From contig NZ_BMKD01000012.1 of the NCBI RefSeq assembly GCF_014643835.1, positions 25,290 to 89,289 on the forward strand: DNA of 64,000 nucleotides. The letters run 5' to 3'. This DNA is from Mucilaginibacter rubeus (GTDB taxonomy: Bacteria > Bacteroidota > Bacteroidia > Sphingobacteriales > Sphingobacteriaceae). Each line of letters starts with the position of its first letter. Within the stretch, counting starts at the first letter, position 1. This document shows, in pieces, positions 1 to 64,000 of the stretch. The notes below the pieces were generated by a model. It did not search any database and was not told where the DNA came from. It saw only the letters and a program-made list of their open reading frames with translations. The position numbers were made by a program, and so were the translations under genes.

Positions 1-72
1 GTGCCAAGCTTTAAACCGGCCAAAACTTTTGTTGAGAAAGTAAAGTCAGGTAACAAAACCAGCAAAAAATAA
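1..72 (+). CDS. HU-family DNA-binding protein, C-terminal fragment
   Basis: The first 23 codons of the window read in frame to TAA at 70-72 and begin VPSFKPAKTFVEKVKSG. This matches the end of HU/IHF-type proteins, where the last strand 'P.FKP.K' is followed by a short helix and a basic tail (here NKTSKK). HU binds and bends DNA in the nucleoid as a dimer. The start lies upstream of the window, so length and copy type cannot be judged. It is followed 12 bases later by a TPR protein gene and may be cotranscribed with it. The family call rests only on this short tail. Confidence 0.7.
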   Translation: MPSFKPAKTFVEKVKSGNKTSKK

Positions 73-84
73 TTATAAGCCATC

Positions 85-939
85 ATGAATAAAAAACAAA
101 TAGTCGTTAGTGCAGCCGTAGTTGTTATTATGGGCTATTTGTATTGGTTGCCCGTAAAAGGTTTGGTAAAACCAAAAGACGATAAAAACGGCAAACCGGC
201 CATGGCCGCCTCAGCAGGCGCTGTTAAACCGGCAGCTAATGTTACCGTTGATATGGTGTCGGCCCCTGCCAAAGCAGCTATTGGGGATGCATTGGCGGCT
301 AAGATCAATGACCTTGAAGCCCAGCTAAAAAAAGCATCAGACGCAGATGCACCGGCTTTGCAAGTACAGCTTGCCAAGCACTGGGACGATGTTAACCAGC
401 CCGCACCTGCGGCGTTTTATTACCAGGCATTAGCCCGTAAAGAAAACAAGGTACAAGACTGGATAAATGCAGGTAACCGTTTTAATGATGCATATAAACT
501 TACACAGGATACTTTATTTCAACCTGCGTTTGTGAATGATGCTGCCGAAGCATTTCAAAATGCTTTGAAATTACAACCCGAAAGCCTTGAAGGTAAAACC
601 GGGTTGGGCATAGCTTACGTTAATGGCGCAGCAGGCCCTATGCAGGGTATAGCGCTGTTGCTTGAGGTTGTTAAAAAAGACCCGAAAAATTGGAACGCTA
701 ACCTTAACTTAGGTATGTTCGCCATGAAATCGGGTCAGTATGAAAAAGCGGTAAGCAGGTTTAAAACACTGCTTGCGCAAAAGCAGGAACTGGAACCTAC
801 TTTCTATTTAGCCGAAAGCTATAAGCAATTAGGCATGAAAAAGGAAGCTATTGACGCTTACCAGAAATGCAAAGAAATGATGCCTGACCCTGTTTTCAGT
901 CAGCGCATTGATGGATATATTAAGGAATTAAATAACTAA
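85..939 (+). CDS. Membrane-anchored tetratricopeptide-repeat protein
   Basis: 284 residues. An N-terminal hydrophobic segment (about residues 6-23, IVVSAAVVVIMGYLYWLP) should be a signal anchor or transmembrane helix. An Ala/Pro-rich linker (about 35-60) follows, then a helical region with TPR-like helix pairs, clearest at about 200-275 (NLGMFAMKSGQYEKAVSRF and AESYKQLGMKKEAIDAYQKC). TPRs are protein-binding scaffolds, so an envelope-facing assembly or adaptor role is an inference. The gene sits between an HU gene and a tiny basic ribosome-associated protein followed by RNase G. This order looks familiar from Bacteroidota genomes, but the specific function is not known to me. Confidence 0.75.
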   Translation: MNKKQIVVSAAVVVIMGYLYWLPVKGLVKPKDDKNGKPAMAASAGAVKPAANVTVDMVSAPAKAAIGDALAAKINDLEAQLKKASDADAPALQVQLAKHWDDVNQPAPAAFYYQALARKENKVQDWINAGNRFNDAYKLTQDTLFQPAFVNDAAEAFQNALKLQPESLEGKTGLGIAYVNGAAGPMQGIALLLEVVKKDPKNWNANLNLGMFAMKSGQYEKAVSRFKTLLAQKQELEPTFYLAESYKQLGMKKEAIDAYQKCKEMMPDPVFSQRIDGYIKELNN

Positions 940-961
940 CACACATTTTAAAATTATTATT

Positions 962-1051
962 ATGCCGAGCGGTAAAAAACGTAAAAGACACAAAATGGCT
1001 ACCCACAAACGTAAAAAACGTTTAAGAAAAAACAGACATAAAAAGAAATAA
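962..1051 (+). CDS. AURKAIP1/COX24-domain small basic protein (mS38-like)
   Basis: A 29-codon frame starts ATG at 962 and ends TAA at 1049-1051. The product is MPSGKKRKRHKMATHKRKKR then LRKNRHKKK, with 17 Lys/Arg in 29 residues. The pattern 'KRxxxKMxxHKRKKRLRKxRHK' is the core of the AURKAIP1/COX24 domain (DUF1713), which in mitochondria is the C-terminal part of the small-subunit ribosomal protein mS38. By that similarity it is probably a small-subunit ribosomal or rRNA-binding protein. It lies 22 bases after the TPR gene and about 200 bases before RNase G, with a strong terminator candidate between them. It could be missed by annotation because of its length. The family match is from memory, not from a search. 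Confidence 0.75.
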   Translation: MPSGKKRKRHKMATHKRKKRLRKNRHKKK

Positions 1052-1152
1052 GCATTTATGTTAAGTCGATAGTTCTTAGTCTTAAGTACAAAGTCTTTTT
1101 TTCTGACTTTAAACTTTCGACCAACGACTTAAGACTAAACATTAGTGATTTT

Positions 1153-1182
1153 ACCTGCCCCAAACCGGGGTGGGTACTTTTT
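1153..1182 (+). terminator. Rho-independent terminator after the HU/TPR/small-protein operon
   Basis: ACCTGCCCC (1153-1161) pairs with GGGGTGGGT (1167-1175) around an AAACC loop, 9 pairs including two G-T, followed by ACTTTTTA. It separates the 29-residue gene from RNase G. Confidence 0.65.
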
Positions 1183-1249
1183 ATTTATTAGTGTTTTTTA
1201 CCCACTTATTAACACACGGTTTTTACCGTTATAAGAAATGGAGTAGCAA

Positions 1250-2800
1250 TTGATAAAGGAATTAATTATCGATTCATCCCCCAACGGGGCTACCATTGCA
1301 TTATTACAGGATAAACAACTCGTAGAGCTTCACAAAGAACAGGTAAGCAACAACTATACAGTTGGCGATATTTACCTGGGCCGCATCAAAAAGATCATGC
1401 CCAGTTTAAATGCCGCCTTTGTTGACGTTGGCTATGAGAAGGATGCCTTTTTGCATTATCTTGATCTTGGTCCGCAGGTGCAGAGCCTGCTTAAACTAAC
1501 CAAGCAGGTACGTAGCGGGGGATATCAGTCAAAGCTACTGGATGGGTTTAAGCTTGAGGCAGATATCAATAAAGGAGGCAAAATCTCCGAGATATTGACC
1601 AAAAACCAGCTTATCCCGGTACAGATAGCTAAAGAACCCATATCAACTAAGGGGCCGCGTTTAAGTTCCGACCTGTCGATAGCGGGCCGGTATGTTGTTT
1701 TAGTACCCTTTTCGGAAGCAATTTCTATTTCGAAAAAGATAAAAAGCAATACTGAACGTACACGCCTCCGTAAAGTAGTTGAAAGCATTAAGCCAAAGCA
1801 TTTTGGCGTTATCATCCGTACAGTTTCCGAAGGTAAAGGGGTTGATGAACTACAGAAAGATCTGCTTGACCTGATCTCGAAATGGGAACAGTTTATTACC
1901 AAGCTGCCATCTGTTGAGCCTTCAAAAAAGGTATTGGGCGAAATTGGGCGTACATCAACTATCCTCAGGGATATTTTGAACCCCGATTTTCAGCACATTT
2001 ATACCAATGACAATAGTATGTTCGAAGAAATTCGGTCATACATTCATGAAATCTCGCCCGATATGGAGAGCATAGTCCGCATGCACAAGCATAAGGAGCC
2101 TATATTTGACCATTTCGGTATCGAAAAGCAGATTAAAGGCGCATTTGGTAAAACAGTTAACCTTGCCGGTGGCGCTTACCTGGTAATTGAGCATACCGAA
2201 GCCCTGCACGTCATTGACGTAAACAGCGGTAACCGCACAGCCAGCAAAGAAAACCAGGAAGAGAACGCTTACCAGGTAAACAAAGAAGCTGCCAAAGAAA
2301 TTGCAAGGCAGTTACGCCTTCGCGATATGGGTGGCATTGTGGTGATCGATTTTATCGATATGCACAAACCGCAGAACCGTAAGGAGCTTTTTGATTTTCT
2401 GCGTGCCGAAATGCAGTACGACCGTGCCAAGCACACCATTTTGCCTCCGAGCAAATTTGGATTGGTGCAGATCACCCGTCAGCGTGTAAGGCCCGAAATG
2501 AACATCGTTACCAGCGAGGTTTGCCCTACCTGTAACGGAACCGGAACGATAAGGCCAACCATTTTGCTGATGGACGATATTGAAAACAATTTCAATTACA
2601 TCCTTACCGAGCAAAACGAAAAAGGAATAACTCTGTGTGTGCACCCATATATTGAAGCCTTTATTAAAAAAGGTATCTATAACCGCCAAATGAAGTGGTT
2701 TATCAAATATGGCCAATGGATAAAGGTTAAAAGTAACCCATCGTACCAGATCACGGAATTCCATTTCTTCTCATCAAAAGACGAAGAAATTAAACTGTAA
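1250..2800 (+). CDS. rng: Ribonuclease G/E family endoribonuclease
   Basis: 516 residues, the usual RNase G length, without the long RNase E scaffold tail. It cleaves single-stranded AU-rich RNA and matures 16S rRNA 5' ends in the cytoplasm. Visible parts are the S1-like RNA-binding domain near residues 35-130 (VGDIYLGRIKKIMPSLNAAFVDVG), the two catalytic Asp motifs HVIDVNSG (about 323-330) and VVIDFIDM (about 363-370) that coordinate Mg, and the zinc-link CPTCNGTG (about 425-432) used in dimerisation. The start is TTG at 1250 (MIKELIIDSSPNG), matching the family's N-terminus; an ATG at 1238 is closed by an immediate stop. The neighbouring mS38-like gene fits an rRNA/ribosome context. Confidence 0.95.
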   Translation: MIKELIIDSSPNGATIALLQDKQLVELHKEQVSNNYTVGDIYLGRIKKIMPSLNAAFVDVGYEKDAFLHYLDLGPQVQSLLKLTKQVRSGGYQSKLLDGFKLEADINKGGKISEILTKNQLIPVQIAKEPISTKGPRLSSDLSIAGRYVVLVPFSEAISISKKIKSNTERTRLRKVVESIKPKHFGVIIRTVSEGKGVDELQKDLLDLISKWEQFITKLPSVEPSKKVLGEIGRTSTILRDILNPDFQHIYTNDNSMFEEIRSYIHEISPDMESIVRMHKHKEPIFDHFGIEKQIKGAFGKTVNLAGGAYLVIEHTEALHVIDVNSGNRTASKENQEENAYQVNKEAAKEIARQLRLRDMGGIVVIDFIDMHKPQNRKELFDFLRAEMQYDRAKHTILPPSKFGLVQITRQRVRPEMNIVTSEVCPTCNGTGTIRPTILLMDDIENNFNYILTEQNEKGITLCVHPYIEAFIKKGIYNRQMKWFIKYGQWIKVKSNPSYQITEFHFFSSKDEEIKL

Positions 2801-3230
2801 AAATTCAGAAGTGCAACTGTTTGAAAATGGCACAAAATTAAAGATCTTTAAAAAGAGCAGGTGTTGGATGAGCATCTGCTCTTTTTGGTTTTTAGGGTAC
2901 CTTAAATCCAATTCAAAACAGTGTTACCTGTCGTGGCTGTTGCTGTGTTCGGCATATGTATCAGGTGCAATAGCCTTATGGCAGCAGAGATGACGTCAGC
3001 GTTATGTTGGTTAGCATTTAGAATAAATAACAAACCTTGCTATTGCCAGTCTTTAATCATATCTTGCCCATCAATGATCAATTATCACATAACCAAACTC
3101 AATTGGTGGCGTCACAGCTTTGTGCAGCCGGTATCATAACGACTATCAGGTATTAGTCCTTTTTTCAGTATCCGTCTGGCAGTATCATTATATAGGTCCG
3201 TCTTTTTTATCTGTAACAAAAATTATAATA
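2801..3230. other. Intergenic stretch with one terminator, no supported gene
   Basis: 430 bases between rng and the next gene. A strong terminator occupies 2850-2886. Two short overlapping frames here (2811-2993, 2921-3139) have compositions unlike coding sequence (Cys/Trp/Ser-rich, no recognisable motif) and I do not support them. I see nothing else. Confidence 0.6.
2850..2889 (+). terminator. Terminator of rng
   Basis: AAAAAGAGCAGGTG (2850-2863) pairs with CATCTGCTCTTTTT (2873-2886) over 14 positions (one G-T) around a 9-base loop, followed by GGTTTTT. Confidence 0.85.
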
Positions 3231-3914
3231 ATGGCTTTTGAACTAAATAACGTTGTGCCCTGGGGCCGCACGTTTACCGAATATCAGCAAATGTTTAACC
3301 TCAGCGCCAATGATGTTACCAAAAAGATTGTCAGTATAGGTGATGGTCCGGCAAGTTTTAATGCGGAGATGCACGCAATGGGTAAGCAGGTTACCTCCAT
3401 CGATCCTTTATATCAATTTTCGACTGATGATATCAGAAAACGGATTGATGAAACCTGTGTAGAAGTGATAGGCCAGGTGAGGGCTAACGCCGATAAGTTT
3501 GTTTGGAACAACATTAAAGATGTGGAAGAACTGCAGGAAATAAGAATGACCGCAATGAACCATTTTCTGCGGGATTTTGACCAGGACTGCTTTCGGCAAA
3601 GATATATTAAACATGCCATGCCCGCTAAAACCTCTTTCGCTGATAATGCATTTGAGTTGGGCCTAAGCTCTCATTTTTTATTGCTGTATGATAATCTGGG
3701 GTTAAAGTTTCATACGGAAGCGATACAGGAGATCATGCGCATATGCCCCGAATTGCGGATCTTCCCAATATTGAACCTCAATGCCGGGGCTCCCCTGTTT
3801 TTTGACGAATTACTTGAGGTGCTTGGCGGCGATTTTAATATTGATATACAAAAAGTGGATTACGAATTTCAAAAAGGAGGTAATCAAATGTTGGTTATTA
3901 AAAGCAAGACATAA
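3231..3914 (+). CDS. Class I SAM-dependent methyltransferase-like protein
   Basis: 227 residues from ATG 3231. A longer frame opens at 3120, but its extra N-terminus is non-conserved-looking and the ATG at 3231 gives a sensible MAFELNNVVPWGR start. The segment VSIGDGPASFNAEM (about 34-47) followed by VTSIDPLY (about 54-61) is a methyltransferase motif I/II pattern: a glycine loop, then an acidic residue ending strand 2. The C-terminal PILNLNAGAPLFFDELLEVL block resembles a conserved uncharacterised SAM-methyltransferase-like family in bacteria. The substrate is unknown. It stands alone, with a long upstream intergenic region and a small unknown gene downstream. Confidence 0.65.
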   Translation: MAFELNNVVPWGRTFTEYQQMFNLSANDVTKKIVSIGDGPASFNAEMHAMGKQVTSIDPLYQFSTDDIRKRIDETCVEVIGQVRANADKFVWNNIKDVEELQEIRMTAMNHFLRDFDQDCFRQRYIKHAMPAKTSFADNAFELGLSSHFLLLYDNLGLKFHTEAIQEIMRICPELRIFPILNLNAGAPLFFDELLEVLGGDFNIDIQKVDYEFQKGGNQMLVIKSKT

Positions 3915-3980
3915 GTAAATGTGAAAAATAGCCCGATTTGATCTGATGTTTTTTAAAACCAATACATTTATTTTTGAGAT

Positions 3981-4220
3981 ATGGAGATAATTGATAAAAT
4001 AAAAGAGATTTTCGAGCCTAACTTCGAAGTTTTAAAGGTAACGAGATCAGGCCCTGATAGCTTAAACGCTGAAGCCTTTATTACTATAGAGGCGAAGCAC
4101 GAGGGGAAATCACATAAACGTGCTTTTAGGGAGACAGAACTTATAGCGTTAAACGCCGAAGGCAAGTTAGCTGAAACCATAAGAGCGCTGTGCGCTGTAA
4201 TGCTAACATCAGAAGAGTAA
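3981..4220 (+). CDS. Small conserved-looking hypothetical protein
   Basis: 79 residues, ATG start, starting MEIIDKIKEIFEPNFEVLKV. Charge pattern and codon use look coding: regular acidic/basic alternation, an apparent beta-strand stretch (AEAFITIEAKHEG) and a C-terminal helix (LNAEGKLAETIRALCAVM). There is no signal peptide, membrane segment or motif I recognise. It lies 66 bases after the methyltransferase-like gene on the same strand and could be cotranscribed. Function unknown. Confidence 0.6.
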   Translation: MEIIDKIKEIFEPNFEVLKVTRSGPDSLNAEAFITIEAKHEGKSHKRAFRETELIALNAEGKLAETIRALCAVMLTSEE

Positions 4221-4374
4221 ATACTTGTTTAAATACCGGTACGTTTCCTTCACACAGATAACGTTTAATTAATAATAGTTGTCGTATTGCTTCCGGCTTG
4301 GTTCGTGCCGGCAACCCTCCTGGTCGAAGGTGTGCTGGCTGCTTAACTCCGACCAGTAGGGGCATACAGTCTTT

Positions 4375-4614
4375 TCAGGCTGCCTGATGATGTACCAGGT
4401 CTGCCAACTCGTCCACATCGGTTTTATGTTTTTTCTTTTTGGGGTGCTTGGCTTCAAGATAGTCCTGGACGTGTTCTTTTTGTGGGCCGGCTGTTTCATC
4501 TGATTTTTTGCCACGGAAGTAAAACCAGATCCCCGCGCCTGCTGCCAAAACTCCTGTTATGCCGGCTGTGATCCATAATCCGGTATTGTTTTTTTGTGCA
4601 AATAGGTATTTCAT
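4375..4614 (-). CDS. Small single-pass membrane protein, unknown function
   Basis: 79 residues from the ATG at 4614 (MKYLFAQKNNTGLW). A further in-frame ATG at 4650 exists, but it lies inside a leader motif shared with the divergent gene (see 4634-4655), so the internal start is preferred. A hydrophobic helix spans about residues 12-32 (ITAGITGVLAAGAGIWFYF), followed by a charged Lys/Glu/His-rich tail (KHPKKKKHKTDVDELADLV). The topology suggests an inner-membrane protein with a cytoplasmic charged tail. Its size and shared leader suggest a stress-responsive small protein, which is an inference. No family recognised. Confidence 0.6.
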   Translation of the reverse strand: MKYLFAQKNNTGLWITAGITGVLAAGAGIWFYFRGKKSDETAGPQKEHVQDYLEAKHPKKKKHKTDVDELADLVHHQAA

Positions 4615-4633
4615 AGCTTTTTCTTTATAGCTG

Positions 4634-4655
4634 AACAAGCCACATTTCATTTAGT
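4634..4655 (-). promoter_or_regulatory. Leader motif ACTAAATGAAATGTGGCTTGTT (minus strand copy)
   Basis: Read on the minus strand, this matches the plus-strand leader at 4696-4717 (shared GAAATGTGGC plus TTGTT, then GAAAAAGCTATG/GAAAAGCTATG at the start codon). The element ends about 20 bases before the ATG at 4614. It looks like a shared promoter or 5' leader of two divergently transcribed small genes. Confidence 0.4.
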
Positions 4656-4690
4656 TGTAATTAATTTAAAAAAACAATTATTTGCTCGGT

Positions 4691-4717
4691 GGTTAAAACT
4701 ATTGAAATGTGGCGTTG
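4691..4717 (+). promoter_or_regulatory. Leader motif TAAAACTATTGAAATGTGGC (plus strand copy)
   Basis: It precedes the small gene at 4747 by about 30 bases and shares its core with the minus-strand copy at 4634-4655. Its first 19 bases (4691-4709) also recur at 27361-27379 with one mismatch. It is probably a promoter for an alternative sigma factor. No such consensus is known to me. Confidence 0.4.
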
Positions 4718-4746
4718 TTAATCTGTTACATCTAATAAGAAAAGCT

Positions 4747-4914
4747 ATGTCAAAAAGAGGCGTAAAAGTGGAAAGGAACTCTGTATCAGAGCAACCACAC
4801 GAATTGAACTATGAAGCGCGCAAAGAAGGAACCACCGCAAAAAAGGTGGAAGCGGCAAAAAAATCAGCGGGCTCCAACCAACGTAGTGCGGTTGAAAAGA
4901 AATTGAATAAGTAA
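4747..4914 (+). CDS. Small hydrophilic hypothetical protein
   Basis: 55 residues from ATG 4747 (MSKRGVKVERNSVSEQPHEL). The frame is open from ATG 4702, but that codon is inside the shared leader motif, and AAGAAAAGCTATG gives a purine-rich site just before 4747. The product is very polar and Lys/Ala/Ser-rich (GTTAKKVEAAKKSAGSNQRS) and is predicted to be disordered or a small helical protein. It resembles the tiny basic stress-type proteins common in Sphingobacteriaceae, but I cannot name a family. It is divergent from the membrane protein at 4375-4614. Confidence 0.55.
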   Translation: MSKRGVKVERNSVSEQPHELNYEARKEGTTAKKVEAAKKSAGSNQRSAVEKKLNK

Positions 4915-4929
4915 GGTATTAATTGGTGG

Positions 4930-4978
4930 TCTTGTACTGGTCGAAGTTCAGCGACAGCGTACTTCGACCAGTACAAGA
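4930..4978. repeat. Perfect 18-bp inverted repeat between convergent genes
   Basis: 4930-4947 and 4961-4978 are exact reverse complements (TCTTGTACTGGTCGAAGT) around a 13-base loop. It lies between convergent genes ending at 4914 (+) and 4993 (-). It could be a bidirectional terminator or a REP-like repeat; there is no clean T run on either side. Confidence 0.7.
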
Positions 4979-4992
4979 CAAGTTCTGGGCTT

Positions 4993-5370
4993 TTATTTGA
5001 GATTCATTAAAATATACTCTAAAAATGGCATTGATTTTACAGAAAAAATCACTTTAAAATAATGTGCTTCATCAATGCCCCAGCTTTTAGTTGCATCATG
5101 AAGTACCTCTATATATGCTTTTAGTTTTTCTTCGGTAAGCATGGGCATAATATTATGCACCAGTACAACTCCTTTCTTTTCTATCCAATGAAAATCACAC
5201 AGGCAATCGTAAACGGCATTCCAGTTATGTCCAAAATAACCGGGAAATTTAAGCACCGCACTCAGCTCTTTTAACAGTTCATCTTCTCCGTCAATTTCAG
5301 GAAGGCAGGCTATGAATTCATCTTTATCAAAGTATAGACCAGGTTCATTTATAAAAAGAATGTTTTTCAT
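4993..5370 (-). CDS. Barstar-family protein (RNase inhibitor-like)
   Basis: 125 residues from ATG 5370 (MKNILFINEPGLYFDKDEF); the frame extends up to 5451 but the extra residues are unlike the family. The stretch ELSAVLKFPGYFGHNWNAVYDCLCDFHWI is the barstar core: 'FP.YFG.NWDAL.DCL.D' forms the helix and loop that block the RNase active site in barnase-barstar. Barstar homologues in Bacteroidota are often stand-alone or immunity proteins of polymorphic toxins. Here no barnase-like RNase or toxin gene is adjacent, so it is an orphan whose partner is unknown. The family call is strong; the function is an inference. Confidence 0.85.
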   Translation of the reverse strand: MKNILFINEPGLYFDKDEFIACLPEIDGEDELLKELSAVLKFPGYFGHNWNAVYDCLCDFHWIEKKGVVLVHNIMPMLTEEKLKAYIEVLHDATKSWGIDEAHYFKVIFSVKSMPFLEYILMNLK

Positions 5371-5518
5371 ATCGTAGATCGTTATCTTAAACCTATGCTT
5401 TCCGCTGTAGCAAGGCCGCGCTGTGTGGTTCGCATGCAAAGTATAAGTCATGTATCACCTCAGCAATCTATCGAAAAATCCCGTACTTTACTCCGATAAA
5501 ATAGTCTGCTGTTTCAAT

Positions 5519-6544
5519 ATGTTTAAATCTCTTGGTTGGCTTACAGTTATAGTTTTGCTATCTACATTAACCTCCTGTAAAAAACCCGGCAATGCCTCAA
5601 CTGCATTCTATTACTGGAAAACCGGCTTCAAGCTCAACGAACAACAAGCCGGCTTATTAAAACAAACCGGCAATAATGTCTATATCCGTTTTTTTGATGT
5701 AAGCTGGAATGATCAGGAACAACGTTCATACCCGAATGCCGTTGTGCAACTCAATGAGCTCCCGGCGGGCTTAAATATTACCCCGGTTATCTACATCACC
5801 AACAAAACCTTTGAAAACACTGCCGATACCGCTGTTGCTGCCCTTGCCGGCCATTGCAATAAACTAATAAATGAGCTGTCCGCAGAAAAGAAGATCAGCT
5901 ATACCAAAGTACAGGTCGACTGCGACTGGTCATTAAGTACCCGGGACAAATACTTCAGCTTCCTTAAAGCATTTAAAAAGCTTAACCAAAAACGGCTGGA
6001 GGCTACCATCAGGCTGCACCAGGTTAAATTTAAAGAGCGTACAGGTATACCACCCGTTGATGCAGGCGTGCTGATGTTTTACAACATGGGCAAGCTCAAC
6101 GCCGATCTGCAGCAGCCTAATTCAATTTACAATGAAGATGATGCCGGTAAGTATATCGTTTACTTGGGCAGCTATCCCCTGAAGCTGGATATCGCCTTGC
6201 CTTTATTTTCCTGGGCTATTCATATCAGGGAGGGCCGGGTGATCCAGGTATATGGAAAAATAGGGCGAAGGCAACTTACTGATCGGGCTCATTTTGAACC
6301 AATTGAAGGGCCGGCAAACTACCGGGCCACAACAAGCTTTTTTCTTGATGGAATTTATATCAAACAAAATGATATTTTTAAACTTGAAGAAACGGACAGC
6401 AATACATTGAATGCTGCCGCCATACAATTAACACAGCATCTGCCTAAACAAAAACATACAACCATCATCTACTATGAACTGGCCAATATCGACCTTTCAA
6501 AATTTAACCAGGAAACCCTTACGCAAATTTCTGCTCGTTTTTAG
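5519..6544 (+). CDS. Hypothetical lipoprotein
   Basis: 341 residues from ATG 5519. The hydrophobic N-terminus WLTVIVLLSTLTSC ends in a lipobox with Cys at residue 20, supporting export and lipidation. An upstream in-frame ATG at 5450 would put the signal peptide internally and is rejected. The body has alternating strand/helix blocks (NVYIRFFDVSW, ITPVIYITNKTF, KVQVDCDWS, LEATIRLHQVK), reminiscent of a TIM-barrel glycoside-hydrolase-like fold, but I cannot identify catalytic residues. It overlaps the following gene by 71 bases, which suggests translational coupling and a shared role with that envelope protein. No family name known. Confidence 0.7.
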   Translation: MFKSLGWLTVIVLLSTLTSCKKPGNASTAFYYWKTGFKLNEQQAGLLKQTGNNVYIRFFDVSWNDQEQRSYPNAVVQLNELPAGLNITPVIYITNKTFENTADTAVAALAGHCNKLINELSAEKKISYTKVQVDCDWSLSTRDKYFSFLKAFKKLNQKRLEATIRLHQVKFKERTGIPPVDAGVLMFYNMGKLNADLQQPNSIYNEDDAGKYIVYLGSYPLKLDIALPLFSWAIHIREGRVIQVYGKIGRRQLTDRAHFEPIEGPANYRATTSFFLDGIYIKQNDIFKLEETDSNTLNAAAIQLTQHLPKQKHTTIIYYELANIDLSKFNQETLTQISARF

Positions 6545-8759
6545 TTTTTGTACGCTAACGATAGCGGGCGTAATCTGGGCCTGTGCCGACTCGTATGAGG
6601 AAGAATATTCAGTTTTTTCCCCCGAATATTTTGTCAACAAGCAATACTCCCCCTTCTTTTACACGGGTAACGAAGTTTACTATGGCTTAGGCTATACTGA
6701 TGGGAGCAATACCTGGTATAACGATATTATTGTTGACGAATGGTACGATCATTTTAACCATCAATTCAGCAAAGCGTCACTTCAGTACCTGCTTATTAAA
6801 GCCAGTGCCGGCGCTGTTGATTCCATTTCCCGTAAATCAGCTGGCGCGCTCAAAGTATTGCCCGCTAAATACCCCGTTATGAGTACTGGTACTGTATCGG
6901 CAAAAATGCTCAAAGCTTTTTATAGCTACCTTAAGCTGGCCAAAATAAGTGAGGTTTATTCGGTAAACGATCAATATTATTCGTGGGATAAGGTAAAGCC
7001 CAATCATTCGCCGGTAAAGCTGGCTTCAACGCTGATTAGTGCCTTCGATGCCGAAACAGATCCTTTTATCAAGGAGCGTTTATGGTTTCAAGCCGTTCGT
7101 TATTATTACTTCCTGGATAATTCGTCGTCGGCAATAACTGTTAGCTTGTTTAATCAGTTCAAAGATCATTTTCCTAAAAACCTCATTTACTACCGTACAA
7201 TGGGCTATGTAGCCGGATATTATTACAGGCAAAAAAACTACGCCCTATCAAACTACCTGTACAGCCTTTGTTATGATTACACTTATAAATTAAAGATCCC
7301 GAGCTTCTGGAGCTTCCACCCGCAAAATGAAAGTGATTGGAATGCCACACTCAGGCTTGCCAAAACGCCGGAAGAGAAAATAACCCTGTGGCATATGATG
7401 GGGGTACAATATGATGCCGCAAGGGCTATAAAAACTATCGCGACTATCAACCCAAAATCCGAAAAGCTGGACCTGCTGCTAAGCCGTCTGATTAATATCA
7501 GGGAGGCCTCATCAGGAGATGGTAAACCTGCCGATTCGGTAATAAAATCCGATGACAACGGCAAACGCCTCGTGGAGAGCATCGCCCTTACAAATAATAC
7601 AGCCAAGCCTTACTATTGGAACCTCGCGGCAGGGTACCTTAACTTTTTGGATAGCAACTACACCGCAGCCGGTAAGTTTTACGCTACAGCAAAAAGCCAG
7701 TTCCCTGCCGGTGACAAAATGATTGTAGCACAGGGCAAGTTGCTCGACCTGATGTTATATATCAAAAACCTTAAAAAAATGGATGCCGCTGCGGAGGCAA
7801 AATTAACGGAGCCTCTTAACTGGCTTGCCAACCTACGCGATAGTAAGATTAAGATCAAAGACCTGCGGTTTGATAATGCCATTTCGGTTTGTAACCTTGC
7901 CATATCGCAGCTTTATAAAAAGCAAGGCAACCCAATCAGGGAGGTATGCTTTAACAACAATGCACAGGGTTTTTATGCGGATAGCGTCAGGGTCCAGCAT
8001 ATGATCGATCTGTTGAATAAGTCTGACAAAACACCATTTGAGCAAGCCATGCTGCGGTATTATCCTATAACACTTAATAATTTATATTATCATAAGGCTA
8101 TTGTGCTGGCTTATCAGCAAAAATTACCGGAAGCTATTGCCCGGCTTAAAAAAATGAAGCCCGAAGATTTTGTGCTTGCCGGCAACCCTTTTGCCGGCAG
8201 GTTAGTTGATTGTCATGATTGTGACCATGCGGCTATGAAGATGAAAAAGTTTACACCATTAGCCTTTTTAGAAACGTTATATACAATGGATACCGATATT
8301 AAAAACGGGAAAAATATTTATCGTAATGCTTTTTCTGTTGCTAATGCCTATTATAACATTACCTATTATGGTAACGCGAGGCTGTTTTATGAGGGGGATG
8401 TAGTTGCATCGGGCCCTACCGGTCGTTATTATTATGAGGGAGAAGAAAGGATGGATGATAAGCTAACCTCCATGCGTACAGCTATCAGGTATTATGAACT
8501 GGCACGGAAAAACGCCGCGACTGACGAGCAACGTGCCCTTTGTACATTTATGCTGAGCAAATGCGCGCTGAATGAAATCTACAATGACCCAAACTTTAAA
8601 GGTGCCGACAAGTTTGCCGATATAAAAGCCAGTCAGCCTGTTACCGGCGCGTATTACAATTATTTTGCCGAGCTGAAAGAAAAATATAATAAAACGGCCT
8701 ACTATAAAGAAGTGCTGAAGGAGTGTGGCTATTTCAGGATCTATGCAGATAAGAAGTAA
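6474..8759 (+). CDS. Large exported hypothetical protein, coupled to the preceding lipoprotein
   Basis: 761 residues. The only usable start is ATG 6474, inside the end of the previous gene (71-base overlap in another frame). The N-terminus has basic residues, then FLLVFSFCTLTIAGVIWAC, which is a signal peptide with possible lipidation at Cys37. The mature part is Tyr-rich and mostly helical, with repeated TPR-like helix pairs (MGYVAGYYYRQKNYALSNYLYSL, ARKNAATDEQRALCTFMLSKCAL), so it may be a helical-repeat scaffold at the outer membrane. A CHDCDHA cluster near residue 581 may bind metal. Function unknown. Confidence 0.7.
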   Translation: MNWPISTFQNLTRKPLRKFLLVFSFCTLTIAGVIWACADSYEEEYSVFSPEYFVNKQYSPFFYTGNEVYYGLGYTDGSNTWYNDIIVDEWYDHFNHQFSKASLQYLLIKASAGAVDSISRKSAGALKVLPAKYPVMSTGTVSAKMLKAFYSYLKLAKISEVYSVNDQYYSWDKVKPNHSPVKLASTLISAFDAETDPFIKERLWFQAVRYYYFLDNSSSAITVSLFNQFKDHFPKNLIYYRTMGYVAGYYYRQKNYALSNYLYSLCYDYTYKLKIPSFWSFHPQNESDWNATLRLAKTPEEKITLWHMMGVQYDAARAIKTIATINPKSEKLDLLLSRLINIREASSGDGKPADSVIKSDDNGKRLVESIALTNNTAKPYYWNLAAGYLNFLDSNYTAAGKFYATAKSQFPAGDKMIVAQGKLLDLMLYIKNLKKMDAAAEAKLTEPLNWLANLRDSKIKIKDLRFDNAISVCNLAISQLYKKQGNPIREVCFNNNAQGFYADSVRVQHMIDLLNKSDKTPFEQAMLRYYPITLNNLYYHKAIVLAYQQKLPEAIARLKKMKPEDFVLAGNPFAGRLVDCHDCDHAAMKMKKFTPLAFLETLYTMDTDIKNGKNIYRNAFSVANAYYNITYYGNARLFYEGDVVASGPTGRYYYEGEERMDDKLTSMRTAIRYYELARKNAATDEQRALCTFMLSKCALNEIYNDPNFKGADKFADIKASQPVTGAYYNYFAELKEKYNKTAYYKEVLKECGYFRIYADKK

Positions 8760-8862
8760 AGGTAATTGAGTAGTATTTGTCAATGTGTTTTGCTAATTAA
8801 TTTAGTAAAAATCAAAATAATCTGCATATTTGCACATCTGTAATCTGCACATCTGATTAATA

Positions 8863-10275
8863 ATGGCCAAATCCAAGATCGCGTATTTTTGTCAAAGCTG
8901 TGGCTTTGAATCGCCCAAGTGGCTGGGTAAATGCCCGTCATGCCAGCAATGGAACACTTTTGTTGAGGAGGTGATTGAAAAAGGCAATGCAGCGGTACCT
9001 GCCTGGAAGCCTGCATCAACCAGTCAGCAGCGGGCCAATAAACCCGTGCCCGTAACGGAGATCACTTATACCGAAGAGCATCGTATGCCAACTCCCGATA
9101 AAGAGTTTAACCGCGTTTTGGGAGGAGGGATAGTGCCCGGTTCACTGGTATTGATAGGTGGAGAGCCGGGCATAGGCAAATCAACCCTGATGCTGCAGCT
9201 TGCGCTCAATATGCCAAACCAAAAAGTTTTGTATGTATCGGGCGAGGAAAGTGAAAGACAGATAAAAATGCGGGCCGAAAGGTTAGCTTCGCCCGAAGGG
9301 GGAGTCATAGGCGAGGGGGCATATATACTGACGGAAACATCCACCCAAAACATATTTAAACAGATAGAATCATTAGAACCTGATATGGTAGTGATCGACT
9401 CTATCCAAACTCTGCATTCGGCACATATCGAGTCGACGCCGGGTAGTGTATCACAGGTGAGGGAGTGTACTGCCGAATTGCTTCGCTTCGCCAAAGAGAC
9501 TTCGACGCCGGTATTTTTAATTGGTCATATTACCAAAGACGGTATGATTGCCGGGCCGAAGATATTGGAGCACATGGTTGATACCGTGCTGCAGTTTGAG
9601 GGCGACAGGCACCACGTTTACCGCATATTGCGCACCATCAAAAACCGTTTCGGCTCGGCATCCGAATTGGGTATTTACGAAATGATGGGGGAAGGATTAC
9701 GGGAGGTGTCCAATCCGTCGGAGATCCTGCTTTCGCACCGGGAAACACCATTGAGCGGCATCACTATTTCGGCTACCTTAGAAGGTATGAGGCCGATGCT
9801 GATTGAGACCCAGGCCTTGGTTAGTGCGTCGGCCTATGGAACGCCACAACGTACTGCTACAGGCTTCGATACCAAACGTATGAGTATGTTGTTGGCTGTA
9901 TTGGAAAAACGCTGCGGTTTTAGGTTGGGTGCAAAGGATGTGTTCCTGAATATTACCGGCGGTATCAGGGTTGAGGACCCGGCTATTGACCTTGGTTTGG
10001 CGGCGGCCATCATATCATCGCATGAGGATATGCCCATTCCGTTCAAAACCTGCTTTGCTGGGGAGCTCGGTCTCTCGGGTGAGATTAGGGCGGTGAACCG
10101 TGTTGAGCAGCGTATTGCCGAAGCGCAGAAACTTGGCTTTAACCAGATCTTTATCTCTAAATACAACCTCCCTGCCAGCGGTCAGGATAAAAAGCGGATG
10201 GATCTGTCACGCTATGATATCGACATTAAGATTGTGAGCAGTATTGAAGAGGTTTTTAGCTTATTGTTTGGATAG
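8863..10275 (+). CDS. radA: DNA repair protein RadA (Sms), branch-migration ATPase
   Basis: 470 residues, close to the family's ~455. It drives branch migration of recombination intermediates with RecA. The N-terminal C4 zinc finger has Cys10, 13, 24 and 27 (CQSCG...CPSCQQW). The RecA-like ATPase has Walker A GEPGIGKST near residue 101 and the RadA-specific KNRFG motif near residue 260. The C-terminal Lon-protease-like domain (KDVFLNITGGIRVEDPAIDLGLAAAIISS, then GELGLSGEIRAVNRVEQR) lacks protease activity in this family. It is apparently monocistronic. The ATG at 8863 fits the conserved MAKSK-YFCQ start. Confidence 0.97.
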   Translation: MAKSKIAYFCQSCGFESPKWLGKCPSCQQWNTFVEEVIEKGNAAVPAWKPASTSQQRANKPVPVTEITYTEEHRMPTPDKEFNRVLGGGIVPGSLVLIGGEPGIGKSTLMLQLALNMPNQKVLYVSGEESERQIKMRAERLASPEGGVIGEGAYILTETSTQNIFKQIESLEPDMVVIDSIQTLHSAHIESTPGSVSQVRECTAELLRFAKETSTPVFLIGHITKDGMIAGPKILEHMVDTVLQFEGDRHHVYRILRTIKNRFGSASELGIYEMMGEGLREVSNPSEILLSHRETPLSGITISATLEGMRPMLIETQALVSASAYGTPQRTATGFDTKRMSMLLAVLEKRCGFRLGAKDVFLNITGGIRVEDPAIDLGLAAAIISSHEDMPIPFKTCFAGELGLSGEIRAVNRVEQRIAEAQKLGFNQIFISKYNLPASGQDKKRMDLSRYDIDIKIVSSIEEVFSLLFG

Positions 10276-10281
10276 GGCCGG

Positions 10282-10349
10282 AAGCTTAAAGCCGAACGCC
10301 CAAAGCGAAAAGCGATTAACTTGCTTCCTGCTATTCCTGCTTTAAGCTT
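10282..10349. repeat. Inverted repeat AAGCTTAAAGC / GCTTTAAGCTT
   Basis: Exact 11-bp arms at 10282-10292 and 10339-10349, 46 bases apart, in the convergent gap between radA and the minus-strand gene at 10378. It is followed by TTTTTAGCTTTTTTTG. It could serve as a bidirectional terminator. Confidence 0.4.
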
Positions 10350-10377
10350 TAAGCATTCCGTTTTTAGCTTTTTTTGC

Positions 10378-10659
10378 CTAAAATTTCAGGTTTAATTTAA
10401 GCCAGTTCTGCACATCTTCCTGGCTGGAGATTTCGGCCGGTAGCTTATCGTGGATCAGTTTTTCCATTTTATTGCCGGTGTTGGCAAAACGATAATCCCA
10501 TATCATCATTAACTTGTTGATCAGGTATACCATTTCGTTCCCTTCATTTTTATTGAACGCAGTATGATCGGGCCTGCCATTTACACGTGGATCATTCGGG
10601 ATGTAAGTAGTCCATTGGTAATCGGTGTAGTATAGATTTCTTTTTGAAAAAAGGATCAT
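10378..10659 (-). CDS. Small conserved-looking hypothetical protein
   Basis: 93 residues, soluble, with many aromatic and Asn residues (MILFSKRNLYYTDYQWTTYI) and a C-terminal helical stretch ending NWLKLNLKF. There is no signal peptide or motif I recognise. Composition and the clean frame between a converging radA and a divergent M61 peptidase support a real gene. A second possible start (MVYLINKLMMIWDYRF) would truncate it to about 51 residues; the longer form is kept because its codon use is equally regular. Function unknown. Confidence 0.55.
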   Translation of the reverse strand: MILFSKRNLYYTDYQWTTYIPNDPRVNGRPDHTAFNKNEGNEMVYLINKLMMIWDYRFANTGNKMEKLIHDKLPAEISSQEDVQNWLKLNLKF

Positions 10660-10917
10660 AAGCCGGCAAATTTCTTTAAATGTACATATAATAAAATGAA
10701 TGCGACCGGATTAAGCCTTTTTAAATGGGGTTTAGGGGTTCTTTACGCTAACGCTTTTTAAACCTGCCACAATTAACATGTAGAAGTGAGCGAAAAAAAA
10801 ATCATTTTATCCGCCTGCTGATTGCATTACCTATTTTAAGAACGATTTTCTGCATAATAATATTGATATTATTTTTTCGTGATTTAATAGTAATTTCAGC
10901 GCAGATAATTTAAGTTG

Positions 10918-12792
10918 ATGAAAAAATTACTACTCTTTACCGCCGCCTCGGTACTTGCGTGCAGTGCTATGGCACAGCAGGAACCACAAAAAGCAATTTA
11001 CTATTCCATATCATTCCCAAACGCCGCCCATCATGAGGCTGAGATAAGCATGACCATTCCGCAGGCACCATCAGGGGCTTTCAGGGTACGGATGAGCCGC
11101 TCATCTGCCGGCCGGTATGCAACCCATGAGTTTGGTAAAAATATTTATAACGTTAAAGCTACCGATGTTGAAGGTAAGGAGCTGCCTTTAACCCAAATTG
11201 AAGGCGATGTTTACGAAGTGGGAGAACACCCGGCAGCGGTGAAAGTGAGCTATACACTTTTTGGCAACTGGACCGATGGTACTTATGCTTCTATCGATCC
11301 GAGCCATGCCCACCTGAATATGCCCGCCACGTTTATGTGGGTGGTAGGGCAGGATAAACGTCCCCTTACCTTTGAGTTTAACGACATTGATAAATACGAC
11401 TGGAAAGTAGCTTCACAACTTAAACATGAAGGCTCAAATGTGTACAGCGCACCCAATCTGCAATATATGATGGATAGCCCTACCGAACTGTCCAATTACA
11501 ACGTTAGCAGTTGGGAAGTAGTAAATACCGATGGTAAGAAAGAAAAAATAAACCTGACCATGCACTCAGACGATAGCCAGGGTGTGATTGATAACTTCGG
11601 CAAGATGATCCAGAAGCTGGTGTTGGAAGAAAAAGCCGTATTTGGCGAACTGCCCACTTATGATTTTGGCGAGTACACTTTTGTTAGCGATGTAAATCCT
11701 GCTGTATCAGGCGACGGTATGGAACATCGTAACTCCACTTCTATAACTATTCCGGCACCCAAGGTTGAAGGATTTGAAAATAACCTCATGGGTGTTTATG
11801 CTCATGAATACTTCCATAGCTGGAATGTAAAACGCATCCGCCCAAAATCATTGGAGCCTTTTAACTTTGAACACGCCAACATGAGCAGTGAGCTTTGGTT
11901 TGCCGAAGGTTTTACGCAATATTACGGCGAATTATTACTTACCCGCGCCGGCTTTGTAACGGTTGATGATTATACCAAAACCATTGCCGGTTTGGTAAAC
12001 CAGATCTTAAACACACCTGCCGCTGCCAAATATTCGGCCGCCCAAATGAGCCGCTATTCGGTTTTTGCCGATGCTGGTGTATCTATAGATCCTAACAACA
12101 ACGTTAACGATTTTACCAGTTATTACACTTATGGCGGCGCCATCGCTTTGGCGCTCGACCTTCGCCTCCGCAGCGATTTTAACATGACGCTTGATGATTA
12201 CATGCGTGCTGTTTGGCTTACACGCGGTAAGGTAATGAAACCGTATACCATTCCCGATCTCCAAACCGATTTGGGCAAAGTAACCAACAACCCCAAATTT
12301 GCTGCTGATTTCTTTAAGCGTTACATTAACGGGACCGATAAAAACAATTACGAAGAACTATTGGCTAAAGCAGGCCTGGTACTGCGTAAAGTACAGCCGG
12401 GCAAAGGTTGGGCCGGTCCGCTGGCAGTTACGCCGGGCCGTGGCCGCGCCGGGCAGGTACGCGCCGCGGATGCCGAAGGTTTGCCAATATTGTCGAGCAC
12501 GACTATAGGCACCCCGGTTTACAAAGCAGGCATCGATGCGGGTGATGTGATCCTGAAAGTTGATGGAAAAGATATTAAAGATCAGAAAGGGTTTAGTGAT
12601 GCCATTGCCGATAAAAAGCCGGGCGATAAGATCATGGTAAACTATAAAAACCGGACCGGTGCCCATGAAACTACGATAACGCTTGAGGAAAACCCCAACT
12701 TTGAAGTGGCAACCTTTGAAAAGGCAGGCAAACAATTGAGCAAAGAGCAGGAAACTTTCCGTAACAACTGGCTGCAATCAAAAGTCAAATAA
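10918..12792 (+). CDS. M61-family glycyl-aminopeptidase-like metallopeptidase with PDZ domain
   Basis: 624 residues from ATG 10918. A TTG three bases upstream is also in frame, but ATG followed by KKLLLFTAASVLACSAMAQ is a standard signal peptide. Zinc-binding HEYFH (His296, Glu297, His300) with downstream WFAEGFT (Glu330 as third ligand) is the M61 signature. The N-terminal beta domain (about 25-190) and the C-terminal PDZ domain (about 510-605, GTPVYKAGIDAGDVILKVDG) match the family layout. It is periplasmic and releases N-terminal residues from peptides; the natural substrate is unknown. An M28 peptidase follows after 2 bases, so the pair forms a peptidase operon. Confidence 0.92.
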   Translation: MKKLLLFTAASVLACSAMAQQEPQKAIYYSISFPNAAHHEAEISMTIPQAPSGAFRVRMSRSSAGRYATHEFGKNIYNVKATDVEGKELPLTQIEGDVYEVGEHPAAVKVSYTLFGNWTDGTYASIDPSHAHLNMPATFMWVVGQDKRPLTFEFNDIDKYDWKVASQLKHEGSNVYSAPNLQYMMDSPTELSNYNVSSWEVVNTDGKKEKINLTMHSDDSQGVIDNFGKMIQKLVLEEKAVFGELPTYDFGEYTFVSDVNPAVSGDGMEHRNSTSITIPAPKVEGFENNLMGVYAHEYFHSWNVKRIRPKSLEPFNFEHANMSSELWFAEGFTQYYGELLLTRAGFVTVDDYTKTIAGLVNQILNTPAAAKYSAAQMSRYSVFADAGVSIDPNNNVNDFTSYYTYGGAIALALDLRLRSDFNMTLDDYMRAVWLTRGKVMKPYTIPDLQTDLGKVTNNPKFAADFFKRYINGTDKNNYEELLAKAGLVLRKVQPGKGWAGPLAVTPGRGRAGQVRAADAEGLPILSSTTIGTPVYKAGIDAGDVILKVDGKDIKDQKGFSDAIADKKPGDKIMVNYKNRTGAHETTITLEENPNFEVATFEKAGKQLSKEQETFRNNWLQSKVK

Positions 12793-12794
12793 CT

Positions 12795-14102
12795 ATGAAA
12801 AAGATCTCGATAATAACAGCGGCATTGTTAAGCGTTTCGGCTTATGGTTTTGCGCAAGATGTTAATAAACTCATTAGTAAAGATGATGTAACCCGGATTA
12901 TCAAAACCCTGTCGGCCGATGATATGCAGGGCAGGGCCACTTTTACGCCGGGCATTGAAAAGGCCGCTACATTTATTGAGGGCGAATATAAAAAGGCCGG
13001 TCTTAAACCTATGGCAGGCAATACCGGTTACCGTCAAAACTTTACGATGGTACGGTCGACCCCTGTTAGCTTGACTGTAAGCATCGATGGTAAGACTATT
13101 GCTGCCGACAGCGCGTTTGCAAGCAGTACGGATTCGTTTAAATGGGCAAGCGATAAAGATGTACAGGTAGTTACCGTTGGTGCGGATAAAAATTTCAGGA
13201 CCGAGTACCGGGCAGCTTCACAAAGCGGCAAAAAAACACTTTTGTTGATCGACCCTAAATTTAAAGACTTGTTTAGCCGGGTTAAGTCGTACCTGGGGAC
13301 AGGCAGCACAAATTTTAAAGGCACAGTAAAGCAGCCCCTGGTATTTGTATTGGGCAAGTTCGATAACACAGCATTGTTTGATGTTAACTGTGATATCAAA
13401 AATGAAGAATTGCCGCTGTTTAATGTTGCCGGTATCCTCCCCGGGAAAACCAAACCGAATGAATATGTGGTATTTTCGGGACACTATGACCACTTAGGGA
13501 TTATCAAACCTGATAAACCCGGCGTAACAGACAGCATTGCCAATGGCGCGGATGATGACGCTTCGGGCACAACCGCTGTATTGAGCCTGGCTAAATACTA
13601 TAAAAAGCTCAACAATAATGCCCGTACGCTTATTTTCGTAGCCTTTACTGCCGAAGAAATTGGCGAATACGGGTCGCAGTATTTTGCCAAACAAATAGAT
13701 GCAGATAAGGTAGTTGCCATGTTCAACATCGAAATGATTGGTAAGGCATCTAAATTTGGCACTAACTCGGCATTTATTACCGGGTTTGAAAGATCTGATT
13801 TTGGCAAGATCCTGCAGAAGAACCTGAAAGGCACAGCCTTTAAGTTTTACCCGGACCCTTACCCGGACCAGGACCTGTTTTACAGAAGTGATAACGCGTC
13901 GCTGGCCGAAGTTGGCGTACCGGCCCACACCATCTCAACCGACCAGATCGATATTGACAAATTATACCATACTGTTGGCGATGAATTTAGTTCGCTGGAT
14001 GTGAATAATATCACTTCGACCATCCGCGCGATAGCCCTAAGCTCGCGCACTATAGTTTCGGGCCAGGATACACCAACAAGGGTTCCGAAGAAAACGGAGT
14101 AG
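12795..14102 (+). CDS. M28-family zinc peptidase (aminopeptidase-like), exported
   Basis: 435 residues with a cleavable signal peptide (ITAALLSVSAYGFAQ). The M28 metal ligands are visible: GHYDHLG (His about 230), GADDDASG (bridging Asp about 253), AEEIGEYGS (Glu about 287-288), and later a Glu/Asp in NIEMIGK and a His in VPAHTIS. It has the usual apical insertion region (about 60-200). It probably removes amino acids from peptides in the periplasm. It starts 2 bases after the M61 gene and is surely cotranscribed. A palindromic repeat element lies just downstream. Confidence 0.92.
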   Translation: MKKISIITAALLSVSAYGFAQDVNKLISKDDVTRIIKTLSADDMQGRATFTPGIEKAATFIEGEYKKAGLKPMAGNTGYRQNFTMVRSTPVSLTVSIDGKTIAADSAFASSTDSFKWASDKDVQVVTVGADKNFRTEYRAASQSGKKTLLLIDPKFKDLFSRVKSYLGTGSTNFKGTVKQPLVFVLGKFDNTALFDVNCDIKNEELPLFNVAGILPGKTKPNEYVVFSGHYDHLGIIKPDKPGVTDSIANGADDDASGTTAVLSLAKYYKKLNNNARTLIFVAFTAEEIGEYGSQYFAKQIDADKVVAMFNIEMIGKASKFGTNSAFITGFERSDFGKILQKNLKGTAFKFYPDPYPDQDLFYRSDNASLAEVGVPAHTISTDQIDIDKLYHTVGDEFSSLDVNNITSTIRAIALSSRTIVSGQDTPTRVPKKTE

Positions 14103-14158
14103 AGGAGAGATTAGAGGTAGTCTGGTTTCGATAAAATAACTAAGCCATCGCTAAACGC

Positions 14159-14285
14159 GAAGGCCTTGTGCGATTCCCCTCTTGAGAGGGGTGGAGGGGT
14201 GTGTTTCTCTTCGCGCGAAGAACACACCCCTGCGGCCGCACCATCCACCGCGCCCCCTCCCATGAGGAGATTTTTATTTAATGTA
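14159..14285. repeat. Palindromic GC-rich repeat element, copy A
   Basis: Starts GAAGGCCTTGTGCGATTCCC and ends near TTTAATGTA. It contains the hairpin CCCCTCTTGAGAGGGG and complementary inner arms AGGGGTGTGTT and AACACACCCCT. Ends and order match copy B at 42034-42178, while the loop differs. It sits immediately upstream of the kinase gene at 14296. Confidence 0.75.
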
Positions 14286-14295
14286 ATTTTACCTC

Positions 14296-14826
14296 ATGAA
14301 CAAAATACTCAAAATAGCAGTTGTAGGCCCCGAATCAACAGGTAAATCTACCATGTCTGAATATTTGGCGGCGCATTACAATACTCTGGCTGTACCCGAG
14401 TATTCGCGCGAGTATTGTGCAAACCTTAAGGGCGATTGTACCTGGCAGGATGAGGTGAACATGTTTCACGGGCAGCTGGCGCTCGAAAAAAAACTGCTGC
14501 CGCAGGCTAACGGGATCCTGATTTGTGATACCACTTTTTTAACAGTAAAGATCTGGAGCGAGGAAATGTTTGGCAGCGCCCCGCAGGAGGTGCTTGACGA
14601 ATTGCCCCACCATCCTTATGATTTTTATTTACTCTTAGATATCGATCTGCCCTGGCAGGATGATCCCTTGCGCAATTTCCCAACCAAGCGCGCATATTTC
14701 ATGAACGTTTGGCACCGCGAACTCCAGGCGCTCAACGCCCGGTATGTAGTAATATCAGGCCTTGGGCAGGATAGGTATGATAATGCGGTGAAAGCGGTGG
14801 ATGAATATCTGAACCCTGATTTTTAG
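14296..14826 (+). CDS. NadR-like AAA ATPase (putative nicotinamide riboside kinase)
   Basis: 176 residues. The N-terminal P-loop VVGPESTGKST (about 9-19) and following VPEYSREYC (about 35-43) match the kinase domain of NadR, which phosphorylates nicotinamide riboside to NMN in NAD salvage. Further blocks LICDTTFLTVKIWSEEMFG (about 75-93) and LLDIDLPWQDDPLRNFP (about 115-131) also fit. It lacks the HTH and adenylyltransferase domains of enteric NadR, as is usual for Bacteroidota single-domain versions. No pnuC transporter is visible nearby. It is monocistronic, directly behind a palindromic repeat. Confidence 0.8.
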   Translation: MNKILKIAVVGPESTGKSTMSEYLAAHYNTLAVPEYSREYCANLKGDCTWQDEVNMFHGQLALEKKLLPQANGILICDTTFLTVKIWSEEMFGSAPQEVLDELPHHPYDFYLLLDIDLPWQDDPLRNFPTKRAYFMNVWHRELQALNARYVVISGLGQDRYDNAVKAVDEYLNPDF

Positions 14827-15250
14827 GATTAAAAGATGTTGCTGGATGATGTGCAGATGATGTTTAAAAAAGCCTCATTGGAGGAACCACCATGTGAAAT
14901 CCTAAAAAAAGTGATAACGTGTACAATATATATTTTAGTGATGTTATGCGGTGGCCGCGTTAGTGATAGGAGCGGATACCGGCCTTGTGGCTAATGCCTG
15001 TGCAGTATGAGCGCATAGCACGGGCCGCAGGCAACGCCCAATATTTATAGAGTTGATTTTTAAAATATATTTAATAATCAATAACTTATGAGTGTATCAT
15101 TAGGAGCGAAGCAATGACACGTCTTGATTATGCTGTTTTATCAAACTATTTTGTCAGGCATTTTTCAGGCGATTTGCTTATCTAAATCCATCTTAACTTA
15201 AAACTGTCAAAAAAATTATTCCTTATTAAAAAAATATTTTTCACATACGT
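14827..15250. other. Intergenic stretch with a structured element and a degenerate REP
   Basis: No gene seen. It holds a compact GC-rich structured segment (about 14955-15047) and, at 15091-15118, a degraded 'TCATTAGGAGCGAAGCAATGAC' repeat of a type common in Bacteroidota intergenic DNA. The rest is AT-rich. Confidence 0.55.
14955..15047. repeat. Structured intergenic element with nested stem (repeat or ncRNA)
   Basis: GCCTG (14996-15000) pairs with CAGGC (15028-15032). Inside, GTGC (15000-15003) pairs with GCAC (15018-15021) and TATG (15006-15009) with CATA (15014-15017) around AGCG. GC content is well above the AT-rich flanks. The orientation of any transcript is unknown. Confidence 0.4.
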
Positions 15251-15277
15251 GCAACGTTGCAAAATGCCTTGCGTCTA
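15251..15277 (+). promoter_or_regulatory. Candidate ECF-sigma promoter (autoregulation)
   Basis: GCAAC at 15251-15255 and CGTCTA at 15272-15277 are 16 bases apart, the AAC/CGTC spacing typical of ECF promoters. The element ends 23 bases before the sigma gene's start, suggesting autoregulation. Confidence 0.45.
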
Positions 15278-15300
15278 TTAACCTGAAGCCGGTCGCGAAT

Positions 15301-15861
15301 TTGGAAGCAATATATATTGATAAACATTACAACCTGGTAATTGAGTGCAAACAGGGGAGCAAAAAAGCCTGTTATGAGCTTTACCGTTTGTATTCGAAAG
15401 CTATGCTGAACGTAGCCTTTCGGATAGTGGGCGATATTGCCGAAGCAGAAGATGTGCTGCAGGAAGCTTTTGTGGATGCCTTTGCCAAGCTGAAGGATTT
15501 TAGGCAGGATACCACATTTGGCCTCTGGCTTAAGCAGATCGTTGTAAACCGGTCGATCAACCTGCTGCGCAAACGAAAGCTGGAACTGGTTGAGCTGGAA
15601 GATGGCCATCTTGAAAATATTGCCGATGACGAGAGCTGGGACGATGAAGACCTGCAGTACCAGGTTGCCAGGGTAAAAGAAGGCATGAAACAGTTGCCCG
15701 ATGGCTATCGCGTGGTGATATCATTATATCTGCTTGAAGGGTATGACCACGAAGAAATAGGTCAAATATTGAATATATCAGAAAACACATCAAGAACCCA
15801 GTTTTTGAGAGCTAAAAGAAAGTTAATTGAAATTTTAAACAGGAAAGGACAAGTATCATGA
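15301..15861 (+). CDS. ECF RNA polymerase sigma factor
   Basis: 186 residues with a TTG start at 15301. Region 2 (about 22-88) contains AMLNVAFRIVGDIAEAEDVLQEAFVDAFAKL, and region 4 (about 120-175) contains VISLYLLEGYDHEEIGQILNISENTSRTQFLRAKRKL with the HTH. It directs transcription of a signal-dependent regulon and is usually held inactive by a membrane anti-sigma factor. The stop overlaps the next start by 4 bases (ATGA), so the downstream membrane protein is the likely anti-sigma. An AAC/CGTC-like promoter lies just upstream. Confidence 0.95.
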   Translation: MEAIYIDKHYNLVIECKQGSKKACYELYRLYSKAMLNVAFRIVGDIAEAEDVLQEAFVDAFAKLKDFRQDTTFGLWLKQIVVNRSINLLRKRKLELVELEDGHLENIADDESWDDEDLQYQVARVKEGMKQLPDGYRVVISLYLLEGYDHEEIGQILNISENTSRTQFLRAKRKLIEILNRKGQVS

Positions 15862-16433
15862 GCAAGCGATTTGAAGATTTCATGCACGACAATAACGAGG
15901 AATTTAACGAAATAGAACCATCGGCAGATTTGTGGGGTAAAATTGAGGCACAGCTCAATTTTTTGGACCAGGAGCAGGAACAACCAAAAAAGCGGGAAGC
16001 AAAGACTTTTTCGCTGGGCTTCGTGCTAAAAGTGGCCGCATCGGTGATCATCATAATGGGCATAGGCTTCGGCATATATATACAAAGCCAAAAAGGCACA
16101 AAAGGCGTTGACCTTGCCGCTATTAACCCCGAGTACGCACAACAGCAGGTGCGCTATGCATCGCTTGTTGAAACCAAGCTTACCGAACTTAAATCAGCAT
16201 CTAAAAATGATCCTCAGCTATACAAGGAGTTCAGCGCCGAGATAGCCAAGATGGATTCCACCTATAAAAAACTAAACAGTGATTTAGCCACCAGCCCTAA
16301 CCAGGAACGTGTTTTACGTGCAATGATCCGGAACCTGCAAATACAAACCGAGGTGCTAACTCAGCAATTAAATGTAATTGAACAGTTTAACCAGATGAAA
16401 AAGGAACAAAACAATGAAACCAAAAATATTTAG
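15858..16433 (+). CDS. Membrane anti-sigma-like protein
   Basis: 191 residues, start overlapping the sigma gene by 4 bases. A cytoplasmic N-terminal part (1-50) contains IEPSADLWGKIEAQL, resembling anti-sigma sigma-binding helices. One transmembrane helix spans about 52-75 (FSLGFVLKVAASVIIIMGIGFGIYI), followed by a helical, coiled-coil-like periplasmic domain (about 90-185). There is no HxxxCxxC zinc motif, so it is not a ZAS-type anti-sigma; the role is inferred from position and topology. It overlaps the next gene by 20 bases, making a tight three-gene operon. Confidence 0.75.
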   Translation: MSKRFEDFMHDNNEEFNEIEPSADLWGKIEAQLNFLDQEQEQPKKREAKTFSLGFVLKVAASVIIIMGIGFGIYIQSQKGTKGVDLAAINPEYAQQQVRYASLVETKLTELKSASKNDPQLYKEFSAEIAKMDSTYKKLNSDLATSPNQERVLRAMIRNLQIQTEVLTQQLNVIEQFNQMKKEQNNETKNI

Positions 16434-17874
16434 TCCGGCCCTGCTTATGCTTATCGGCTTATTAGCCATAAGTACAGCAAACTTTGCACAGGTAAGTCCT
16501 GCAGCCCCGCCTGCGCCGGCAATGCCAAAATTGCCTCCTACACCGCCTCCCGCCGCTGAATTGAACGGGGATGGCTGGACTTCGGTAACCGACAGCAAGG
16601 AATATCAGCAAAAAATGAAGGAGCTGAACGCCAAAATGCGCGAACTGCAAAAGGAAATGAGCAACCTGCGCGTGCAGCAGCAAAAGCAATTGCATTTTAG
16701 AATGCAAAATATGCTGAAGCTGAACAAACAGCTTGCTTTTAAGTTTAAGGATAGCCTTAAACTTAAAAAGCTCGACACGCTAAAATTTAAAATGAAGTTT
16801 AAAGGATTTGACAGCTTGAAGTTTGCCGATAAATTTGAGATGCTTAGTCCTAATATAAACTTCGGCTTTAAAAACTTCGACCAGAACTTTAGCTATAGTT
16901 ATGATGGTGATGAGAGTTATGAAAAACGGTTGCAAAACGGGGACATAGTTGAGAAAACCAAAAGCTACAGCAAAAGCTATAATATTGATGGCAACGATGT
17001 GATTAACATTGATAACAAATTTGGCAAGATCACGGTAATTACCTGGGCTAAAAGTGAGGTTAAGGTTGATGTACAGATTAAGGTTGGGGCCAATGATGAA
17101 GATAAAGCACAAAAACTGCTTGATAACGTAACTATCAGGGACAGCAAAGACGGCTCGGGTGTATCGTTCAAAACTTACATCAATCAAAACGATGATGATA
17201 ACGGCAGCTGGAGCAACCTGTTTGGTAAGAAAAACTCTGTGCGTAAAATGGAGATCAATTATACCGTTTACATGCCCGCCAAAAATCCGCTTACCATTAA
17301 CAACAAATATGGCAGTACCGAGTTGCCCGACCTGAGCGGTAAACTCAATATCAATAACTCATATGGCAGCCTTAGCGCCAAATCCTTAAGCAACCCAGCT
17401 TGCCAGATCAGGGTTAAATATGGCAGTGCAACTATCGGCAACCTTACCGGCAGCGATTTGGATGTAGCCTATGGCAGCCTTAATCTTGGTGATTGTGATA
17501 AACTCAATGCTGATGTAAGCTACGGTTCGGCTAAAATTGGCCGTATTACTACTTCGGGTAATATCAACGTTAAATTCAGTGGGGCGTTAAAGATTGAAGA
17601 GGTTGATAAAAATGTGAAAAATCTTTCGGTTAATTCATCATATTCAAGTGTAAAACTGGGAGTGAGCGACGGCCAGAATGCTGATTTTGATATCACTGTT
17701 CACTACGGTAGCTTTAACTATAGCGGCCATGATGTTAACATCACCAGTAAAACCCCTGCCGACGGTGAACGTGGCTATAGTCCGACAAAAACCTACAAAG
17801 GTCATTTAGGTAAAGGTGGTAGTGATAAAACCATTACAATCAGTACCAGTTACGGCAGCGTAAGTTTTGATTAA
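16414..17874 (+). CDS. Exported DUF4097-like beta-repeat protein of the ECF operon
   Basis: 486 residues. A signal peptide (LLMLIGLLAISTANFA) leads into a Pro/Ala-rich linker (about 29-48), then a Lys/Leu-rich coiled region (about 70-150). The C-terminal half has repeated short beta strands with a recurring 'YGS' turn (NNKYGS, NNSYGS, VKYGS, VAYGS, VSYGS), as in DUF4097/adhesin-type right-handed beta-helix folds. Such proteins commonly accompany ECF sigma/anti-sigma pairs in Bacteroidota; whether this one senses or responds to envelope stress is unknown. Translationally coupled to the anti-sigma-like gene and closed by a strong terminator. Confidence 0.8.
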   Translation: MKPKIFSPALLMLIGLLAISTANFAQVSPAAPPAPAMPKLPPTPPPAAELNGDGWTSVTDSKEYQQKMKELNAKMRELQKEMSNLRVQQQKQLHFRMQNMLKLNKQLAFKFKDSLKLKKLDTLKFKMKFKGFDSLKFADKFEMLSPNINFGFKNFDQNFSYSYDGDESYEKRLQNGDIVEKTKSYSKSYNIDGNDVINIDNKFGKITVITWAKSEVKVDVQIKVGANDEDKAQKLLDNVTIRDSKDGSGVSFKTYINQNDDDNGSWSNLFGKKNSVRKMEINYTVYMPAKNPLTINNKYGSTELPDLSGKLNINNSYGSLSAKSLSNPACQIRVKYGSATIGNLTGSDLDVAYGSLNLGDCDKLNADVSYGSAKIGRITTSGNINVKFSGALKIEEVDKNVKNLSVNSSYSSVKLGVSDGQNADFDITVHYGSFNYSGHDVNITSKTPADGERGYSPTKTYKGHLGKGGSDKTITISTSYGSVSFD

Positions 17875-17896
17875 AAATGTATTAGATGTACAATAG

Positions 17897-17931
17897 AAAA
17901 CGGCGTATCGTAACTGATGCGCCGTTTTTTT
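17897..17931 (+). terminator. Terminator of the ECF sigma operon
   Basis: AAAACGGCGTATC pairs with GATGCGCCGTTTT (one G-T) around a 6-base loop and runs into seven T. Confidence 0.85.
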
Positions 17932-17948
17932 ATTGATTCGCCTGCGTC

Positions 17949-17979
17949 TTGCAAATCTCCCGTATCCCTCATAGCTTTG
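17949..17979 (+). promoter_or_regulatory. Bacteroidota-type promoter of the AraC gene
   Basis: TTG at 17949-17951 (-33) and TAGCTTTG at 17972-17979 (-7, TAnnTTTG) are separated by 20 bases. It places the transcript start near 17986 and therefore argues for translation from ATG 17997 rather than from the earlier in-frame ATG at 17949. Confidence 0.7.
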
Positions 17980-17996
17980 GAGTAAACATCTCACCC

Positions 17997-18926
17997 ATGT
18001 ACCAGGATAGTGAAAAACAGATCTTTAATACCCTTTATGATCAATACAAGCACCTGGGCTTACCACTTGAGCTGATAAAACATACCGATTTTACGGTTTT
18101 TAACCTGAAAGATATTAATCAGCCGATGCCGTTTAAATCGCCCTTGAGCAGGCTTAACTTTTTTGTTTTTGCCTTCATTAAAGATGGGAGTGGTGATTAT
18201 ACCATTGATGAGCAAAATCATAAGCTGCAGCCGCGAGCTATTTACTTTACCAATCCGGGCCATTTCCGTTCGTTTAACTGGGAGCGTATTGGCGATGTAT
18301 ACCTGTTTACGCTGAGCGAATCGTTTTTGAAGGAAAACGTACACGCCAATATTTTTGATGAGTTTCCTTTTCTGCTGGCCGAAACATTTCCGGCCCGCGT
18401 GCTTACGCCCGAAGTTTTTGAAGAGTTTGATATTTTATACCATCAAATTCTGAAAGAGTATAATTCAGATAGCCCATATCGTTACCGGATCATCGGTAAC
18501 CTGTTTGTGGTGGTGCTGTTAAAATTCAAAGAATATTTCTGGAAAGATTATAACCCGATATATGAAGGCAACCGGAGCTCGGAAATTGTAAAAAACTTTA
18601 AACGCCTGCTTGAAAAACATTACCGCGACCTGAGCAATGGTACAGCTGAACAGGCTTTCCGGGTGCAGGACTACGCCGACGCGCAAAGCCTTCATCCCAA
18701 CTACCTGAGTAACGTTATCAAAATAAAAACGGGCAAAACCATCAGCACCTGGATTGCCGAAAAAACTATAGCTGAGGCCAAGGCCCTGTTGCAGAACTCG
18801 AAACTTTCCATTAAAGAAATTGCATATCGCCTGGGTTTTTCTGAAGCTACCCATTTCAGTAATTATTTTAAAAAGCATACGGATATGTCGCCGGTGCTGT
18901 TCAGGAAGGCGCATGCGGGGATATAG
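17997..18926 (+). CDS. AraC-family transcriptional regulator
   Basis: 309 residues from ATG 17997; the upstream ATG (17949) lies within the promoter. The N-terminal cupin-like effector domain (about 35-150) has FAFIKDGSGDYTIDEQNHKLQPRAIYFTNPGHFRSF. The C-terminal double HTH spans about 205-305: ADAQSLHPNYLSNVIKIKTG in the first helix-turn-helix and IKEIAYRLGFSEATHFSNYFKKHTDMSP in the second. The next genes on the same strand are two short-chain dehydrogenases, which may be its targets, although a mobile-type repeat separates them. Confidence 0.93.
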   Translation: MYQDSEKQIFNTLYDQYKHLGLPLELIKHTDFTVFNLKDINQPMPFKSPLSRLNFFVFAFIKDGSGDYTIDEQNHKLQPRAIYFTNPGHFRSFNWERIGDVYLFTLSESFLKENVHANIFDEFPFLLAETFPARVLTPEVFEEFDILYHQILKEYNSDSPYRYRIIGNLFVVVLLKFKEYFWKDYNPIYEGNRSSEIVKNFKRLLEKHYRDLSNGTAEQAFRVQDYADAQSLHPNYLSNVIKIKTGKTISTWIAEKTIAEAKALLQNSKLSIKEIAYRLGFSEATHFSNYFKKHTDMSPVLFRKAHAGI

Positions 18927-18980
18927 CTAATATCGCCGGGAATCCCTGTTTTTATAATCTCATCAGGACAGGTTGGTTTT

Positions 18981-19081
18981 TGTAGAGACGCATTACATGC
19001 GTCTTCCGTAGGATAAGCCGCGTTCCATAGGCAAGGCATGCGAAAATTGCATGCGGGAGACGCATGTGATGCGTCTCTACA
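18981..19081. repeat. 101-bp MITE-like palindromic repeat
   Basis: The 24-base ends TGTAGAGACGCATTACATGC.. (18981-19004) and 19058-19081 are inverted repeats with one mismatch. Each end is itself nearly palindromic (GACGCAT..ATGCGTC). A decayed homologous copy is at 46833-46926. Confidence 0.85.
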
Positions 19082-19224
19082 TTTGGAAATTATCGTTTTT
19101 AAATAGCTTCTTAGATATTCGTATGTAATGCTTTGATATGTGTATCATTCAGAGGCCTCGCCCTTGCCACCTTTGTATTGTCAATCAACGACAACAAAAC
19201 ACAAATAAAATAACAAAGGAAACC

Positions 19225-19965
19225 ATGAACACATTAGCATCAAAAGTAGTATTAGTAACCGGCGCCTCAAGAGGTATCGGTGCAGCAGTAGCCCACAAAT
19301 TAGCAGCCGAAGGCGCTAAAGTAATTATCAATTACGCAGGCGGTAAAGAAGCTGCCGACCAAACCGTAAACTCCATCAAACAACAAGGCGGCGACGCCAT
19401 TGCGCTGCAGGCCGACGTTAGCAAGGCCGATGAAGTTGCAGCCATGTTTGACGCAGCGATAGCTCATTACAGCAAAATTGATGTACTGGTAAACAACGCG
19501 GGCATCATGATCACCAAATTAATTAAAGACACTACCGACGAGGATTTTACCCGCCAGTTTGAGATCAACGTTCGCGGAACATTTAATACCATGCGCGAAG
19601 CCGCAACTAAACTGGCCAATGGCGGCAGTATCATCAATTTTTCATCAACCACTACCCGCGTTATGATGCCAACTTATGCTACCTATGTAGCCACCAAAGG
19701 TGCGGTGGAGCAATTAACCCGCGTATTTGCCAAAGAAGTGGGCGCAAGGGGCATTAATGTAAACACAGTATCTCCCGGTCCAACAAATACCGAACTGTTT
19801 ACCAAAGGCAAGCCACAGGAAATCATTGACCGCCTGGCATCATTATCAGCCTTTAACCGCATCGGCGAACCTGAAGATATCGCCAAAATAGTAACCTTCC
19901 TGGCAAACGACGACGCCAAATGGATCTCTGCGCAAAATATCGGGGCAAATGGTGCAATGGCGTAA
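19225..19965 (+). CDS. Short-chain dehydrogenase/reductase (SDR)
   Basis: 246 residues from ATG 19225, which has AAAGGAAACC before it; an earlier in-frame ATG (19138) gives an unrelated-looking N-terminus. Classical SDR features are the NAD(P)-binding TGASRGIG (about 12-19), NNAG (about 89-92), the catalytic Ser in FSSTTT and the YVATK Tyr/Lys pair, then SPGPTNTEL. It most resembles FabG-like or glucose-dehydrogenase-like SDRs; the substrate is unknown. It is paralogous to the next gene, separated by about 160 bases with short tandem repeats, and lies downstream of an AraC regulator. Confidence 0.92.
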   Translation: MNTLASKVVLVTGASRGIGAAVAHKLAAEGAKVIINYAGGKEAADQTVNSIKQQGGDAIALQADVSKADEVAAMFDAAIAHYSKIDVLVNNAGIMITKLIKDTTDEDFTRQFEINVRGTFNTMREAATKLANGGSIINFSSTTTRVMMPTYATYVATKGAVEQLTRVFAKEVGARGINVNTVSPGPTNTELFTKGKPQEIIDRLASLSAFNRIGEPEDIAKIVTFLANDDAKWISAQNIGANGAMA

Positions 19966-20066
19966 GCCCCATAACCCCTGAAGGGGGAATGATAGAAGCA
20001 AGACGGCAAGAGTCAAGAAGCAAGACAGCGAGAGACAGGAATAATAATCATAGAATCATTAACGCA

Positions 20067-20117
20067 ATCGGTGAAATCAAACTTCATCGGTGAAATCAAA
20101 CTTCATCGGTGTAATCA
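20067..20117 (+). repeat. Short direct repeats upstream of the second SDR
   Basis: ATCGGTGAAATCAAACTTC is present twice in tandem with a 19-base period, followed by a partial third copy ATCGGTGTAATCAAA. The array ends 12 bases before the start codon at 20129. Confidence 0.7.
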
Positions 20118-20128
20118 AAAAAACAATC

Positions 20129-20881
20129 ATGAACTCACTAAATAATAAAGTAGCGGTAATAACCGGCTCGGCCCGTGGTTTAGGTAAAGCAATTGCAGAA
20201 CGTTATGCAGCATTAGGTGCCGATATCGTGATCAACTATTCGCGCGATAAAGCATCGGCCGATGAAGTAGTCAGCAACATCAAAGCGATGGGGGCGAACG
20301 TAATTGCTGTGCAGGCTGATGTAAGTAAGGTAGCTGATATTGAAAGGCTTTTTAAAGAAGCTAAAGAAGCGTTTGGTAAAATAGATATCGTAGTAGCTAA
20401 CGCCGGTATCGAACTGGTGGAAACCCCGGTAACTGATTTTACCGAAGAACAGTTCGACCGTGTGTTTGGCATTAATACAAAAGGCACTTACTTTACTATG
20501 CAGCAGGCTGCCAAAAATGTTGAGGATAACGGCCGCATTATTTACATAGCCTCAAGCACCACCTCGTTCCCGGTACCCGGAATGGCAGTGTATGGCGGCA
20601 GCAAAACTACGCCAAGGTATTTGGTTGATATTCTTTCGAAAGAGATTGGTCACCGTGGTGTAACAGTTAACTCTATCATCCCATTTGCTGTTGATCATTC
20701 AGGTATCTTTGCCGAAGCTGATAGTTACCCCGCGTTAAGAAAACAATTGCTTGACAGTTGTCCGATGGGCCGCCTGGCCGAAGTTGAAGATGTGGCCAAT
20801 GTGGCCGAGTTTTTCGCCAGCGATCTTTCATCATTTGTGAACGGACAGCACCTGTTGGTAAACGGCGGTGCAACAAATTAA
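20129..20881 (+). CDS. Short-chain dehydrogenase/reductase (SDR)
   Basis: 250 residues from ATG 20129; an upstream in-frame ATG at 20090 lies inside the direct repeats. TGSARGLG (about 11-18) is the dinucleotide loop. Further features are DVSKVADI, VANAGIE, the catalytic Ser in ASSTTSFP, YGGSK for Tyr/Lys, and a C-terminal NGQHLLVNGGATN typical of FabG-like SDRs. It is clearly related to the SDR just upstream, so the pair may be an old tandem duplication. Substrate unknown. Confidence 0.92.
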   Translation: MNSLNNKVAVITGSARGLGKAIAERYAALGADIVINYSRDKASADEVVSNIKAMGANVIAVQADVSKVADIERLFKEAKEAFGKIDIVVANAGIELVETPVTDFTEEQFDRVFGINTKGTYFTMQQAAKNVEDNGRIIYIASSTTSFPVPGMAVYGGSKTTPRYLVDILSKEIGHRGVTVNSIIPFAVDHSGIFAEADSYPALRKQLLDSCPMGRLAEVEDVANVAEFFASDLSSFVNGQHLLVNGGATN

Positions 20882-20901
20882 TGGTCAGTTTAGTAACATA
20901 G

Positions 20902-20937
20902 GGTAGCAGCTTATAGTCTTAGCTATAAGCTGCTACC
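20902..20937 (+). terminator. Perfect 15-bp hairpin after the SDR pair
   Basis: GGTAGCAGCTTATAG and CTATAAGCTGCTACC flank a TCTTAG loop. There is no long T run (TGTATTTAATT follows), so it may be a terminator or an mRNA-stabilising hairpin. Confidence 0.55.
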
Positions 20938-20986
20938 TGTATTTAATTCAAAAAGCAGCATTATTTGATTATACATCTACCATGTC

Positions 20987-21412
20987 ATGAAAACGCTTAA
21001 TCATTATATCATATACGGCACATTAATTACTTCTGCAGTAAACGCTCAGGCAGCAAAAACACCTGCTGCAACTATCCAAAACATCAATACCATGGACACC
21101 GAAAAGTTAAGTAACCCGATAGTAAAACAAGCCATCGACGCCCTGCAAAGCGGAGATAAGCAGGCTTGGTTTAGCTTGTTCACCAATGATGCCCAGCTTT
21201 TTGATGATGGTAATAAAATGGACTTTAAAACTTTTTTTGAAAAAGCTTTAGGCCATGAACGATTTACCAGTATCGATAAGGTGGAACAAAACGGCCTGCA
21301 CCTATACGGCAAATTTCACAGTGACCAGTGGGGCGGTTTTAAAACCTATTTTAAGTTTACGATTGGTGCCGGCAATAAGATCAGTAAATTGGAAATAGGG
21401 CAGGCGGGTTAA
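20987..21412 (+). CDS. Exported SnoaL/NTF2-like protein
   Basis: 141 residues. A short hydrophobic N-terminus with NAQA (about 19-22) resembles a signal peptide, although a cytosolic start at the internal Met37 (MDTEKLSNPIVKQ) is also possible. The remainder has the cone-like NTF2 pattern: helix IVKQAIDALQSGDKQAWFSLFTNDAQLFDDG, then strands and a final KTYFKFTIGAGNKISKLEIGQA. SnoaL-like proteins act as small hydrolases or isomerases, or bind ligands. It lies in the SDR cluster and is followed by a GC-rich repeat. Confidence 0.7.
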   Translation: MKTLNHYIIYGTLITSAVNAQAAKTPAATIQNINTMDTEKLSNPIVKQAIDALQSGDKQAWFSLFTNDAQLFDDGNKMDFKTFFEKALGHERFTSIDKVEQNGLHLYGKFHSDQWGGFKTYFKFTIGAGNKISKLEIGQAG

Positions 21413-21494
21413 CCCCACCCAAACCCTCCCCGGAAGGAAGGGCTTTAAAATGAGATAAATAAAAATCTCCCTCCGGGGAGATTTAGAGGAGGCT
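21412..21494. repeat. GC-rich palindromic repeat, copy D
   Basis: ACCCCACCCAAACCCTCCCC at 21412-21431 closely resembles the ends of the DUF559 insertion in the helicase gene (CACCCCACCCCAACCCTCCCC). The second half contains the hairpin CTCCCTCCGGGGAG followed by GAGGAGG. It lies between the SnoaL-like gene and the Crp gene. Confidence 0.65.
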
Positions 21495-21564
21495 TGTTGC
21501 TTCGTTCCTCGCAAGGACTTTTTTTATTGATGCTTTTACTTCAATTTTACCTGATCTTTGTATC

Positions 21565-22137
21565 ATGCAACAGCAACTTATAGCCAGGTTACAGCAGTTA
21601 AAACCTATCCCGGTTGATGATCAGGAGCTCATACTAAAAGCCTTTGAGCCAATGAAATTTAAAGAAGGGGATACGCTTTTGCAGCTGGGGCATGTAGCAA
21701 GACAGCTCTTTTTTATTACCAACGGCATACTGCGTATTATGGCGCGAAATGAGAAGGGGAATGAGGTTACTTATTTCTTTTTAAAGGACAATCAGTTTTG
21801 CACCATTCTGTATAGCTTTAATAACAACGTGATCGCTGATGAAAGTATTCAGGCCGCCTGCGATACAGAACTATTGGTTGTTAGCAAAAGCAACCTGCTG
21901 GCTTTATATGAAAAGCTGCCTTATCTCAAAGGAATGATCGATCAGATTTCGCAGCATACGCTTATGGAGAAGATAAAAACGCGCAACACCTATCTTGGTT
22001 ACGACTCGTCGGAAAGGTACCGGTTGTTTTTGGAGCGGCAGCCCGAGGTTGCCAGGAGAGTGTCACTTACCGATATCGCGTCGTACCTTGGCGTAACGCC
22101 TCAATCGTTGAGCCGCATCCGCAAAAATATTCGGTAA
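21565..22137 (+). CDS. Crp/Fnr-family transcriptional regulator
   Basis: 190 residues. The cyclic-nucleotide-binding-like beta-roll (about 25-115) is seen in MKFKEGDTLLQLGHVARQLFFITNGILRI, and the C-terminal HTH in SLTDIASYLGVTPQSLSRIRK (about 168-188). There is no cysteine cluster for an FeS centre and the effector is unknown. This compact form is common in Bacteroidota, usually regulating an adjacent redox or detoxification gene. The next gene, 87 bases downstream on the same strand, is a beta-hydroxyacid dehydrogenase and may be its target. Confidence 0.92.
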   Translation: MQQQLIARLQQLKPIPVDDQELILKAFEPMKFKEGDTLLQLGHVARQLFFITNGILRIMARNEKGNEVTYFFLKDNQFCTILYSFNNNVIADESIQAACDTELLVVSKSNLLALYEKLPYLKGMIDQISQHTLMEKIKTRNTYLGYDSSERYRLFLERQPEVARRVSLTDIASYLGVTPQSLSRIRKNIR

Positions 22138-22224
22138 TTAGGTTTTTTGTCGTCTGTTTAGATGACTAGAAGAGAGAAATTGACATCAATAAAATCTATA
22201 TAAAACAAAAACAAAATAGCTATT

Positions 22225-23079
22225 ATGAATACAGTTAAAACAGGATGGATAGGATTAGGTAAAATGGGCGTTCCAATGTCGCAGCAATTAATTAAAGCCG
22301 GATATCCGCTCAGTGTTTATAACCGAAGCAAGGATAAGGAAGAGGCGTTTAAGGCACAGGGCATTGGTATAGCTGCTTCGCCTGCCTTATTGTTGAATGC
22401 TGCTGATGTTCTTTTTATCATGGTATCAGACGATAAGGCCATTAATGATATTTTTCATGGTGATGAAGGTTTACTTGCCGCAAAAGTAAGCGGCAAAATA
22501 ATCATTAACATGAGCACAGTTTCGCCTGCTATCAGTAAGGAGATGGCAGCCGCATGCAAGGCTCAAGGTAATTATTACCTGGACGCCCCGGTATCAGGCA
22601 GTGTCAAACAGGCGGAGGATGCCATGCTGGTTATCATGGCGGGAGGCGAGGCGGGTGCATTTGAGCAGGCTAAACCTATCCTCGAAAAAATGGGTAAACT
22701 GGTTATGCTGGTTGGTGGCACCGGCGCAGGTAACGCGGCTAAGCTGGCCATTAATACTTTGCTTGGCATTGTTGCACAAGGCCTTGCCGAAACAATAACG
22801 CTGGCACAACAAAATGGCATTGAAGCCGAAGCACTAACTACGCTGATCGGTAACAGTGCCCTGGGCAGCCCGTTCATCAAAATAAAAGGCGATGCCATTG
22901 TTAATAATAATTATAGCGCAGCTTTTGCATTAAAACATATCGCCAAAGATCTGCGCCTGGCTAAAGACCTCGGTTTAGCTACCCCGCTTGGCGAAACTGC
23001 TTATCAAACCTACCAGGCCGCCGAAGCTGCTTTTGGCGAAGAGGATATTATCGCGGTGATAAAGCAGGTGGGAAAGTAG
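22225..23079 (+). CDS. NAD(P)-dependent beta-hydroxyacid dehydrogenase
   Basis: 284 residues, full length for the 3-hydroxyisobutyrate dehydrogenase/GarR family. Rossmann loop GLGKMGVPM (about 10-18) with NRS at the second strand suggests NADP preference. The substrate-binding DAPVSGSVKQAEDAMLVIMAGG (about 124-145) and the catalytic Lys in GNAAKLAIN (about 173) are present. The C-terminal helical domain ends AVIKQVGK. It could reduce succinic semialdehyde, glyoxylate or similar compounds; the substrate cannot be fixed. Located after the Crp-type regulator. Confidence 0.92.
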   Translation: MNTVKTGWIGLGKMGVPMSQQLIKAGYPLSVYNRSKDKEEAFKAQGIGIAASPALLLNAADVLFIMVSDDKAINDIFHGDEGLLAAKVSGKIIINMSTVSPAISKEMAAACKAQGNYYLDAPVSGSVKQAEDAMLVIMAGGEAGAFEQAKPILEKMGKLVMLVGGTGAGNAAKLAINTLLGIVAQGLAETITLAQQNGIEAEALTTLIGNSALGSPFIKIKGDAIVNNNYSAAFALKHIAKDLRLAKDLGLATPLGETAYQTYQAAEAAFGEEDIIAVIKQVGK

Positions 23080-23094
23080 TAAAAACCTACTACG

Positions 23095-23192
23095 CGTCAT
23101 GCCGAATTTATTTCGGCACCTCACATGCAAGGTGTAAGCCATGCGTGTGGACGACCTGTCCTGTGGGGTCCTGAAACAAGTTCAGGATGACG
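23095..23192. repeat. 98-bp palindromic repeat (GTCATGCCGAA...TTCAGGATGAC)
   Basis: The two ends form an imperfect inverted repeat of about 30 bases. The left inner hairpin is CCGAATTTATTTCGG; the right is TCCTGAAACAAGTTCAGGA. This type of 'GTCATxCTGAA' repeat is frequent in Bacteroidota intergenic DNA. It sits between convergent genes. Confidence 0.8.
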
Positions 23193-23221
23193 GTTAAGAT
23201 AAAGCACTTGTTAGTAATGAT

Positions 23222-24625
23222 TTACTCCAAATTAATTTTCTGGTGCTGATACGGGATCTCAACATGATGGAAACCGTGCGCTTTTATTTTCCCGGCAAAA
23301 TGCTGCTGCACTTCGTACTCGCCGTGAACCAGAAATACGGTTTTTACCAGTGCTGGATCCTGGCAGGCCAGGAAATGGAGGAGGTCGTCATAATCGCCGT
23401 GGGCGCTCATGGATTTGATTGAGCGGACTTCGGCTTTTACCTCATAAATTTCGCCAAAAATATGTACCTCATGATCACCTCTCAATAACCGGCCGCCCAA
23501 CGAATTTGGCTCAGCATAGCCTACCATTAAAATAGTGTTCTTTTGATTATTGATATTGTTTTTAATGTGGTGCTTTACCCGTCCGGCCTCGGCCATGCCC
23601 GATGAGGAAATGATGACACAGGGGCGCGGATCGTTATTCAGCGCCTTTGATTCCTCTACACTTTCAATAAAGCGCAAACCCTTAAATCCAAAAGGATTGG
23701 CATCGGTTTTTAAAACTTCCTGCACGTTTTTATTATAAACCTCGGTGTGGTTCATCAATACTTCGGTTGCTTTTTCTGATAGCGGGCTATCTACATAATA
23801 AGGAACATCCGGCAGGATGCCTTTCAGTTCCAGGCCGTTTAAGGCGTACAGTAATTCCTGCGTACGGCCAACGCTGAATGCCGGGATAATCACCTTGCCA
23901 TTTTTTACTTCGCAGGTTTGTTTAATGATCTCCAGTAGTGACTCTTCAATAGGCCCCAGTTCTTTATGCAGCGAATCGCCATAGGTTGATTCCAGTAAAA
24001 TATAATCAGCCTGCTCAAATGTTTGCGGGTTTTTCAACAGCAGATCGTCATAACGGCCAACATCGCCGCTAAAAGTAATGTGGGTATCCCTGCCGTTTTC
24101 TGTAACGGTAATATGCACTGCCGCGCTGCCCAGAATATGCCCGGCATCCGTAAAATTAAATTTTACGGATGGGGTAATTTCAAACTCTTCGCCATATTCA
24201 ACAATTTTGAACAGGCGAAGGGCCTCCATCACATCTTCTTCGGTGTACAAAGGATTAAGCAGCGGCAAGCCTTTGCGGATGCGGTGTTTGTTACTATACT
24301 CGGTGTCCTGTACCTGGATCTTTGCCGAATCGAGCAGCAGGATGCGTGTAAGGTCCATTGTGGCCGGGGTGCAATAAATGTTTCCCTCAAATCCTTCGGC
24401 AACCAGCCGCGGAATTAAACCACAATGGTCAATATGCGCGTGCGAAAGGATCATGTGCGTTACACCTTTGGGATTAAAGCCAAAATGTTCGTTCATTTCT
24501 TCGGTTTGCTCGCCCAGTCCCTGGAACATGCCGCAGTCTAATAATATGCTGGTACCATCGTTTAAGCGGAGTAAATGCTTGCTGCCGGTTACGTTACGGG
24601 CAGCACCATGGAAGGTTATGTTCAT
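23222..24625 (-). CDS. MBL-fold beta-CASP RNA metallohydrolase
   Basis: 467 residues. Metal ligands are SHAHIDHCG (His62, His64, Asp66, His67), and an N-terminal HGAARNVTGSKHLL matches the YSH1/CPSF73-type bacterial proteins. Beta-CASP features include FSGDVGRYDDLLL (motif 4 Asp), LLESTYGD, IPAFSVGRTQELLYAL, VIISSSGMAEAGRVKHH and MSAHGDYDDLL. Family members cut RNA endo- or exonucleolytically; this one probably takes part in RNA processing in the cytoplasm. It is divergent from the BlaI gene across a 156-bp region holding an operator-like dyad. Confidence 0.92.
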   Translation of the reverse strand: MNITFHGAARNVTGSKHLLRLNDGTSILLDCGMFQGLGEQTEEMNEHFGFNPKGVTHMILSHAHIDHCGLIPRLVAEGFEGNIYCTPATMDLTRILLLDSAKIQVQDTEYSNKHRIRKGLPLLNPLYTEEDVMEALRLFKIVEYGEEFEITPSVKFNFTDAGHILGSAAVHITVTENGRDTHITFSGDVGRYDDLLLKNPQTFEQADYILLESTYGDSLHKELGPIEESLLEIIKQTCEVKNGKVIIPAFSVGRTQELLYALNGLELKGILPDVPYYVDSPLSEKATEVLMNHTEVYNKNVQEVLKTDANPFGFKGLRFIESVEESKALNNDPRPCVIISSSGMAEAGRVKHHIKNNINNQKNTILMVGYAEPNSLGGRLLRGDHEVHIFGEIYEVKAEVRSIKSMSAHGDYDDLLHFLACQDPALVKTVFLVHGEYEVQQHFAGKIKAHGFHHVEIPYQHQKINLE

Positions 24626-24683
24626 GTATAATTAGATGTGATCAACTTAACGAAGATGGTGATTAAAAGTTTAATAAATTAAT

Positions 24684-24699
24684 AACTAAAAATTTAGTT
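24684..24699 (+). promoter_or_regulatory. Candidate BlaI-type operator dyad
   Basis: AACTAAA-AA-TTTAGTT is a 7-bp dyad overlapping the -33 position of the promoter proposed for the blaI-like gene. It is an autoregulatory site by analogy with BlaI/MecI. Confidence 0.5.
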
Positions 24700-24728
24700 G
24701 CAAATATAAAATACATCCCTTACCTTAG
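24698..24728 (+). promoter_or_regulatory. Candidate promoter of the BlaI/M56 operon
   Basis: TTG (24698-24700), 20 bases, then TACCTTAG (one mismatch to TAnnTTTG). The preceding dyad overlaps the -33 element. Confidence 0.45.
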
Positions 24729-24781
24729 TTTGACCAATTAAACACATTAATACACGAGGTATTAATATTTAAAGTACGCAC

Positions 24782-25153
24782 ATGGAAATTAAAGAGTTAA
24801 CCCGCGCCGAAGAGCAGATTATGCAAGTGCTCTGGCAATTAAAAAAAGGGTATGTTAAAGACGTTATCGAACAGTTACCTGAGCCCAAGCCAGCTTACAA
24901 TACGGTATCGACAATTATCCGGATCCTGGAAACAAAAGGTTTTGTTGGGCATGAAGCGTTTGGTAAAAGTCATGAGTATCACCCGGTAATCAGCAAGGAG
25001 CAATACCAGAATTTTGCTGCCGACAAATTACTGAGCGGTTATTTTGACAACTCTGTTAACCGTATGTTTTCATTTTTTGTAAAGAAAGAAAAGATCGACC
25101 TGAAAGAGGCCGATGAGATCATGAAACTGATTGAAAAATTAAAAGAAAAATAG
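24782..25153 (+). CDS. BlaI/MecI/CopY-family transcriptional repressor
   Basis: 123 residues. The winged helix is visible in ELTRAEEQIMQVLWQLKKGYVKDVIEQLPE..AYNTVSTIIRILETKGFVGHE (about 5-60), and the C-terminal dimerisation helices run to IMKLIEKLKEK. In the paradigm the repressor is cleaved after a membrane M56 protease senses a signal. The partner M56 gene begins 2 bases after the stop, and a dyad overlaps the promoter. No beta-lactamase gene is adjacent, so the signal need not be a beta-lactam. Confidence 0.95.
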   Translation: MEIKELTRAEEQIMQVLWQLKKGYVKDVIEQLPEPKPAYNTVSTIIRILETKGFVGHEAFGKSHEYHPVISKEQYQNFAADKLLSGYFDNSVNRMFSFFVKKEKIDLKEADEIMKLIEKLKEK

Positions 25154-25155
25154 TT

Positions 25156-27174
25156 ATGAGCTGGTGGCAATATTTATTACTGGTAAACATATACCTGTTG
25201 CTGTTTTACGGGTTTTATGTGCTGTTGCTTCGTAAAGAAACCTTTTTTCAGCTTAACAGGCTTTACCTGGTAAGTGCCGCTTTACTATCATTTATGATAC
25301 CCGTTATCCAGGCCAATTGGGTGCAAAATCTATTTATTACCCAGCAGGTAAAGTATACCCTGTACAGTAGCCCGGTATTGGTTTATCACTTTAAACCTAT
25401 TGAAGAATCGCCTATTAGTATAGGGGAGGTGTTGTTTATTATATATGCGGCGGGTATCGTTTTTTTATCGCTCAGATTGATCTGGCAGTTGTTTAAGCTA
25501 AAAAAGGTGATTAGTCAGCCGCAATCACAGGTATCCTATTCCTTTTTCAAAACCGTGAAATTAAATGCCGATGGGGAGGCCAATGAAGCTATTGCCACGC
25601 ATGAGGATGTACATGCCAAACAATGGCATTCGGCCGATGTGTTGCTGGTTGAACTGGTGATGATCATTAACTGGTTTAACCCGATTGTTTATTTCTATCG
25701 TCGGGCGATCAAGCATATTCACGAATTTATAGCCGACAGGCATGCTGTTGAAGCCGGTACTGATAAGGCCGATTATGCCATGCTGCTTTTAAGCCAAACA
25801 TTCAATACGCCTTCACACAACTTGGTTAATTCATTTTTTAACAAAAGTTTGTTGAAAGAACGTATTATCATGTTGCAAAAAAATAAATCGCACCGCATAA
25901 CGCTTATTAAATACGGACTGTCGGCCCCTCTGTTTATTTTGATGATGGTACTGTCATCAGCTACAATTAATAATAGTGATACCATTGCGGTCATCAACAC
26001 TAAGGCCGATAAAGTTTTCTCGACGCCGGCCAGTAAAGTGGCGGAGATTACTATTGATGAGCCTCTTAAACTTGAAAGGCCGGTTGTAGCAGCTGATACC
26101 TCACCGGTATATACTGCGGTTGCCCGTTTGCCCGAGTTTCCGGGCGGGCTGGGGGCTTTTGGTAAATTTTTATCTACCAATATAAAATACCCTGCAACAG
26201 CCCGAGAACAAAAGATCCAGGGAAGGGTGATCATAACCTTTGTTGTTGAAAAGGATGGCACGCTTTCAAATGAAAGGATTGTAAAGGGTATTACGGATGA
26301 TCTGAATAACGAAGCATTAAGGGTGATAAAACTATCGCCTAACTGGAAGCCCGGTATGCAGGGAAATCGTACGGTAAGGACTCAATATTCAGTGCCTATC
26401 AGTTTTACACTTGCTCCCAGCGATGATACGACAAAGACTACTGCACCTGTAACATTCTCAATAGCTTCGGCTCAATCAGGTTCTGATCCGGTATTTACAT
26501 CAGTTGAGCAGGTGCCTGAGTTTAAGGGTGGGTTGGAAGCATTTGGAAAGTTCCTGATGACTAACCTGAGGTATCCCAAAGCCGCCCGTGATAATAATGT
26601 TCAGGGCAGGGTGGTCATAACTTTTGTTGTTGAAAAAGATGGGTCGTTATCAAACATGAAGGTTGTAAGAGGGATAGGCTCAGGTTGCGACGAAGAAGCT
26701 TTAAGAGTGCTTAGTATATCGCCGGCCTGGAAACCTGGAATTCAGAATGGCAAGCCGGTGAAAGTACAGTATTCTGTGCCGATAAGCTTTACACTGGCCG
26801 ATGATAAATCTGCAAAGCCAGGCGAAAATAAAACCGGGGATGTTGTAAATCCATCTAACACTAATCGGCTAATATATGCCGGTCGGTTGGTTATTGATAC
26901 TGCAAAAAAGTCAAATATAATTCTTCGCGATGGGCTCAAATACTCTAATCAGCCATTATTGATAGTTGATGGCAAAGCTCAGACAACAGATGAGATTATG
27001 CATCAACTTAATCCGGATTATATCGCCAGCATATCTGTTTTGAAAGATAAAAACGCAACTGCCATTTATGGTGAGCGGGGCGCAAACGGTGTTATACTGA
27101 TCACTACCAAGGCAGAAGCAAAAAGGAAAGCCACTGAAGGGACTATCAAAGGATCTGTAATAAAGAGCAATTGA
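25156..27174 (+). CDS. BlaR1-like M56 peptidase fused to two TonB C-terminal domains and a plug-like domain
   Basis: 672 residues. Membrane helices lie at about 6-24, 35-52 and 93-112, then the zinc protease motif THEDVHAKQWH (HExxH at 149-153), and another helix at about 254-272. Two TonB C-terminal repeats follow (about 320-405 and 445-530, each with GRVxITFVVEKDG and QYSVPISFTL). The end, LIVDGKAQTTDEIMHQLNPDYIASISVLKDKNATAIYGERGANGVILITTK, resembles the plug segment of SusC/TonB-dependent receptors. The M56 domain should transmit an envelope signal to the BlaI repressor encoded just upstream. The TonB/plug tail suggests contact with an outer-membrane receptor; this is inference. Confidence 0.9.
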   Translation: MSWWQYLLLVNIYLLLFYGFYVLLLRKETFFQLNRLYLVSAALLSFMIPVIQANWVQNLFITQQVKYTLYSSPVLVYHFKPIEESPISIGEVLFIIYAAGIVFLSLRLIWQLFKLKKVISQPQSQVSYSFFKTVKLNADGEANEAIATHEDVHAKQWHSADVLLVELVMIINWFNPIVYFYRRAIKHIHEFIADRHAVEAGTDKADYAMLLLSQTFNTPSHNLVNSFFNKSLLKERIIMLQKNKSHRITLIKYGLSAPLFILMMVLSSATINNSDTIAVINTKADKVFSTPASKVAEITIDEPLKLERPVVAADTSPVYTAVARLPEFPGGLGAFGKFLSTNIKYPATAREQKIQGRVIITFVVEKDGTLSNERIVKGITDDLNNEALRVIKLSPNWKPGMQGNRTVRTQYSVPISFTLAPSDDTTKTTAPVTFSIASAQSGSDPVFTSVEQVPEFKGGLEAFGKFLMTNLRYPKAARDNNVQGRVVITFVVEKDGSLSNMKVVRGIGSGCDEEALRVLSISPAWKPGIQNGKPVKVQYSVPISFTLADDKSAKPGENKTGDVVNPSNTNRLIYAGRLVIDTAKKSNIILRDGLKYSNQPLLIVDGKAQTTDEIMHQLNPDYIASISVLKDKNATAIYGERGANGVILITTKAEAKRKATEGTIKGSVIKSN

Positions 27175-27203
27175 TGTGAACAGCATATTGATTATGATCG
27201 CCT

Positions 27204-27247
27204 AAGGCAGAACAGGTTTTCTCATGCGGGGAAACCTGTTCTGCTTT
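27204..27247 (+). terminator. Terminator of the BlaI/M56 operon
   Basis: GCAGAACAGGTTT (27207-27219) and AAACCTGTTCTGC (27232-27244) form a perfect 13-bp stem that can extend by AAG/CTT-like pairs, with TTTAAA after it. Confidence 0.75.
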
Positions 27248-27360
27248 AAACCGAAAGATGAAAAGCTACGTAAAACTGTTAAATTAGTCGCATGAAATGT
27301 AACCACTAATTACCGTCCCCTTCTTTTTTTGCACGCGGATATCTTCCCTTTGAAATTGGA

Positions 27361-27379
27361 GGATAAAACTATTGAAATG
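27361..27379 (+). promoter_or_regulatory. Second copy of the TAAAACTATTGAAATG motif
   Basis: 18 of 19 bases identical to 4691-4709. No start codon follows closely; the next gene begins at 27617. Confidence 0.3.
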
Positions 27380-27569
27380 ATAAAAACAGTTTAAGGATCG
27401 GTATTAGCAAGTACCAGGTATCGATTTTAACCACTGCGTTATCCTTAACTGCGAGTTGATTGTCACACAGATAAGTATTTATTCAATAATATATATATTC
27501 AGGTACCGGCTGGCCGCGATGGTGTTATCTATGTTATTATTGCCCAAAATCTCCTTTGATATTATTTAT

Positions 27570-27577
27570 TAACTTTG
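27570..27577 (+). promoter_or_regulatory. Candidate -7 element TAACTTTG
   Basis: Matches TAnnTTTG 40 bases before the methyltransferase start; no good -33 TTG at the expected distance. Confidence 0.35.
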
Positions 27578-27616
27578 TGCCTGCAAAGCATAGCCTTATA
27601 TTCTCTGTAATCTGTA

Positions 27617-28384
27617 ATGACTGAAAATCCGAACCGCGAAAATGTTGTGTCTTATTATGACGAGCACGTTAAAAACAAGCTTAATGATTATATTGTAGTT
27701 AACCCCCGTATTGAGTTTGGTTGGGAAACCATTAAACGTTTTACGCCGTCAACACCGGCCCGCATTTTGGAAGTAGGTTGTGGTATGGGCAATATCTGTT
27801 CGCGGATGCGTAAATACTGGCCCGATGCCGTTATTACTGGAATTGATATCAGCACAATGTCTATTCAGATTGCTCAAAAGCTTTTTGGCGACAGCAAGCT
27901 CAATTTTAAGGAAAGCATCCTTACCCCCGATACCTTTAATGAACAGTTTGATCTGATTGTTTTTATGGATGTGTATGAACATATAGCTGTTACAGACAGG
28001 CCTGCTGTTCATGCCGCGCTTGCAAAAATATTACGCAATAAAGGCCGCATTGTTTTAACGGTCCCTACACCGGCTAACTTAAAATGGTCGTTAGTTAATA
28101 AGCCCGAAACCATGCAGCCTGTTGATGAGCATATATCTTTTGAGGTTATTGGTAAATTGGCTGCAGATACCGGTACCGAGGTAATCCTGTACGAACTCAA
28201 AAACGTGTGGAACGTAGGCGATTATGCACACATCGTATTGGAAAAAAATGACGATTTCGAAGCCGCGTTCTTTCATCCAAAACCGGTAACCGCGTCACAA
28301 CGCAGCCGAAGGATCTTTAATAAGGCGATGTATAAAATGGGCAGTTTCTTCCGCCGGTATTATGTCCGTAAAAAGTTAGGTTGA
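27617..28384 (+). CDS. Class I SAM-dependent methyltransferase (surface-polysaccharide cluster)
   Basis: 255 residues. Motif I ILEVGCGMGNICSRM (about 53-67) is followed by VITGIDISTMSI (about 74-85) and FDLIVFMDVYEHI (about 113-125). The C-terminus is basic (RSRRIFNKAMYKMGSFFRRYYVRKK), perhaps for membrane or partner association. It begins a three-gene set with a GT4 glycosyltransferase (1 base gap) and a flippase, so it probably methylates a sugar or a lipid-linked glycan. The exact acceptor is unknown. Confidence 0.88.
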   Translation: MTENPNRENVVSYYDEHVKNKLNDYIVVNPRIEFGWETIKRFTPSTPARILEVGCGMGNICSRMRKYWPDAVITGIDISTMSIQIAQKLFGDSKLNFKESILTPDTFNEQFDLIVFMDVYEHIAVTDRPAVHAALAKILRNKGRIVLTVPTPANLKWSLVNKPETMQPVDEHISFEVIGKLAADTGTEVILYELKNVWNVGDYAHIVLEKNDDFEAAFFHPKPVTASQRSRRIFNKAMYKMGSFFRRYYVRKKLG

Positions 28385-28385
28385 A

Positions 28386-29522
28386 ATGAGCCAGGCGTAT
28401 AATTTATGCATCATAAAGCCCAATAAGTCTGCTTTTTCCGAGACCTTTATACAAGCGCATATTGATGGCCTGGCTGGTAATAAAAAAGTTTTATACGGCG
28501 GCGCCTTTCCTGTTTATGATCATGAAGGTAAAACCCTGATCCGCTCAAAACTGGGCTTGCTGAGTTATCTCATCCAAAAAAGAATCTTTAAGAGGAAAAA
28601 TATCAAGGTACGTACCTGCGCCTTGTATAAATATTTAAAAGAGCATAAAATAGATGCTGTATTTGCTGAATATGGCATGGTTGGCGCATCTGTTACTGAA
28701 GCTTGTAAATTAGCCGGAGTTCCCCTGATTATTCATTTTCATGGAGCCGATGTTTATCATCGCGATACAGTTGCTGAGTATGCCGAACTTTACCAGGATG
28801 CATTTAAGTACGCGAGTGCCTTTATTGCTGTATCGGTAGATATGGCTGCTACTTTGAAAGAAATGGGGGCTCCTGCCGATAAAGTGTTTACCGCTTCATG
28901 CGGAGTGGATACTGCTGCTTTCCCTTTACTTGATACATCAGCCTCCACTAAAGATTTTTTATTCGTAGGGCGTTTTGTTGAAAAGAAATCTCCTCAATCC
29001 TTAATTAAGGCTTTTAAAATTTTACAGGAAAAACACCCCGATGCCGGGCTGTGGATGGTTGGGGGCGGACCGCTGTTTGATGAAACCCGGGAGCTGATTG
29101 CCGATCTTGGGCTTAATGAGCAGGTTACGCTTACCGGGGTATTAAAGCCTGAAGAAATACGCACGTTAATGAAAACCATGCGGGCATTTGTACAACACTC
29201 GGTTACAGCGGCCAATGGCGACAAAGAAGGTACCCCGGTTACCGTGCTCGAAGCATCGTCATCAGGTTTGCCGGTAGTTTCAACCCGCCATTCGGGAATC
29301 AAGGAAGCTGTTATTGATGGCGAGACAGGCTTTTTGGTTGATGAATACAATATAGCCGGAATGGCCGAAAGAATGAGCATCCTTGCGGAATCGGTTGAAT
29401 TATCCGTGCAAATGGGTAAAGCGGCGCGGAACCACATGATTAATAATTATGATATTCACATGCGCATCGCTTTGCTTGATCATATTATCCAAAGCAGCAT
29501 CAGCAATAACAAAATTAAATGA
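28386..29522 (+). CDS. Glycosyltransferase family 4 protein
   Basis: 378 residues, GT-B fold. The N-terminal domain has FSETFIQAHIDGLAG and LIIHFHGADVYHRD. The C-terminal domain has the nucleotide-sugar-binding region FLFVGRFVEKKSPQSLIKAF (about 180-200) and the EX7E-type motif VLEASSSGLPVVSTRHSGIKEAVIDGETGFLV (about 288-319). It transfers a sugar from an activated donor to a lipid-linked or polysaccharide acceptor at the cytoplasmic face. It overlaps the flippase gene by 4 bases and is coupled to the methyltransferase. Confidence 0.92.
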   Translation: MSQAYNLCIIKPNKSAFSETFIQAHIDGLAGNKKVLYGGAFPVYDHEGKTLIRSKLGLLSYLIQKRIFKRKNIKVRTCALYKYLKEHKIDAVFAEYGMVGASVTEACKLAGVPLIIHFHGADVYHRDTVAEYAELYQDAFKYASAFIAVSVDMAATLKEMGAPADKVFTASCGVDTAAFPLLDTSASTKDFLFVGRFVEKKSPQSLIKAFKILQEKHPDAGLWMVGGGPLFDETRELIADLGLNEQVTLTGVLKPEEIRTLMKTMRAFVQHSVTAANGDKEGTPVTVLEASSSGLPVVSTRHSGIKEAVIDGETGFLVDEYNIAGMAERMSILAESVELSVQMGKAARNHMINNYDIHMRIALLDHIIQSSISNNKIK

Positions 29523-31003
29523 ACCTATTACAAAAACAGGGATTTTTTAACAGCCTCATATTGTATGCGGGAGTTGCTTTAGGTTTCTTTAACCTTATCA
29601 TTCTTTTTCAGCGGATCCTTACCACAGAAGAGATCGGTTTTTTTATTTTAATGGGGACTATATCGCTGCTTTATGCACAGTTTGCAGGATTAGGTATTGG
29701 TAATATCATTCTTAAATATTTCCCTTACTATCGCAGCGACGATAAAAAACATGGCGGTTTCGCATCTTTTGTTACTGTTTGGAGCCTGATAGGTTTTGCG
29801 ATCTTCACGGTGCTTTTTGTAGTTTTTAAGGATTTTATTATTAGTTACTATAAGAATAAGAATGGAGCTCCGCTACTGATCAGGTATTTCTATTACCTTA
29901 TTCCTTTGTCATTTTTTACGCTGGTATTTTCTGTTCTGGAAAACCTGGCGCTTACGGTATTTAAAAATGTACTTTCTTCCTTTTTGCGCGAAGTAGGGTT
30001 ACGTTTGTTCACAACTGCGGGCGTTTTGCTCATAGCCATTAAGCTGGTTGATTATCATGTTTTTTTGATGATATATATAACAGCTAACCTGGTGGCTGTA
30101 TTGGTGTTGCTTGCCTATATTAGCAAAGGCCGGCACTTTAAGTTTTCGACTGTTGGTGCTCAGCTGCTAAGCGAAAGAAAAACGTTTTTGAGCTATGGCA
30201 TTTTTACGGTATTAAGTGGCAGCTCCTTTGTAATGATCCAGAACCTTGATACCCTGATGCTGAGCATGCTTACCAAAGAGTCATTTAGTTATGTAGGTAT
30301 TTATGGTACGTTTTTCGCCATTGCGGTAGTGATAAGTTTACCGGCCAAGGCATTGAGCCGCACCTCACTGCAGATCATAGCCCAGTCATGGGTTACTAAT
30401 GATCTGGCCAAGATTGGTAAAATTTATTACAAAACATCAGTAGTACAAATGCTTATCGGCTGCCTGCTTTTCATAGGCTTGGTTATTAACAGGTCGTTTA
30501 TTATAATGTTGTTACATAAACCTGAGTACGCCAATTATTTCAATGTATTTATTATAGTGGGCGTGGCCTTTCTGGTTGATATGACAGGAGGGTTAAATGG
30601 CTACATCATGAATGTGTCTAAATATTACAAGCTTACCACTGTTTTTATTGTTTCGGGGGTGGTTTTTTGTGTGCTGTCAAATTTGGTCCTGATACCTATG
30701 TTAGGCATGATGGGTGCTGCCTTATCATACCTGATCACCATGTTTGTACTAAACTTTGCTTATTGGCTGTTTGTTAAAATTAAGTTTAACCTGCAGCCTC
30801 TTGCAATGGCACACGTATATATATTATTGATCTTTACGGTTTGCCTGCTTATCGGGCTTTATCTTCCGTCATTAAAGAATGTATTTGCAGATATGATTTA
30901 CAGATCGGTTATCGTGGGCGTGGTGTACGTGTTTTTGGCATATATTTTAAAAATTTCAGAAGATATTAATATAGTATTTGATCGCATCCTGAAAAAGGTA
31001 TGA
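29519..31003 (+). CDS. Polysaccharide flippase (Wzx/MATE-type oligosaccharide exporter)
   Basis: 494 residues, almost wholly hydrophobic, with about 14 predicted transmembrane helices. These are seen from LILYAGVALGFFNLIILFQ through GMMGAALSYLITMFVLNFAYWLFV to VIVGVVYVFLAYIL. The helix layout and length match the polysaccharide biosynthesis/Wzx superfamily that flips lipid-linked glycans across the inner membrane. The start codon overlaps the GT4 stop (ATGA). No polymerase or chain-length regulator is visible next to it, so the glycan pathway must be completed elsewhere. Confidence 0.9.
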   Translation: MNLLQKQGFFNSLILYAGVALGFFNLIILFQRILTTEEIGFFILMGTISLLYAQFAGLGIGNIILKYFPYYRSDDKKHGGFASFVTVWSLIGFAIFTVLFVVFKDFIISYYKNKNGAPLLIRYFYYLIPLSFFTLVFSVLENLALTVFKNVLSSFLREVGLRLFTTAGVLLIAIKLVDYHVFLMIYITANLVAVLVLLAYISKGRHFKFSTVGAQLLSERKTFLSYGIFTVLSGSSFVMIQNLDTLMLSMLTKESFSYVGIYGTFFAIAVVISLPAKALSRTSLQIIAQSWVTNDLAKIGKIYYKTSVVQMLIGCLLFIGLVINRSFIIMLLHKPEYANYFNVFIIVGVAFLVDMTGGLNGYIMNVSKYYKLTTVFIVSGVVFCVLSNLVLIPMLGMMGAALSYLITMFVLNFAYWLFVKIKFNLQPLAMAHVYILLIFTVCLLIGLYLPSLKNVFADMIYRSVIVGVVYVFLAYILKISEDINIVFDRILKKV

Positions 31004-31538
31004 GTTAAGTTATATTAATTGCTATAGTATTCCAGGCCTTTATATAGTTTTATTGCCGCCGCGTTCACAATAATATTGCCGTTTATGTTATTAGCCGGGC
31101 TGCATTTACCGTTTATGCTTAATTAAATAAAACCGCTACCGGCGCAGGTTGCCCTTCATCAGGCCCTTATCCAATGTGTTTCCTGTAAATTGGGGCTATT
31201 AATAATTCATAGTTTTTCACATCATACACTAAACTGATACGGGTTTGCACTCACCTTTAAAAGGTAAAATTTGTAACAGCTTCAATTGCAGTAAAGCTTA
31301 GTTTGAAATTTTTTGATAATGTGAACATTATAATTAATTATATCGTAGAAGGGCTTAGGATACCGTTGTAATATAACGTTATTAATAAACCTGGATTAAC
31401 AATAAAATAATTAATTAACATAACTGATTGGGTCAACTTAACGCTGGTTGGCGTTGAAACCGTTTGATTAGTGATTAAATATTTTGAAAGTTTAGTAATA
31501 TGAAAGATAATTATTATCATTATCCGTTAATTTAAGCT
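31004..31538. other. Long AT-rich intergenic region before the T9SS operon
   Basis: 535 bases without a supported gene. A weak direct repeat (TTGCCGTTTATG / TTTACCGTTTATG) lies near 31076-31118. TTTG (31270-31273) followed at 24 bases by TTAGTTTG is a poor promoter candidate. I see no convincing terminator after the flippase. It could include a long 5' leader for the adhesin operon. Confidence 0.5.
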
Positions 31539-34373
31539 ATGCACCCTAAACCTGCACTTCTATATAAAATAGTATTATGGGCAATATTTTGCCTGTTTTT
31601 TCTCCCGTCCGCTGGTTTTAGCCGGGCATTTGAAACCCCATTGCCTGTTAACACGGAGCCGCGGTCTGTTGAACCACGGTTTACTACATACCATATTACG
31701 GTTGCCCCGCTGCAGGCAATTACCATTTGCTCCGCTGCTGCTGCTGTACTTAACGGCGATATAAAAAACCCCGTGCCCGACAGTTATCTATGGCAAATAA
31801 ATAACAACGGGAACTGGGTAAATGCACCGTCGGCAAATACTCAAAAAGATTATATCACATCTTCGTTAACAAATACATCTGCTTCGAGTATTGTATACAG
31901 CCTTCGCCGCAGGATCTCTACCGCCGGCGTAGTAGATTATGATTCTTATTATGATGTTACCGTAAGGCCGATAGCAGCGGTAAACAACAATACGATAGTA
32001 GCGCCAGCTGTTACCCAATTTTGTTCAACTGGCAATCCGGGGGCTATTACGGGTAGTGTGCCCGGGGGGGGCGATGGTACTTTTTCATATCAATGGCAGT
32101 CATCCACAGATAACGCAACATTTAATGATATTCCGGGTGCTGTATCAAAAAACTATGACCCGCCGGTCTTAAAAAATGATACTTATTATCGCCGTATGGT
32201 TTCTTCCGGGGCATGTACAACTCCGGCGCTTAGTAATGTGGTGCTCCTTAAGGTTTCAACACCCCCACCTCCTCCATCGCCTGCAGCGTCAACAATAACC
32301 ATTTGCCAGGGAACCCCGGCTACATTGACAGTTGCCTCGCCGCAGGCCGGGTTTACGTATAACTGGTATGATTCGTCGACTAAAATCACGGTGCTTGCTA
32401 CAGGTACCTCATACACTACTCCTGTTTTAAACGCAGGAAAAAATTATTATGTCGAAGCATCAAACGGCACTTGCGGCAGCCAGTTAGCAACAATACAGGT
32501 AAAGGTTACCCTGGCGCCTGCTGTGCCTCAGTTTTCTCAAACAACGGTTACAGCCTGTATGGGCTCAACAGTGACACTCAGTGTACAAAATTCGCAAAGC
32601 GGTGTTATTTATAACTGGTATAGTACTGCAACTGATGCCAATATTTTGCATACCGGCAGTACTTTCGTATTGCAAAATGTAACATCAGCGATAACTTATT
32701 ATGTAGAGGGACTTAGTTCAACAGGTTGCAGTTCTACATCACGCGGAAAGATAAGTTTAACTGTTAAGCCCGTGATAGCGGTAACCAATAATCAGATCAC
32801 AGCCCCCACAGTTACTGATTTTTGTGTAACCGGTAACCCTTCGGCAATTACGGGCAGCACGCCTGCCGGTGGTGACGGTACTTTTTCATACCAATGGCAG
32901 TCATCTGCCGATAATATAACCTTTGCTAATATTGCCGGGGCCACATCAAAAAGCTATGACCCGCCGGTATTAAGCAAGGGCGCTTACTACCGCCGTATAG
33001 TATCATCAGGTACCTGTACAACCCCAATGGTAAGTAATGTGATCAGTGTTCAGGTTTTAACACCTCCGCCTGCACCGTCGCCCGTAGCATCGGGCCTAAC
33101 CATTTGCCAGGGAACCGCAGCCACGTTAACGATTAGTTCGCCGCAGGCCGGGTTAACTTACAACTGGTATGATTCGCCTGCTAAAACTACAATACTTGCC
33201 ACGGGTACTACCTACAAAACACCCGTTTTAAACGCAGGCAAAAGTTATTATGTTGAGGCATCTAACAGCGCCTGCAGCAGTCCTTTAACAACAATACAGG
33301 TAACTGTTTCGCCATTGCCGGCGGTGCCGCAATTTACACAAAGCACCGTTAGCGTTTGCTCCGGCTCCGCAACAACAATTACCATACAAAACGCGCAAAG
33401 CGGTATTGTTTATAACTGGTACGGCAGCGCCACCGATGCTAACATTTTACATACCGGAACCAGTTATACAATTAGCAACGTAACAGCGGCAACAGCCTAT
33501 TATGTACAGGCTGTTAACGCTGCAGGGTGCGGTTCTTCGGCCCGGGGGACGGTTAGCGTAGCTATCATTCCGTTGCCGGTGGTTACAGTAAGCAGTTCGG
33601 GCACTTCTGTTTGCCCGGGCACCAGTGCCACATTAACCGCGTCCGCATCAGGCGGGGCAGTTATTTCCTGGTATGATGCACCGACCGGTGGAAACCTGCT
33701 TGCTCAGGGCAATACATATGTTACGGCTAACTTAACATCGGCAAAAAATTATTATCTGGAAGCGACCAACAACACCGGGTGCAACAGCAGCGGAAGAGTT
33801 ACAGTGCAGGTACAGATGACCAAGCCGCTTGATGCGCCGGTGGTAACGGTTGGCGAAGTTACCTCATCGAGCGTAGCTTTTGAGTGGAGCGCGGTAAGTG
33901 GCGCTACCAGTTACCTGGTAAGTACCAACAATGGTTTAACCTATACCGCGCCAAGTTCGGGCAGTAACGGTTTAACGCATAAAGTGAGCGGCCTTGGCTT
34001 AAACAAATCAGTGACCATCACAGTGAAGGCTTTGGGAGCATCGTCATGTACGCTTAGCGGGGCTTCGGTCGCGGTTACCGCCGCCACCATCGATAATAAC
34101 AATGTAATATATGTAGCCAACAACTTTACCCCCAATGGCGACGGAAATAACGATATTATTTATGCACATGGAAAAAATATAAAAACACTTTCCTTTAATG
34201 TGTATGACCAATGGGGACAATTGGTTTTTACATCAACCGATGTTAACAAAGGATGGGATGGTTATTATAAAGGCTCATTGATGCCCGTGGGTGTATACGT
34301 ATACTATTTAAAAGCGGCAATGAATAACGGGGCGGAATTGAATAAAAAAGGAACAATTACGCTATTAAGATGA
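31539..34373 (+). CDS. Secreted Ig-like repeat protein with type-B T9SS C-terminal domain
   Basis: 944 residues. The N-terminal hydrophobic segment (VLWAIFCLFFLPSAGFS) is a signal peptide. The body carries Ser/Thr-rich Ig-like repeats with recurrent 'C.G....LT......YNWY' motifs, including a tandemly duplicated unit of about 265 residues, then a fibronectin III-like stretch near 765-850 (SSVAFEWSAVSGATSYLV). The last ~80 residues (NNFTPNGDGNNDIIYAHG...YDQWGQLVF...GWDGYYKG...PVGVYVYYL) are the gliding-motility-associated/CHU_C domain that directs type IX secretion and PorP/SprF-dependent anchoring. It overlaps the porP-like gene by 4 bases. Likely a surface adhesin. Confidence 0.93.
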   Translation: MHPKPALLYKIVLWAIFCLFFLPSAGFSRAFETPLPVNTEPRSVEPRFTTYHITVAPLQAITICSAAAAVLNGDIKNPVPDSYLWQINNNGNWVNAPSANTQKDYITSSLTNTSASSIVYSLRRRISTAGVVDYDSYYDVTVRPIAAVNNNTIVAPAVTQFCSTGNPGAITGSVPGGGDGTFSYQWQSSTDNATFNDIPGAVSKNYDPPVLKNDTYYRRMVSSGACTTPALSNVVLLKVSTPPPPPSPAASTITICQGTPATLTVASPQAGFTYNWYDSSTKITVLATGTSYTTPVLNAGKNYYVEASNGTCGSQLATIQVKVTLAPAVPQFSQTTVTACMGSTVTLSVQNSQSGVIYNWYSTATDANILHTGSTFVLQNVTSAITYYVEGLSSTGCSSTSRGKISLTVKPVIAVTNNQITAPTVTDFCVTGNPSAITGSTPAGGDGTFSYQWQSSADNITFANIAGATSKSYDPPVLSKGAYYRRIVSSGTCTTPMVSNVISVQVLTPPPAPSPVASGLTICQGTAATLTISSPQAGLTYNWYDSPAKTTILATGTTYKTPVLNAGKSYYVEASNSACSSPLTTIQVTVSPLPAVPQFTQSTVSVCSGSATTITIQNAQSGIVYNWYGSATDANILHTGTSYTISNVTAATAYYVQAVNAAGCGSSARGTVSVAIIPLPVVTVSSSGTSVCPGTSATLTASASGGAVISWYDAPTGGNLLAQGNTYVTANLTSAKNYYLEATNNTGCNSSGRVTVQVQMTKPLDAPVVTVGEVTSSSVAFEWSAVSGATSYLVSTNNGLTYTAPSSGSNGLTHKVSGLGLNKSVTITVKALGASSCTLSGASVAVTAATIDNNNVIYVANNFTPNGDGNNDIIYAHGKNIKTLSFNVYDQWGQLVFTSTDVNKGWDGYYKGSLMPVGVYVYYLKAAMNNGAELNKKGTITLLR

Positions 34374-35368
34374 AGAAACTACTACTCATTATTACAATAG
34401 CGCTGCAGTTTGCAGTTGCGGGAACGGTGAAGGCGCAGGTTGATCCGCATTTTTCACAGTATTACGCTTACCCGCTTTGGCTCAACCCTGCGCTTACGGG
34501 CGTTTTTGACGGCGATACGCGCTTATCTGCCAACTACAGGGACCAGTGGGCAAACATCAACAATGGCTACCGCACAGCAGGTGTATCGGCCGATTTCAAG
34601 CCAACCGATAAAGTGGGCATCGGCCTTAATATCCTTGATCAAAAAGCAGGCACTGCCGGGTACAATTACTTTACAGCTTATGGTTCATTCGGTTATGGCA
34701 TAACGCTGTCAGGTGATGGTAATCAGCGGCTGCATTTCGGTTTGCAGGCGGGTGTTATCAGCCGTAGTTTTGATCCGGGTAAGCTCCAGTCTGATAACCA
34801 GTACGACCCGAACAGCGGCTTCGACCCTACATTGCCCAATTTCGAAAATTTTGGTTATTCATCAAAAACGGTATTTGATGCAGGCGCAGGTATCTATTAC
34901 TATAACGCCGCCCCAATGAATAAAGCCAATTTGTTTGGCGGACTTAGTATTAACCATATCAATGATGTAACAGATCCATTTGCCGCGGGTGGTATAGCCA
35001 GCAAATTGCCTATGCGGTTTACTGCGCATGGCGGTGTCCGTATAAAAGCGTCTGATTTTTTTGACCTGATCCCGAACGCAGTTTACGTTAAACAAGGCAA
35101 AGGCGAGATCAAAGCTTTCGGACTATATTCTGAACTTAAGTTTGCCGATGATAACGGCCTGGTACTCGGTGGTATGGTCCGGGTACAGGATGCTGCAATT
35201 GCCAACGTTGGTTACCATATCCGCAGGATGGTGATTGGTGCCAGTTATGATTTTAATACTTCAGGGCTTCGCGCGGTTACATCAGGCCGCGGCGGTTTTG
35301 AACTATCAATAAGCTATATATTTAGTCGCTACACTGATTCCCCGGCCCCAATTTGCCCAAGGATATAA
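34370..35368 (+). CDS. PorP/SprF-family type IX secretion outer-membrane protein
   Basis: 332 residues with a signal peptide ending TVKAQ. The opening DPHFSQYYAYPLWLNPALTGVFDGDTRLSANYRDQW is the diagnostic PorP/SprF N-terminus. The rest forms alternating beta strands of an outer-membrane barrel, ending in ELSISYIFSRY. These proteins act with a specific type-B CTD cargo to display it on the surface, and the cargo gene is directly upstream with a 4-base overlap. The final ~10 residues (TDSPAPICPRI) extend past the usual aromatic barrel end. Confidence 0.95.
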   Translation: MKKLLLIITIALQFAVAGTVKAQVDPHFSQYYAYPLWLNPALTGVFDGDTRLSANYRDQWANINNGYRTAGVSADFKPTDKVGIGLNILDQKAGTAGYNYFTAYGSFGYGITLSGDGNQRLHFGLQAGVISRSFDPGKLQSDNQYDPNSGFDPTLPNFENFGYSSKTVFDAGAGIYYYNAAPMNKANLFGGLSINHINDVTDPFAAGGIASKLPMRFTAHGGVRIKASDFFDLIPNAVYVKQGKGEIKAFGLYSELKFADDNGLVLGGMVRVQDAAIANVGYHIRRMVIGASYDFNTSGLRAVTSGRGGFELSISYIFSRYTDSPAPICPRI

Positions 35369-35369
35369 T

Positions 35370-37322
35370 ATGAAAAAACTATTACCCTATTTCTTACTAT
35401 TGTTTTTTCCGTTGGTTTCATTTGGACAGGCGAAAAACTACAGGGCACTGGCCGACACTGCCTTTAACAGGCATGAGTACTATACTGCCGCCTATTATTA
35501 CAAGCATATTGCCGATGGTACAACCGATGAGCCAAAAAGCAATCTGCCGCGTTCATCAGCAGTAAAAAAAATCAATTCAAAAAAGGCTGAGTCTAATCAA
35601 TACATCATTTATCGCCTGGCCGAATCATACCGCCTGTATAAAGATTATACTGATGCTACCATTTGGTATGCCCAATTGGCTAAGGAAGCACCAACTGCCC
35701 AATATCCGTTAGTACCGCTTTGGTACGGCATCTGCCTGCAGGCAAACGGGAAGTATAATGAAGCTTTGGTCCAGTTAAAGCAGTTTGCAGACAACGCTCC
35801 CGATCCGCAGTATGCCGCTCTCGCTAAAAAAGAAATAATCTCGTGCGAATATGCCTTGAAGCAATTGGGACACCCGCGCGCCGTTGATGTATCGGCTTTA
35901 GTGTTCTTAAATAAAGACCAGGGCGACTACGCCCTTACCGTTAACCTGGGCAGGTATTGGTTTACCTCATCACGCCTGGTTGATAAGGATAAGTTTTATA
36001 CCAACAGGGTTTATAGTTCGGCCATCCTCGATTCAACTAAAGCGCTTGCCACAAACTTTAACGCGTTTGATAAAGAGGGGCAAATTGAATATGCTACACC
36101 TGCGCTTGATGGTACCGGCACCAGGATGTACCTTACCCGCTGGTATAAAAAGAACGGGAAAACAGTATCTGCCATTTATTTTAGTCAACTGGTAAACAGC
36201 ATATGGCAGCAGCCGGTAAGGCTGAATAATACTGTTAATGCCGAAGGCTATAATTCCAAACACCCTTTTGTTAGCGCTGATGGCCGGCGATTGTTTTTCT
36301 CATCCGACAGGCCCGGCGGTGAAGGCGGCGACGACATTTGGGAAAGTAACCTTGATGATGCCGGGCAGCCGAAAACTGTAAGTAACCTGGGCGATGCGGT
36401 AAACACAGCATATGATGAACAGTCGCCATATTATGACCAGGCCGATAAAGTGTTGTTTTTTAGCTCGAATGGTTTTACCGGTATGGGCGGCTTTGATGTT
36501 TACCGCAGCGAAGGAGATTTTGGTCGTTGGTCGGCCCCGGTTAATTTAGGTTACCCGGTTAACTCATCTAAAGACGACTTGTACTACAGCCTTGATCCAA
36601 CCAATCCAAATAAATTCTACCTGAGTTCGGCACGCGGCTCTGACTGCTGCTTAAGCCTGTTTACCGGGCAGTATAAGTTTTTATATATCAGTGGCCGTGT
36701 AATTGATTGCCGCACTAATGGTGGTATGGCAGGGGCAAGGGTGATCCTTAAAGATCCGGACGTGAAAATGGGTTTGGCTGTTAAAGTAACCGATGCCAAA
36801 GGCGATTATGTTTTCCAGGTAAAGGAAAAACTGCCAAGGTATAAACTGGAGATTTCGCAAAAGGGATACTTTACCAAAGTTATTCCTGCACCGATAGTAA
36901 AGCCGGGTATTGACACGCTCATTAACCCCGAAATTTGCTTGCAGAATTATAAGATCAATGTTCAGATAACCATCGAGAATATTTATTTTGATTTTGGTAA
37001 CGCCCATCTCCGGTCCGAATCATTTGATACGCTGGATAAGCTGGTTGCCATCATGAATGATAACCCTAAAATTAAGATCGAACTTGGTTCGCATACCGAT
37101 GGGATAGGCACCGACGCCGCGAATATGAAGTTGTCGCAGGCCCGTGCGGAGGCTTGTGTTGATTACCTGTTACTGCAAGGCATTAAATCCGCGCGTATTA
37201 CTGCGCGCGGCTATGGCAAAAGAATGCCCGTTGCCCCAAACAAATTACCAAATGGCAAGGATAACCCTGCAGGCAGACAGCTTAACCGTCGTACTACATT
37301 TACGGTAAAATCGGCAGAATAA
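35370..37322 (+). CDS. OmpA-family outer-membrane/peptidoglycan-binding protein with PD40 repeats
   Basis: 650 residues with signal peptide FLLLFFPLVSFGQ. The N-terminal helical TPR-like part spans about 20-160. A beta-propeller-like PD40 region follows (about 285-385, KHPFVSADGRRLFFSSDRPGGEGGDDIWES). A carboxypeptidase-regulatory-like domain lies at about 430-510. The C-terminal OmpA domain (about 535-648, IYFDFGNAHL, ELGSHTDGIGTDAANMKLSQARA) binds peptidoglycan. This layout resembles PorE-type proteins that tether T9SS surface complexes to the cell wall. It lies 1 base after porP, making a three-gene adhesin/PorP/OmpA operon. Confidence 0.93.
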   Translation: MKKLLPYFLLLFFPLVSFGQAKNYRALADTAFNRHEYYTAAYYYKHIADGTTDEPKSNLPRSSAVKKINSKKAESNQYIIYRLAESYRLYKDYTDATIWYAQLAKEAPTAQYPLVPLWYGICLQANGKYNEALVQLKQFADNAPDPQYAALAKKEIISCEYALKQLGHPRAVDVSALVFLNKDQGDYALTVNLGRYWFTSSRLVDKDKFYTNRVYSSAILDSTKALATNFNAFDKEGQIEYATPALDGTGTRMYLTRWYKKNGKTVSAIYFSQLVNSIWQQPVRLNNTVNAEGYNSKHPFVSADGRRLFFSSDRPGGEGGDDIWESNLDDAGQPKTVSNLGDAVNTAYDEQSPYYDQADKVLFFSSNGFTGMGGFDVYRSEGDFGRWSAPVNLGYPVNSSKDDLYYSLDPTNPNKFYLSSARGSDCCLSLFTGQYKFLYISGRVIDCRTNGGMAGARVILKDPDVKMGLAVKVTDAKGDYVFQVKEKLPRYKLEISQKGYFTKVIPAPIVKPGIDTLINPEICLQNYKINVQITIENIYFDFGNAHLRSESFDTLDKLVAIMNDNPKIKIELGSHTDGIGTDAANMKLSQARAEACVDYLLLQGIKSARITARGYGKRMPVAPNKLPNGKDNPAGRQLNRRTTFTVKSAE

Positions 37323-37344
37323 AAACAAATTATTTTATTTGTTT
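37323..37344 (+). terminator. Weak hairpin after the OmpA gene
   Basis: AAACAAAT and ATTTGTTT form an 8-bp AT stem around TATTTT directly after the stop; strength doubtful. Confidence 0.35.
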
Positions 37345-37372
37345 GCAATCGGAAGGTTATGGTATAATTTTG
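37342..37372 (+). promoter_or_regulatory. Bacteroidota-type promoter of the glycosyltransferase gene
   Basis: TTTG (37342-37345), 19 bases, TAATTTTG (37365-37372): both elements match TTTG/TAnnTTTG. Transcription would start near 37379, giving a leader of about 60 bases. Confidence 0.75.
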
Positions 37373-37442
37373 CCTTGCAAATTAAATGCCCCACTTGATG
37401 CAAGGTATTTAATTTCAATACCTGATCTGCTGAAATCATACC

Positions 37443-38345
37443 ATGCAAAATCTTGCCCCGATAGCTCTTTTTGTTTATAACCGGCCCGACCATACCCGCC
37501 GTACCATCAGTTATTTGCAGCAAAATTTGCTGGCCGATGAGTCGCGCCTGTACATTTTTTGCGATGCAGCCAAAACCGACGCCGATAAGCCAAAGGTTGA
37601 GCAGGTGAGGCAACTGGTAAAAGATGTAAGCGTTTTTAAATCGGTGAAAATTATTTTGCGTAATCATAATCTAGGTCTGGCCGAATCCATCATCAGCGGG
37701 GTAACACAGTTGGTGTATGAATATGGTAAAGTGATTGTTTTTGAAGACGATCTGTTATCTTCCCCATATACCCTGCAGTATTTTAATGACGCATTAACAA
37801 AATATGCAAACCAGGAACAGGTAATGCATATCGGCGCCTATATGTACAATTTGCATGACAAAAAACTGCCCGAAACATTCTTTTATCGGGCAGCCACCAG
37901 CTGGGGCTGGGCAACCTGGGCCCGTGCCTGGAAAAACTTTGAACCCGATGTTGATAAGCTGATTGCTCAGTTTGATACGCTGAAAATAGCCCGGTTTTCG
38001 ATAGAAGGCAAAATGAATTTTTGGAAGCAGATAGAGCAGTTTAAGGCCGGTAAAAATAATTCATGGGCCATTCGCTGGTATGCCTCTATCTTTTTGAAGA
38101 ACGGATTGACACTGAACCCTTCACAGTCGCTTATTCAAAACATAGGTCATGATGGTACTGGCGTACACTCCAATAAAGAAGATATGTACCATGTGCAAAT
38201 GGCACGCAAACAGGTAATGCAATTTCCCGACACCATAGAGGAGAATGAAGAGGCTTATAAAGCCATCAAAAATTTCCTGGCAAACAGAAAGGGCACCTTG
38301 CTGCAGCGGATCAGAAGGTTCGTGAAGCAGCAGATGGGACGATAA
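37443..38345 (+). CDS. GT2-like glycosyltransferase
   Basis: 300 residues. It starts APIALFVYNRPDHTRRTISYLQQN (about 5-28), followed by DDESRLYIFCDAAKT-type strands and VIVFEDDLLSSPYTLQYFN (about 99-117). 'VFEDD' corresponds to the DxD-like metal/nucleotide-sugar site of GT-A enzymes. YRAATSWGWATWARAWKNFEPD (about 146-167) is typical of a Bacteroidota glycosyltransferase/sugar-transferase family. It is soluble or peripheral, monocistronic, with its own promoter. Donor and acceptor are unknown. Confidence 0.8.
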   Translation: MQNLAPIALFVYNRPDHTRRTISYLQQNLLADESRLYIFCDAAKTDADKPKVEQVRQLVKDVSVFKSVKIILRNHNLGLAESIISGVTQLVYEYGKVIVFEDDLLSSPYTLQYFNDALTKYANQEQVMHIGAYMYNLHDKKLPETFFYRAATSWGWATWARAWKNFEPDVDKLIAQFDTLKIARFSIEGKMNFWKQIEQFKAGKNNSWAIRWYASIFLKNGLTLNPSQSLIQNIGHDGTGVHSNKEDMYHVQMARKQVMQFPDTIEENEEAYKAIKNFLANRKGTLLQRIRRFVKQQMGR

Positions 38346-38371
38346 GCTATTTAAGGCGTTTACAGCGCAAA

Positions 38372-38400
38372 TGTATAGATGTATGTGATGCCTCTCTGCG
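38372..38400. repeat. Decayed fragment of the 101-bp repeat family
   Basis: TGTATAGATGTATGTGATGCCTCTCTGCG resembles one end of the element at 18981-19081 (GACGCATGTGATGCGTCTCTAC). Only this end is recognisable. Confidence 0.35.
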
Positions 38401-38427
38401 TGGAAATAATCAATTTGAATTCTTCGC

Positions 38428-39621
38428 TTAAACCGGAAAGCAGAATTTTCCCATCAACACAGCCGGGTTTGTTCCGATCCTGATCGGCGCACCGCATAAA
38501 GCTTCATTACCTAATAAAGCAAATAATATAGCTTCTTTGGCATCGGGGTTAATCCCCAGTAAACTGCTATCCTCTATCGCAGCTTGGGGCAATAGTTTTT
38601 TTAATTCCCCAATAACAAATGGATTTCGCGCCCCGCCGCCGCTGGTAAAAATTTTAACATGATCCCCTGCGATATTTTCCTTAACAAAACCGGCTATAGA
38701 TGCCGCTGTGAAGGCACTTAGGGTACAAATAAGATCTTCACCACTAATCTTCACGGTACCTGACCGTTGCTGTGCTTCAGCAACCATGGCAAGGTTGAAC
38801 AGTTCTGGTCCGGTGGTTTTAGGGCCTTTTTCATCAAAAAACGAATGGGAGAGGAGCGCCGTTAATAGATCTTTATTTACCCGCCCCTTGTAAGCGATGA
38901 CCGAATCCTCATCAAAAGGCTTATCAAAATATTTTCGGCAGGCAGCATCGATGAGTGTATTGCCGGGGCCAATATCTGTGCAGAGCACGCGGTTAAAATC
39001 ACCGTCGCCAGGAAGCCAGGTTAAATTAGCAATGCCTCCTATGTTTAACAGCACCCGGTTTTGGCCGGTTTTATTGCCCAATAATACATCACCATATAAA
39101 GCCAGCGGAGCGCCTTCTCCTCCGGCAGCAATATGCTTCTGCCTGAAATCGCTGATGGTTAGTATGCCGGTTTTTACGGCGATATGGTCGCCGTCGCCAA
39201 TTTGCAGAGTGGCGTTAGGGTAGTTTTTATGCTGATGTAATCGCTGGGGGGCATGGTAAATAGTTTGACCATGACTGGCGATAAAATCAACCTCTTGCGG
39301 GTCGGCTTTCCATTGACCAAGTGCCTGCAATATCAGTTCGGCGTGATAGCTGCCGATATAAGCGTTAAGTAAAGTTATCTTTTCCAGATCCGCATTACGC
39401 CGGGCAAATACCTGCTGAACTTCCAGCTTAAAGTCATCCGGATAGGGGATTGTGATAAATTGTACCAGCTCAAAATGAGTGCTTAAACCATTACCGGTAA
39501 ATTTGCACAGGGCAATGTCAAGCCCATCCAATGAGGTACCAGACATTAGGCCGATGCCCGTTTTTGATGGTTTTTGAGCGATGCTAAACAGGTGCTGAAG
39601 GTTATGGTTCAATGCTATCAT
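38428..39621 (-). CDS. anmK: Anhydro-N-acetylmuramic acid kinase
   Basis: 397 residues. The N-terminal GLMSGTSLDGLDIALC (about 22-37) is the AnmK signature. FIASHGQTIYHAP, the NIGGIANLTWLPG block, DIGPGNTLIDAACRKYF and FTSGGGARNPFVIGEL near the end also fit. It opens and phosphorylates 1,6-anhydro-MurNAc to MurNAc-6-P in peptidoglycan recycling, in the cytoplasm. It is divergent from the NagB-like fusion across a 441-base region with repeated operator-like sequences, so the two recycling genes may be co-regulated. No murQ is seen in the window. Confidence 0.95.
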   Translation of the reverse strand: MIALNHNLQHLFSIAQKPSKTGIGLMSGTSLDGLDIALCKFTGNGLSTHFELVQFITIPYPDDFKLEVQQVFARRNADLEKITLLNAYIGSYHAELILQALGQWKADPQEVDFIASHGQTIYHAPQRLHQHKNYPNATLQIGDGDHIAVKTGILTISDFRQKHIAAGGEGAPLALYGDVLLGNKTGQNRVLLNIGGIANLTWLPGDGDFNRVLCTDIGPGNTLIDAACRKYFDKPFDEDSVIAYKGRVNKDLLTALLSHSFFDEKGPKTTGPELFNLAMVAEAQQRSGTVKISGEDLICTLSAFTAASIAGFVKENIAGDHVKIFTSGGGARNPFVIGELKKLLPQAAIEDSSLLGINPDAKEAILFALLGNEALCGAPIRIGTNPAVLMGKFCFPV

Positions 39622-39933
39622 GGGCTTAATTTACTATTTGTACGGCAACCCGCAAAAGTTGGGCAAATGCATTTAATATTTTAGTGGCGATGATTTGTTG
39701 TTAATATAGCAACGAAATAAGATAATGATATTGGCAAACTATCAGTATCAAATGATACTTGTTTTATGGCCTGATGCCGGTTAAACGGGCCAGGTTTCAT
39801 TAGCACTTGCTTTTGTCAATAACAGGGGTAAACGTTTGGATGTGTTAATTGCTCGAAATTATCAGTTTAGTGTAACCCATAGTTGTGTTTAAATTATTGA
39901 CTATTAATGATTTGTATTTTAAATATTTGAAAT

Positions 39934-39972
39934 GTGTTAACCCGTGTTAACCCCATTAGGATGGGTTTACAC
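39934..39972. promoter_or_regulatory. Candidate repressor operator: tandem GTGTTAACCC plus inverted copy
   Basis: GTGTTAACCC occurs at 39934-39943 and again at 39944-39953, and GGGTTTACAC at 39963-39972 is an inverted copy with one mismatch. The cluster lies about 45 bases upstream of the nagB -7 element. Its binding protein is unknown. Confidence 0.5.
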
Positions 39973-40016
39973 TACCGCAAAAGTTAAAATAATAATGGCA
40001 CTATGTAAATATCTGA

Positions 40017-40024
40017 TATATTTG
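40017..40024 (+). promoter_or_regulatory. Candidate -7 element TATATTTG
   Basis: Matches TAnnTTTG 38 bases before the nagB-like start; no clear -33 TTG. Confidence 0.4.
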
Positions 40025-40062
40025 TTTTGAACAACTAACCTCATTTTCATTTCCTAAGATTC

Positions 40063-41982
40063 ATGGCACGATTAAATTTATTGGAAGAGACACGTTACGA
40101 GAAGTTACCGGTAAGCGTATACAACAACCAGCAGGAAGCCTCGGTAGCGGTAGCGAACCGGATAGCAGATCTGATCCGCACAAAACAAGCTAAAGGCGAA
40201 AAAGCGGTATTGGGACTTGCCACCGGTGTAACCCCGATAGGAGTATATGCCGAACTGGTAAGGCAGCACAAAGAAGCAGGCTTGAGCTTTAAGAATGTGA
40301 TCACTTTCAACCTGGATGAGTACTACCCGATGAAGCCCACAGCAGCGCAAAGCTATGTGACTTTTATGTATGAAAACCTGTTCAGCCATATTGATATAGA
40401 TAAAGCCAATGTGCACATCCCGGATGGCACGCTGGATAAAGAAGCCGTAGCAGGCTACTGCCTGGCTTATGAAAAGCAGATAGAAGGATTGGGTGGCTTA
40501 GACCTTCAGATCCTGGGTATCGGTCGTACAGGCCACATCGGCTTCAACGAGCCGGGATCTGCGCCAAACTCAGGCACAAGGATGGTAACGCTTGACGACC
40601 TGACCAGGAGTGATGCTTCAAGAGATTTTGGTGGTAAGGCGAATGTGCCAACCAAGGCGATCACGATGGGGATCGGTACCATCTTCAAGGCCAGGGAAAT
40701 CATCCTGATGGCCTGGAACAAGAAGAAAGCGCCAATCATCAAGAAAGCGGTAGAAGGGGAGATTTCGGGCGAAGTACCTGCAACTTACCTGCAATTATCA
40801 CAACATGTGGAGTTTGTACTGGATGCAGATGCCGCATCAGAACTGACCCGGTTTGATACCCCGTGGCTGGTAAAAGATTGTGTGTGGGATAACCAGTTAA
40901 AGAAAAAGGCTGTGATCTGGTTGGCGAATGAGGTTAACAAACCGGTACTGAAACTAACCGAAGAAGATTACAATAACCACGGCATGGCGCAGCTGGCAGT
41001 AGAGCAGGGCCCTGTATATAATATCAACATTGATATCTTTAACCAGATTCAGCATACCATTACCGGCTGGCCGGGCGGTAAACCTGATGCGGATGATTCG
41101 CAAAGGCCGGAAAGGGCATTGCCTGCTAAAAAACGCTCTATTATCTTTTCACCGCACCCTGATGATGACGTGATCTCGATGGGCGGTACATTTATCCGTT
41201 TGGTAGACCAGGGGCATGATGTACACGTAGCTTACCAAACATCAGGCAATACCGCCGTTTGGGATGATGACGTGCTAAGGTACATGGAGTTTGCTATCGA
41301 TTTCACAAAGAGCATCGGCGAAGACACCGCTCATCTTCAAAAGTCATATGAAGATATGCGTGCCTTCTTCCCAGCCAAACAACCAAACGAAATTGATACC
41401 CAGGAAATCAGAAACGTAAAAGGCTTCATCCGGAAAACGGAAGCGATTTCAGGCGCAAGATACGCAGGCTTACAGGATGATCATATCCACTTCATGGCAC
41501 TGCCGTTTTACGAAACCGGTAAAACGAAGAAGAACTCGGTAGGTGAGGAAGATATTCAATTAACCATCGACCTGCTTCAAAAAGTAAAACCACAGCAGAT
41601 CTTTGCTGCCGGTGATTTTGCCGATCCTAATGGTACGCACTTAGTATGCTTCAAAATCATCTTAGCTGCACTGGAAAGATTGAAAGGTAAAGAAGCCTGG
41701 GTAGAAGACTGCTGGCTGTGGATGTACCGTGGTGCATGGCACGAGTTTGAAACACATGAGATAGAGATGGCGGTACCATTGTCGCCGCAGGAGGTGATCA
41801 GGAAACGTAATGCGATCTTCAAACACCAGTCGCAAAAAGACAGGCCTGTATTCCCGGGTGATGATGCAAGGGAGTTTTGGGTAAGGGCAGAAGACCGCAC
41901 CCGTGACACGGCCCATCGCTACGACCGCCTTGGCCTTGCGGAATATGAGGCTATGGAGGCGTTTAAACGATATATGTTTTAA
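40063..41982 (+). CDS. nagB: Glucosamine-6-phosphate deaminase-like protein fused to a LmbE/PIG-L deacetylase-like domain
   Basis: 639 residues, more than twice the usual NagB length. The N-terminal half (about 1-265) is a NagB domain with LGLATGVTPIGVY, ITFNLDEYYPM and the catalytic GHIGFNEPGS (His/Glu of the ring-opening site). The C-terminal half (about 355-639) starts SPHPDDDVISMGG, the zinc motif of LmbE/PIG-L N-acetylglucosaminyl deacetylases, with the third ligand in GTHLVCFK. The fusion could couple deacetylation and deamination of GlcNAc-type sugars. Such fused proteins are known in Bacteroidota. Neighbouring anmK and a NagX-like acyltransferase fit amino-sugar catabolism. Confidence 0.92.
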   Translation: MARLNLLEETRYEKLPVSVYNNQQEASVAVANRIADLIRTKQAKGEKAVLGLATGVTPIGVYAELVRQHKEAGLSFKNVITFNLDEYYPMKPTAAQSYVTFMYENLFSHIDIDKANVHIPDGTLDKEAVAGYCLAYEKQIEGLGGLDLQILGIGRTGHIGFNEPGSAPNSGTRMVTLDDLTRSDASRDFGGKANVPTKAITMGIGTIFKAREIILMAWNKKKAPIIKKAVEGEISGEVPATYLQLSQHVEFVLDADAASELTRFDTPWLVKDCVWDNQLKKKAVIWLANEVNKPVLKLTEEDYNNHGMAQLAVEQGPVYNINIDIFNQIQHTITGWPGGKPDADDSQRPERALPAKKRSIIFSPHPDDDVISMGGTFIRLVDQGHDVHVAYQTSGNTAVWDDDVLRYMEFAIDFTKSIGEDTAHLQKSYEDMRAFFPAKQPNEIDTQEIRNVKGFIRKTEAISGARYAGLQDDHIHFMALPFYETGKTKKNSVGEEDIQLTIDLLQKVKPQQIFAAGDFADPNGTHLVCFKIILAALERLKGKEAWVEDCWLWMYRGAWHEFETHEIEMAVPLSPQEVIRKRNAIFKHQSQKDRPVFPGDDAREFWVRAEDRTRDTAHRYDRLGLAEYEAMEAFKRYMF

Positions 41983-42033
41983 GGATTTATAGAACCTCAT
42001 TGTCTTGTGGAAGCAGGCAATGGGGTAATAATT

Positions 42034-42178
42034 GAAGGCCATGTGCGATTCCCTCCCTTGGGAGGGTGTAGGGAGGGGTTTCATCGATTAGCCTTGTTTT
42101 TGACAGGGTGTATAAACCCCTCCCTGCCAATGCACATTCCAAACGCACCCCTCCCAAGGAGGGAATTTCTTTAATGTA
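42034..42178. repeat. Palindromic GC-rich repeat element, copy B
   Basis: Starts GAAGGCCATGTGCGATTCCC and ends GGGAATTTCTTTAATGTAG, matching copy A at 14159-14285. Inside are the hairpin CCCTCCCTTGGGAGGG, the arms GGGAGGGGTTT and AAACCCCTCCC, and a terminal CCTCCCAAGGAGGG. It ends 4 bases before the next start codon. Confidence 0.8.
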
Positions 42179-42182
42179 GCCT

Positions 42183-43295
42183 ATGACCTCAACCATAACC
42201 GAAAAACCAAAACGCCTTCTTTCCCTTGATGTATTCCGGGGCATTACCATCGCCATGATGATCCTCGTCAATGACCCTGGCGATTGGGGGCATATCTATG
42301 CACCGCTTGAACATTCTAAATGGAACGGTTGTACACCTACCGACCTGGTTTTTCCTTTCTTTTTGTTTATGGTTGGCGTATCGGTTATATATGCCATGGA
42401 AAGTAAAAAGGCTACGGTATCGCACAGTAAACTAATCCTGAAGGCGCTGCGCCGTACCATGATCCTGCTGCTGATCCCCTGGATAACTCAACTGACCTTG
42501 CACCCCGATACAGGGCTGGCTCATTTACGTTTGCCGGGTGTGTTGCCGCGCATAGCCCTGGTGTATTTCATCAGCACAGTACTTTATCTCAAAACATCAC
42601 AAAAAACGCGCGACTGGATTTTTGCCGGAGCGCTTATAGGTTATTTTATCATCATGACCTTTATCCCTGTACCGGGTGTAGGCTATGCCAATCTTGAGCC
42701 TGAAACCAATATGGGGGCATGGATAGACAGGCTGGTATTTACGCCCGATCACCTCTGGCGCGAATCGCATACCTGGGACCCGGAAGGTTTGCTGGGGACT
42801 ATTCCCGCCGTTGCCACAGCCTTGTTTGGCATTAGGGTGGGCAGCTGGCTAAAACGTAAAGACCGCGATGACAATATCAAAACTAACTGGATGTTTGTTT
42901 ACGGAATAATCGCGGTTATAGCAGGCTTGTTCTGGGATTTGTTTTTTCCTATTAACAAAGCCTTGTGGACAAGTTCCTTTGTGCTTTATACCGGCGGCCT
43001 GGCAACCATTGGGCTGGCTTTATGCTACTGGCTTATTGACATACAAGGGTACAAACGCTTTACTTATCCCTTTGTGGTATTTGGTACTAATGCTATAACA
43101 GCATATGTGCTGTCGGGCTTTATACCGCATTATATGGGGATGATTAAAATAAACGGTTCATCCATCTATCAAACATTTTTTGCTCCTTATTTTTCACCTG
43201 TAAATGCTTCATTGATAAGTGCTATATTTACAGTGCTCATTTTATGGGTGGTGATGTGGGTGTTCTACATCAAAAAGATCTTTATCAAAATTTAA
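42183..43295 (+). CDS. HGSNAT/NagX-like membrane acyltransferase (DUF5009)
   Basis: 370 residues with about 10 transmembrane helices. The N-terminal RLLSLDVFRGITIAMMILVNDPGDWGHIYAPLEHSKWNG is the signature of the heparan-alpha-glucosaminide N-acetyltransferase/NagX family, with the conserved catalytic-type His in the APLxHSxWNG loop. These membrane enzymes move an acetyl group from cytoplasmic acetyl-CoA to an amino sugar, or act as transport-coupled GlcNAc utilisation proteins. The next gene starts 1 base after the stop. Position after the NagB fusion supports an amino-sugar role, although a repeat element lies in between. Confidence 0.9.
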   Translation: MTSTITEKPKRLLSLDVFRGITIAMMILVNDPGDWGHIYAPLEHSKWNGCTPTDLVFPFFLFMVGVSVIYAMESKKATVSHSKLILKALRRTMILLLIPWITQLTLHPDTGLAHLRLPGVLPRIALVYFISTVLYLKTSQKTRDWIFAGALIGYFIIMTFIPVPGVGYANLEPETNMGAWIDRLVFTPDHLWRESHTWDPEGLLGTIPAVATALFGIRVGSWLKRKDRDDNIKTNWMFVYGIIAVIAGLFWDLFFPINKALWTSSFVLYTGGLATIGLALCYWLIDIQGYKRFTYPFVVFGTNAITAYVLSGFIPHYMGMIKINGSSIYQTFFAPYFSPVNASLISAIFTVLILWVVMWVFYIKKIFIKI

Positions 43296-43296
43296 T

Positions 43297-43842
43297 ATGA
43301 ACCTAAAACTTAAACTTATCGCATTAACAGGAATCACCCTGTTTTCTTTTTCAAGCTTAAAAGCGCAAACAACCACTCAAACTATTACCCAATCACATTT
43401 AAAGGCCGCTGAGCAATTGTTAGTTTCTATTGGCATAGATAAACAGTTTGGCGGAATGATGGATAATATCATTAACTCCACAAGTAGTCAAATGCCTGCA
43501 GAGCAGCGTGCCAAATTCATTGATGTGATGAAAACCTTTATGAGCAAATACTTTACCTGGGATTTGCTTAAAGATAAGATGGCAGCTATTTATGCTGAAG
43601 AATTTACTGAAGATGAACTTAATCAGATTTCTGTGTTTTATAGCTCACCGATAGGGCAAAAAGTAAGCTCAAAATTGCCTGCGTTAATGCAAAGGGGGAT
43701 GATGGTTGGCCAGAATGCGGTTGCAGAACATAAAGACGAACTGACGCAAATGATGCAGGATGCTTTTGGTTCTTCTAACCAGGCTCCGGCTAATCAGCCT
43801 CCCGCTAAAAAGCCAGCCTCAAAATCAGCTACAAAACATTAA
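43297..43842 (+). CDS. DUF2059-domain exported protein
   Basis: 181 residues. The signal peptide ends near SFSSLKAQ. The DUF2059 core is visible as YAEEFTEDELNQISVFYSSPIGQKVSSKLPALMQRGM (about 107-143), where 'FT..EL..I..FY.SP.GQK' is the family hallmark. It ends in a Pro/Ala/Lys-rich tail. The role of DUF2059 proteins in the periplasm is not established. It starts 1 base after the acyltransferase stop, indicating cotranscription. Confidence 0.9.
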   Translation: MNLKLKLIALTGITLFSFSSLKAQTTTQTITQSHLKAAEQLLVSIGIDKQFGGMMDNIINSTSSQMPAEQRAKFIDVMKTFMSKYFTWDLLKDKMAAIYAEEFTEDELNQISVFYSSPIGQKVSSKLPALMQRGMMVGQNAVAEHKDELTQMMQDAFGSSNQAPANQPPAKKPASKSATKH

Positions 43843-43913
43843 TTTTCATAACAATACTTTGTAACTAAGATTTTCGTTTTGCATCTTAGTACCCTGACTA
43901 TTTAAACTTTATA

Positions 43914-46775
43914 ATGAACCTGAACAAATACGTTCCGCTGGCCCTATTGGCTTTAACACTTTCGGGCGGAAGTGCTTTTGCACAAGTAAAAAAGAAACCT
44001 GTTCCGTCGCCTAAAAATAAACCCGGCACCCAGGCCATTGCTGCCAAGAGCGATATATTACCGGTTGACAAGGATGTGATCATTGGTAAATTACCCAATG
44101 GCTTAACTTATTATATCCGTGCCAATGTTGAGCCTAAAAGCAGGGCCGAACTTTACCTGGTTAATAAAGCCGGTTCGGTTTTGGAAAATGACGATCAGCA
44201 GGGCCTGGCCCATTTTACCGAGCACATGGCTTTTAACGGCACACGCGATTTTCCAAAAAATCAGATGGTTGACTACCTGCAAAAAGCAGGCGTAAAATTC
44301 GGTGCAGATTTAAACGCTTACACTTCATTTAACGAAACCGTATATCAATTACCTCTGCCAACCGATACCGTCAGTGTGTTTGAAAAAGGCTTTAATATAC
44401 TGGCTAACTGGGCCGGGTATGTAAGTTTTGATCCTGCCGAAATTGATAAAGAACGCGGCGTTGTTTTGGAAGAAGAGCGCCTTCGCGGCAAAAATGCCCA
44501 GGAACGCCTGCAACAGCAAACATTGCCCGTGCTGCTTAATAACTCAAGGTACGCATTGCGCTTGCCTATAGGTAAAGAAGACATCCTGAAAAACTTTAAG
44601 CCCGAAACTATCAAAGCTTTTTACCAGGATTGGTATCGCCCCGATTTGCAGGCTGTTGTTGCCGTGGGCGATTTTGACCCAAAACGTGTTGAGGCGCTCA
44701 TTAAACAAAACTTTTCACAGCTTAAAAACCCGGCCGCCGAAAAGCCGAGGACAAAATATTCCGTACCTGCAACACCGGGTACCGCGGTAAAAATTGTTAC
44801 GGATCCCGAGTATCCATACACTGTTGCACAGATCATTGTAAAACATCCCGGCACGGTTACTAAAACTACCGGCGATTACATGCAGCAGGTAAGGATACAG
44901 TTGTTTAACCAGATGCTTAATTCGCGCATAAACGAGTTGCTGCAAAAACCTAATCCACCGTTTTTATATGGCCGTACCAGCTATGGTAATTTTATCGGCG
45001 ACCAGGATGCTTATACTTCACTGGTTGTCGCCAAACCCGGCGAACTTGAAAAATCGGTTAAAGCCGTAGTGGCCGAATCTGAACGCGCCCGCAAATTTGG
45101 TTTTACCCTTACCGAGCTGGAACGTGCTAAGCAGGATGCACTGGTTGGTATTGGGAATGCTTACCGGGAGAGGGATAAAACCCCTTCGGCAAATTTTGTA
45201 CGTGAATACCAGGCCAACTTTTTAACCGGCGAGGCTATCCCCGGCATCAGCTATGAGTATAATTTTTATATAGGCAATATCTATAAAGTAAGCCTGGCCG
45301 ATATGAATGCCATGGCCGGTAAATTTATCAGCGATCAAAACCGTGTGGTGGTAGTACAAGCCCCGGATAAAGAAAAAGCCAATTTGCCCGATGAAAAAAC
45401 CTTACTGAACTGGATTGCCACGGGCGGCCAAAATGTAACTGCCTATATTGATAATGTATCAAGCGACCCGCTGCTAGCCAAAGTTCCTGAAGGTACTAAA
45501 GTTACCAAAGAAGAAACAGATGAGGCTCTTGGAACAACCACGCTTACTTTAGGCAACGGTTTAAAAGTGATCTTAAAACCTACTGAATATCGTAACGATC
45601 AGATCCTGATAAACGGTTACGCTTTTGGCGGTACATCACTGGCAAGTGACGATGAATTTACGTCGGCAAACCTGGCCTCATCTATTATCAGCGGTAGCGG
45701 TATAGCGCAGTTTAACCAGGGCATGCTTGATAAAAAGCTGGCTGGCAAAAACTTGAGTATTTCGCCGTATATCAGTGAGTTTGCACAGGGTATTTCGGGA
45801 AATACCTCACCAGCCGATTTTGAAACAGCCCTTCAGTTGATTTACCTATACTTTACCCAGCCGCGTAAAGACAAAGACATCTGGGATGCCAACATCGATC
45901 AAACCAGGTCGATATTGAGTACCCGCGGGCTTGATCCCGGAAGTGTTTACCAGGATACGGTATCGGCTGTATTAAGTAACTATAATTTCCGTGGTATGGT
46001 AACTACCTTACCAAGGTTAAATGCGGCAACACTTGATAAAGCTTACGATTTTTACAAAAAACGCTTTGCCGACGCCAGTGGTTTTACCTTTACCCTGGTG
46101 GGTAATTTTAACGTGGAAACAATTAAGCCATACCTGGAACATTACCTTGGCGGCCTGCCCTCAACCAATAGCAAGGAAACTTATAAAAACATGAATATTG
46201 AGCCGCCTGCAGGTTTGATCACCAAAACGGTGAATAAAGGGGTAGGTGAAAAAAGCACAGTACAATTGGTTTTTAGCGGCGATTATGATTACAATGAAGC
46301 TAACAATATACAGGTAGATGCGCTGGAAGAAGTACTGAACATTAAACTGATTGAACGGTTACGTGAGCAGGAAAGCGGTGTATATGCTCCCGGGGTAAGG
46401 GCCGGCTACCATAAAATTCCGGGGGGGCGTTACACTTTTACCATATCTTTTGGTTGCGCACCCGAAAATGTGGATAAGCTGATCAACGCTACCATGGAGG
46501 AGATAGCCAAAATTAAACAGAACGGCGCCTTACCGGCAGATATCCAGAAATTTGTTGCCGAAGAAGCCCGTTCAACCCAGCAGCAGCTAAAGCAAAATGT
46601 TTTCTGGGCAGGATATCTTGCCTCTACATCGCAAAACGGCGAAAACCCGGACCAAATCCTGGGGCATGTAAGCAGCCTTGAACAAATAACCCCTCAAAGC
46701 ACTAAAGATGCAGCTAATAAATACCTAAGCGGTAAAAATTTGATTAAATTGATATTGATGCCCGAAAAGAAATAA
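43914..46775 (+). CDS. M16-family (pitrilysin/insulinase-like) zinc peptidase
   Basis: 953 residues, the double-length form with two M16/M16_C pairs. A signal peptide (ALLALTLSGGSAFAQ) exports it to the periplasm. The inverted zinc motif HFTEH (His100, Glu103, His104, in AHFTEHMAFNGTRDFP) is intact, with the further Glu in the downstream DKERGVVLEEE helix. The C-terminal half (about 535-950) lacks the motif, as is normal for the inactive half. It degrades peptides in a closed chamber. The upstream ACTAAGAT...ATCTTAGT dyad (43864-43890) may be a terminator of the preceding operon. Confidence 0.95.
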   Translation: MNLNKYVPLALLALTLSGGSAFAQVKKKPVPSPKNKPGTQAIAAKSDILPVDKDVIIGKLPNGLTYYIRANVEPKSRAELYLVNKAGSVLENDDQQGLAHFTEHMAFNGTRDFPKNQMVDYLQKAGVKFGADLNAYTSFNETVYQLPLPTDTVSVFEKGFNILANWAGYVSFDPAEIDKERGVVLEEERLRGKNAQERLQQQTLPVLLNNSRYALRLPIGKEDILKNFKPETIKAFYQDWYRPDLQAVVAVGDFDPKRVEALIKQNFSQLKNPAAEKPRTKYSVPATPGTAVKIVTDPEYPYTVAQIIVKHPGTVTKTTGDYMQQVRIQLFNQMLNSRINELLQKPNPPFLYGRTSYGNFIGDQDAYTSLVVAKPGELEKSVKAVVAESERARKFGFTLTELERAKQDALVGIGNAYRERDKTPSANFVREYQANFLTGEAIPGISYEYNFYIGNIYKVSLADMNAMAGKFISDQNRVVVVQAPDKEKANLPDEKTLLNWIATGGQNVTAYIDNVSSDPLLAKVPEGTKVTKEETDEALGTTTLTLGNGLKVILKPTEYRNDQILINGYAFGGTSLASDDEFTSANLASSIISGSGIAQFNQGMLDKKLAGKNLSISPYISEFAQGISGNTSPADFETALQLIYLYFTQPRKDKDIWDANIDQTRSILSTRGLDPGSVYQDTVSAVLSNYNFRGMVTTLPRLNAATLDKAYDFYKKRFADASGFTFTLVGNFNVETIKPYLEHYLGGLPSTNSKETYKNMNIEPPAGLITKTVNKGVGEKSTVQLVFSGDYDYNEANNIQVDALEEVLNIKLIERLREQESGVYAPGVRAGYHKIPGGRYTFTISFGCAPENVDKLINATMEEIAKIKQNGALPADIQKFVAEEARSTQQQLKQNVFWAGYLASTSQNGENPDQILGHVSSLEQITPQSTKDAANKYLSGKNLIKLILMPEKK

Positions 46776-46791
46776 GGATAGTAGATATCAT

Positions 46792-46832
46792 AATAAAGAA
46801 GGTCTTTCCGTTTCGGGAAGGCCTTCTTTATT
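46792..46832 (+). terminator. Terminator of the M16 peptidase gene
   Basis: AATAAAGAAGGTCTTTCC (46792-46809) pairs with GGGAAGGCCTTCTTTATT (46815-46832) with two wobbles around GTTTC. Confidence 0.85.
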
Positions 46833-46926
46833 TGTAAAGACCCATCACATGCGTCTTCGGCAGGACAAGCGGCTTTGCTTAATTATCGTGATTTGTATGC
46901 CCAGGACGCCATTATGTGTTTCTATG
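46833..46926. repeat. Decayed copy of the 101-bp repeat
   Basis: TGTAAAGACCCATCACATGC followed by GTCTTCGGCAGGACAAGC aligns with the left end of 18981-19081, and GGACGCCATTATGTGTTTCT near 46903-46923 with its right end. Both ends carry substitutions. Confidence 0.65.
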
Positions 46927-46936
46927 TCGAAAACAA

Positions 46937-47608
46937 TCAATGCATATTCAAATAAGCCACTGCAGTATCATTGGCTTTATGTACTACCACGCCAACGCAA
47001 CGGCCGCTGCTATCTATTTCAAAAGAAATCCCTTTACCCGGATCGGTGTAAATCTGCACCTTGCCGCCATTGTTGGTATAGGTAGAGGTTGGCTTTAATG
47101 AATAATATTTTTGAATATCCTGTTTGGTTGAACCTACACCTACGCCCTCACCGGTTCTAAACCGCGGCGATGTTACGAGGATCTTTTGTATATGACTTAT
47201 TGATTCATCCTTACTGCCCATGTTGCGGTGCGAAAAAATCGCGGTACGGTAACGGGTAATATCATGTTTGGCAAACCAGACCATCAATGAACTGCCCATG
47301 GCCGCGTCGGAGCTATCAGGCTTGCCCAATCGCTTTATCACATTTTGCACATCATCATTTAAAATAATATGCCCGATGCTTTTGCCGGGAGTTATCAGCC
47401 AGTCGGACTGAACGGTGTTGGCCGTATTAGCATCCGATGCCATGATATGGTGGGTAGTTGTATCGTTTTTATCGAAAGGATATTGGCCTGTGGTATCCCT
47501 GGGTACGTGATTGGTATCGGCCAAAGTTGTTTCTTTTTTTGAATTGTTGCCGCAGGCCAAAAGGCAGATGGCTATCGAAATGATTATTAAGCTATTTCTG
47601 ATCGTCAT
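46937..47608 (-). CDS. Hypothetical lipoprotein
   Basis: 223 residues. The N-terminus IISIAICLLAC gives a lipobox with Cys19, followed by a long Thr/Asp/Asn-rich, probably disordered linker (20-65). A globular part begins GKSIGHIILNDDVQNVIKRLGKPD (about 75-98), which resembles the opening of small SmpA/BamE-like or copper-amine-oxidase-N-like folds, but I am not confident. The last part has alternating strands (GKVQIYTDPGKGISFEIDSSGRCVGVVVHK). It is divergent from the helicase gene. Function unknown. Confidence 0.7.
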   Translation of the reverse strand: MTIRNSLIIISIAICLLACGNNSKKETTLADTNHVPRDTTGQYPFDKNDTTTHHIMASDANTANTVQSDWLITPGKSIGHIILNDDVQNVIKRLGKPDSSDAAMGSSLMVWFAKHDITRYRTAIFSHRNMGSKDESISHIQKILVTSPRFRTGEGVGVGSTKQDIQKYYSLKPTSTYTNNGGKVQIYTDPGKGISFEIDSSGRCVGVVVHKANDTAVAYLNMH

Positions 47609-47692
47609 ATTACCATAACCAATTTAATAGTTATTTTGTTGGCTCGATTATTCGTGCAATAACCAAACAACAAAAATTTTGTTAACAGAATA

Positions 47693-50671
47693 ATGACAAG
47701 CAAAGGCCAACAGGTTATACAGCAATGGTACATGGAAAAAAACTGGGAGCAGTTCCCTTTCCAGGCCGAAATGATGGAGGCGTACCTTGGCGGCTATTCA
47801 GGCTTGTTGAATGCTCCCACGGGCAGCGGTAAAACTTTTGCCCTGTTCCTGCCTTTTCTGGCAGGGTTTATCAACACACATCCCGATACCTATAAAACCA
47901 AACAAAATAATGGCTTGCTGATGCTTTGGATAACCCCATTGCGGGCGCTTACCAACGATATCCGTAAAGCCATGCAGGAAGCCTGCGATGAGATCGGCTT
48001 ACCATGGCGCATAGCTACCCGCACAGGGGATACCCCTGCTGCCGAAAAGCAAGCCCTCAAAAAAAAGCTGCCCGAAGTACTGCTTACCACGCCGGAAAGC
48101 TTGCACCTCATGCTTGCCCAAAAGGAATATCCTAAACTGTTCAGTCAGCTGCAGGTGGTTGTAATTGATGAATGGCACGAGTTGTTGGGTACGAAGAGGG
48201 GAGTGCAGGTGGAGCTGGGTTTGTCCAGATTAAAGCACCTCACCCCAACCCTCTCCAAAGGAGAAGGAGCCGAAAAGTTAGATACTAAAGTAAAAGAAAA
48301 ATATCCCGGCTATCATACAACCGATGCTTTGAGCTGGCAGGCAAATATTGATAATGCAAAGTTTATGCGTCATCAACCTACCGAAGCTGAAAATATTTTG
48401 TGGCAATTATTGAGAGGTAAAAGGACGGGATATAAATTCAGGCGGCAACATCTTGTGTTGAATTATATACCAGATTTTATCTGCCTTGAGAAGAAATTGA
48501 TTGTTGAGGTTGATGGAGGATATCATATCAGCATAGAACAACAACATTTAGACGAAGAAAGGACAGCATATTTAAATTCACAGGGATATACCGTGCTGAG
48601 ATATACTAATGATGAAGTGTTGCAAAATCCTGAAAAGGTAATTGATTCCATTAAGCAATATTTAGAAAAAAGCTCCCTCCCCCTCGGGGAGGGTTGGGGT
48701 GGGGTGAAAATCTGGGGTATCTCCGCAACTATTGGCAATCTTGAACAGGCTGCCGAAGTTTTATTAGGAAATGATTTTCCGCCGGAACAGGTTAAAATGG
48801 TACGCGCTAACCTGGAGAAAAAGCTGGATATCCGGTCTATTATTCCACAGAATATTGAGAATTACTCCTGGGCGGGGCATATCGGTTTAAAGCTGCTGCC
48901 CGAGGTGATGGAGATAGTTGCCAAAAGTAAAACCACACTGATATTTACTAATACGCGCTCTCAATCGGAGATCTGGTACCATGCCATTTTGGATAATTAC
49001 CCCGAGTATGCGGGCATCATGGCTATGCACCATGGCTCATTGGATAACGAGCTGCGCAACTGGGTAGAAGCCGCTCTGCATGCCGAAGCCCTAAAACTGG
49101 TGGTGTGCACCTCAAGTTTGGACCTGGGGGTTGATTTTCGCCCTGTAGATACCGTTGTACAGGTTGGCAGTCCCAAAGGTGTTGCCCGTTTTATGCAGCG
49201 TGCGGGGCGAAGCGGGCACCATCCGGGAGCGACATCTCTGGCCTATTTTGTACCCACGCACTCGCTCGAGTTATTGGAGGGCGCGGCGCTGAAGGAAGCT
49301 ATTAAGGATAAGATTTTTGAAAGCCGCGATCCGATGCTGCTCACCATGGATGTGCTGATTCAGTACATGGTGACACTGGCCGTGTCTGATGGTTTTTACG
49401 CCGACGAACTTTTTAAGGAGGTTAAAACCACTTATGCCTTTGCTGATCTGAGCAGGAACGAATTTGGACAATTACTTGATTTTATTACCAGCGGCGGTAA
49501 AACACTTGCCCAGTATGATGAATTTTTAAAAGTTGAGGTTGAAAACGGATTGTATAAAGTAAATAGCCGCAGAGTAGCCATGCGCCACCGGCTGAGTATC
49601 GGTACCATTACCAGTGAATTAAGCATCCGCGTAAAATGGCTCAGCGGCGGTAGTCTGGGTACTATTGAAGAGTCCTTTGTATCGAAGTTAAAACCCGGGA
49701 ATACCTTTTGGTTTGCAGGCCGGAGTTTGGAGTTTGTACGTGTGAAGGAAATGACAGCCTACGTTAAAAAATCCAACTCAACCAAAGGGATAATCCCAAG
49801 CTGGAACGGGGGGCGGATGCCGCTGTCATCACAACTGGCGGCTGTATTCAGGCTTAAGCTGGATGAGGTGGCGCATGGCATCGAAAAAGATGTAGAGGTT
49901 AAGGCTTTGAAACCGCTTTTTGATTTGCAGCAGCAATTATCGCACTTACCGCAAAGCCATGAATTTTTGATCGAGTCATTTAAATCGAGAGAAGGGCACC
50001 ATTTGTTGTTTTATCCTTTTGAGGGGCGGTTGGTTCACGAAGGCATGGCATCGCTGCTGGCTTATCGCATCAGTAAAATAAGGCCTGCAAGTTTTTCTAT
50101 CGCTATGAATGATTACGGCTTTGAATTGCTTACCGACGACGATATCCCTATTGAAGAAGCCCTGGAAGATGCCGGTTTTTTTTCGATAGATAACCTGATA
50201 GATGATATCCAGCACAGCTTAAATGCTAATGAAATGGCCCGCCGCCGTTTCAGGGATATAGCACATATTGGAGGTTTAGTGTTTACGGGTTATCCCGGTC
50301 AGCAGGTAAAGAACAAGCATTTGCAGGCATCAACCTCATTGCTGTTTGAAGTTTTCAGCGAGTATGAGCCGGATAACTTACTGGTACGCCAGGCCTATAA
50401 TGAGGCTTTAGCCTTTCAATTAGAAGAGTTCAGGCTAAGGGCTGCTTTGCAACGGATCCAAACACAAAATATCATTTTGAAAGTGATTGAGCGACCAACA
50501 CCTTTCGCCTTCCCGATCATGGTTGACAGTCTTGGCCGGGAAAGACTGACTACCGAGACCATGGAAGAGCGCATAGCCAAAATGGCCCGCAGCTACGGAG
50601 CAGAAGGTGTTCCTGAACCTGCAGAGCGGAAAAGCAGAAAGCCGGGGATCACAAGGAAGAAGGGGTTTTAA
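47693..50671 (+). CDS. Lhr-type DExH helicase (ligase-associated family) carrying an in-frame DUF559 nuclease insertion
   Basis: 992 residues, of which 157 (182-338) are an insertion; without them 835 residues match the usual ligase-associated DEXH-box helicase size. Walker A APTGSGKT is at 41-48, motif II DEWH at 159-162, motif III SAT at 344-346 (after the insert), and motif VI RFMQRAGRSGHHPG in the second RecA domain; the C-terminal half has the Lhr winged-helix/beta-barrel region. The family unwinds nucleic acid in DNA damage response and normally neighbours an ATP-dependent ligase, exonuclease and phosphoesterase, none of which are here. The frame stays open through the insertion, so the helicase could still be functional. 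Confidence 0.93.
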   Translation: MTSKGQQVIQQWYMEKNWEQFPFQAEMMEAYLGGYSGLLNAPTGSGKTFALFLPFLAGFINTHPDTYKTKQNNGLLMLWITPLRALTNDIRKAMQEACDEIGLPWRIATRTGDTPAAEKQALKKKLPEVLLTTPESLHLMLAQKEYPKLFSQLQVVVIDEWHELLGTKRGVQVELGLSRLKHLTPTLSKGEGAEKLDTKVKEKYPGYHTTDALSWQANIDNAKFMRHQPTEAENILWQLLRGKRTGYKFRRQHLVLNYIPDFICLEKKLIVEVDGGYHISIEQQHLDEERTAYLNSQGYTVLRYTNDEVLQNPEKVIDSIKQYLEKSSLPLGEGWGGVKIWGISATIGNLEQAAEVLLGNDFPPEQVKMVRANLEKKLDIRSIIPQNIENYSWAGHIGLKLLPEVMEIVAKSKTTLIFTNTRSQSEIWYHAILDNYPEYAGIMAMHHGSLDNELRNWVEAALHAEALKLVVCTSSLDLGVDFRPVDTVVQVGSPKGVARFMQRAGRSGHHPGATSLAYFVPTHSLELLEGAALKEAIKDKIFESRDPMLLTMDVLIQYMVTLAVSDGFYADELFKEVKTTYAFADLSRNEFGQLLDFITSGGKTLAQYDEFLKVEVENGLYKVNSRRVAMRHRLSIGTITSELSIRVKWLSGGSLGTIEESFVSKLKPGNTFWFAGRSLEFVRVKEMTAYVKKSNSTKGIIPSWNGGRMPLSSQLAAVFRLKLDEVAHGIEKDVEVKALKPLFDLQQQLSHLPQSHEFLIESFKSREGHHLLFYPFEGRLVHEGMASLLAYRISKIRPASFSIAMNDYGFELLTDDDIPIEEALEDAGFFSIDNLIDDIQHSLNANEMARRRFRDIAHIGGLVFTGYPGQQVKNKHLQASTSLLFEVFSEYEPDNLLVRQAYNEALAFQLEEFRLRAALQRIQTQNIILKVIERPTPFAFPIMVDSLGRERLTTETMEERIAKMARSYGAEGVPEPAERKSRKPGITRKKGF
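48236..48271 (+). repeat. Left 36-bp terminal inverted repeat of the DUF559 insertion
   Basis: CACCTCACCCCAACCCTCTC followed by CAAAGGAGAAGGAGCC. It is the inverted partner of 48671-48706 (29/36 identical, all seven differences transitions). The inner part CTCTCCAAAGGAGA can itself form a small hairpin. Confidence 0.9.
48671..48706 (+). repeat. Right 36-bp terminal inverted repeat of the DUF559 insertion
   Basis: AGCTCCCTCCCCCTCGGGGA then GGGTTGGGGTGGGGTG. It contains the hairpin CTCCCCCTCGGGGAG. The reverse complement aligns with 48236-48271 without gaps. Confidence 0.9.
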
Positions 50672-50690
50672 ATAAATGAAAAACAAAAGA

Positions 50691-50731
50691 GGCCAGCTGT
50701 ATGCGAAGCAAACGGTGGCCCCCTTTTTTTT
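50691..50731 (+). terminator. Probable terminator of the helicase gene
   Basis: GGCCA (50691-50695) pairs with TGGCC (50716-50720), with partial inner pairing, followed by CCC and eight T. The convergent ABC-F gene ends at 50740. Confidence 0.45.
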
Positions 50732-50739
50732 CTATCTTT

Positions 50740-52329
50740 TTACCTTATCAAAATCTCCTGTTCTACGTTTATCTCCTTTAAAAAATATTCATCGTGCGAT
50801 ACAACGATGAGCGTTCCCTGGTAATCGTTAATAGCTGCTGTTAAAATTTCGATGTTTTGAATATCGAGGTTATTGGTGGGCTCATCCAGGATGATCATAT
50901 CTGGTGCCTGGTTGCTGATGGTTAACGAACAGAGCATCAGCCGCATTTTTTCGCCGCCGCTTAGGGCGCTGCATGACTTAGCCCAATACTCCTTAGTAAA
51001 CAAAAACCTGTTGAGGCGAATTTTGATGTCATGTTCCTGCAATACGCCCGAATTATATTCTTCCGCCTGTTCATAAACACTGAGCTTGTTATTGATGAGT
51101 GAATAATCCTGGTCGATATAAATGGCTTTAACCGCCGCGCGTTCTATTGTGCCGGATTGTGGTTTTAGTGAGCCCAGCAGCATCTTTATCAGCGTTGTTT
51201 TGCCTGAGCCGTTTGCCCCTTTGATCGCCAGCCTTTCGCCGCTGGTGATTTGAAAACTTAACGGCGAGGTCCAAAGCTCTTGATCTCTGTATCCAAAGTT
51301 GAGGTCCTTAGCGGTAATCAGTACCTTCCCTTTATGAAGTGCCGAATTGTCAAAACCCATCTTCATTTTATCAATATCCGGCAACCGTGTACGCAGCTGG
51401 CTTAGTTCCTGTGCGATAGCATCAGTTTTTTCGGCATGGACACCCTTCATCTTCGAGGTGCTTTTTTCGGCGGTGTTTTTAAGCGTTTTCATCATGATAG
51501 TGGGCACACCGGCTTTTTCCTGTTTCTTTTTACCGCGGGCATCCAGCTTTTGCTGTCGTTCAACTGATTCCCTTTCTGTTTCCTTAGCCTTGCGGAGCGC
51601 TTTCTCCCTGCTTCTTACATCCTGGTTCAGGGCATCGCTCTCCATCATTTTTTGTTCGGCATAAAAATCGTAATCTCCGCCGTAAACGGTTATGCCCCGC
51701 TTGCTAAGTTCGCAAACCGTAGTAAGTAAGTTGAGTAAGGTACGGTCGTGACTAACCACCACCAGCGTATTATTGGTTGATTGGATATAATTATACAATA
51801 GTTCCCTGCTTGAATTATCCAAATGGTTGCTCGGCTCATCCAGCAAAACTATTTCGGGGCGATGAATGGCGATGCCTGCTAAAAATACTTTTGTTTTTTG
51901 CCCGCCGCTAAGCGTGTCCATTTTTTGCGACAAATCAATATCCTTAAGCTGCCAATGTATAAACGCTTCCTGGCAGCGTTCCTCAATAGCCCAGTCGTCA
52001 TTGAGCAGGGTCATATTTTCGTCGGTAACATTGCCTTCAAGAATCTGCTTTAAGGCGTTTAGTTTATCGTCTATTTGCAGGGCTTCGGCAACGCTAAATG
52101 CATTGTACTGTCCAAAAATCTGGGGCACATAATATGGTTTCGAACCGGTTTTTACCACGCCGCTTGCGGGCTGTAAGTTTCCGGCCAATATTTTAAGCAG
52201 GGTTGATTTCCCCGTGCCGTTGTTGCCTATGAGGGCTATTTTATCGTTTTTATTAACTACGAGATCTATACCCGCAAATAAAAGATCACGGTTAGGGTGT
52301 ATATAAGTGATATCGTGCAGAATAAGCAT
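50740..52329 (-). CDS. ABC-F family ATPase (ribosome-associated or antibiotic-resistance type)
   Basis: 529 residues from ATG 52329 (MLILHDITYIHPN); a longer frame to 52365 adds 12 unlikely residues. Two ABC domains are present: Walker A GNNGTGKST (about 36-44) and GANGSGKTT, signatures LSGGQKTKV and LSGGEKMRL, Walker B VLLDEPSNHLD and IILDEPTNNLD. There are no transmembrane helices, as expected for ABC-F. The charged linker (about 225-300, RSREKALRKAKETERESVERQQKLDARGKKKQ) is the P-site tRNA interaction motif region. It may protect ribosomes from antibiotics or rescue stalled ones; the subclass cannot be assigned by eye. Confidence 0.92.
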   Translation of the reverse strand: MLILHDITYIHPNRDLLFAGIDLVVNKNDKIALIGNNGTGKSTLLKILAGNLQPASGVVKTGSKPYYVPQIFGQYNAFSVAEALQIDDKLNALKQILEGNVTDENMTLLNDDWAIEERCQEAFIHWQLKDIDLSQKMDTLSGGQKTKVFLAGIAIHRPEIVLLDEPSNHLDNSSRELLYNYIQSTNNTLVVVSHDRTLLNLLTTVCELSKRGITVYGGDYDFYAEQKMMESDALNQDVRSREKALRKAKETERESVERQQKLDARGKKKQEKAGVPTIMMKTLKNTAEKSTSKMKGVHAEKTDAIAQELSQLRTRLPDIDKMKMGFDNSALHKGKVLITAKDLNFGYRDQELWTSPLSFQITSGERLAIKGANGSGKTTLIKMLLGSLKPQSGTIERAAVKAIYIDQDYSLINNKLSVYEQAEEYNSGVLQEHDIKIRLNRFLFTKEYWAKSCSALSGGEKMRLMLCSLTISNQAPDMIILDEPTNNLDIQNIEILTAAINDYQGTLIVVSHDEYFLKEINVEQEILIR

Positions 52330-52510
52330 AATTTCTTTCTTGAAAAAGGTGAATAAGTACAGCATGCGTTGTGGTAACGGCGCTGTTTATTTGTCCTGAA
52401 AGAAATTATTTATCACATAGAGGGAATGGTAGTTTACCGGGGCAAAAATAACAAAAATGATTGAAATGTAATGAAAGCGATATCCATTCCTCTTTCCACC
52501 ATAATACTTT

Positions 52511-52548
52511 TAAAATAAAAAAGCCTTCAAACTCCAGTTCAAAGGCTT
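52511..52548 (-). terminator. Terminator of the DUF1349 gene (minus strand)
   Basis: On the minus strand AAGCCTTTGAACT pairs with AGTTTGAAGGCTT around GG and runs into TTTTTTATTTT. Arms at 52521-52533 and 52536-52548. Confidence 0.85.
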
Positions 52549-52572
52549 AGCTCTATCCATCTTCCGGCAAAG

Positions 52573-53187
52573 TTACTTGCTGATCTTCTGTACTTTGAAA
52601 TCTTCAAACTTTACATCAAAGCTTTGTTTGCCCGGTGCTGCCGCCACCATTCCTATCATCGCTTTTACATTGGGCGGAAAATAAGCCAGGCGGAGCATAT
52701 CATATTTTTCACCATCGAACGAATATTTGATCTCTACAAAATCGCCTTTGCGCAGCAGTTTCAGCCAAACCGATTTGGGACTGTCATGCCTTGGCACTAC
52801 CGACCAGTCCGAAACTTCGCGGGTAACTACAGCACTTACGTTTTGTACGCCGTCAACATATTCAATTCCGGTTTTTATCCAGTTTTTGTTATCTATCCTT
52901 ACCATTAACCCGGCCTGGTGAAACAGTTCTTTATAGGCCCCGGTAATTTTTACGCTGGCTTCAAAATCGCCTTCCTGTTCGGTAAAATAAAATGGACCGT
53001 TATCCCTGATAAAGCCATAATGTGTTACCCGCCAGTAGTCGGTTGCGGGGTCAACGGTCATGTGCAGCGTACTGCCTTCTATTAATGATTTTTGAGGTTT
53101 ACTGTACCATTGCATACTGTTTAAATTTTGTGCGAAACCAAATTTGCTGAGCAGGGCAAATAAGAAAAAAAAGGTTAGTTTTTTCAT
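52573..53187 (-). CDS. DUF1349 exported concanavalin-like protein
   Basis: 204 residues with a signal peptide (FFFLFALLSKFGFAQ). The body matches DUF1349, a concanavalin-A-like jelly roll: MTVDPATDYWRVTHYGFIRDNGPFYF, then FEASVKITGAYKELFHQAGLMVRIDNKNWIKTGIEYVDG and the ending GMVAAAPGKQSFDVKFEDFKV. The family is widespread and may bind carbohydrates in the periplasm, but its role is not established. It is monocistronic with a strong terminator. Confidence 0.93.
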   Translation of the reverse strand: MKKLTFFFLFALLSKFGFAQNLNSMQWYSKPQKSLIEGSTLHMTVDPATDYWRVTHYGFIRDNGPFYFTEQEGDFEASVKITGAYKELFHQAGLMVRIDNKNWIKTGIEYVDGVQNVSAVVTREVSDWSVVPRHDSPKSVWLKLLRKGDFVEIKYSFDGEKYDMLRLAYFPPNVKAMIGMVAAAPGKQSFDVKFEDFKVQKISK

Positions 53188-53349
53188 GGAGGTAAATTTA
53201 TGATAATAAAGAATGAAGGTCGTTTTAGTTTATAAACTTTTGCTCGATCGGCCCGGATCATACCAGGCTTGATAACTCAGAGGTGGGGGTGATGTTTACT
53301 AATTGTTAAAATATGCTTAACTTAGTATTAAACAACATAAGCAAAATGT

Positions 53350-53607
53350 ATGTCGAAGAACAAACTGCCACTTTATGCTATAGTTGAACTATTGATGCGC
53401 GTTACCGGCATTAATCCACAAATTGGGAATTATAAAAACCATGCGGAACGCGGAGATCAGGTAGTTGTTAAAACAAGTAATGGCACTATTCAACTTTCAA
53501 GAGCCCTTGTTTTATCCCAGTTTCATAGGCCCGAAGACATTGAGAAACGTGATTTGGAATCCCTGGCTTCAAGGTTTAGAAGGAAACTGAGCAGGGCAAA
53601 CAGGTGA
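53350..53607 (+). CDS. Small hypothetical protein
   Basis: 85 residues, starting MSKNKLPLYAIVELLMRVTG. It has a basic C-terminus (SRFRRKLSRANR), no signal peptide, and a Gly/Asn/Lys-rich middle. The ATG at 53350 follows an AT-rich region. The pattern 'LPLYAIVELLMRVTGINPQIGNYKNHAERGDQVVVKTSNGTIQL' could be a small nucleic-acid-binding fold; no family is recognised. It sits alone between a minus-strand gene and another small unknown gene, in a visibly AT-richer stretch. Confidence 0.5.
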   Translation: MSKNKLPLYAIVELLMRVTGINPQIGNYKNHAERGDQVVVKTSNGTIQLSRALVLSQFHRPEDIEKRDLESLASRFRRKLSRANR

Positions 53608-53766
53608 AAGGGTAGCTATTATCCGTTAGAATTTAATCGGCCGGTTATCGCATTGTTTTATTTCTCATTTAGCGGACTTTCAATTCTTATAAAGAAACAC
53701 GCTAAATTTATGGCATGAAACTAAGCAATTCATTTAGCGGCGCATTAAGAACGTTTTACCTATTTC

Positions 53767-54036
53767 ATGGCAAGCGGTAGTCAGTACACACTTGAAGGAA
53801 TTGATTATCTTACGTTATATGGTAATGAGCCAGGTGCCATTGAACAGGTATTTGCAATTTATGCCAATGTGATTGAACTGGATGATACCGGAAAGGTACT
53901 GAACGCCAAATACGCAGAAAAAAGGGCAACGGATTATCTTCGGGCATATTGTGATCCCTCTTTTGTTGTAGAGCCTCCGTTTGAAGATTGGGAACTTGCA
54001 CTTCATGAGCCTCCACCATTAAAAGATCAAAACTAA
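53767..54036 (+). CDS. Small hypothetical protein (possibly DUF7677-like)
   Basis: 89 residues, acidic, with YLRAYCDPSFVVEPPFEDWELALHEPP near the end (about 57-83). The 'YLRxYxDP...PPFExWExxLH' ending reminds me of a small uncharacterised family labelled DUF7677; this is from memory and uncertain. No signal peptide or membrane segment. Reasonable coding composition. It is on the same strand as the 53350 gene but 159 bases away, so cotranscription is uncertain. Function unknown. Confidence 0.55.
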   Translation: MASGSQYTLEGIDYLTLYGNEPGAIEQVFAIYANVIELDDTGKVLNAKYAEKRATDYLRAYCDPSFVVEPPFEDWELALHEPPPLKDQN

Positions 54037-54120
54037 GTAATGATGTTTTGATCATTTTTTCGGAACAACAGTCCTCATTCCTAAAAATTCAGGAGATTTG
54101 CATTTTAAAAGATTTGCCTT

Positions 54121-54897
54121 ATGAACCTCGGATTAGATCAAAAGGTAGCTGTTGTATTGGCTGCGAGTAAAGGATTAGGAAAAGCCTCGGCAATGGCTTT
54201 ATCAGCAGAAGGCGCGAAAGTCATCATCGGTTCGCGGAACTCGGCAGAACTTAACGAGGCCGCAGAAGACATCAGCTCAAAAACGGGCAATGAAGTGTCA
54301 TGTTTTCCGGTAGACGTCAGCGATAGCGGGCAATTGGCTTCGTTTATAAATCGGGCGGGCAGCATATACGGACGGATAGATATATTGGTTAATAATGCCG
54401 GCGGGCCACCTTTCGGAAAATTTGAGAGCTTTGACGACACGCAATGGCAGCAGGCCTATGAACAAAACATGCTCAGTTTCGTTCGGACATCCCGGTTGGT
54501 ATTACCTTTTATGAAAACGGCAGGCAGCGGCCGTATTATCAATATCGTTAGTGGCTCGGTCAAGTCTGTATTGACCAACTCGGTGCTGTCTACCGCGATG
54601 CGTATGGGCGTAGTTGGTACGGCCAAAATGCTTGCCGACGAATTAGGCGTTTATGGAATTACCGTCAATAATATCGCACCGGGCCTTATTCTGACAGATC
54701 GGATCAGGCACACGCTGCCCCTGGACGTGGACCCCGAAGAGGCAATTAAGGAAAAAGCCGAAAGTATTCCGCTCAAACGCATTGGCAAGCCGGAAGAATT
54801 TGCAGCCCTGGTAGCATTCCTTTCATCTGCCCAGGCGGCATACATCAGCGGGACAACCATACAGGTAGACGGAGGTGCCAGCCGTGCTATTTTTTAA
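54121..54897 (+). CDS. SDR-family oxidoreductase of the BKR-like subgroup lacking the catalytic Tyr
   Basis: 258 residues. The cofactor loop is atypical: AASKGLGKAS (about 14-23). DVSDSGQL, NNAGGPPFG (about 90-98) and the C-terminal ISGTTIQVDGGASRAIF fit FabG-like enzymes. Where classical SDRs have YxxxK, the sequence is VLSTAMRMGVVGTAKMLADELG, with no Tyr at the expected place. This matches the BKR-like subgroup in which the Tyr is replaced. Activity and substrate are therefore uncertain. Divergently or independently transcribed; the O-methyltransferase converges from the other strand. Confidence 0.88.
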   Translation: MNLGLDQKVAVVLAASKGLGKASAMALSAEGAKVIIGSRNSAELNEAAEDISSKTGNEVSCFPVDVSDSGQLASFINRAGSIYGRIDILVNNAGGPPFGKFESFDDTQWQQAYEQNMLSFVRTSRLVLPFMKTAGSGRIINIVSGSVKSVLTNSVLSTAMRMGVVGTAKMLADELGVYGITVNNIAPGLILTDRIRHTLPLDVDPEEAIKEKAESIPLKRIGKPEEFAALVAFLSSAQAAYISGTTIQVDGGASRAIF

Positions 54898-54943
54898 TAA
54901 AGCTCGAACTTATTGCATGTATTTGTAATATCGAACCACTCAT

Positions 54944-55984
54944 CTACTTGTATGCAATTGCCGCGCTTGATGGCCCGGTTAATGGAATAATTGAAGTTGA
55001 TTTAAACCCGGCAATATTTGCCCATCTGTTAAAGTCGGCAAATGTGTAATCAAACCCGGTGCCTGTTTCAATAAGCATATTCAAACTCATCATCATTCCA
55101 AAAATATTTTGCTTCCGCTCGCTATCTATTATGTTTTCGATAGCTACAAATGCTCCGTCGGCGGGGAGCGCGTCATAAGCTTTTTTCATTAATGATATTT
55201 TATTTTCCTCGTCCCAATCATGCAGGATATTTCCCATTACAACAATATCCGCATCGGGTATCGGCATAGTGAAGAAGTCGCCGCTTGCTGTTTTTACCTG
55301 TTCGGATAGCCCGAATTGCTGTATAGTTGCGTTTGCAACGGGTTCAACCGGCGGGAGGTCAAAACTGGTGCAACGCATATGGGCATTATGCCTGGCAACC
55401 ATCAATGAAAGTAGCCCGGCCGAACCGCCTACATCAATCAGTGTTTTATATTGGGTAAAATCAAATTTTTGAGCAAAGGCCATAAAATTCCCCATTTGAA
55501 TGCCACTCATTGCATTAATAAACCCTTTCAATTTTTCAGGATCTGAATATATTAGGCCAAAAAAATCCTCGCTTTTTTTTATTTCGTTTTGCGGAAGCCC
55601 GGTAAGCAGCCCTTCACCCAGGCTACCCCAAAATGTATATAAGCGATTGTTCATCATTTCAAGGATGCCGCCAATGTATGATGGCTTATTTTTATCTAAA
55701 AATGTATCAGTGTCCGGCGTATTTGAATAAATAGCGGTATCTAAGATGCCTTCACGCTTTAAAAAACCAAACACGGTTAAAGCATCTAAAAAATCATAAA
55801 CATTCCTGTCGGTACATTTAAGCCCTAAAATGTTTTTGATATCGTTGGCTTTCATGGTTTTCTTTTCGGCAAGCCGGGTGAACAATTGAAAACTGACGGC
55901 GGTTAAAAGGATTTTTGAGGCCCAAAATCCTGTGCCAATTTTCATAATGTTTTCGGGTGATGGCTGGTTAGGTTGCTGTTCCAT
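54944..55984 (-). CDS. Class I O-methyltransferase (acetylserotonin/hydroxyneurosporene-type)
   Basis: 346 residues. The N-terminal winged-helix dimerisation domain (about 10-90) has TGFWASKILLTAVSFQLFTRLAEKKTMKANDIKNILGLKC. The C-terminal methyltransferase has motif I LIDVGGSAGLLSLMVARHN (about 180-198), CTSFDLPPVEPVA (about 202-214) and the catalytic region ADIVVMGNILHDWDEENKISLMKKAY, where His of HDWD is the expected general base. It resembles small-molecule O-methyltransferases of secondary metabolism. No biosynthetic cluster is visible nearby; it converges with the SDR gene. Confidence 0.92.
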   Translation of the reverse strand: MEQQPNQPSPENIMKIGTGFWASKILLTAVSFQLFTRLAEKKTMKANDIKNILGLKCTDRNVYDFLDALTVFGFLKREGILDTAIYSNTPDTDTFLDKNKPSYIGGILEMMNNRLYTFWGSLGEGLLTGLPQNEIKKSEDFFGLIYSDPEKLKGFINAMSGIQMGNFMAFAQKFDFTQYKTLIDVGGSAGLLSLMVARHNAHMRCTSFDLPPVEPVANATIQQFGLSEQVKTASGDFFTMPIPDADIVVMGNILHDWDEENKISLMKKAYDALPADGAFVAIENIIDSERKQNIFGMMMSLNMLIETGTGFDYTFADFNRWANIAGFKSTSIIPLTGPSSAAIAYK

Positions 55985-56339
55985 TTTTGTTATTATTAAA
56001 TATCGGTTTAAAACTGGTAATGCCTTTCGGCGAATTCTACCCGGGCGGGAGAAATTAATTATCTAAAATACAGGTATTTAATTTAAAAAGAAAAGGGGGA
56101 TTGATAATTGTGAAGAATGTATTTATGTTAATTGATTATACCTTTTTCTGTTCGGGCCGAATGGGGAGATGGCATGATATTTTCTTGCGAAGAGAATGAG
56201 TTGTGCTTCCGGCAAAAGGTGATAAAGCATTGCTGCAAACTGCTATGAGGCTATTCGTCGACACAATCACATCATTCATCGTCACATTGGCACAAAAAAT
56301 ACGCGGATTTGTTCCCTCAATAAACAAACTTTTTAAATT
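55985..56339. other. Intergenic stretch, no supported feature
   Basis: 355 bases between divergent genes. A 63-codon minus-strand frame (56136-56327) is not convincing. TTGGCACA at 56284-56291 recalls half of a sigma-54 site, but the TTGC half is absent. Nothing else seen. Confidence 0.5.
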
Positions 56340-57104
56340 ATGAAAAAGCTATTTTTATTTACCGCAGCCCTAAGCCTTATGCTCTTTTCCTGTAAAAAGG
56401 ATAGCACCAATAACGGGGGTACCGCCCACGTGACCGTGAAAATGACTGATGCACCCGGCGCTTTTGATGCCGTAATCCTGAATATCAAAAGTGTGATCAT
56501 AGTAACCGACAAAGGTGAACAAACGCTCAATGTGGATGGAGGCGCTGTTGATATCCTGCGGTTCCGTTCGGGCCGTGATACTGTGCTGGCCGACCAGGAT
56601 ATTCCCGCAGGGACCATCCAGCAGGTGCGCCTGGTGTTGAACGACAGTGGTAACCGCGTGATTGTAGCCGGTGTGTCATATGACCTGACCACGCCAAGCG
56701 GTCAGACCTCAGGTGTGAAGCTGAACGTTCATGATAAGCTTACCGCCGGTATTGCCTATACTATGCGTTTGGACTTTGACGCCGCGCAATCCGTAGTACT
56801 TACCGGTAACGGCAAGTACATCCTCAAACCAGTGATCCGCGCAATTGCCACTGCCGCTTCGGGTGCACTGACCGGTGTAGTTAGTCCTGCCGCATCCTCA
56901 CCGAAGGTATATGCTATTACGGGTGCCGACACCATTGGCTCAACTACAGATGCCACCGGTAAATATTATTTCCCTGGCCTGGCAGCGGGCAGTTACCAGG
57001 TGAAATTTGTGCCGGTTAGCCCCTATGCCATCAAAACAGTAACCAACATTTCGGTAACAAACGGCACCGTCACTGATATGGGAACGGTGAACATTACACA
57101 GTAA
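56340..57104 (+). CDS. DUF4382 lipoprotein with carboxypeptidase-regulatory-like domain
   Basis: 254 residues. The signal LFTAALSLMLFSC is followed by KKDSTNNGG, giving a lipobox with Cys18. DUF4382 (about 29-160) starts AHVTVKMTDAPGAFDAVILNIKSVII and includes LDFDAAQSVVLTGNGKYILKPVIR. The C-terminal part (about 165-250) is a small Ig-like fold, GSTTDATGKYYFPGLAAGSYQVKFVP, typical of CarboxypepD_reg. A surface or periplasmic lipoprotein; the function of DUF4382 is not established. Monocistronic with a strong terminator. Confidence 0.93.
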   Translation: MKKLFLFTAALSLMLFSCKKDSTNNGGTAHVTVKMTDAPGAFDAVILNIKSVIIVTDKGEQTLNVDGGAVDILRFRSGRDTVLADQDIPAGTIQQVRLVLNDSGNRVIVAGVSYDLTTPSGQTSGVKLNVHDKLTAGIAYTMRLDFDAAQSVVLTGNGKYILKPVIRAIATAASGALTGVVSPAASSPKVYAITGADTIGSTTDATGKYYFPGLAAGSYQVKFVPVSPYAIKTVTNISVTNGTVTDMGTVNITQ

Positions 57105-57176
57105 CCCTGCTCTATCATTAAAAGGAAACAGCGGAGATTCAGCGGATGGTTAGATGATCTCCGCACCGTTAACCTA

Positions 57177-57224
57177 TATCAGTAAAAAGCCTTTAATCTG
57201 AAGATTAAAGGCTTTTTACTGATA
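57177..57224. terminator. Terminator with perfect 23-bp stem
   Basis: TATCAGTAAAAAGCCTTTAA TCT (57177-57199) is exactly complementary to 57202-57224 around GA; symmetric A and T tracts allow either direction, probably serving the DUF4382 gene. Confidence 0.9.
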
Positions 57225-57396
57225 ATTCGGCCTCAGCGAGGATATTTCTAAGCTCATAGCTTGCATTGTTTCCTGAATTAGGCTATTTGCTATTCATTTT
57301 TTTGATATAGGTGAACTGCAAATCTTAACATCGGTATAGTCAACCGCGGTTCGATAGCCTCTTCATAGTTCCTGCCATAATTCTATGTCTTTCACT

Positions 57397-57404
57397 TATC
57401 TTTG
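57397..57404 (+). promoter_or_regulatory. Candidate -7 element TATCTTTG
   Basis: Matches TAnnTTTG 24 bases before the GTG start of the ABC-F gene; no clear -33 TTG. Confidence 0.45.
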
Positions 57405-57428
57405 CGCAAAATTCAATATTAGCATACT

Positions 57429-59063
57429 GTGATTAATGTCAATAACATCTCCGTTTCATTTGGCGGAACCACCTTATTTAGCGACGTAACCTTCTCCATC
57501 AACGAGAATGATAAGATAGCCCTGATGGGCAAGAATGGCGCAGGCAAGTCGACCATCCTCAAGATCATCGCCGGCGCAGCCAAACCTACTACAGGCAACG
57601 TAACCGGACCAAAGGACGCGGTAATAGCGTATTTGCCGCAGCACTTGCTTACCCAGGATAACGTTACCGTTTTTGAGGAAACGATGAAAGCTTTTGACGA
57701 GGCTAATCAGATGCAGAAAGAGCTGGACGAAGTGAATGAGCAACTTAATATTCGTATCGATTACGACAGTGACGACTACATGAAGCTGATTGAGCGGGTA
57801 TCGGAGCTGAGCGAGAAAGTTTATTCGCAGGAGGAGGTGAATTATGATGCAGAGGTTGAAAAGGTATTGAAGGGCTTGGGTTTTGAGCGCAAGGATTTCA
57901 CCCGCCAAACTTCCGAGTTTTCGGGCGGATGGCGCATGCGGATCGAGCTGGCCAAAATTCTGTTAAAGAAACCAGACCTGATCTTGCTGGATGAGCCTAC
58001 CAACCACATGGATATTGAGAGTATACAATGGCTGGAAGATTTCCTGGTAAACTCGGCAAAGGCAGTGATGGTTATCTCCCACGACCGTACCTTTGTTGAT
58101 AACATCACCAACCGTACCATTGAGGTTACAATGGGCAGAATCTACGATTATAAAGCCAAATACACCCATTATCTTCAGCTGCGGGCTGACCGCCGGGTAC
58201 ATCAATTGAAAGCCTACGAAGAACAACAGCGTTTTATTGCCGATAACCAGGAATTTATAGATCGGTTCAGAGGTACATATTCTAAAACTTTACAGGTACA
58301 ATCCCGCGTGAAAATGCTCGAAAAGCTTGAGGTTATCGAGATCGACGAAGTGGATACTTCGGCATTGCGCTTGAAATTTCCGCCGTCGCCACGTTCTGGT
58401 CAGTACCCGGTAATGGTTGAAGACCTGACAAAAACCTATGGCGATCATGTGGTGTTCCAGAAGGCAGCCATGGTGATTGAGCGGGGCGAAAAAGTAGCTT
58501 TTGTTGGTAAAAACGGTGAAGGCAAATCGACCATGATCAAAGCTATTATGGGCGAGATTGATTTTGAAGGTAGTTTAAAAGTAGGTCACAACGCCAAGAT
58601 CGGGTACTTTGCCCAAAACCAGGCAGCTTTGTTAGATGAGAATTTAACGGTATTTGAAACCATCGACCAGATTCCGTTAAGTGATGGCACGGTAAAGATT
58701 AAAGACCTTTTGGGTGCATTTATGTTTAGCGGTGATGACACCACCAAAAAGGTAAAGGTACTTTCGGGCGGAGAGAAGACGCGTTTGGCCATGATCAAGC
58801 TACTGCTGGAACCTGTAAACGTACTGATCCTGGATGAGCCAACCAACCACCTGGATATGAAAACCAAAGATATCATCAAAGATGCCCTAAGAGATTTTGA
58901 CGGAACGCTGATCCTCGTATCTCACGACAGGGATTTCCTTGACGGGCTGGTGAAAAAGGTATTTGAGTTCGGCAATAAACGCGTCCGCGAACATTTTGAG
59001 GATATTAAAGGGTTTTTAGCGTATAAGAAGATGGATAGTTTGAAGCAGATTGAGCAGGGGTAA
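57429..59063 (+). CDS. ABC-F family ATPase (translation factor type)
   Basis: 544 residues with a GTG start at 57429 (MINVNNISVSFGG). Two ABC domains: Walker A GKNGAGKST (about 34-42) and GKNGEGKST; signatures FSGGWRMRI and LSGGEKTRL; Walker B LILLDEPTNHMD and VLILDEPTNHLD. The linker between them (about 235-310, HYLQLRADRRVHQLKAYEEQQRFI) is the tRNA-contacting helical arm. It resembles housekeeping ABC-F proteins such as YkpA/YbiT that act on the ribosome. Compared with the other ABC-F at 50740, it has the canonical motifs of the housekeeping subgroup. Confidence 0.95.
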   Translation: MINVNNISVSFGGTTLFSDVTFSINENDKIALMGKNGAGKSTILKIIAGAAKPTTGNVTGPKDAVIAYLPQHLLTQDNVTVFEETMKAFDEANQMQKELDEVNEQLNIRIDYDSDDYMKLIERVSELSEKVYSQEEVNYDAEVEKVLKGLGFERKDFTRQTSEFSGGWRMRIELAKILLKKPDLILLDEPTNHMDIESIQWLEDFLVNSAKAVMVISHDRTFVDNITNRTIEVTMGRIYDYKAKYTHYLQLRADRRVHQLKAYEEQQRFIADNQEFIDRFRGTYSKTLQVQSRVKMLEKLEVIEIDEVDTSALRLKFPPSPRSGQYPVMVEDLTKTYGDHVVFQKAAMVIERGEKVAFVGKNGEGKSTMIKAIMGEIDFEGSLKVGHNAKIGYFAQNQAALLDENLTVFETIDQIPLSDGTVKIKDLLGAFMFSGDDTTKKVKVLSGGEKTRLAMIKLLLEPVNVLILDEPTNHLDMKTKDIIKDALRDFDGTLILVSHDRDFLDGLVKKVFEFGNKRVREHFEDIKGFLAYKKMDSLKQIEQG

Positions 59064-59188
59064 GGGATCAATGTATCTGAGCGCTTTCTATTTCACTATT
59101 TTCAGATCTCCTTAAACTACGAACTCGAACTCTTTATGGTTGATTTATATTTTGCAGCGCGGTTGGAGTAACATGGTGCTTTGATATT

Positions 59189-59227
59189 CGTGAAGTTACA
59201 ATTTTGGTCAAAAATTGTAACTTCACG
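59189..59227. repeat. Perfect 17-bp inverted repeat after the Mrr-like gene
   Basis: CGTGAAGTTACAATTTT (59189-59205) and AAAATTGTAACTTCACG (59211-59227) flank GGTCA. It lies between the convergent ABC-F and Mrr-like genes. It could terminate transcription or mark the edge of an acquired segment. Confidence 0.7.
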
Positions 59228-59241
59228 ATAGCTATAATATT

Positions 59242-60015
59242 TTAGTTATTGTCAACTAATAGATCATAATATTGCTCCTTTAATACTTGAGGTTCAATAT
59301 CAAAAGCAATATGCTCGTTTTGTATAGCCGCTTTATGACAAATTATAGTAAATGATATACCAGATCTTTTAGCAAATAATATCGGAAAATCAAAAACTTC
59401 TTGTTTAAGCCCTCTTATTAGTAAGTCACGCTTGCCAGTACCTTGTAAGTAATCAAGTGCTAACTTTTTTGATAGGAATAAAAGGATTTTATTCTTGCGG
59501 AACGGGAAATCTACAACGTGATATGACCCTGTTAGGTGTCCTGATTTATGTTCCATTAAAATATAAAATGGTTCACCCTTAATGAATTTGGTCGGTAGAT
59601 AAACTTGTTTCAGCTTTAATGCTAATAGCTTGAAAAAGTTAGGTAGGTCTTGTGTTGTAAGTAACAATATATCCTTATCACGAGCGTAAGTTATTGCGCC
59701 TGTTTGAAATCCAGATCCGGAAACAAAAACGCCCGTAACATTAAAGTCTCTTAATTTATCATGAAAGTTTCTAACATGACTTATATCTATTGGAGTGCTA
59801 TGATTCTTACATTCAATGGCCACTTTGTGCCTTATTCCTGCTTTAGAGAATTCATAATAGATATCAAATTCATTTGAATATCCATTTTTTTCCATTCTTA
59901 CATTTCTCGAGATTATGATAGGCTCATCATCTTCTTTTGATTCTAAATCTAAAAGGAATCTATATACATATTCAACATAGTCTTCCAGAATTCGTCCTTT
60001 GTTATGATTATTCAT
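59242..60015 (-). CDS. Mrr-like restriction endonuclease (PD-(D/E)xK), stand-alone
   Basis: 257 residues. The nuclease core is near the N-terminus: FDIYYEF (Asp51) then VAIECKN (Glu68, Lys70), giving D...ExK, followed by the VRNFHDKLRDFNVTGVFVSGSGFQTGAITYARDKDILLLT block of Mrr_cat domains. The second half (about 125-257) is not recognised and may be a target-recognition or regulatory domain. No methyltransferase or other restriction partner is nearby, so it may be a type IV enzyme acting on modified DNA. The gene is visibly AT-richer than its neighbours, suggesting horizontal gain. Confidence 0.82.
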   Translation of the reverse strand: MNNHNKGRILEDYVEYVYRFLLDLESKEDDEPIIISRNVRMEKNGYSNEFDIYYEFSKAGIRHKVAIECKNHSTPIDISHVRNFHDKLRDFNVTGVFVSGSGFQTGAITYARDKDILLLTTQDLPNFFKLLALKLKQVYLPTKFIKGEPFYILMEHKSGHLTGSYHVVDFPFRKNKILLFLSKKLALDYLQGTGKRDLLIRGLKQEVFDFPILFAKRSGISFTIICHKAAIQNEHIAFDIEPQVLKEQYYDLLVDNN

Positions 60016-60062
60016 GTATTTTTAAGATTAATTAAACTTAGGATAAATAAACCTCTTTATAC

Positions 60063-60098
60063 ACAAAAGCCTTCAGACTTCCGTCTAAAGGCTTTTGT
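60063..60098 (-). terminator. Terminator downstream of tRNA-Arg (minus strand)
   Basis: ACAAAAGCCTTCAGAC (60063-60078) and GTCTAAAGGCTTTTGT (60083-60098) pair over 16 positions with one wobble around TTCC. Confidence 0.85.
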
Positions 60099-60107
60099 CT
60101 TAGGATG

Positions 60108-60179
60108 TGGTCCCGACGAGAATCGAACTCATATCTAGAGTTTAGGAAACTCCTATTCTATCCGTTGAACTACGGGACC
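60108..60179 (-). tRNA. tRNA-Arg (anticodon CCT)
   Basis: 72 nt on the minus strand. The acceptor GGTCCCG pairs with CGGGACC, discriminator A; the D arm is GTTC..GAAT; the anticodon stem GGAGT/ACTCT has loop TTCCTAA with anticodon CCT, reading AGG; the T arm is ATGAG-TTCGATT-CTCGT. CCA is not encoded. A strong hairpin follows on the minus strand. It lies between metG and the Mrr-like gene, and no attachment-site duplication is visible. Confidence 0.95.
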
Positions 60180-60317
60180 GTTTAAAAATCAGCCTCAAAA
60201 AGGTCGATCTTTTTATTTAGTTTGCAAAGGTGCAATTTTTCAATGAAAAATCACACCCTAAAATTCAAAATTTAACAACTGTTCATTTGCGCATCTTCGC
60301 ATCTGAAGTCTGCATAT

Positions 60318-62387
60318 TTAACGGATTACTGCGCCATTGTGGAAATCTTCAGTAGGGGCAACAAAGCTCAGCTTCCCTTCGCTGTTTTCGGCCATCAGGA
60401 TCATGCCTTGCGATACGATGCCTTTGATCTCCCTTGGTTCCAGGTTTACCAGGATACTTACTTTTTGACCGATGATGTTCTCCGGCTCATAATATTCGGC
60501 AATGCCTGATACTACCGTGCGTTCGTCGATGCCTGTGTCAATAGTCAGCTTCAGCAGCTTTTTGGTTTTGGCAACCTTTTCGGCAGCTAAAATGGTACCG
60601 GTGCGAATATCCATGGTGGCAAAGGTTTCGTAATTAACGTTTTCCTTTGCAGGCAGCACATCTGCTGATTTTGGTGGAGCTACAACCTTTTTATCTGCAA
60701 GTTTTTTAAGCTGGGCTTCTATCACATCGTCCTCTACCTTTTCAAACAACAGCGCAGCCGGGTTCAACTGGTGACCGTTGTTAAAATACATTTCATGGTC
60801 ATAAGCTATCGGCTCATTAGGCAGGTTAAGCATGGTGATGATCTTTTTAGCTGTAGCGGGTAAAAAGGCCTGCGCCACGGTAGCCAGGTGACCAATCAGC
60901 ACTAAACAATTGTGCAGCGCTTCTTTAGCAGCGGCAGGCTCTGTTTTAATTGTTTTCCACGGCTCTTTTTCGGTTAGGTAACGGTTACCTAAGCGGGCCA
61001 TATCCATTACAGCCTGCAAAGCCTGGCGGTAGCGGTAAGCCTCAAGGTTTTTCTCTATCTCATCATAATATTCGCCGATACCGGTGCTCAGGGTTGCGTC
61101 GGTAAATTCTATCTTTTCAGTATCAGCCTCAATTTTACCATCGTAAAATTTGTGCATCAAAATCATTACGCGGTTCACAAAGTTACCTAATATGGCTACC
61201 AGCTCGTTATTTACCCGGGCCTGGTAATCTTTCCAGGTAAACTCGCTGTCGCTGGTTTCGGGTAGGATGGAGGTTAGCACATAGCGTAATTCGTCCTGTT
61301 TGCCCGGGAACTCTTCCAGGTACTCATGCAGCCAAACCGCGTGGTTACGCGAAGTGGAAAGTTTATCGCCTTCTAAATTCAGAAACTCGTTGGCTGGTAC
61401 GTTTTGCGGCAAAATATATTCGCCGTGCGCGTGCAGTATAGATGGAAAAATAATACAATGGAATACGATATTATCCTTACCGATAAAATGCAATAAGCAA
61501 GCATCATCCTGCTCATCGGCCTGTTTTTTCCAGTATAGCTTCCAGTCTTTTTTGTTATCAATAGCCCATTGCTTGGTGGCCGAAATATAACCGATAGGCG
61601 CATCCATCCACACATAAAGCTTTTTGCCTTTAGCCTCGGCCAGCGGTACGTCAATGCCCCAGTCAAGGTCGCGGGTCATGGAGCGCGGCTGCAGGCCCGA
61701 TTTTAGCCATGATTTGCACTGGCCAAAAACATTCACTTTCCAGCTGCCTTCTTTGGCATCTATCCATTGCTCCAGCCATGGCTGGTATTTATCCAAAGGG
61801 AGGTACCAGTGTTTGGTTGATTTAAGCACGGGCGTTTTGCCACTTAGGGTCGAGATTGGGTTGATGAGGTCGGTAGGGCTAAGGGAGGTGCCGCAGCGCT
61901 CGCACTGGTCGCCGTAGGCATTTTCGTTACCGCAATTAGGGCAGGTTCCGATGATATAACGGTCGGCCAGAAACTGCTGATAATCTTCGTCAAAATACTG
62001 ATCGGAGAATTTTTCAATAAACTCGTCCTTTTCATATAGGTTCAGGAAAAACTCCTGGCTTAGCTCATGATGAATAGGCGACGAGGTACGGTGATAAATA
62101 TCAAATGCGATACCGAACTCTTCAAAACTATCTTTTATCTGTTTGTGGTATTTATCGATAATGGCTTGCGGGGTAGTATCTTCTTTTTTGGCTTTGATGG
62201 TAATAGCAGCACCGTGCTCATCCGAGCCGCATATGTACACCACGTCCTTCTTTTTCAACCTTAAATACCGCACAAAAATATCTGCCGGCAGGTAAGCACC
62301 GGCAAGGTGACCGATATGTAAGGGGCCGTTGGCATAAGGCAGGGCCGATGTAATGGTGAATCGTTTATATTTGTTGAGTTGTGACAT
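60318..62387 (-). CDS. metG: Methionine-tRNA ligase
   Basis: 689 residues from ATG 62387 (MSQLNKYKRFTITSALPYANG); a longer frame to 62486 runs into repeats and is rejected. The HIGH motif is PLHIGHLAG, the KMSKS loop is KLSTSRN (a usual variant), and the zinc knuckle is CPNCGNENAYGDQCERCGT (about 148-166). The C-terminal EMAP/Trbp111-like tRNA-binding domain (about 580-689) has MDIRTGTILAAEKV and VNLEPREIKGIVSQGMILMAE. It charges initiator and elongator tRNA-Met. It is divergent from the LD-carboxypeptidase gene, with a -7 element just upstream. Confidence 0.97.
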   Translation of the reverse strand: MSQLNKYKRFTITSALPYANGPLHIGHLAGAYLPADIFVRYLRLKKKDVVYICGSDEHGAAITIKAKKEDTTPQAIIDKYHKQIKDSFEEFGIAFDIYHRTSSPIHHELSQEFFLNLYEKDEFIEKFSDQYFDEDYQQFLADRYIIGTCPNCGNENAYGDQCERCGTSLSPTDLINPISTLSGKTPVLKSTKHWYLPLDKYQPWLEQWIDAKEGSWKVNVFGQCKSWLKSGLQPRSMTRDLDWGIDVPLAEAKGKKLYVWMDAPIGYISATKQWAIDNKKDWKLYWKKQADEQDDACLLHFIGKDNIVFHCIIFPSILHAHGEYILPQNVPANEFLNLEGDKLSTSRNHAVWLHEYLEEFPGKQDELRYVLTSILPETSDSEFTWKDYQARVNNELVAILGNFVNRVMILMHKFYDGKIEADTEKIEFTDATLSTGIGEYYDEIEKNLEAYRYRQALQAVMDMARLGNRYLTEKEPWKTIKTEPAAAKEALHNCLVLIGHLATVAQAFLPATAKKIITMLNLPNEPIAYDHEMYFNNGHQLNPAALLFEKVEDDVIEAQLKKLADKKVVAPPKSADVLPAKENVNYETFATMDIRTGTILAAEKVAKTKKLLKLTIDTGIDERTVVSGIAEYYEPENIIGQKVSILVNLEPREIKGIVSQGMILMAENSEGKLSFVAPTEDFHNGAVIR

Positions 62388-62413
62388 TAAATATCGCCTT
62401 GGTAAATAGTGTG

Positions 62414-62421
62414 CAAAGATA
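62414..62421 (-). promoter_or_regulatory. Candidate -7 element of metG (TATCTTTG, minus strand)
   Basis: Reads TATCTTTG on the minus strand, 27 bases before the metG ATG. No clear -33 TTG, so confidence is moderate. Confidence 0.4.
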
Positions 62422-62439
62422 ATTGATTTAAGTGGGAGT

Positions 62440-62558
62440 GAGGAAGTCGGAAGTCCGAAAGTCGGAAAAGTCTGAAGACCGAACACATAGTTTTATTATA
62501 ATTTACAAATGAATAATATAAAATCTTCCGGACTTGCGGACTTGCGGACTTCCGGACT
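62440..62558. repeat. Short repeats of the GGAAGTCCG/CGGACTTCC type around the ldcA start
   Basis: GAAGTCGGAAGTCCGAAAGT at 62444-62463 and, in opposite orientation, CTTCCGGACTTGCGGACTTG then CGGACTTCCGGACT at 62525-62558. The second block overlaps codons 6-17 of the carboxypeptidase gene. Confidence 0.65.
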
Positions 62559-63447
62559 AATTCCATACCTCAAAAAAGGCGACAAAATAGCCATCACCTG
62601 CCCTGCCAAAAAACTGCCCAACCCCATGACAGATGCCATTACACTTTTACAAAGCTGGGGGCTGGAAGTTGTTTTAGGCGATACAGTAGAAGCCTCATTT
62701 CACCAGTTTGCCGGCAATGACGATTTTAGGGCTGCCGATATGCAGCGGTTTATTGATGATGACGGTATCAAAGCCATCATTGCCGCCCGTGGGGGCTATG
62801 GAACCGTGAGGATGATTGACAAGGTTGACTTTAGCCGTTTTGCACAAAATCCTAAATGGCTTATTGGCTTTAGCGATATAACCCTGTTACACACTCACCT
62901 GTTTACCAATTATGGCGCACAAACCATACACGGACAAATGCCGGTTAATATTCCCGACGCATCAAAACATTCGATAGATACTTTAAGGCGGGCACTATTT
63001 GGCGAAGACTTAAGCTATGAGTTTATAACTCACGATTCCAACAAGCCAGGCGAAGCTACAGGTATTATTGTAGGCGGCAACTTGTCGCTGTTGGTGGCTT
63101 CTGCAGGTTCGGTATCCGATTTAGATTATACAGGGAAAATTCTGTTTATTGAAGACGTTGGGGAATATCTTTATTCGGTAGATAGAATGCTGCGCATGTT
63201 GGACAGGGCGGGTAAACTAAAAAATCTTGCCGGCCTGGTAGTAGGCGGCTTTACTGATATTAAAGATAATGACATACCGTTTGGCCAAACTGTGTCCCAA
63301 ATAGTGATGGAGATTGTTAAAGAATATAACTACCCAGTATGTTTCGATTTCCCGGCAGGGCATATCCCCGATAATAACAGTTTGGTATTAGGGCGAGAAG
63401 TGGGATTGCAGGTAGATGAAAAGCAGGCGAAGTTGTGGTTTAAATAA
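62509..63447 (+). CDS. LD-carboxypeptidase (S66 family)
   Basis: 312 residues. It removes the terminal D-Ala from tetrapeptides, in cytoplasmic peptidoglycan recycling. The nucleophile is Ser122 in LIGFSDITLLH; the acidic and His members lie in EDVGEYLYSVDRML (about 224-237) and PAGHIPDN (His about 285). IAARGGYGTVRMIDKVDF is the conserved pre-nucleophile block. The family usually begins near the PYLKKGDKIAI segment (residues 19-29); residues 6-17 (SSGLADLRTSGL) are encoded by short repeats, so the real N-terminus may be shorter (an in-frame TTG at codon 12) or extended by the repeats. Fits the recycling theme with anmK. Confidence 0.92.
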   Translation: MNNIKSSGLADLRTSGLIPYLKKGDKIAITCPAKKLPNPMTDAITLLQSWGLEVVLGDTVEASFHQFAGNDDFRAADMQRFIDDDGIKAIIAARGGYGTVRMIDKVDFSRFAQNPKWLIGFSDITLLHTHLFTNYGAQTIHGQMPVNIPDASKHSIDTLRRALFGEDLSYEFITHDSNKPGEATGIIVGGNLSLLVASAGSVSDLDYTGKILFIEDVGEYLYSVDRMLRMLDRAGKLKNLAGLVVGGFTDIKDNDIPFGQTVSQIVMEIVKEYNYPVCFDFPAGHIPDNNSLVLGREVGLQVDEKQAKLWFK

Positions 63448-63475
63448 CCAACAACGTAAGCTTCAAAAGAAAATG

Positions 63476-63535
63476 TCATTTCGACGAACCGGTTGTGGAA
63501 AATGTGTGAAGGGAGAGAGGAGAAATCCTATACAC
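63476..63535 (+). repeat. Intergenic repeat of the TCATTTCGACGAA...GAGGAGAAATC type
   Basis: TGTCATTTCGACGAACC with a partner GAGAGAGGAGAAATCC; this pair is a frequent Bacteroidota intergenic repeat. It precedes the IS110-type element and may be the insertion site. Confidence 0.45.
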
Positions 63536-63539
63536 CCTG

Positions 63540-63671
63540 CTTGCAAACTTTTATAGCGAACTTTCACAGCGTATAAGATCGTATGCATGAAACAGTTAAA
63601 GAAGAGTTCTTGAAAAAAAGGTTGTAGATTAAAGTAAACAACTAAGAACAAACACTTTAAATCAAGAACTC
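63540..63671 (+). ncRNA. Possible IS110 left-end non-coding region (bridge RNA candidate)
   Basis: About 130 bases between the repeat at 63476 and the transposase start. IS110-group elements encode a bridge RNA in their 5' non-coding end; the position is right, but I cannot define its fold or ends by eye. Confidence 0.25.
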
Positions 63672-64000
63672 ATGCAACAAGTTATACAATTAGATTTTAG
63701 CGGGCAAAAGATTTTTGCGGGGATAGATGTCCATAAGAAATCCTGGAAGGTAAGCATCCGTAGTGAACAAATGGAACTCAGGACGTTTTCGCAGAACCCA
63801 TCGGCGGGAGAATTAAGTACTTATCTTAAGCGTAATTACCCATCAGCGGACTACCACGTAGTTTATGAAGCCGGTTTTGCGGTTTCAGTCATCAGCGGGA
63901 ATTTAGTAATGCAGGGATTAACTGCATCGTTGTAAACCCGGCCGATGTACCCACGACAGGTAAGGAAAAACAGCGTAAATCAGACACCGTTGATTGCCGG
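63672..64000 (+). pseudogene. IS110-family transposase, N-terminal part with a frameshift, cut by the window edge
   Basis: ATG 63672, product MQQVIQLDFSGQKIFAGIDV..., where GIDVHKKSW is the first acidic motif of the IS110 DEDD RuvC-like domain. The frame stops at 63935. The next reading frame from about 63880 continues with the family's expected CGFSHQREFSNAGINCIVVN then PADVPTTGKEKQRKSDTVD. The break falls in TTTT at 63875-63878, where five T would restore the frame (YEAGF-CGF). It is therefore a one-base deletion, a sequencing error, or less likely a programmed shift. The C-terminal Ser domain lies beyond the window. Confidence 0.85.

Follow-up and report, generated by a model that had tools for sequence, protein, structure and literature searches.

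How does a nuclease domain come to lie, in frame, between two conserved motifs of a bacterial helicase? The question is raised by a gene in the window analyzed here, a stretch of 64,000 nucleotides from Mucilaginibacter rubeus, whose product is a helicase of the type known as 'ligase-associated'. The gene and the parts of its insert are as follows.

47693..50671, + strand: host gene, Lhr-type helicase, 992 aa including the insert (open reading frame, Pfam)
48236..48706, + strand: in-frame inserted element, 471 nt or 157 codons (open reading frame, Pfam, inverted ends, empty relatives)
48236..48271, no strand: 5' terminal inverted repeat, REP-like (tail plus small hairpin), read as HLTPTLSKGEGA
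48302..48337, + strand: N-terminal extension YPGYHTTDALSW, region of a TADP-like motif
48350..48664, + strand: DUF559 (PF04480) nuclease domain, helicase residues 220-324 (Pfam; fold like 3hrl and I-Bth0305I)
48506..48526, + strand: active-site-like EVDGGYH, with E76, D78, G79 and H82 of the 129-aa domain
48671..48706, no strand: 3' terminal inverted repeat, REP-like, read as SSLPLGEGWGGV

The sequence-only reading had described a 157-codon insertion between the DEWH and SAT motifs of the helicase, and this insertion is real: the frame is kept, the open reading frame 47693-50671 has no internal stop over its full 992 aa, and the Pfam matches of the host (DEAD, Helicase_C, WH_Lhr and DEAD_assoc) place helicase domains on both sides. 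Within the protein, the insert is bounded by DEWHELLGTKRG...LSRLK upstream and by IWGISATIG downstream. In a structure prediction, residues 212-326 are folded between two low-confidence linkers (185-210 and 328-335); the full model is weak overall (pLDDT 68.6, pTM 0.57). The insert most likely represents a separately folded domain that is held out by two flexible linkers and translated within the host protein.

As anticipated, the insert contains a complete DUF559 domain (Pfam E 1e-35; 122.3 bits versus a curated cut-off of 20.6). An alignment of 73 of the 104 DUF559 copies on hand reveals 12 invariant residues, including E76, D78, H82 and D91; D65 (codon 48473) and D91 (codon 48551) are invariant along with the EVDGGYH residues. 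We presume that the columns E76, D78, H82 and D91 are those that give the EDxHD family its name, and the active site is a predicted one. The domain matches the 'mobile intron protein' I-Bth0305I (PDB 3r3p) in both sequence (E 1.5e-7) and fold (Foldseek E 7.6e-5, probability 1.00), although 3hrl, a protein not known to home, outscores 3r3p in both searches. By the fold and sequence of its catalytic domain, the nuclease is thus kin to the EDxHD homing endonuclease I-Bth0305I. The latter is grouped with the homing endonucleases of group I introns and has additional DNA-binding regions (PMC3943268), whereas the insert has no intron and just a short N-terminal extension. A TADP-like motif in this region, defined by a loose pattern composed after the sequences had been seen, is present in 47 of the 51 copies that make up the in-frame clade, compared to 6 of 52 other copies.

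The ends of the insert are inverted repeats. A search tool detected the arms at 48236-48270 and 48672-48706, and a comparison over 36 nt reproduced the seven differences noted before, all of them transitions. The inverted-repeat score of the insert is 40, whereas none of 50 shuffled versions scores above 22. When three mismatches are tolerated, the end sequence CTCACCCCAACCCTCTCC is found three times in the window versus 0.01 times expected by chance, namely at both insert ends (0 and 2 mismatches) and at position 21414 (3 mismatches). The single-strand hairpins of the two ends are not clearly better than those of shuffled sequences. Such ends recur with other DUF559 genes, contrary to what the sequence-only reading had named as grounds for giving up its proposal: they beat every shuffle in 83 of 104 copies (79 of 103 in a second count) and do not exceed shuffles in the remaining 21 of 104. 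Its idea that the all-transition differences reflect selection on pairing or on the encoded linkers finds no support, with 188 transitions and 121 transversions among the arm mismatches pooled over all copies. Moreover, the same type of end is translated in differing frames among copies, even at a single site (IcmF), so that the end peptide is not the conserved unit and conserved linker peptides are ruled out as the unit under selection; five of the six reading frames of the ends are open. One exact 19-nt REP end was found in 27 of 104 genomes with DUF559 and in 5 of 16 without. As no link between the two is seen here, DUF559 need not move the repeats. Inspection by eye of the RecG and MetH junctions, in host loops too variable for a strict comparison, revealed no target-site duplication.

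Is the domain an ancestral part of the helicase? Related helicases were aligned in search of empty sites, and 47 of the 57 in the presence/absence set lack the insert, with some non-carriers nested among carriers; the distant helicases among 80 fetched loci also lack a DUF559 domain. Ancestry is therefore ruled out, and distant taxa sharing the domain, which had been named as a refuting observation, did not appear among these loci. Since L004 and L090 are identical at both host and insert, the ten helicase carriers represent nine distinct ones. The distribution of carriers requires six changes on the helicase host tree, five of them forced by well-supported branches, and seven on the RecG host tree, three of them forced.

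The helicase is one host of many. The search for similar cassettes inside unrelated genes yielded related in-frame DUF559 cassettes of Bacteroidota in RecG, MetH, LeuS (at two sites), IcmF, UvrC, HsdR, HsdM, UvrD-type helicases and methylases. For HisF, HemF and RNase HI, the in-frame domain is confined to the upstream side and may not be translated with the host. Long open frames were one reason for choosing 40 of the surveyed regions, and the other loci were taken because they scored high, so the in-frame share among the 104 copies does not equal a natural frequency. In the 104-row DUF559 tree, one clade of 52 rows (support 100/94) holds all helicase, RecG, MetH, LeuS and IcmF copies (the latter labeled MCM), which cluster by host site, yet the carriers are patchy. 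Among 30 loci fetched for each host, RecG yielded 9 full, 20 empty and 1 remnant, MetH 3 full and 27 empty, and IcmF 14 full, 8 empty, 3 remnants and 5 without assignment, with L247 and L250 counted as full on account of the DUF559 domain in their sequences. The MetH carrier L142 and its empty relative L216 are 97% identical on each side of the site, and empty, full and decayed alleles coexist at one site in IcmF, whose remnants remain in frame. Presence and absence at the same site among close relatives, as expected of a homing element, is thus observed. These unrelated hosts and allele states support the earlier view that the element is coding, ends in palindromes, looks selfish and inserts into protein genes without disturbing their frame.

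Recent jumping within genomes was examined in three multi-copy genomes and gave one clear case, G504, in which a 537-nt block lies in two places 3.2 kb apart (99.8% identity), outside any host gene; the repeat that bounds it is direct, not inverted. The remaining distinct pairs with more than 60% identity reach at most 84%; three 100% pairs were discounted as the same place in overlapping loci. With a view to other phyla, a tblastn search of plasmids returned 40 records, all below 60% identity; where the matched region is annotated, the name in almost every case is endonuclease or DUF559 domain-containing protein.

Does the element move between lineages at a given site? In some close pairs, the synonymous divergence of the insert is 3-20 times below that of the host gene, and in others it is not. 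The window gene and L085 differ by a dS of 0.278 over the host, 0.134 over 60 codons on each side and 0.014 over the insert, although 47251-47340 and 49231-49410 are low as well; the corresponding values for L001 are 0.259, 0.135 and 0.059, and no clear valley is seen at the insert. In RecG, L168, L169 and L183 show a host pS of 0.22-0.30 and an insert pS of 0.022, and L188-L191 show 0.474 and 0.151, respectively. These low-divergence pairs amount to only about four independent clusters. Conversely, insert divergence is similar to or higher than that of the host in six close pairs (window-L095, dS 0.684 versus 0.420; L001-L095, L085-L095, L091-L092 and L097-L101, pS ratios 1.17-1.31; L187-L190, pS ratio 0.88), which argues that vertical descent is common. 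The RecG insert tree, computed without L184 (whose genome is shared with L168) and L191 (partial), pairs L185 with L188 (92/92, marginally below the tool's star), whereas the host data reject this pairing (p-AU 0.0006 for protein, 0.0009 for DNA); the pairing was picked after the distances had been seen, and the two inserts are no near-copies (pS 0.41). Taken together, these sequence comparisons point to horizontal spread at one site, albeit in few independent cases, with other pairs fitting vertical descent.

We propose, with a probability of roughly 70%, that the insert is an unspliced, in-frame, homing-type selfish element consisting of a putative Vsr/EDxHD-type endonuclease between inverted REP-like ends. 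When a filled and an empty allele meet in one cell, the nuclease would cut or nick the empty allele, and repair templated by the filled allele would copy the element, resulting in homing without an intron or intein. The element would be translated, and retained in the mature protein, as a folded domain between linkers. Entry into permissive loops, ends that are open in five of six frames and independence from splicing may explain why essential genes tolerate it. We infer that copies later decay, losing the nuclease by in-frame deletion so that a scar of one or two ends remains, and that sites become empty again.

It is conceivable, though rather unlikely, that the loops are instead preferred landing sites of REP-like palindromes, which some other enzyme mobilizes, with DUF559 as cargo that spreads by ordinary homologous recombination between related strains. 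Among 44 helicase loci whose linkers were read for palindromes, 34 are nuclease-free, and six of these (L010, L011, L016, L019, L036 and L037) carry palindromes clearly above shuffles, with a few others slightly above and the rest not. The solo ends seen by eye in LeuS, IcmF and RecG L201, the missing link between the exact REP end and DUF559, and the low-divergence stretches elsewhere than at the insert fit this scenario as well. However, it does not readily account for inserts that lie 10-20 times below the whole host gene at synonymous sites (window-L085; RecG L168/L169/L183), nor for the fact that the inserted copies form one intact nuclease lineage with its invariant residues, related to a known homing endonuclease.

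Far less probable is an unrecognized splicing element that is removed from the RNA or protein, even though homing endonucleases mostly ride in introns or inteins (PMC3943268) and the hosts are conserved genes, with the insert lying between helicase motifs in two helicase families. The uninterrupted frame, ends that are read in differing frames at one site and remnants that are still in frame all speak against it. No intein models were among the listed Pfam matches of the window protein (E up to 0.001) or the listed matches of ten hosts in NCBIfam (E up to 1e-10) and ten in Pfam (E up to 1e-6); likewise, Rfam returned no intron family at E up to 1 in 47600-50700 of the window, giving no grounds to identify the insert in this gene as a group I or II intron. 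We consider it least probable of all that the nuclease confers a useful function on its host: DNA is the substrate of several hosts (helicases, UvrC, RecG, UvrD type, HsdR and HsdM), but LeuS, MetH, IcmF, HisF and HemF do not suit this idea, and neither do the patchiness among close species and the existence of decayed forms.

The closest precedents for the proposed homing-type element are a phage insertion and the in-frame palindromes of Rickettsia. The ShiLan domain (PMC11855218) is similarly homing-like, leaves the host frame readable through, lacks an intron or intein signature and contains an endonuclease gene; its host presumably functions around a loop. However, it resides in a phage methylase and its HNH nuclease is out of frame, whereas the helicase insert has a Vsr-like nuclease fused in frame, inverted REP-like ends and many bacterial host genes. 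Rickettsia palindromic elements and intragenic REPs (PMC3733652) also keep the frame of the genes that they enter, which have known functions and include some for DNA repair, but contain no enzyme; the conserved DUF559 nuclease between its ends sets our insert apart from this class. REPs and REPINs with RAYT (PMC3116915, PMC3686654) share short palindromes, often in inverted pairs, that are tied to an enzyme gene, although the enzyme is a tyrosine transposase rather than a DUF559/Vsr-type nuclease in the coding frame. Vsr and VsrA of Caulobacter (DUF559; PMC12907096) are proteins of the same type but predicted to act in mismatch repair, with genes of their own and no inserts. Among the titles, abstract openings and passages that came up in full-text searches of a collection largely without subscription journals and preprints, none describes such an element.

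In the usual picture, essential genes tolerate a homing nuclease only if it resides in an intron or intein or at an intergenic location. The element described here seems to need flexible linkers alone, in housekeeping genes of a whole phylum, and the apparent spread of such inserts between species by homing is unusual, since nothing suggests that they are ever spliced out. It is tempting to speculate, still somewhat short of even odds, that they form a phylum-wide, splicing-free homing class that adds a permanent extra domain to essential proteins (LeuS, MetH, RecG and the Lhr helicase), gains access to new genes by virtue of ends with few stops, spreads by homing from species to species at every site and finally decays, giving rise to the palindromic scars that are seen in frame in Bacteroidota proteins. 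Such an element would be an enzyme-carrying counterpart of the Rickettsia palindromic elements and provide natural pairs of empty and full alleles suited to testing homing. It would also account for the odd extra domains and low-complexity linkers of Bacteroidota enzymes.

The helicase gene of the window carries a complete DUF559 domain (Pfam, E 1e-35) that is flanked on both sides by helicase domain matches. Its features are as follows.

47693-50671: ORF, Lhr-type helicase gene, 992 aa
48236-48706: DUF559-encoding insert, 471 nt, frame preserved, between motif II (DEWH) and motif III (SAT)
Ends of this insert: 36-nt inverted repeats with 7 differences, all transitions

The sequence-only reading had regarded this domain as an acquisition, and comparison with 80 helicase loci taken from genome contigs bears this out. 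Helicases of distant Bacteroidota mostly have a short DEWHEL-to-SAT loop of 34 residues without DUF559, and the loop of Mucilaginibacter species contains inserts of varied kinds. In a tree of 57 helicases, calculated with the insert left out of the data, DUF559 is found in 10 rows (the identical L004 and L090 both counted) and absent from 47; its distribution requires six changes, five of them forced by well-supported branches, which rules out an ancestral helicase domain. L005, a close relative of the window gene (best segment 97% identical), lacks DUF559, and carriers and non-carriers also alternate elsewhere (L006 beside L004; L040 and L041 among L035, L084 and L086). The same loop of other Mucilaginibacter helicases contains nuclease-free palindromic repeats (L010, L011, L016, L019, L036 and L037; linker peptides such as SKVLSQ..LRTSD and GSSQLAVGSEQ..LPTENCQLK), these six clearly exceeding shuffles among the 34 linkers examined.

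Of 120 genomes from the genus, 104 contain DUF559, and a phylum-wide sample of 392 yielded 222 with it, compared with 2 of 14 well-known control genomes in either search, and a hand count of the phylum search gave at least 47 rows outside the genus with an open frame of at least 280 aa. Among the window copy and 103 further loci, 20 are stand-alone and the remainder lie within longer frames. With insertion sites assigned by typed motifs and hosts named by family models from one representative each, similar cassettes were indeed recovered from unrelated genes, as the earlier reading would have it: the first ten hosts are RecG, MetH, LeuS, IcmF (fused isobutyryl-CoA mutase, earlier labelled MCM; below the family cut-off on its partial stretch), UvrC, HsdR, HsdM (also below its cut-off), HisF, coproporphyrinogen oxidase and RNase HI. 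A second ten added UvrD-type helicases, type ISP and other methylases, N-formylglutamate amidohydrolase and peptidase M23, as well as L116, which matches DUF559-type models only. A joint product is uncertain for HisF, HemF and RNase HI, because the domain is N-terminal only. LeuS has two insertion sites, L161 being filled at A and uninterrupted at B, and L162 the opposite; in L099 and L106, a nuclease-free end pair (by eye) precedes IEVFTTR at the other site of these DUF559-carrying genes. RecG (L166, L168, L169) is interrupted between DEQHRF and TATPI, a position relative to the helicase motifs much as in the Lhr helicase, and the UvrD-type helicases L151 and L152 carry the domain in the later part of the protein.

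The flanking inverted repeat surpasses all 50 shuffles in 83 of 104 DUF559 copies, with a median score of 37 versus 18 for upstream and downstream flanks paired from different loci; 5% of these mismatched controls reach 35 and the largest 75, since different loci share end families. In a second run, inverted ends exceeded shuffles in 63 of the 83 copies located in long frames and in 16 of the 20 that stand alone. The window end has no stop in five of six reading frames, and the frame of the ends differs among copies: at the IcmF site, the peptide read from the 5' end is LTPALSKGEG or, in other species, SPQPSPKERE, and that from the 3' end is either LSFGEGRGEA or SPLERAGGEA (by eye). Because copies read them in different frames, the ends are conserved as DNA, the linker peptide not being the unit kept. 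The proposal that all-transition differences betray selection on pairing or linkers finds no support, as mismatches over all arms comprise 188 transitions and 121 transversions, so that the seven of seven in the window need no special selection. Each window end is REP-like, with a tail and a small hairpin; as single-stranded DNA the two fold at -3.4 and -9.1 kcal/mol, values equalled or bettered by 44 and 14 of 200 shuffles, respectively. One exact REP end was not enriched with DUF559 (27 of 104 genomes with the domain versus 5 of 16 without). A search within the window allowing up to 3 mismatches gave one weak extra match to the end sequence, at 21414-21431 (3 mismatches), distant from the helicase.

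Homing elements pass through a cycle of invasion, decay and loss. Thirty RecG loci fetched after a 150-genome search comprise 9 full sites, 20 empty ones (LWKKN[DE][VI]PPH or near) and one nuclease-free remnant (L201), and of 30 MetH loci obtained by searching 247 genomes, 3 have a full site and 27 an empty one, with both flanks 97% identical between carrier L142 and empty L216. Among 30 IcmF loci from a 60-genome search, 5 of them left unclassified, 14 are full, 8 empty and 3 decayed, retaining the 5' end and the domain start, one single end, or both ends without the nuclease. These allele states correspond to the series expected of such elements.

DUF559 copies that share a host site group together, those in the helicase forming a single clade (96/83) and those in RecG another (100/97), although some sites need two to three changes on the DUF559 tree. 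Every helicase, RecG, MetH, LeuS and IcmF copy in the set falls into a single clade of 52 of the 104 rows (100/94); a TADP-like N-terminal motif, loosely defined by a pattern written once the sequences had been seen, occurs in 47 of 51 copies of this in-frame clade versus 6 of 52 others. In some pairs, divergence is far lower in the insert than in the host. Between the window and L085, dS is 0.278 for the host, 0.134 for 60 codons on each side and 0.014 for the insert, and differences along the gene reach their minimum over the insert, being low also at 47251-47340 and 49231-49410; for L001 the values are 0.259, 0.135 and 0.059, with no clear divergence valley along the gene. Host and insert pS are 0.22-0.30 and 0.022 for RecG L168/L169/L183, 0.474 and 0.151 for L188-L191, and 0.54 and 0.36 for LeuS L099-L103 (pN 0.063 and 0.012). 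Vertical descent is common as well, since several pairs have insert/host ratios near or above 1: the ratio exceeds 1 in window-L095, L001-L095, L085-L095, L091-L092 and L097-L101, is 0.88 in L187-L190 and lies at 0.7-1.05 in most distant RecG pairs. In the RecG insert tree, L185 pairs with L188 (92/92, without the tree tool's star for good support), a pairing chosen once distances had been seen and rejected by the host data (p-AU 0.0006 for protein, 0.0009 for DNA); the L185 host gene sits among empty relatives of 95-98% protein identity. This insert transfer is not very recent. The sole clear recent duplicate seen lies outside host genes, in genome G504, where a stand-alone DUF559 gene is duplicated 3.2 kb apart (L275 and L278); the two copies of the 537-nt block are 99.8% identical, and a direct repeat, CAATCCTCCTGTCCTCCTTCTCCAA, marks the start of the block and recurs close to its end.

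Twelve residues, including D65, E76, D78, H82 and D91, are invariant in the 73 aligned DUF559 copies (of 104). A profile search of the PDB returned 3hrl (E 2e-35) and 3r3p (E 1.5e-7), the latter the catalytic domain of the homing endonuclease I-Bth0305I, and both also head the fold search (domain model pLDDT 83.2) as its sole matches with E <0.001, followed by parasite mitoribosome proteins, AbaSI and PvuRts1I, with Vsr ranked 9th and 11th (E 0.06-0.08). In a whole-helicase model, residues 212-326 fold independently between low-confidence linkers (185-210 and 328-335), a prediction that, at pLDDT 68.6 and pTM 0.57, is in keeping with looping-out rather than proof of it.

No intein model is among the matches listed for the window helicase (E up to 0.001) or for the other hosts (E up to 1e-10 for ten, 1e-6 for ten more), and no Rfam intron family was found at 47600-50700 of the window. 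The titles and abstract openings of the papers found to mention DUF559, one of them on Caulobacter VsrA, gave no account of such inserts. EDxHD homing endonucleases have been reviewed (PMC3943268). Enzyme-free palindromic repeats lie in frame in Rickettsia and other genomes (PMC3733652), whereas the present element encodes a DUF559 nuclease. In logic, its nearest relative is ShiLan, an insertion within a methylase of a phage (PMC11855218), which is likewise readable in the host frame but encodes its HNH endonuclease in another. Compared with the systems so described, the present element stands apart in its in-frame, fused nuclease, its REP-like inverted ends and its many bacterial hosts.
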